Shown here one piece after another: positions 1 to 12,001 of a DNA stretch of 12,001 nucleotides (the stretch's first letter is position 1; each line of letters begins with the position of its first letter). Both the position numbers and the translations under genes were made by a program. Under the pieces are notes generated by a model. The model was not told the origin of the DNA and did not search any database. It saw only the letters and a list, made by a program, of their open reading frames with translations. This DNA is from an uncultured Erysipelotrichaceae bacterium (GTDB lineage: Bacteria > Bacillota_I > Bacilli_A > RFN20 > CAG-826), in assembly GCA_902801805.1 (NCBI GenBank), contig CADCJP010000021.1, positions 1-12,001 of the forward strand. Direction: 5' to 3'.

Positions 1-1
1 C

Positions 2-1138
2 TTTATGTATGCCTTAATCGTCATCTTAGGTTGTATCCTTTATCTCTTACCAAAGGTTTATCATATTGAAACATACAACTTAAAACTCATCGGTGGTTTC
101 GACAGAATCGAAGCCTCTGACTTCTACTCTAACTTACTCGTCCCATTCTTAATGCTTTCAAGAATGTTTACACAAAATATTTCTAACTTCTCACAACAAG
201 TCACATTCGTTGTTATGGGTACCGCTGGTGCATCAAGATGCTTTGATATCATTGATGAACAAGTGGAAACAGATGATGGCTATGTCACTTTAGTGAATAT
301 CAAATACCATGAAGATGGTACATTTGAAGAAACAACTGAAAAGACTAGATACTATGCTTGGAAACATCCACATAAAGCGGATGGTACATTAACATATACC
401 GAACTTAAGGGTGATATCGTTATTGATGATATTGATTTCTCCTATGACGGTAAGAAGACTGTTCTTAAGAACGTCAGTGTTTACGCTCACCCAGGTCAAC
501 AAATCGCTTTAGTCGGTGCGACTGGTGCAGGTAAGACCACTATTACTAACTTAATTAATAGATTCTATGACATTGCGGATGGCAAAATCCGTTACGATGG
601 CATAAATATCAACAAGATTAAGAAAGACGACTTACGTCACTCTTTAGGCGTGATTTTACAAGATGTGAACTTGTTCACCGGTACTGTCATGGAAAATATT
701 AGATATGGTCGACTTGATGCCACTGATGAAGAAGTCTATGAAGCCGCGAAAATCGCTAATGCTTATGATTTCATTATGAGATTGCCTCAAGGCTTTAACA
801 CTATGCTTTCAGGTGATGGTAGCAACTTATCACAAGGTCAAAGACAATTAATTTCTATCGCTAGAGCCGCGGTCGCTGATGCTCCTGTCATGATTCTTGA
901 TGAAGCGACATCCTCTATTGATACTCGTACTGAAAGACTTGTGCAAAAAGGTATGGATCAATTAATGAAAGGTAGAACGACTTTCGTCATCGCTCATAGA
1001 TTAAGTACCATTCAAAATGCTGACTACATTTTAGTGTTAGATAAAGGTGAGATTATCGAAAGAGGTAATCACGAATCCTTAATCGCTGAAAAAGGCGCCT
1101 ACTATCAACTCTATACCGGCGCTGTTGAGTTAGAATAA
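2..1138 (+). CDS. ABC exporter half-transporter (multidrug/lipid type), C-terminal part; 5' end cut by window
   Basis: The frame is open to the left edge, so only the end of the transmembrane domain and the full ATPase domain are visible. Numbering is from the ATG at 5. Hydrophobic stretches lie at about residues 2-16 and 44-50. The nucleotide-binding domain spans about 137-370: Walker A GATGAGKTT at 171-179, Q-loop Gln219, signature LSQGQ at 275-279, Walker B ending ILDE with catalytic Glu300, and H-loop His331, all intact. Known: fused membrane-ATPase half-transporters dimerise and export drugs or lipids. The roughly 45-residue linker between the two domains (about 90-135, rich in Tyr/Thr/Glu) is familiar from a Firmicutes heterodimeric exporter subfamily usually encoded in pairs, so a partner gene probably lies upstream (inference). 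The substrate cannot be inferred. The stop shares its last base with the next ATG, implying one transcript with the phosphatase gene. Confidence 0.95.
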   Translation, partial: FMYALIVILGCILYLLPKVYHIETYNLKLIGGFDRIEASDFYSNLLVPFLMLSRMFTQNISNFSQQVTFVVMGTAGASRCFDIIDEQVETDDGYVTLVNIKYHEDGTFEETTEKTRYYAWKHPHKADGTLTYTELKGDIVIDDIDFSYDGKKTVLKNVSVYAHPGQQIALVGATGAGKTTITNLINRFYDIADGKIRYDGININKIKKDDLRHSLGVILQDVNLFTGTVMENIRYGRLDATDEEVYEAAKIANAYDFIMRLPQGFNTMLSGDGSNLSQGQRQLISIARAAVADAPVMILDEATSSIDTRTERLVQKGMDQLMKGRTTFVIAHRLSTIQNADYILVLDKGEIIERGNHESLIAEKGAYYQLYTGAVELE

Positions 1139-1581
1139 TGAAGAACATTATCTTTGTTTGTCATGGTTCAATTTGCCGTAGCCCTGCTGCGGCTTTTATT
1201 GCGAAACAATACTTAAAAGAGCAAGGACGTGATAGAGAATTCAATATTTCTATAAGGGCCACATCCTCTGAAGAAATTGGTAATGATGTCTATCCTCCAA
1301 TGAGAAGAGAATTATTAAGAAGAGGGATTACTTTATATCCTCACGCTGCGACAAGAATTAGACAAAGAGACTACGAAGAAGCGGATTATATCTTCTGCAT
1401 GGATGATGAAAACTATTACTCTCTTTTAAGACAATTAGATAACCATAAAGGCATTATTTATCGTATTAATAAATTCACTCCAAGTATCTATGAGATTGAA
1501 GATCCTTGGTATACAGGCAGATATGAAAAAGTCTGCGATGAAATCACAGACTGTATTCACGATATATTTAAGAATATTTAG
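1138..1581 (+). CDS. Low-molecular-weight protein tyrosine phosphatase
   Basis: A 147-residue protein matching the LMW-PTP family in length and layout. The P-loop at residues 8-16 is CHGSICRSP, with nucleophile Cys8 and phosphate-binding Arg14. The usual Asn of the CxGNICRSP consensus is Ser11 here. The general-acid Asp122 is in the DPW motif near the C-terminus (EDPWYTG, 121-127), as the family requires. Known role: cytoplasmic dephosphorylation of phosphotyrosine (sometimes phosphoarginine), often controlling envelope polysaccharide synthesis or stress responses. The actual substrate is not visible. The ATG overlaps the exporter's TAA (TAATG), so translation is probably coupled. The 3' end overlaps the convergent membrane-protein gene by 4 bp, and its codons at 1526-1552 also contain that gene's terminator. 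Confidence 0.93.
   Translation: MKNIIFVCHGSICRSPAAAFIAKQYLKEQGRDREFNISIRATSSEEIGNDVYPPMRRELLRRGITLYPHAATRIRQRDYEEADYIFCMDDENYYSLLRQLDNHKGIIYRINKFTPSIYEIEDPWYTGRYEKVCDEITDCIHDIFKNI
1526..1552 (-). terminator. Intrinsic terminator of the 1578-3254 gene, buried in the phosphatase coding sequence
   Basis: Read on the minus strand, bases 1552 to 1530 fold into a 10-bp hairpin (AGTCTGTGAT paired with ATCGCAGACT, one G-T pair) closed by a 3-base loop, and run directly into a T tract (plus-strand A's at 1526-1530). It begins 26 bp past the minus-strand stop codon. On the plus strand the same bases encode the C-terminal helix of the phosphatase. Confidence 0.75.
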
Positions 1582-3254
1582 GCTCTACGGACCGCTTGAA
1601 TCTTCACTGTGGAGTTATCGGTCACTGCGTCACCTTCGATAACCACTTTAATATCAGCGTTATTTTGAAGGAATGTTTTATATTCCGCCATAATTGGATT
1701 AGATGTATCAATGTTGTTAATTACGTTAGTGAATAATGAATCGAAGGAGATTGTTAATTTACCATCTCTTTCAAACTTGAAAGAAGATTGGTTAACCGCT
1801 TCTGCAAGTGTTTCATAAATGACTTTCTTAGAATCATCACTAAGGGCGAGTTTTTCACTAGCTTTACCAAAGTAGAGATCCGCTGGTTTAAAGACTAATT
1901 TATGAGCGTCTGTATTAGATGTATCAGCGTCCATCTTTAATGTCGCCCAAGTTTCTAAACCATTGATATTAAGACCAACACTAACAATCGCTGCCCCGTT
2001 ATATAAATTCATATAGGCGTTATCTAAAGCGATATAGTTAATCTTGTTTTGGCTATCCGCGACTTCACGTTGTAAGAAGAACTTATTACCTAAAGCACTT
2101 TGTGTTTTCATAAAGAGGTTGATTTCGCTTTCTTTTAAGTTAGCGATATCAAAGCTATCTAATGAGATAGAATAACCATCAAATGTACTAGCGGCGTTAG
2201 TGAGAAGTTCGTCAACATCTTCTGAGGTAACTAAGTTAAAGCCTTTATATGTTTCCTTCACTGGAATACCAATGGAAGTTAAATTAACATCTGGAGCGCT
2301 TGTACCATTATAACCATTGAATAAGAAGTCACTGACTTGGTTAATATTGCTCATATTAACGATTTGATTATTCATTAAATATGTAAGGGCTTCTCTAATG
2401 ACATCTAAAGATAACTTCTTTTCTTCACCGTTGATAGTTAGCTTCGTTGTGGTGTCATCATAGTTCATTGGGTAATAGACGTTTTCCCCTAAAGAGGCAT
2501 CATAATCATTACCAGTTAATCTTTCTAAGTTAACGTCAATGCTTAAGGATTCACCACCATAGAAATCAATGTTGATTAAGTTTAAATCTAAGAAGTCATT
2601 AATAAATGAGAAGTAGAAATCAGATGCACCTGAACCACCAGTTAGACCTTTATTAATCATTTCTCTTAAGTCTTCAGTGTAGATAAATAACTTAGAGTTC
2701 TTTAAGTCACTGTGCAGATGAATGGAGCTAGTTAAAGCGTCAATTGTTTCGTTATTAATGAATCTGGAAAGGAAGAAGGAAATTACTTCTTTTAACTTTG
2801 TTAATCGACCTAAGGTCATCTTCTTAACAGTTAAAACAAAGGCTTCTTTTTCTCCATCAGAAGACACTACTGTTTCTTTAGATAATGTTGTGGTTAATTT
2901 TGCTCTTGTTTCAAAGAACCAAGCTTTACCAGAAACATTTAAAACATAGGAATCTTCTTTAATATCAATCGCGAGTTGAGTTAAGTATTGATTTAACTTA
3001 TCGTTATTTTTAATTCCAGCGTAAATATAGTTATTGATATCTTGTTCGGTTAAAGAGAATTTGATTTGCTTATCACTAACAGTCTTATCTAAAGAATCTA
3101 CGACAAGTTTTTGAGACATGGTTTGTTGAGTAAAGTTATCATCATAGGTGATAGACATTTTGCCAGTATCAAAAACAAAGATGAATAACAATGCGATAGG
3201 TAAGATAATAAGCACTACAAGGGTGATTAATAAACCCTTAAAAAACTTTTTCAT
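1578..3254 (-). CDS. Single-pass membrane-anchored extracytoplasmic protein, possibly tandem YpmS/DUF2140-like modules
   Basis: A 558-residue protein of no firmly recognised family. A longer frame opens at 3323, but the ATG at 3254 is chosen because AAAGGAA sits 8 bases upstream and the protein then starts MKKFFKG directly before a hydrophobic helix (residues about 8-28), as in a membrane anchor or uncleaved signal. There is no lipobox Cys. The rest (30-558) looks like a beta-rich ectodomain. Residues about 62-203 have the pattern I associate with the YpmS/DUF2140 family: a 'SLTEQDINNYI' opening, alternating strands, a Gly-Arg-Leu turn (149-151), a helix, then 'SKLFIYTEDL'. A similar order recurs at about 371-515 ('LKESEINLFM' to 'KLTISFDSLF'), suggesting an internal duplication (inference). 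Promoter and palindrome candidates lie upstream at 3283-3313. An envelope role is a reasonable guess; no catalytic motif was seen. Confidence 0.8.
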   Translation of the reverse strand: MKKFFKGLLITLVVLIILPIALLFIFVFDTGKMSITYDDNFTQQTMSQKLVVDSLDKTVSDKQIKFSLTEQDINNYIYAGIKNNDKLNQYLTQLAIDIKEDSYVLNVSGKAWFFETRAKLTTTLSKETVVSSDGEKEAFVLTVKKMTLGRLTKLKEVISFFLSRFINNETIDALTSSIHLHSDLKNSKLFIYTEDLREMINKGLTGGSGASDFYFSFINDFLDLNLINIDFYGGESLSIDVNLERLTGNDYDASLGENVYYPMNYDDTTTKLTINGEEKKLSLDVIREALTYLMNNQIVNMSNINQVSDFLFNGYNGTSAPDVNLTSIGIPVKETYKGFNLVTSEDVDELLTNAASTFDGYSISLDSFDIANLKESEINLFMKTQSALGNKFFLQREVADSQNKINYIALDNAYMNLYNGAAIVSVGLNINGLETWATLKMDADTSNTDAHKLVFKPADLYFGKASEKLALSDDSKKVIYETLAEAVNQSSFKFERDGKLTISFDSLFTNVINNIDTSNPIMAEYKTFLQNNADIKVVIEGDAVTDNSTVKIQAVRRA

Positions 3255-3282
3255 AAACAAGATTCCTTTATTAGATATAGAT

Positions 3283-3313
3283 ATTATACGTTTTATGATG
3301 AATAATTCATCAA
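3283..3313 (-). promoter_or_regulatory. Candidate sigma-A-type promoter for the 1578-3254 gene
   Basis: On the minus strand there is a -35-like TTGATG (plus 3308-3313) and a perfect -10 TATAAT (plus 3283-3288), separated by 19 bases, slightly longer than the usual 17. It lies about 30 bases upstream of the chosen ATG and its AAAGGAA ribosome site. A perfect 17-bp palindrome (3296-3312) overlaps the -35 and spacer. Confidence 0.45.
3296..3312. promoter_or_regulatory. Palindrome in divergent promoter region, possible operator
   Basis: TGATGAATAATTCATCA is a perfect inverted repeat of 8-bp arms around a central A, in the spacer between two divergently transcribed genes and overlapping the minus-strand promoter. 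Position suggests a repressor or activator site, but AT-rich palindromes arise by chance and no regulator is adjacent. Confidence 0.3.
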
Positions 3314-3331
3314 AAAATATCATATAAGTGC

Positions 3332-3337
3332 TATCAT
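3332..3337 (+). promoter_or_regulatory. Candidate -10 element placing transcription start at the ATG of the 3344 gene
   Basis: TATCAT (5 of 6 to TATAAT) ends 6 bases before the ATG at 3344, so transcription would begin at or next to the start codon and give a leaderless mRNA. This fits the lack of any Shine-Dalgarno sequence before this ATG. No good -35 hexamer is seen 16-18 bases upstream, which lowers confidence. Confidence 0.3.
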
Positions 3338-3343
3338 AGTGAC

Positions 3344-4414
3344 ATGAAATTCGCTGATAATCACTTTCTAAAAGACGCTATAAACGATGTCATCCGCACC
3401 AATCAAATCAATACTTGGACCGCGGATATCCTCGCTGAAGCTTGTAACTACACTGACTTTTTTAAGATTAATAAAATCAACCAATTCCTAAGGGAAGGTC
3501 ATTCTGTTCAAGATGCAATGATTGATACTTTTTATGATGAATTCAATCTTGATAGAGATGACGAGGAAACAAATGATATCTTTAATGAATTTGCACTAGC
3601 TCGTATCAAATGTTTAGATCCTAAAGAATATCGAGACAATGAATACGCTAAAGCGATTAAAGCCACAGGTAAATTTAACGGCTATTCTTTAAGAATGATT
3701 GATTATGAACCATATCAAACATTCCCATATGATGAGATTAATGTGACTGATGATTATAAAGAATATAGCAATATTGGTTTCTTTAAAGAAAAATTCTCTT
3801 ATTTAGCCCTTTGCCAAGGTAACAATGTTTGGATGTCTCTTAATCCAAATGAAATCGAAACTATGAAACCTTTTATTGATAAGGCTAAAGGTGAAGTTTT
3901 AGTGCTTGGTTTAGGGATGGGTTATGTCCCATTCATGATGATGAATAAACCTGAAGTTAAGCACATCACGATTGTGGAAAAAGATATCAATATTATTACT
4001 TTATTCAAAACCTTAATACTTCCACATTTTGTAAGAAAAGATAAGATTACCATCATCAAAGATGATGCGATTAGTTATTTTGCTAAGCAAAAGAAATATG
4101 ATTATATCTTCGCTGATTTATGGCACGATCCAGAAGATGGCTTAGATTTATTTATTAAACTAAAGAACATTAATAGAAACATTGATTGTTGGTTAGAGAC
4201 TTCTTTAATCGCCTTACTTAGAAGATGCATGATTACTTTAATCGAAGAGTCATTAGACGGATTAGATGAAAAGAACTATAAGAAAGCTAGAAACACCACT
4301 GATAAGGTGATTAATAACTTCTATCAAAGAACAAAAAACCTCGTCATTAATAACGAGGAAGAGTTACATAAGTTATTAAGTGATGAATCACTTATCGATT
4401 TAATTATCGAATAA
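3344..4414 (+). CDS. Rossmann-fold SAM-dependent methyltransferase-like (spermidine-synthase-like) protein
   Basis: A 356-residue protein. Residues about 183-270 show the class I methyltransferase core: glycine-rich motif I VLVLGLGMGYVP (185-196), then 'ITIVEKD' with acidic Glu212 expected to bind the ribose of SAM or decarboxylated SAM, 'ITIIKDDAISYF' (235-246) with the Asp-Asp pair, and 'YDYIFADLWHD' (252-262) in the catalytic-loop position. This order resembles spermidine synthase-like proteins. The first 180 residues are an unrecognised, largely helical domain, so the substrate is unknown. The ATG at 3344 has no ribosome-binding site and a -10-like element 6 bases upstream. The 3' end overlaps the convergent glycosyltransferase gene by 15 bp, and codons at 4333-4358 double as that gene's terminator. 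Methyltransferase versus aminopropyltransferase activity cannot be decided from sequence. Confidence 0.8.
   Translation: MKFADNHFLKDAINDVIRTNQINTWTADILAEACNYTDFFKINKINQFLREGHSVQDAMIDTFYDEFNLDRDDEETNDIFNEFALARIKCLDPKEYRDNEYAKAIKATGKFNGYSLRMIDYEPYQTFPYDEINVTDDYKEYSNIGFFKEKFSYLALCQGNNVWMSLNPNEIETMKPFIDKAKGEVLVLGLGMGYVPFMMMNKPEVKHITIVEKDINIITLFKTLILPHFVRKDKITIIKDDAISYFAKQKKYDYIFADLWHDPEDGLDLFIKLKNINRNIDCWLETSLIALLRRCMITLIEESLDGLDEKNYKKARNTTDKVINNFYQRTKNLVINNEEELHKLLSDESLIDLIIE
4333..4358 (-). terminator. Intrinsic terminator of the glycosyltransferase gene, buried in the methyltransferase-like coding sequence
   Basis: On the minus strand, CCTCGT pairs with ACGAGG (plus a T-G pair) around a 6-base loop, followed at once by six T's (plus-strand A's 4333-4338). 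It lies about 42 bp beyond the minus-strand stop at 4400. On the plus strand it encodes part of 'KNLVINNEEE'. Confidence 0.75.
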
Positions 4415-4435
4415 GTAAGTCTTTTTGTGTTTTTT
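4390..4435 (+). terminator. Weak candidate terminator for the methyltransferase-like gene
   Basis: Plus-strand bases 4390-4416 can form a 10-bp AT-rich stem with one bulged A (ACTTAT-CGAT paired with ATCG-ATAAGT) and a 6-base loop, spanning the TAA stop. Five bases later come T runs at 4422-4426 and 4430-4435. The stem has few GC pairs and the T run is not immediate, so function is uncertain. It overlaps the end of the glycosyltransferase gene. Confidence 0.35.
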
Positions 4436-5107
4436 AATAAATGATAAATCCTTGAAGAATTTAATGGATGATTTTAATGGTGAGACTGTACTACCACGGT
4501 CATCAGACCAAATCACACCCATTTCATAAATAGATAAATTATTTAATTTAGCGATATAAAGATATTCAACGTCAAAGGCAAAGTTAGTGACTGCTTGTTT
4601 GGCCACTATTTTTTTAGCGACATCAGTTCTCATAGCTTTAAAGCCACATTGAGTGTCTTTATAGTTGAAATGGAATTTGATATTAACAAGTTTACGGCAG
4701 CACCAACCAATAAACACTCTTAAGGCTGGTTGTTTCTTTTTAATGACACTATCTTTAGCGTGTCTACTACCAATGATCATGTCATATTTAGGAGCTAATT
4801 CCATTGTGCGTTTAATGGCTTCTAAATCTGTACTTAAATCAGCGTCCATGAATAAAACATAATCGCCAGTGGCATTTTCAATGCCGTATTTAACCGCACC
4901 ACCTTTACCGCGGTTAACATCATAAGATAAAGCTTTCACTCCTTCGATGGATTCAATCACTTCTTTAGTGTTATCTTTACTACCATCGTTGACTAAGATT
5001 AATTCGTAATCTAGTTTTAACTCTTGAAGTTTATCTTTGATAATTTGTGCGTTTTTAGCGATATCTTTGCTTTCGTTATAGCAAGGAACAACAATACTTA
5101 ATTTCAT
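4400..5107 (-). CDS. Family 2 glycosyltransferase, dolichyl/polyprenyl-phosphate glycosyltransferase type
   Basis: A 235-residue GT-A fold enzyme. Start: the ATG at 5107 has AGGG 5 bases upstream; an in-frame GTG two codons earlier (5113) sits on top of that site and is disfavoured. Motifs: 'LSIVVPCYNES' (3-13), 'LVNDGSKD' (38-45), 'NRGKGGAV' (65-72), metal-binding DAD at 88-90 ('FMDADLSTD'), 'GSRH' (113-116), 'DTQCGFKAMR' (151-160) and 'FDVEYLYIA' (178-186), in the order seen in ALG5/DPM-like enzymes. Known family role: transfer of a sugar (glucose or mannose) from a nucleotide donor to a polyprenyl phosphate at the cytoplasmic membrane face. No transmembrane anchor follows the catalytic domain, so membrane association would be peripheral. 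Sugar and lipid acceptor are inferred only by family. Its terminator lies in the convergent gene at 4333-4358. Confidence 0.9.
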   Translation of the reverse strand: MKLSIVVPCYNESKDIAKNAQIIKDKLQELKLDYELILVNDGSKDNTKEVIESIEGVKALSYDVNRGKGGAVKYGIENATGDYVLFMDADLSTDLEAIKRTMELAPKYDMIIGSRHAKDSVIKKKQPALRVFIGWCCRKLVNIKFHFNYKDTQCGFKAMRTDVAKKIVAKQAVTNFAFDVEYLYIAKLNNLSIYEMGVIWSDDRGSTVSPLKSSIKFFKDLSFIKKHKKTYLFDN

Positions 5108-5153
5108 ACCCACCCTATTTTACACAAGTGCATAACTTATTAAAAGTTAATTA

Positions 5154-5162
5154 TGATATAAT
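5154..5162 (+). promoter_or_regulatory. Extended -10 promoter for the 5189-6302 pair
   Basis: TGATATAAT is a perfect extended -10 (TGn plus TATAAT). No convincing -35 is present, which an extended -10 tolerates. It lies 26 bases before the ATG at 5189, followed by the ribosome site AGAGGAA (5176-5182) with 6-base spacing. Confidence 0.6.
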
Positions 5163-5188
5163 GTTTGGGATAAGTAGAGGAATATCAT

Positions 5189-5620
5189 ATGAATCTTAAT
5201 AACTTAAAAGAGAAACTATTAAAAATGGGCGAGAAGATTGGTCTTCAAGTTCATGAAGAAGACGCTAATTCTTTAACACTCCACAGTCAAATCACTGCGA
5301 AAGAATATTTTATTAATTCTGTTTACTGTAGATTTGTGGCCTTCTCTAGCGGCACTATTCACTTATTCTTAACATTTGATGTGATTGAAAGAACATATGA
5401 TAACTTATATTTGATTAACGCTTTTAACGAAAACAATCCTTGGTTTAGAGCGTACATCACTAATATCAAAGATCGTGATTATTTAGAGCTTCACTACGCT
5501 GCAGTGGGTTTAACCCATGAAGATGAAGCTATTGATACATTTGGTTATTTACTTAACGACTTATTAAGTGAAAACACCATGAAGTACTTAAAACCAATCT
5601 TGGATGGCGAACAACAATAA
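5189..5620 (+). CDS. Small hypothetical protein, possibly YbjN-like
   Basis: A 143-residue soluble protein with no signal peptide or membrane segment. An N-terminal helix ('LKEKLLKMGEKIG') is followed by alternating strands ('SLTLHSQI', 'FVAFSSGTIHLFLTFD'), a 'LINAFNENNPWFRAYI' segment, 'DYLELHYAAVG', and a C-terminal helix. This helix, strands, 'N.FN..N.w' order resembles the YbjN / type III chaperone-like fold by recollection only. No catalytic residues are evident. It has a good ribosome site (AGAGGAA, 6 bases) and an extended -10 promoter. The last 17 bp overlap the start of the downstream NERD gene, so the two are co-transcribed and probably translationally coupled. Function unknown. Confidence 0.75.
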   Translation: MNLNNLKEKLLKMGEKIGLQVHEEDANSLTLHSQITAKEYFINSVYCRFVAFSSGTIHLFLTFDVIERTYDNLYLINAFNENNPWFRAYITNIKDRDYLELHYAAVGLTHEDEAIDTFGYLLNDLLSENTMKYLKPILDGEQQ

Positions 5621-6302
5621 AAGAAAACTGAAAAGAGGCGAAGAAGGCGAACGTCTGGTCGCCTCTATTTTAGATAGTGATAAATCTTTTCATCGTTTAA
5701 TTAATAATCTAGTCCTCCTAGGGGACAATCAAGTTTCACATCAAATAGACCATATACTCATTCGTAGTAATGGTATTTTTGTTATTGAGACAAAGAATTA
5801 CTTTGGAAATATCGTAGGGGGAGAAGATGACTCCTATTGGAAAAAGACATTCCCATTTAAAGGGAGAATGAAGACTGAAACATTCCATAATCCTTTAAAA
5901 CAAAACCAATCTCATATCCGTATGATTAAGCGCACTATTGGAAGAGATTATCCCATCTACTGTTTTATCGTTTTAGTTAAAAATAACGGAGACGGGTTAG
6001 ATTTATTCAACGTCTGTGGTCCCGAAGATATCTTGAAAAGAATTAATCTCATTACCATTGATAATCCAATGAATGAATCAACGATTGAAAGTCTTTATAA
6101 CGCTCTTCTATATTCCGAAGCGGATGTGAACGATGAGATGCATTTAGAAAATATTAAGAAGACCATCAAAGATAGAAGAGACCATCAAAAAGAACTGCGC
6201 TTTGCGATTGAAAAGAAAATATGCCCCGACTGTGGGGGCATACTCTCTATTGTGCCTGGTGGTTTGAAATGCACCGGGTGTCATAAGATTATTAAAATTT
6301 AA
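5604..6302 (+). CDS. NERD (nuclease-related) domain protein with C-terminal zinc ribbon
   Basis: A 232-residue protein. The N-terminal 'RGEEGERLVASIL' (11-23) and 'HQIDHILIRSNGIFVIETKNYFG' region (47-68) are typical of the NERD domain. Asp49 and Glu62-x-Lys64 form the D...ExK pattern of the restriction-endonuclease-like fold, and the 'W' of residue 79 fits the family. Residues 204-228 form a zinc ribbon with two CxxC knuckles (Cys207/210 and Cys223/226), as in topoisomerase-type zinc fingers. Known: NERD domains are predicted DNA-processing modules but are biochemically poorly characterised. DNA or RNA binding is inferred. The ATG overlaps the previous gene by 17 bp and has no strong ribosome site of its own, consistent with coupling. 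The 3' end overlaps the convergent anti-sigma-like gene by 4 bp, and the zinc-ribbon codons contain that gene's terminator. Confidence 0.88.
   Translation: MANNNKRKLKRGEEGERLVASILDSDKSFHRLINNLVLLGDNQVSHQIDHILIRSNGIFVIETKNYFGNIVGGEDDSYWKKTFPFKGRMKTETFHNPLKQNQSHIRMIKRTIGRDYPIYCFIVLVKNNGDGLDLFNVCGPEDILKRINLITIDNPMNESTIESLYNALLYSEADVNDEMHLENIKKTIKDRRDHQKELRFAIEKKICPDCGGILSIVPGGLKCTGCHKIIKI
6211..6242 (-). terminator. Intrinsic terminator of the sigma/anti-sigma operon, buried in the NERD zinc-ribbon codons
   Basis: On the minus strand TATGCCCC pairs with GGGGCATA (8 bp, GC-rich) around a 7-base loop, followed by a TTTTCTTTT tail (plus A-rich 6211-6219). It starts 57 bp beyond the minus-strand stop at 6299. 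On the plus strand the hairpin encodes the first CxxC knuckle (CPDCGG) of the NERD protein. Confidence 0.75.
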
Positions 6303-7996
6303 AGTCTTAATGGTTCAGTAATAGGTTTAACTAGTGAGGCTCTGCCACCACTTCTATCTACTACATATTCCGCTCGAGCTTCACCATTATCAACAGTTAA
6401 TAGATATTGCTTAAAACCAAAGTCCATTGACATACGTTGGTGCAAAACAAAGTATGTTGTTGCGTTTTCCATAATCGTTCTAGATTTCACGCTTGGTTCA
6501 CCATCTTCTAAACCAAAATATAGTTGGACGACCTTTCCTTCTGTCGAATAATAAGGGCTCAAACCATTTTTCGCTTCAACGAACGCCACAATTGCGCCGT
6601 TAAGTAAGAATCCTTCGTCTGCATATTTTGGAAGTGAAACACCTTTTAATGAGTCTTGTCTAGTATAAAATCCATCATCGCTTACTTTGTAAACATCTCC
6701 AAAGATTGAATAGAGATAATTGTCTTCTAAATGATAGACGATACCGGTATCGTTTTCGATGTGATTTCCACCTATCATAGCGCCATTAATTCCTTCAAAG
6801 GAAACGGTTAAGTCTTTTTCTACTGGCGTTAGTTCAAAATTCTCACCAAATACTTTGAGAATGCCATCATCAAATGCATACATTCTTTTATCAGTTCCAC
6901 ATAAGATTTCATTTTCTCTTTCAAAGATTAGGGTGTTATCAATAATTTCATGATTTTTATAACTAACAATTTCTTTTTCTCCGCGATAGTTAAAATCTAC
7001 GCCTTCACTTACCAAAACAAAGATTTGACCATATTTATCGCGACGAACATCAGCAATTGTATGATGCCAGTTAAACGAATCAATTATTCCTGCTTCTTCA
7101 GGGATAATGTATCTATAATTCAATCCTTCTTCTTCATCGAAAACAACATCGTAACATTGAGGAATTAAATTGCCATACATCGGATCCACTAAGGCGAAAT
7201 CATCTTTTGTTGGCATAACTTGCATTGTGTAGTTTTTACCACAAGAATACTTATCAACTTGTTTCATCAAATCTTTAAGAGCAAAGACTTTACCCGTTTG
7301 ATTATGAATAACAATTGTTTGCATTACCTCATGATGACAATGGAATCCATTAGGGCACACTATTTCTTGAGCATAATTAACATCTTTCCAGAATTCCCAT
7401 TCTGCATCATCAACATACATCACATAGGTGAAATTCTTTGTCGTGAAGACAGCTGCAGCGTTCGCTAATGTGTCTTGTCTAACTTGTCCACGGCCGTTTG
7501 TGCGCTCATAGACAACTTCTTTAACTGAACCATCATCATTCATGGAAATGAGGACACTAGCTTTTTCTGGATCCCAGTCATAGTCTAATTCCCATTCATA
7601 TAGCTCTTTTTGCTCTTCAGTCCAAGAGTCACTATTGATGCTTGGAGATGATGACTCATCATCTTCATAAGCGGAATTTAGCTTAAAGTTGTCTTTAATT
7701 TTTGCAAAACTCTTTAATTTTGGACGAGCATTTTCTTTATCAGGAGCGGACCAAATACAAAACGCTGAGACTTTATCCATATCCACATAAGTGCCTCTTA
7801 AGCGATTGATAAAGCCACCGATACCACTGGTGCTATTAATAATTGGTACAGCAACCGCAACTGCTGTTGCAACCGCGGCAATTGGAATTGTAATCTTAGC
7901 CCATAAAGGTAAATGACGCTTCCTTGGGTATGGGTTTGGAGTGTAGCTTTCTAATGTTGAATCAATGTGTTTTTTCATTCGTCTTTCAAAGTTCAT
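6299..7996 (-). CDS. Membrane-anchored anti-sigma-like sensor protein with large ectodomain
   Basis: A 565-residue protein. A short basic N-terminus (1-32) is followed by one transmembrane helix (about 34-53, Ala/Val/Ile rich), then about 510 extracytoplasmic residues. Its ATG overlaps the sigma factor's TGA (ATGA), with AGGAG 5 bases upstream, so synthesis is coupled. Position, coupling and topology are those of an anti-sigma factor holding its sigma at the membrane (inference); the N-terminus lacks the HxxxCxxC zinc anti-sigma motif and is shorter than most anti-sigma domains, so alternative sigma-dependent target roles remain open. The ectodomain is beta-rich with recurring 'D-G-hydrophobic' hairpins (about 320-450), perhaps propeller-like. 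It contains a His/Cys cluster: Cys214, His219, Cys220, His221, His222 ('CPNGFHCHHE') and His311-His312, suggestive of metal or redox sensing. I do not recognise the ectodomain family. Confidence 0.75.
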   Translation of the reverse strand: MNFERRMKKHIDSTLESYTPNPYPRKRHLPLWAKITIPIAAVATAVAVAVPIINSTSGIGGFINRLRGTYVDMDKVSAFCIWSAPDKENARPKLKSFAKIKDNFKLNSAYEDDESSSPSINSDSWTEEQKELYEWELDYDWDPEKASVLISMNDDGSVKEVVYERTNGRGQVRQDTLANAAAVFTTKNFTYVMYVDDAEWEFWKDVNYAQEIVCPNGFHCHHEVMQTIVIHNQTGKVFALKDLMKQVDKYSCGKNYTMQVMPTKDDFALVDPMYGNLIPQCYDVVFDEEEGLNYRYIIPEEAGIIDSFNWHHTIADVRRDKYGQIFVLVSEGVDFNYRGEKEIVSYKNHEIIDNTLIFERENEILCGTDKRMYAFDDGILKVFGENFELTPVEKDLTVSFEGINGAMIGGNHIENDTGIVYHLEDNYLYSIFGDVYKVSDDGFYTRQDSLKGVSLPKYADEGFLLNGAIVAFVEAKNGLSPYYSTEGKVVQLYFGLEDGEPSVKSRTIMENATTYFVLHQRMSMDFGFKQYLLTVDNGEARAEYVVDRSGGRASLVKPITEPLRL

Positions 7997-8490
7997 CTTA
8001 ACTCCTTTCTCAGCTTTCCTTTCGCGCTTTCATATAATCTTCTCGCAGTGCTCTCAGAAATGCCTGTTTCAGTAACAATTTCATTCCAAGTATAAGAAAA
8101 GCCGATCTTTAAATAAGTAACGATTGTTTCTTTGTTGGTCAAAAGAGGTTCAAATGTGGAAAGCAATTCATTGGTCTTATCTTCTTCTCCATATATTTCA
8201 TCAATGATGTCACTGGAGGGAATCTCTCTTTGCTTCCCGAGGAAATCTAAGGCCTGATTCTTTGCAATTGAGGCAACATACGATTTAAAACTTTTAGGAT
8301 TTTTCACTTCGTGACGATGCTCAACCACTTTGATGAATGATTCAGAAAGAACATCTTCAGTGTCATATCTCGAAGATATATATGAAGCGATGATAAAGTA
8401 CATGAGGTTCTTATATTGCAAATATACTTTTTCAACCGCACTATCTTCACCTTTAAGAAATTTATCGAATAGCCTTTTTGATATTTCCAC
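7993..8490 (-). CDS. ECF-type RNA polymerase sigma factor
   Basis: A 165-residue protein from the GTG at 8490. An in-frame GTG at 8505 would give 170, but AGAGG lies 7 bases before the 8490 codon and nothing comparable precedes 8505. The sigma-2 region spans about residues 10-65: 'LYLQY'-like 'VYLQYKNLMYFI' and the -10 recognition helix 'YDTEDVLSESFIKVVEH'. A short linker leads to the sigma-4 region (about 115-163), where 'YTWNEIVTETGISESTARRLYESAKGKLRKEL' forms a helix-turn-helix for -35 binding. No sigma-3 region is present, so it is ECF class. Known role: directing RNA polymerase to a small regulon after release from an anti-sigma factor. The overlapping downstream membrane protein is the likely antagonist. 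Candidate promoters and a palindrome lie upstream at 8512-8548. TGA as the stop supports the standard genetic code. Confidence 0.92.
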   Translation of the reverse strand: MEISKRLFDKFLKGEDSAVEKVYLQYKNLMYFIIASYISSRYDTEDVLSESFIKVVEHRHEVKNPKSFKSYVASIAKNQALDFLGKQREIPSSDIIDEIYGEEDKTNELLSTFEPLLTNKETIVTYLKIGFSYTWNEIVTETGISESTARRLYESAKGKLRKELR

Positions 8491-8511
8491 GTTTTTGCCT
8501 CTCACCTATAA

Positions 8512-8538
8512 GACGTATAAAAAGAACAGATCTGTTCA
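8512..8538 (-). promoter_or_regulatory. Possible ECF-type autoregulatory promoter upstream of the sigma gene
   Basis: On the minus strand TTGAAC is followed after 18 bases by CGTC. Known Bacillus ECF promoters pair an AAC-containing -35 with CGTC/CGTA at 16-17 bases, so the spacing is slightly long. Start of transcription near 8505 would leave a short leader carrying AGAGG before the GTG at 8490. Speculative. Confidence 0.25.
8524..8537. promoter_or_regulatory. Perfect 14-bp palindrome upstream of the sigma gene
   Basis: GAACAGATCTGTTC is an uninterrupted palindrome located 34 bases upstream of the sigma start and immediately downstream of a TATAAT element, overlapping the expected transcription start of that element. 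It could be an operator for a dimeric regulator. Confidence 0.35.
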
Positions 8539-8542
8539 ATTA

Positions 8543-8548
8543 ATTATA
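8543..8548 (-). promoter_or_regulatory. Candidate housekeeping -10 for the sigma/anti-sigma operon
   Basis: A perfect TATAAT on the minus strand, about 53 bases upstream of the sigma start codon. No good -35 hexamer is seen at 16-18 bases. The region is AT-rich, so chance occurrence is possible. Confidence 0.35.
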
Positions 8549-8574
8549 ATAAAATTCATTTTTGTTTAATATAC

Positions 8575-8602
8575 AAAAAACAAAGGGAATTTTTCCCTTT
8601 GT
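8575..8602 (-). terminator. Strong intrinsic terminator after the surface-protein remnant
   Basis: Bases 8580-8602 form a 10-bp perfect stem (ACAAAGGGAA with TTCCCTTTGT) and a 3-base loop. On the minus strand the stem runs directly into a T tract (plus A's 8575-8579). It lies 20 bp downstream of the stop at 8622, as expected for the original end of a minus-strand gene, and insulates the sigma operon. Confidence 0.85.
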
Positions 8603-8621
8603 AATTACCTTTTTATTGCTT

Positions 8622-8855
8622 TTAAGAATTCCAGCCAGCATACAAAACAAGCGTATTTCCTTCTTCTATCAAAGGAACACTGCTAAAATCCCAAATGCTA
8701 TTACATTCAGGTTCTGTATACCAACCAGTGAAGGAATAGCCATCTCTTTCTGGTTTTGGTGGCATTGAAATTGTTTCATCTTGTTGAACATAGTCAACGC
8801 GATATTGGGCTGCTTCATCAATTTTTATTGTAGCAAACCTAAATACGTTTTCCAC
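8622..8855 (-). pseudogene. 3' remnant of a surface protein with one Listeria-Bacteroides (InlB B-type) repeat
   Basis: The 77-codon open frame ends in a clear Listeria-Bacteroides repeat: '...ISMPPKPERDGYSFTGWY' then 'TEPEC...WDFSS...LVLYAGW', the diagnostic pattern being P-x-x-P-x-R-x-G-Y-x-F-x-G-W-Y and a closing LYAGW. Such repeats occur in tandem in large secreted or cell-wall proteins of Firmicutes. Here only one is left. There is no signal peptide, no ribosome site and no ATG upstream; the frame's only plausible initiator is a GTG at 8855, and it remains open upstream through the nagB terminator to a stop at 8916-8918. The segment sits between two minus-strand terminators with no clear promoter. 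I read it as the 3' end of a deleted surface-protein gene still carrying its terminator. A small expressed protein is less likely. Confidence 0.55.
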
Positions 8856-8883
8856 AAAAAGTTTGAAGTAATCACTACTTATT

Positions 8884-8910
8884 AAAAACCCTGGTAGTTT
8901 GATACCAGGG
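8884..8910 (-). terminator. Strong intrinsic terminator of the amino-sugar operon (after nagB)
   Basis: CCCTGGTA (8889-8896) pairs with TACCAGGG (8903-8910) around a 6-base loop. On the minus strand it is followed by TTTTTA (plus A's 8884-8888). It lies 22 bp past the nagB stop. The plus-strand side is also followed by CTCTTTT, so it could act in both directions. Confidence 0.85.
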
Positions 8911-8932
8911 CTCTTTTAAAAGATAAATTATT

Positions 8933-9655
8933 TTATTTCACTAAGCTATAAGCATCTTCATCAACATAGATTGTGCAATCTGGATGTTTTTGAAGAATGG
9001 AGCATGGAACTTCTTCGGTCATTGGACCTTTTAGTAAGTTATAGATTGCTTGTGCTTTGTTTTTACCAGTGGCGATAAGAACAATCTTTCTAGCGTTCAT
9101 AATGCTCTTTAAACCCATAGTGACCGCTTTAGTTGGAACTTCAGAGATATCATTGAATAATCTGGAATTATCTTTGATGGTTTGTTCTGTGAGTTCTGCA
9201 ACATGGGTTAAAGAATCAAATGGAGTGCCTGGTTCATTAAATGCGATGTGACCATCACTACCAATACCTAAGATTTGGAGATCAATGCCACCGAAAGAGG
9301 CGATTTCCGCGTCATATTGATTAGCGTAAGCTAAATAATCACCAACACCTTTTAAAACGTGTGTACGCGCTTTATCGATATCTAAACCATCGAATAAGTA
9401 TTTGTTCATGAAGTAACGATATGATTGATCATGTGTTCCTTCTAAACCGATGTATTCATCAAGGTTGAATGTCGCGACATCCTTAAAGGAGACGCGACCT
9501 TCTTTACAGGCCTTAATCATATTCGCATATACTTCAATTGGGGATGTACCTGTCGCTAAGCCTAAAACACTGTTTGGTTTAGCTTGCACTTGTTTGATAA
9601 ATTCTTCAGCGATAAGCTTGCTGATTTCTTCATTACTGCCAACGACAACTTTCAT
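8933..9655 (-). CDS. nagB: Glucosamine-6-phosphate deaminase
   Basis: A 240-residue protein, the length of the short Firmicutes NagB type. It interconverts GlcN-6-P with fructose-6-P and ammonia in the cytoplasm. Motifs: phosphate-binding 'GLATGTSP' (32-39), 'FNLDEY' (63-68) with Asp66, and 'GIGSDGHIAFNEPG' (130-143) with Asp134, His136 and Glu141, matching the E. coli catalytic residues Asp72, Asp141, His143 and Glu148. C-terminal 'ATGKNKAQAI' (195-204) is also typical. The C-terminal allosteric extension of the E. coli enzyme is absent, which in the family goes with lack of GlcNAc-6-P activation. It begins 9 bp after the previous stop, as the last gene of a three-gene operon. AAGAGG lies 12 bases before the ATG, longer than usual. 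It is followed by a strong terminator. Confidence 0.96.
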   Translation of the reverse strand: MKVVVGSNEEISKLIAEEFIKQVQAKPNSVLGLATGTSPIEVYANMIKACKEGRVSFKDVATFNLDEYIGLEGTHDQSYRYFMNKYLFDGLDIDKARTHVLKGVGDYLAYANQYDAEIASFGGIDLQILGIGSDGHIAFNEPGTPFDSLTHVAELTEQTIKDNSRLFNDISEVPTKAVTMGLKSIMNARKIVLIATGKNKAQAIYNLLKGPMTEEVPCSILQKHPDCTIYVDEDAYSLVK

Positions 9656-9664
9656 AATTTTCGA

Positions 9665-10339
9665 CTACCTCTTTTCTTTGACAACAATATTATCTTTTGC
9701 TTTATAAATGCTATTTTCTGGGACAACACCTCTCACCATACTTAATGGATAGACTTGAGAATGTTGACCAATGACTGTACCTGGATTTAAAACGGATTGA
9801 CAACCAATATCCGCATAGTCGCCTAAGATAGCGCCTATTTTTCTTAATCCAGTTTCATAATCTTTTTCACCATGAATGACGATGTTCTTACCATCACTCT
9901 TTAGGTTAGAGCAGATACTACCCGCGCCCATATGAGCGTAGTTACCAAGAATACTATCACCAACGTAGGAATAATGTGGGACTTGGACGTGATATAAGAT
10001 AATCGCGTTTTTAAATTCGCATGAATTACCTAAGACACAGTTATCTCCACAGATGAGATTACCTCTGATATAGGCGCCTGGTCTAATTTCAGTATTGCTA
10101 CCGATAATGGCTGGAGGAATGATAGTCGCTGTTTCAGCAATCTTGACATTCTCACCCACTAGAACACCTTCTTTTAAGACGGTATATCCTGGAATACCTT
10201 CTTCAAGTAATTCCGCGATTAATTCTTTAATATGTGGGAGCATTTCCCATGGATATTCATATTTATCAAAGAACTCTTTCATAAATGATGGTTCTTCGAT
10301 ATTGAATAAATCTCTTGTTAAAACAGCTTTCTTATTCAT
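9665..10339 (-). CDS. Left-handed beta-helix acyltransferase, GlmU C-terminal-like (no uridylyltransferase domain)
   Basis: A 224-residue protein from the ATG at 10339; an upstream in-frame start would extend it 19 residues into glmM, but homologues I recall begin near 'LTRDLFN'. A short helical N-terminus (1-50) precedes hexapeptide-repeat coils from about 55 to 210 ('IIGSNTEIRPGAYIRGNLI...'). The 'PHYSYVGDSILGNYAHMGAG' segment (121-140) matches the GlmU acetyltransferase active-site region, with His122 in the position of the catalytic His. Known role in GlmU: acetylation of GlcN-1-P. The N-terminal pyrophosphorylase domain of GlmU is absent, although such proteins are often labelled UDP-GlcNAc pyrophosphorylase. 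The ATG overlaps the end of glmM by 8 bp, and nagB follows after 9 bp, so a role in the same amino-sugar route is likely. An acyl or sugar specificity other than acetyl-GlcN-1-P is possible. Confidence 0.88.
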   Translation of the reverse strand: MNKKAVLTRDLFNIEEPSFMKEFFDKYEYPWEMLPHIKELIAELLEEGIPGYTVLKEGVLVGENVKIAETATIIPPAIIGSNTEIRPGAYIRGNLICGDNCVLGNSCEFKNAIILYHVQVPHYSYVGDSILGNYAHMGAGSICSNLKSDGKNIVIHGEKDYETGLRKIGAILGDYADIGCQSVLNPGTVIGQHSQVYPLSMVRGVVPENSIYKAKDNIVVKEKR

Positions 10340-11975
10340 CGATGACAAAGCCTCTTTTCTTGACGACGTTATAGATTTTTTCGATATATTCATCACAGCC
10401 TTGTAATGTTGGATATTCCACCATAATACGAATGACTGGTTCAGTACCGGATTGTCTTAATAACGCTCTACCGTTATCACCGATTTCTTTATTCACTTCG
10501 TCGAACTTAGCTTTAACAGCTTCGTCTTCAACAGCAGCATTCTTATCAGTGACTCTAACGTTCTTTGTCTTTTGTGGTAATAATTTCACTGGGGCCACGA
10601 GTTTAGATAAGGAATCTTTTCTTTCAAGCATTTCTTCAGCCACCATGATAGCGGTTAAAACACCATCACCTGTAGTAGCGTATTTTCTAATAATGATATG
10701 ACCAGATTGTTCACCACCGAGAGTATAACCATCACTCATCATCTTTTCAAAGACGAATCTATCACCAACTTTGGTTCTAATCATCTTGCAACCAATACCT
10801 TTAAGAGCTTTTTCAAGACCACTATTGGACATGATTGTGGCAACGACTGTGTCGTTATCAAGAGAACCTTCATTCTTAAGTTTATTGGCTAATAAGTACA
10901 TGATCTTATCACCATCTACTTCTTTACCATTTTCATCAACGGCAATACATCTATCAGCGTCACCATCGAAGGCAAAACCAACATCGAGTTTTTCTTCTTT
11001 AACAAACTTACAGAACTTTTCAATGTGAGTACTACCAGCATCAACATTGATGTTTAAGCCATCTGGGCGGTTATTAATAATATAGACTTGCGCGCCTAAG
11101 GCTTCGAAAACACTCTTAGCAATCATCCAAGAAGCACCATTCGCGGTATCTAAACCGATTCTAAGTTTCTTCATGGAGTGTTTTGCTAAGGAGATTAAAT
11201 AACCAATGTATCTATTTCTACCTGAAGAGTAGTCATTAATTGTGCCGATATCACCACGTTTAGCGAATGGTAAATCGTTTTCATCACCTTCTAAACCTAG
11301 GGTTTTGAAATCACCATCTAAATAGGCTTCAGCGAGATAAGCAACACCATCTTCAAGTTTTTCACCATTACCGTTAATGACTTTAATACCATTATCGTAG
11401 AATGGGTTATGAGAAGCGGTAATCATGACACCACAGTCAAAGCAGTCTTGTCTTACGATGTAAGAGACTGATGGAGTGGTTGTGACGTGAAGTAATTCAA
11501 CATCAGCGCCTGATGATGCTGCGCCTGCGGCGACAGCGTATTCAAGCATATAGGAAGATCTTCTGGTATCTTTACCAATGACGATCTTTGGTCTATAGCC
11601 TGGTTTTTGCATATTATATTTAGGATTAGCGTAGAACCAACCTAAGAATCTACCAATCTTATAAGCTTTATCAGAATTTAATAATTCGTTAGCCTCACCT
11701 CTAAAACCATCAGTGCCAAAGTATTTGGTTTTGACGTTTTCACTTGGAAGTTCAACTTTCTTGCCACGATGGATGACGATGTTATCATCAATCAATTCAT
11801 CAGCGGTAATTTTGAATAACACACATAAATCTTTAATAGTATTTAAAGGAGGAAGTGTGTCATTGTTTTCCCATTTAGATAAGGATTGTCTGGATGTTTT
11901 TAAAGCTTTCGCTAGTTCTTCCTGAGAAATGTTGTTAGCAATTCTAAGGTGAACGATTTTTTCACCAATTGTCAT
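10332..11975 (-). CDS. glmM: XRE helix-turn-helix domain fused to phosphoglucosamine mutase
   Basis: A 547-residue protein; GlmM alone is normally about 445-450. Residues 1-63 are a complete XRE/HTH_3 DNA-binding domain ('SQEELAKALKTSRQSLSKWE', 17-36, then 'TADELI'). After an 18-residue basic linker, GlmM begins at 'TKYFGTDGFRG' (83-93). All mutase signatures are intact: phospho-Ser loop 'TASHNP' with Ser188 (186-191), Mg-binding DGDADR (337-342), sugar-binding GEQSGH (421-426) and phosphate-binding RQSGTEP (507-513). The enzyme converts GlcN-6-P to GlcN-1-P for peptidoglycan precursors. AAGGGAG lies 11 bases before the ATG. I see no start codon with a ribosome site between the HTH and the enzyme, so the fusion appears obligatory. 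First gene of an operon with the beta-helix acyltransferase and nagB; its promoter lies outside the window. The Ser preference 'TASHNP' and GEQSGH fit GlmM better than phosphomannomutase. A regulatory role of the HTH is inference. Confidence 0.95.
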   Translation of the reverse strand: MTIGEKIVHLRIANNISQEELAKALKTSRQSLSKWENNDTLPPLNTIKDLCVLFKITADELIDDNIVIHRGKKVELPSENVKTKYFGTDGFRGEANELLNSDKAYKIGRFLGWFYANPKYNMQKPGYRPKIVIGKDTRRSSYMLEYAVAAGAASSGADVELLHVTTTPSVSYIVRQDCFDCGVMITASHNPFYDNGIKVINGNGEKLEDGVAYLAEAYLDGDFKTLGLEGDENDLPFAKRGDIGTINDYSSGRNRYIGYLISLAKHSMKKLRIGLDTANGASWMIAKSVFEALGAQVYIINNRPDGLNINVDAGSTHIEKFCKFVKEEKLDVGFAFDGDADRCIAVDENGKEVDGDKIMYLLANKLKNEGSLDNDTVVATIMSNSGLEKALKGIGCKMIRTKVGDRFVFEKMMSDGYTLGGEQSGHIIIRKYATTGDGVLTAIMVAEEMLERKDSLSKLVAPVKLLPQKTKNVRVTDKNAAVEDEAVKAKFDEVNKEIGDNGRALLRQSGTEPVIRIMVEYPTLQGCDEYIEKIYNVVKKRGFVIDE

Positions 11976-12001
11976 ATTATGTATGGCTCCCTTGTATGTG
12001 A

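Follow-up and report, generated by a model that had tools for sequence, protein, structure and literature searches.

The fusion gene and its operon

The window, the whole 12,001-nucleotide stretch of DNA that was analyzed, carries at one end a minus-strand gene that encodes an XRE helix-turn-helix (HTH) domain and a complete GlmM in one frame. The operon order from the fusion is glmM, acetyltransferase, nagB, with the following features.

10332..11975, minus strand: XRE-GlmM fusion gene, 547 amino acids, a single open reading frame with no internal stop (Pfam, NCBIfam)
11778..11975, minus strand: XRE helix-turn-helix domain, residues 1 to 66 (Pfam HTH_3/HTH_19; AlphaFold helices 3-13, 18-24, 29-36, 44-54, and 58-62)
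11868..11894, minus strand: presumed recognition helix SRQSLSKWE, residues 28 to 36 (conservation in 49 fused proteins)
11727..11777, minus strand: linker, residues 67 to 83, of varying length among fused proteins (AlphaFold model; fused-protein comparison)
10335..11726, minus strand: complete GlmM (PGM_PMM I to IV), residues 84 to 547 (Pfam, NCBIfam; Foldseek best match 7ojr)
11412..11414, minus strand: codon of the presumed catalytic Ser188 (TASHNP), invariant among 49 fused proteins
11987..11993, minus strand: Shine-Dalgarno-like AAGGGAG, 11 bases before the ATG of the fusion (read from the sequence)
11976..12001, minus strand: 26 bases of the 5' region of the fusion, all that the window contains
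9665..10339, minus strand: stand-alone GlmU-C-like hexapeptide acetyltransferase; its probable start codon, ATG 10339, overlaps the glmM end (listed open reading frame start, GTG at 10396)
8933..9655, minus strand: nagB, glucosamine-6-phosphate deaminase (TIGR00502, 262.3 bits against a cutoff of 236.9)

Residues 10 to 61 of the fusion match HTH_3 in Pfam (E value of 2e-12; 47.3 bits against a gathering cutoff of 23), which places this part among the XRE/HTH_3 regulators, and a conserved palindromic operator is found in relatives, outside the window itself. PGM/PMM domains I to IV are all matched within residues 84 to 535, and residues 86 to 539 are identified as glmM by NCBIfam TIGR01455 (490.3 bits against a cutoff of 447.55). 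This body belongs to the GlmM family, with the catalytic serine and the metal-, sugar-, and phosphate-binding motifs intact, and its best Foldseek match is the GlmM of Bacillus subtilis (7ojr). The AlphaFold2 model of the fusion, computed using 49 fused relatives, has a mean pLDDT of 86.6 and presents five HTH helices and a weaker linker. In the alignment of the 49 fused proteins, Ser188 is invariant, and apart from A340 and Q508, every residue of TASHNP, DGDADR, GEQSGH, and RQSGTEP is either invariant or conserved at 90% or more; the catalytic role of Ser188 and the roles of these motifs are presumably those of the family. Residues 28 to 36, which we take to be the recognition helix as in other XRE proteins, contain the invariant R29, Q30, S33, W35, and E36. 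The single-frame union of an XRE HTH with an intact GlmM, which the sequence-only reading had proposed, is thus confirmed by Pfam, NCBIfam, and motif conservation, and one chain holds the enzyme and the DNA-binding domain expected of a trigger enzyme, both intact by sequence. Sequence and fold searches of the PDB retrieved GlmM-type relatives, with no solved XRE-GlmM fusion among the matches listed.

The acetyltransferase is closest in PDB sequence to the C-terminal parts of 5z09 and 2ggo. It is present in 44 and nagB in 27 of the 51 rows, which comprise 50 loci plus the window, as counted by longest-frame gene finding on fetched stretches of which some are short; in G026, glmS directly follows. 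Among 26 fused draft genomes, GlmS passes its cutoff in 8 (14/14 known genomes), bifunctional GlmU in none (9 of 14 known genomes, the cutoff being strict), and a glmS ribozyme is found in none (2 of 4 unfused genomes have one). These absences are soft because the genomes are drafts. NagB is present in 24 of the 26 fused genomes and in 27 of 30 when the four unfused genomes are added, and as a guess, it may feed the pathway backwards, supplying GlcN-6-P. GlmU is apparently split, with the acetyltransferase half beside glmM and a uridylyltransferase-like half elsewhere in six of the 26 fused genomes.

Elsewhere in the window lie a sigma-70 region 2 factor followed by a 565-amino-acid protein with no Pfam match, perhaps its anti-sigma partner (6299 to 8505), a NERD nuclease-related domain protein (5604 to 6302), and a spermine-synthase-like domain protein that scores below the cutoffs of the named NCBIfam enzymes (3344 to 4414).

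The fusion is widespread in uncultured gut and rumen bacteria

The HTH is present in the best 120 protein matches of 8,000 scored, as read from the listing. Among 80 genome loci, 50 are complete one-frame fusions, 28 are unfused, and 2 (L030 and L041), truncated at contig ends, were excluded from the fused set. A full-length match running from the HTH through GlmM occurs in 64 of 279 sampled genomes from the order to which the window's nearest relative belongs and in 28 of 295 from that of one clostridial member; the 50 fused loci and the 28 plus 64 fused genomes are overlapping sets. Because the HTH recurs in the listed matches and the fusion reads in one frame in these loci and genomes, no missed stop or frameshift lies behind it, and the suspicion that it might be confined to this assembly is refuted. 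The architecture is instead conserved across two orders, and the XRE-GlmM fusion is real and widespread in uncultured gut and rumen bacteria. A literature search, with most subscription journals outside its coverage, found no description of it.

The Shine-Dalgarno score of the fusion start in the window is 2 of 6, and at least 4 is reached at the real start in 90 of 109 rows. From codon 46 to the GlmM domain, the window offers no internal start with a Shine-Dalgarno match of 4 of 6, and internal starts with a match of at least 5 of 6 occur in only 5 of the 109 rows, in agreement with the earlier claim that no usable internal start separates the domains. The one-frame fusions across loci and genomes rule out an assembly artifact, a missed stop, or a frameshift, and an internal start is rejected as well.

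In 9 of 10 fused genomes, the fusion is the sole GlmM-like gene; the tenth, G009, has a second at 37%. One genome, G265, has two GlmM genes, one fused and one unfused (L120 and L132), the unfused copy being without the operator described below. A quick tree built from the GlmM domains of 51 fused and 27 unfused proteins, in which 28 of 75 inner branches are weak and from which L072 was left out because the motif was not found, requires three changes, which a single gain and two losses would explain. Unfused L051, L053, and L054 are nested inside the fused clade and have seemingly lost the HTH in two events.

Operators upstream of the fused genes and their likely binder

The clostridial fused genes are preceded by a palindrome with the consensus GCAACYnnnRGTTGC. 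In the first set, 30 of 34 clostridial fused genes and 5 of 16 from Bacilli have exact GCAAC-N5-GTTGC (O1) in front of them, and shuffles never produced it. It is found upstream of 0 of 28 unfused glmM genes (26 of them sound, since just 30 upstream bases are available for L062 and the start of the L072 gene is uncertain) and 0 of 9 further ones. A hold-out of 24 fused loci, none more than 83% identical to the first set and with the repeats L101, L106, and L125 (of L017, L029, and L045) left out, presents the exact site in 18; when one mismatch is allowed, the count rises to 23, with shuffles near 0. The same palindrome is recovered by a motif search with no preset pattern, with a log-likelihood of 345 versus 22 to 24 in three shuffles; even-width searches returned a weaker GGAAACT-like palindrome. 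L187 and L131 were not scored in these upstream-region counts. A chance palindrome is ruled out by the shuffles, the hold-out, and the unfused controls.

O1 is often accompanied by further sites at fixed spacings. A weaker copy, O2, follows 21 to 24 bp downstream at 17 of the 32 loci of the first set and at 10 of the 23 in the hold-out, versus 0 to 1 in nine other position ranges. A third element, O3 (GYAAA-N6-TTTRC), first spotted by eye in the first set and then tested on the hold-out, starts 73 to 77 bp upstream of O1 at 14 of the 32 loci of the first set (0 to 1 in other position ranges) and at 6 of the 22 in the hold-out (0 to 2). The region upstream of L017 exemplifies this arrangement, with GCAACCTGCGGTTGC and sites 22 to 23 bp downstream and approximately 74 bp upstream. 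The center of O1 falls at -64 to -67 of the predicted promoter in 43 of 55 clostridial loci, which sets O2 at about -43. This placement resembles the geometry of lambda cI on the PRM promoter, and activation is therefore possible in Clostridia.

The operator and promoter of the window copy lie outside the window, and we infer them from L001 to L004, L152, L154, L155, and L157 to L160, which carry GTAAA-N6-TTTAC or GTAAA-N6-TTGAC 74 to 87 bases before the start; the candidate site upstream of L001 is GTAAACAAAACTTTAC. For the window copy, a GTAAA-N6-TTTAC-like site is predicted some 75 to 90 bases ahead of its ATG. With at most one mismatch, GTAAA-N6-TT(T/G)AC is present in 15 of 15 and 23 of 34 Bacilli loci (shuffle means of 0.85 and 2.4), the Bacilli hold-out having been cleared of identical N termini only, so that some loci are close to the first set. 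Relatives thus share an inverted repeat upstream of these operons, as envisaged in the sequence-only reading, of the GCAAC type in Clostridia and of the GTAAA type in the window's clade. Of 35 Bacilli rows, 15 have the predicted -35 element within the GTAAA site, 17 have the best promoter elsewhere, and 3 have none. In the nearest 9 promoter-scored rows, the -35 element overlaps the site in 3 (L003, L004, and L160), and in the other 6 the best promoter starts 24 to 31 bases from the start of the site. Many other Bacilli also have GCAAC-N5-GTTGC approximately 22 to 34 bases before the ATG, inside the likely mRNA, a position that suits repression; for the window's clade, the balance leans modestly toward repression. 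The same position would fit a palindrome acting as RNA, that is, as a hairpin, attenuator, or terminator instead of a protein-binding site, as would the genomic copies located elsewhere in terminator-like hairpins. Such a role is extremely unlikely, since the clostridial site lies upstream of the predicted promoter, keeps fixed spacings to further sites, and is common to free XRE genes.

These free-standing XREs provide an indication of which protein recognizes the operator. Those with an SRQ..SKWE helix have GCAAC-N5-GTTGC with at most one mismatch in 12 of 12 cases (5 found through the site and 7 not), as does a further RQ-helix XRE, L213, and a weaker second site lies 21 to 22 bp on in at least five such loci (by eye). 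XREs of the same genomes with other helices have the operator in 0 of 11 cases (15 of 20 XRE regions were scored). Comparison of 8 of 8 independent RQ-helix XREs with these 0 of 11 gives a Fisher p of approximately 1e-5, calculated by hand and ignoring kinship. Because the operator in the window's clade is GTAAA and not GCAAC, the comparison applies there only indirectly. The free XREs L139 to L150 share GCAAC-N5-GTTGC upstream of their own genes and look autoregulated. A search of 295 genomes for the composite O1-O2 pattern retrieved 12 places (reversed control, 0), consisting of 6 fused glmM genes, 4 free SRQAVSKWE XREs, one nagB (L231), and one oxidoreductase gene (L230), the last two both in fused genomes. 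The latter (L230 1501 to 2970, fused genome G283) is a Gfo/Idh/MocA oxidoreductase gene with the composite 249 bases before it.

The operators might be real and yet be bound by such a separate XRE with the same helix, leaving the fused HTH irrelevant. A relative of those operator-bearing free XREs does occur in 12 of 26 fused genomes, including all 8 Bacilli tested, so that cross-talk is possible in Bacilli, and in G001 both exact GCAAC sites among the matches listed belong to free XREs. This explanation is nevertheless quite improbable: at 1e-20, such a relative was found in only 4 of the 18 clostridial fused genomes; among the matches listed, G005, G019, and G024 have no exact operator copy other than that of glmM; and unfused glmM genes are without the operator.

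A vestigial or purely structural HTH that does not bind DNA, the alternative the earlier reading had left standing, is very unlikely. The HTH does evolve faster than the enzyme (omega of 0 to 0.33 versus 0.01 to 0.08, with two of 15 pairs saturated for the HTH), the linker is variable, and the three nested members lack the domain. However, omega for the HTH does not exceed 0.18 in 12 of the 13 pairs for which it could be computed (the remaining pair, 0.33), indicating purifying selection as that reading had anticipated, the recognition-helix residues are invariant in 49 proteins, and the operator tracks the HTH: it is present where the HTH is present, and in L051, L053, and L054 (two events only) it is absent along with it. 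The fused HTH is accordingly viewed, from conserved sequence, as the likely binder of the operators.

Binding would reach little beyond the fusion's own operon. Among 17 detached nagB or nagB-like loci in fused genomes, one has a clear site (G004, GTAAA type) and two have weak ones (G023 and G026); G253 adds one further clear nagB site. No site is present at the other 14 of these loci, at 7 of 7 detached glmS, or at 3 unfused nagB. Operators at genes of the same pathway, a further mark of a trigger enzyme, are thus found at the own operon and at detached nagB in G253 and G004. A broad amino-sugar regulon is mostly ruled out, since detached nagB mostly, and glmS always, is without a site; XRE-GlmM would be no general amino-sugar regulator, with autoregulation as its main role. 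Second sites of the Y/R form number at least 14; of those fetched (L081 to L094) and placed by eye, 4 precede free XREs, 4 sit in terminator-like hairpins, 5 fall within coding frames, and 1 lies before an APH-family kinase gene (L087). The last, in fused genome G023 (L087 2020 to 3370), consists of GCAACCAACGGTTGC and an O2-like half upstream of the kinase gene.

Proposed mechanism and comparison with known systems

XRE-GlmM probably binds DNA and regulates its own operon. Autoregulation is very likely because conserved sites fitting this domain type sit before its own gene, and control of the glmM-acyltransferase-nagB operon, suggested in the earlier reading, gains good support from these operators. 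The protein would be both the GlmM of the cell and a sequence-specific DNA-binding protein controlling glmM, the GlcN-1-P-type acetyltransferase, and nagB. The HTH and its operators were most probably taken over from a free-standing XRE gene that regulated itself, and the similar layout of free XRE genes points to a joint capture of HTH and promoter. In relatives, the GlmM dimer forms through domain 1, according to PMC8573169. This domain adjoins the attachment point of the HTH, and a GlmM dimer would place two HTHs over one palindrome.

That the substrate, product, or phospho-enzyme state changes DNA binding is a guess whose chances fall a little short of even, and the variable linker length speaks mildly against tight or rigid allosteric coupling. 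A more elaborate and rather doubtful proposal is that XRE-GlmM binds three phased operators (approximately -138, -65, and -43 in Clostridia) cooperatively and with looping, under the control of its ligand or phospho-enzyme state. It would then take the place of the glmS ribozyme in sensing hexosamine, in lineages for which searches mostly did not find GlmS or bifunctional GlmU and in which NagB may feed the pathway. GlmM makes an essential cell-wall precursor. If it also binds DNA at its own promoter, XRE-GlmM would be a direct, protein-only link from wall precursor supply to transcription, in lineages in whose draft genomes the glmS ribozyme, bifunctional GlmU, and often GlmS were not found. 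The operators make autoregulation testable with purified protein and short DNA.

The fusion shares its whole catalytic body with stand-alone GlmM, with 47% identity to the B. subtilis protein (7ojr) and 44% to that of Staphylococcus aureus (6gyz) by fold match, and stand-alone GlmM binds the cyclase CdaA, as PMC8573169 describes. Unlike the fusion, 7ojr and 6gyz have no HTH. The free XREs with the SRQAVSKWE helix (L139 to L150) share the recognition-helix residues and the GCAAC-N5-GTTGC operator, but they have no enzyme domain and a different C-terminal part. The glmS ribozyme provides RNA-based feedback on GlcN-6-P and cell-wall precursor supply. XRE-GlmM may, as a guess, exert the same feedback as this ribozyme and as RapZ, whereas those two systems are RNA or adaptor based. 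BirA and PutA are DNA-binding trigger enzymes, in which, as predicted from sequence for XRE-GlmM, a metabolic enzyme is its own transcription regulator, although the folds and pathways are unrelated. NadR fuses an XRE-type HTH to enzymes of NAD biosynthesis and has a known effector. As in NadR, the HTH of XRE-GlmM is N-terminal to biosynthetic enzyme domains and palindromic operators lie at genes of the pathway, but the enzyme and pathway are different, and XRE-GlmM would act mainly on its own operon.
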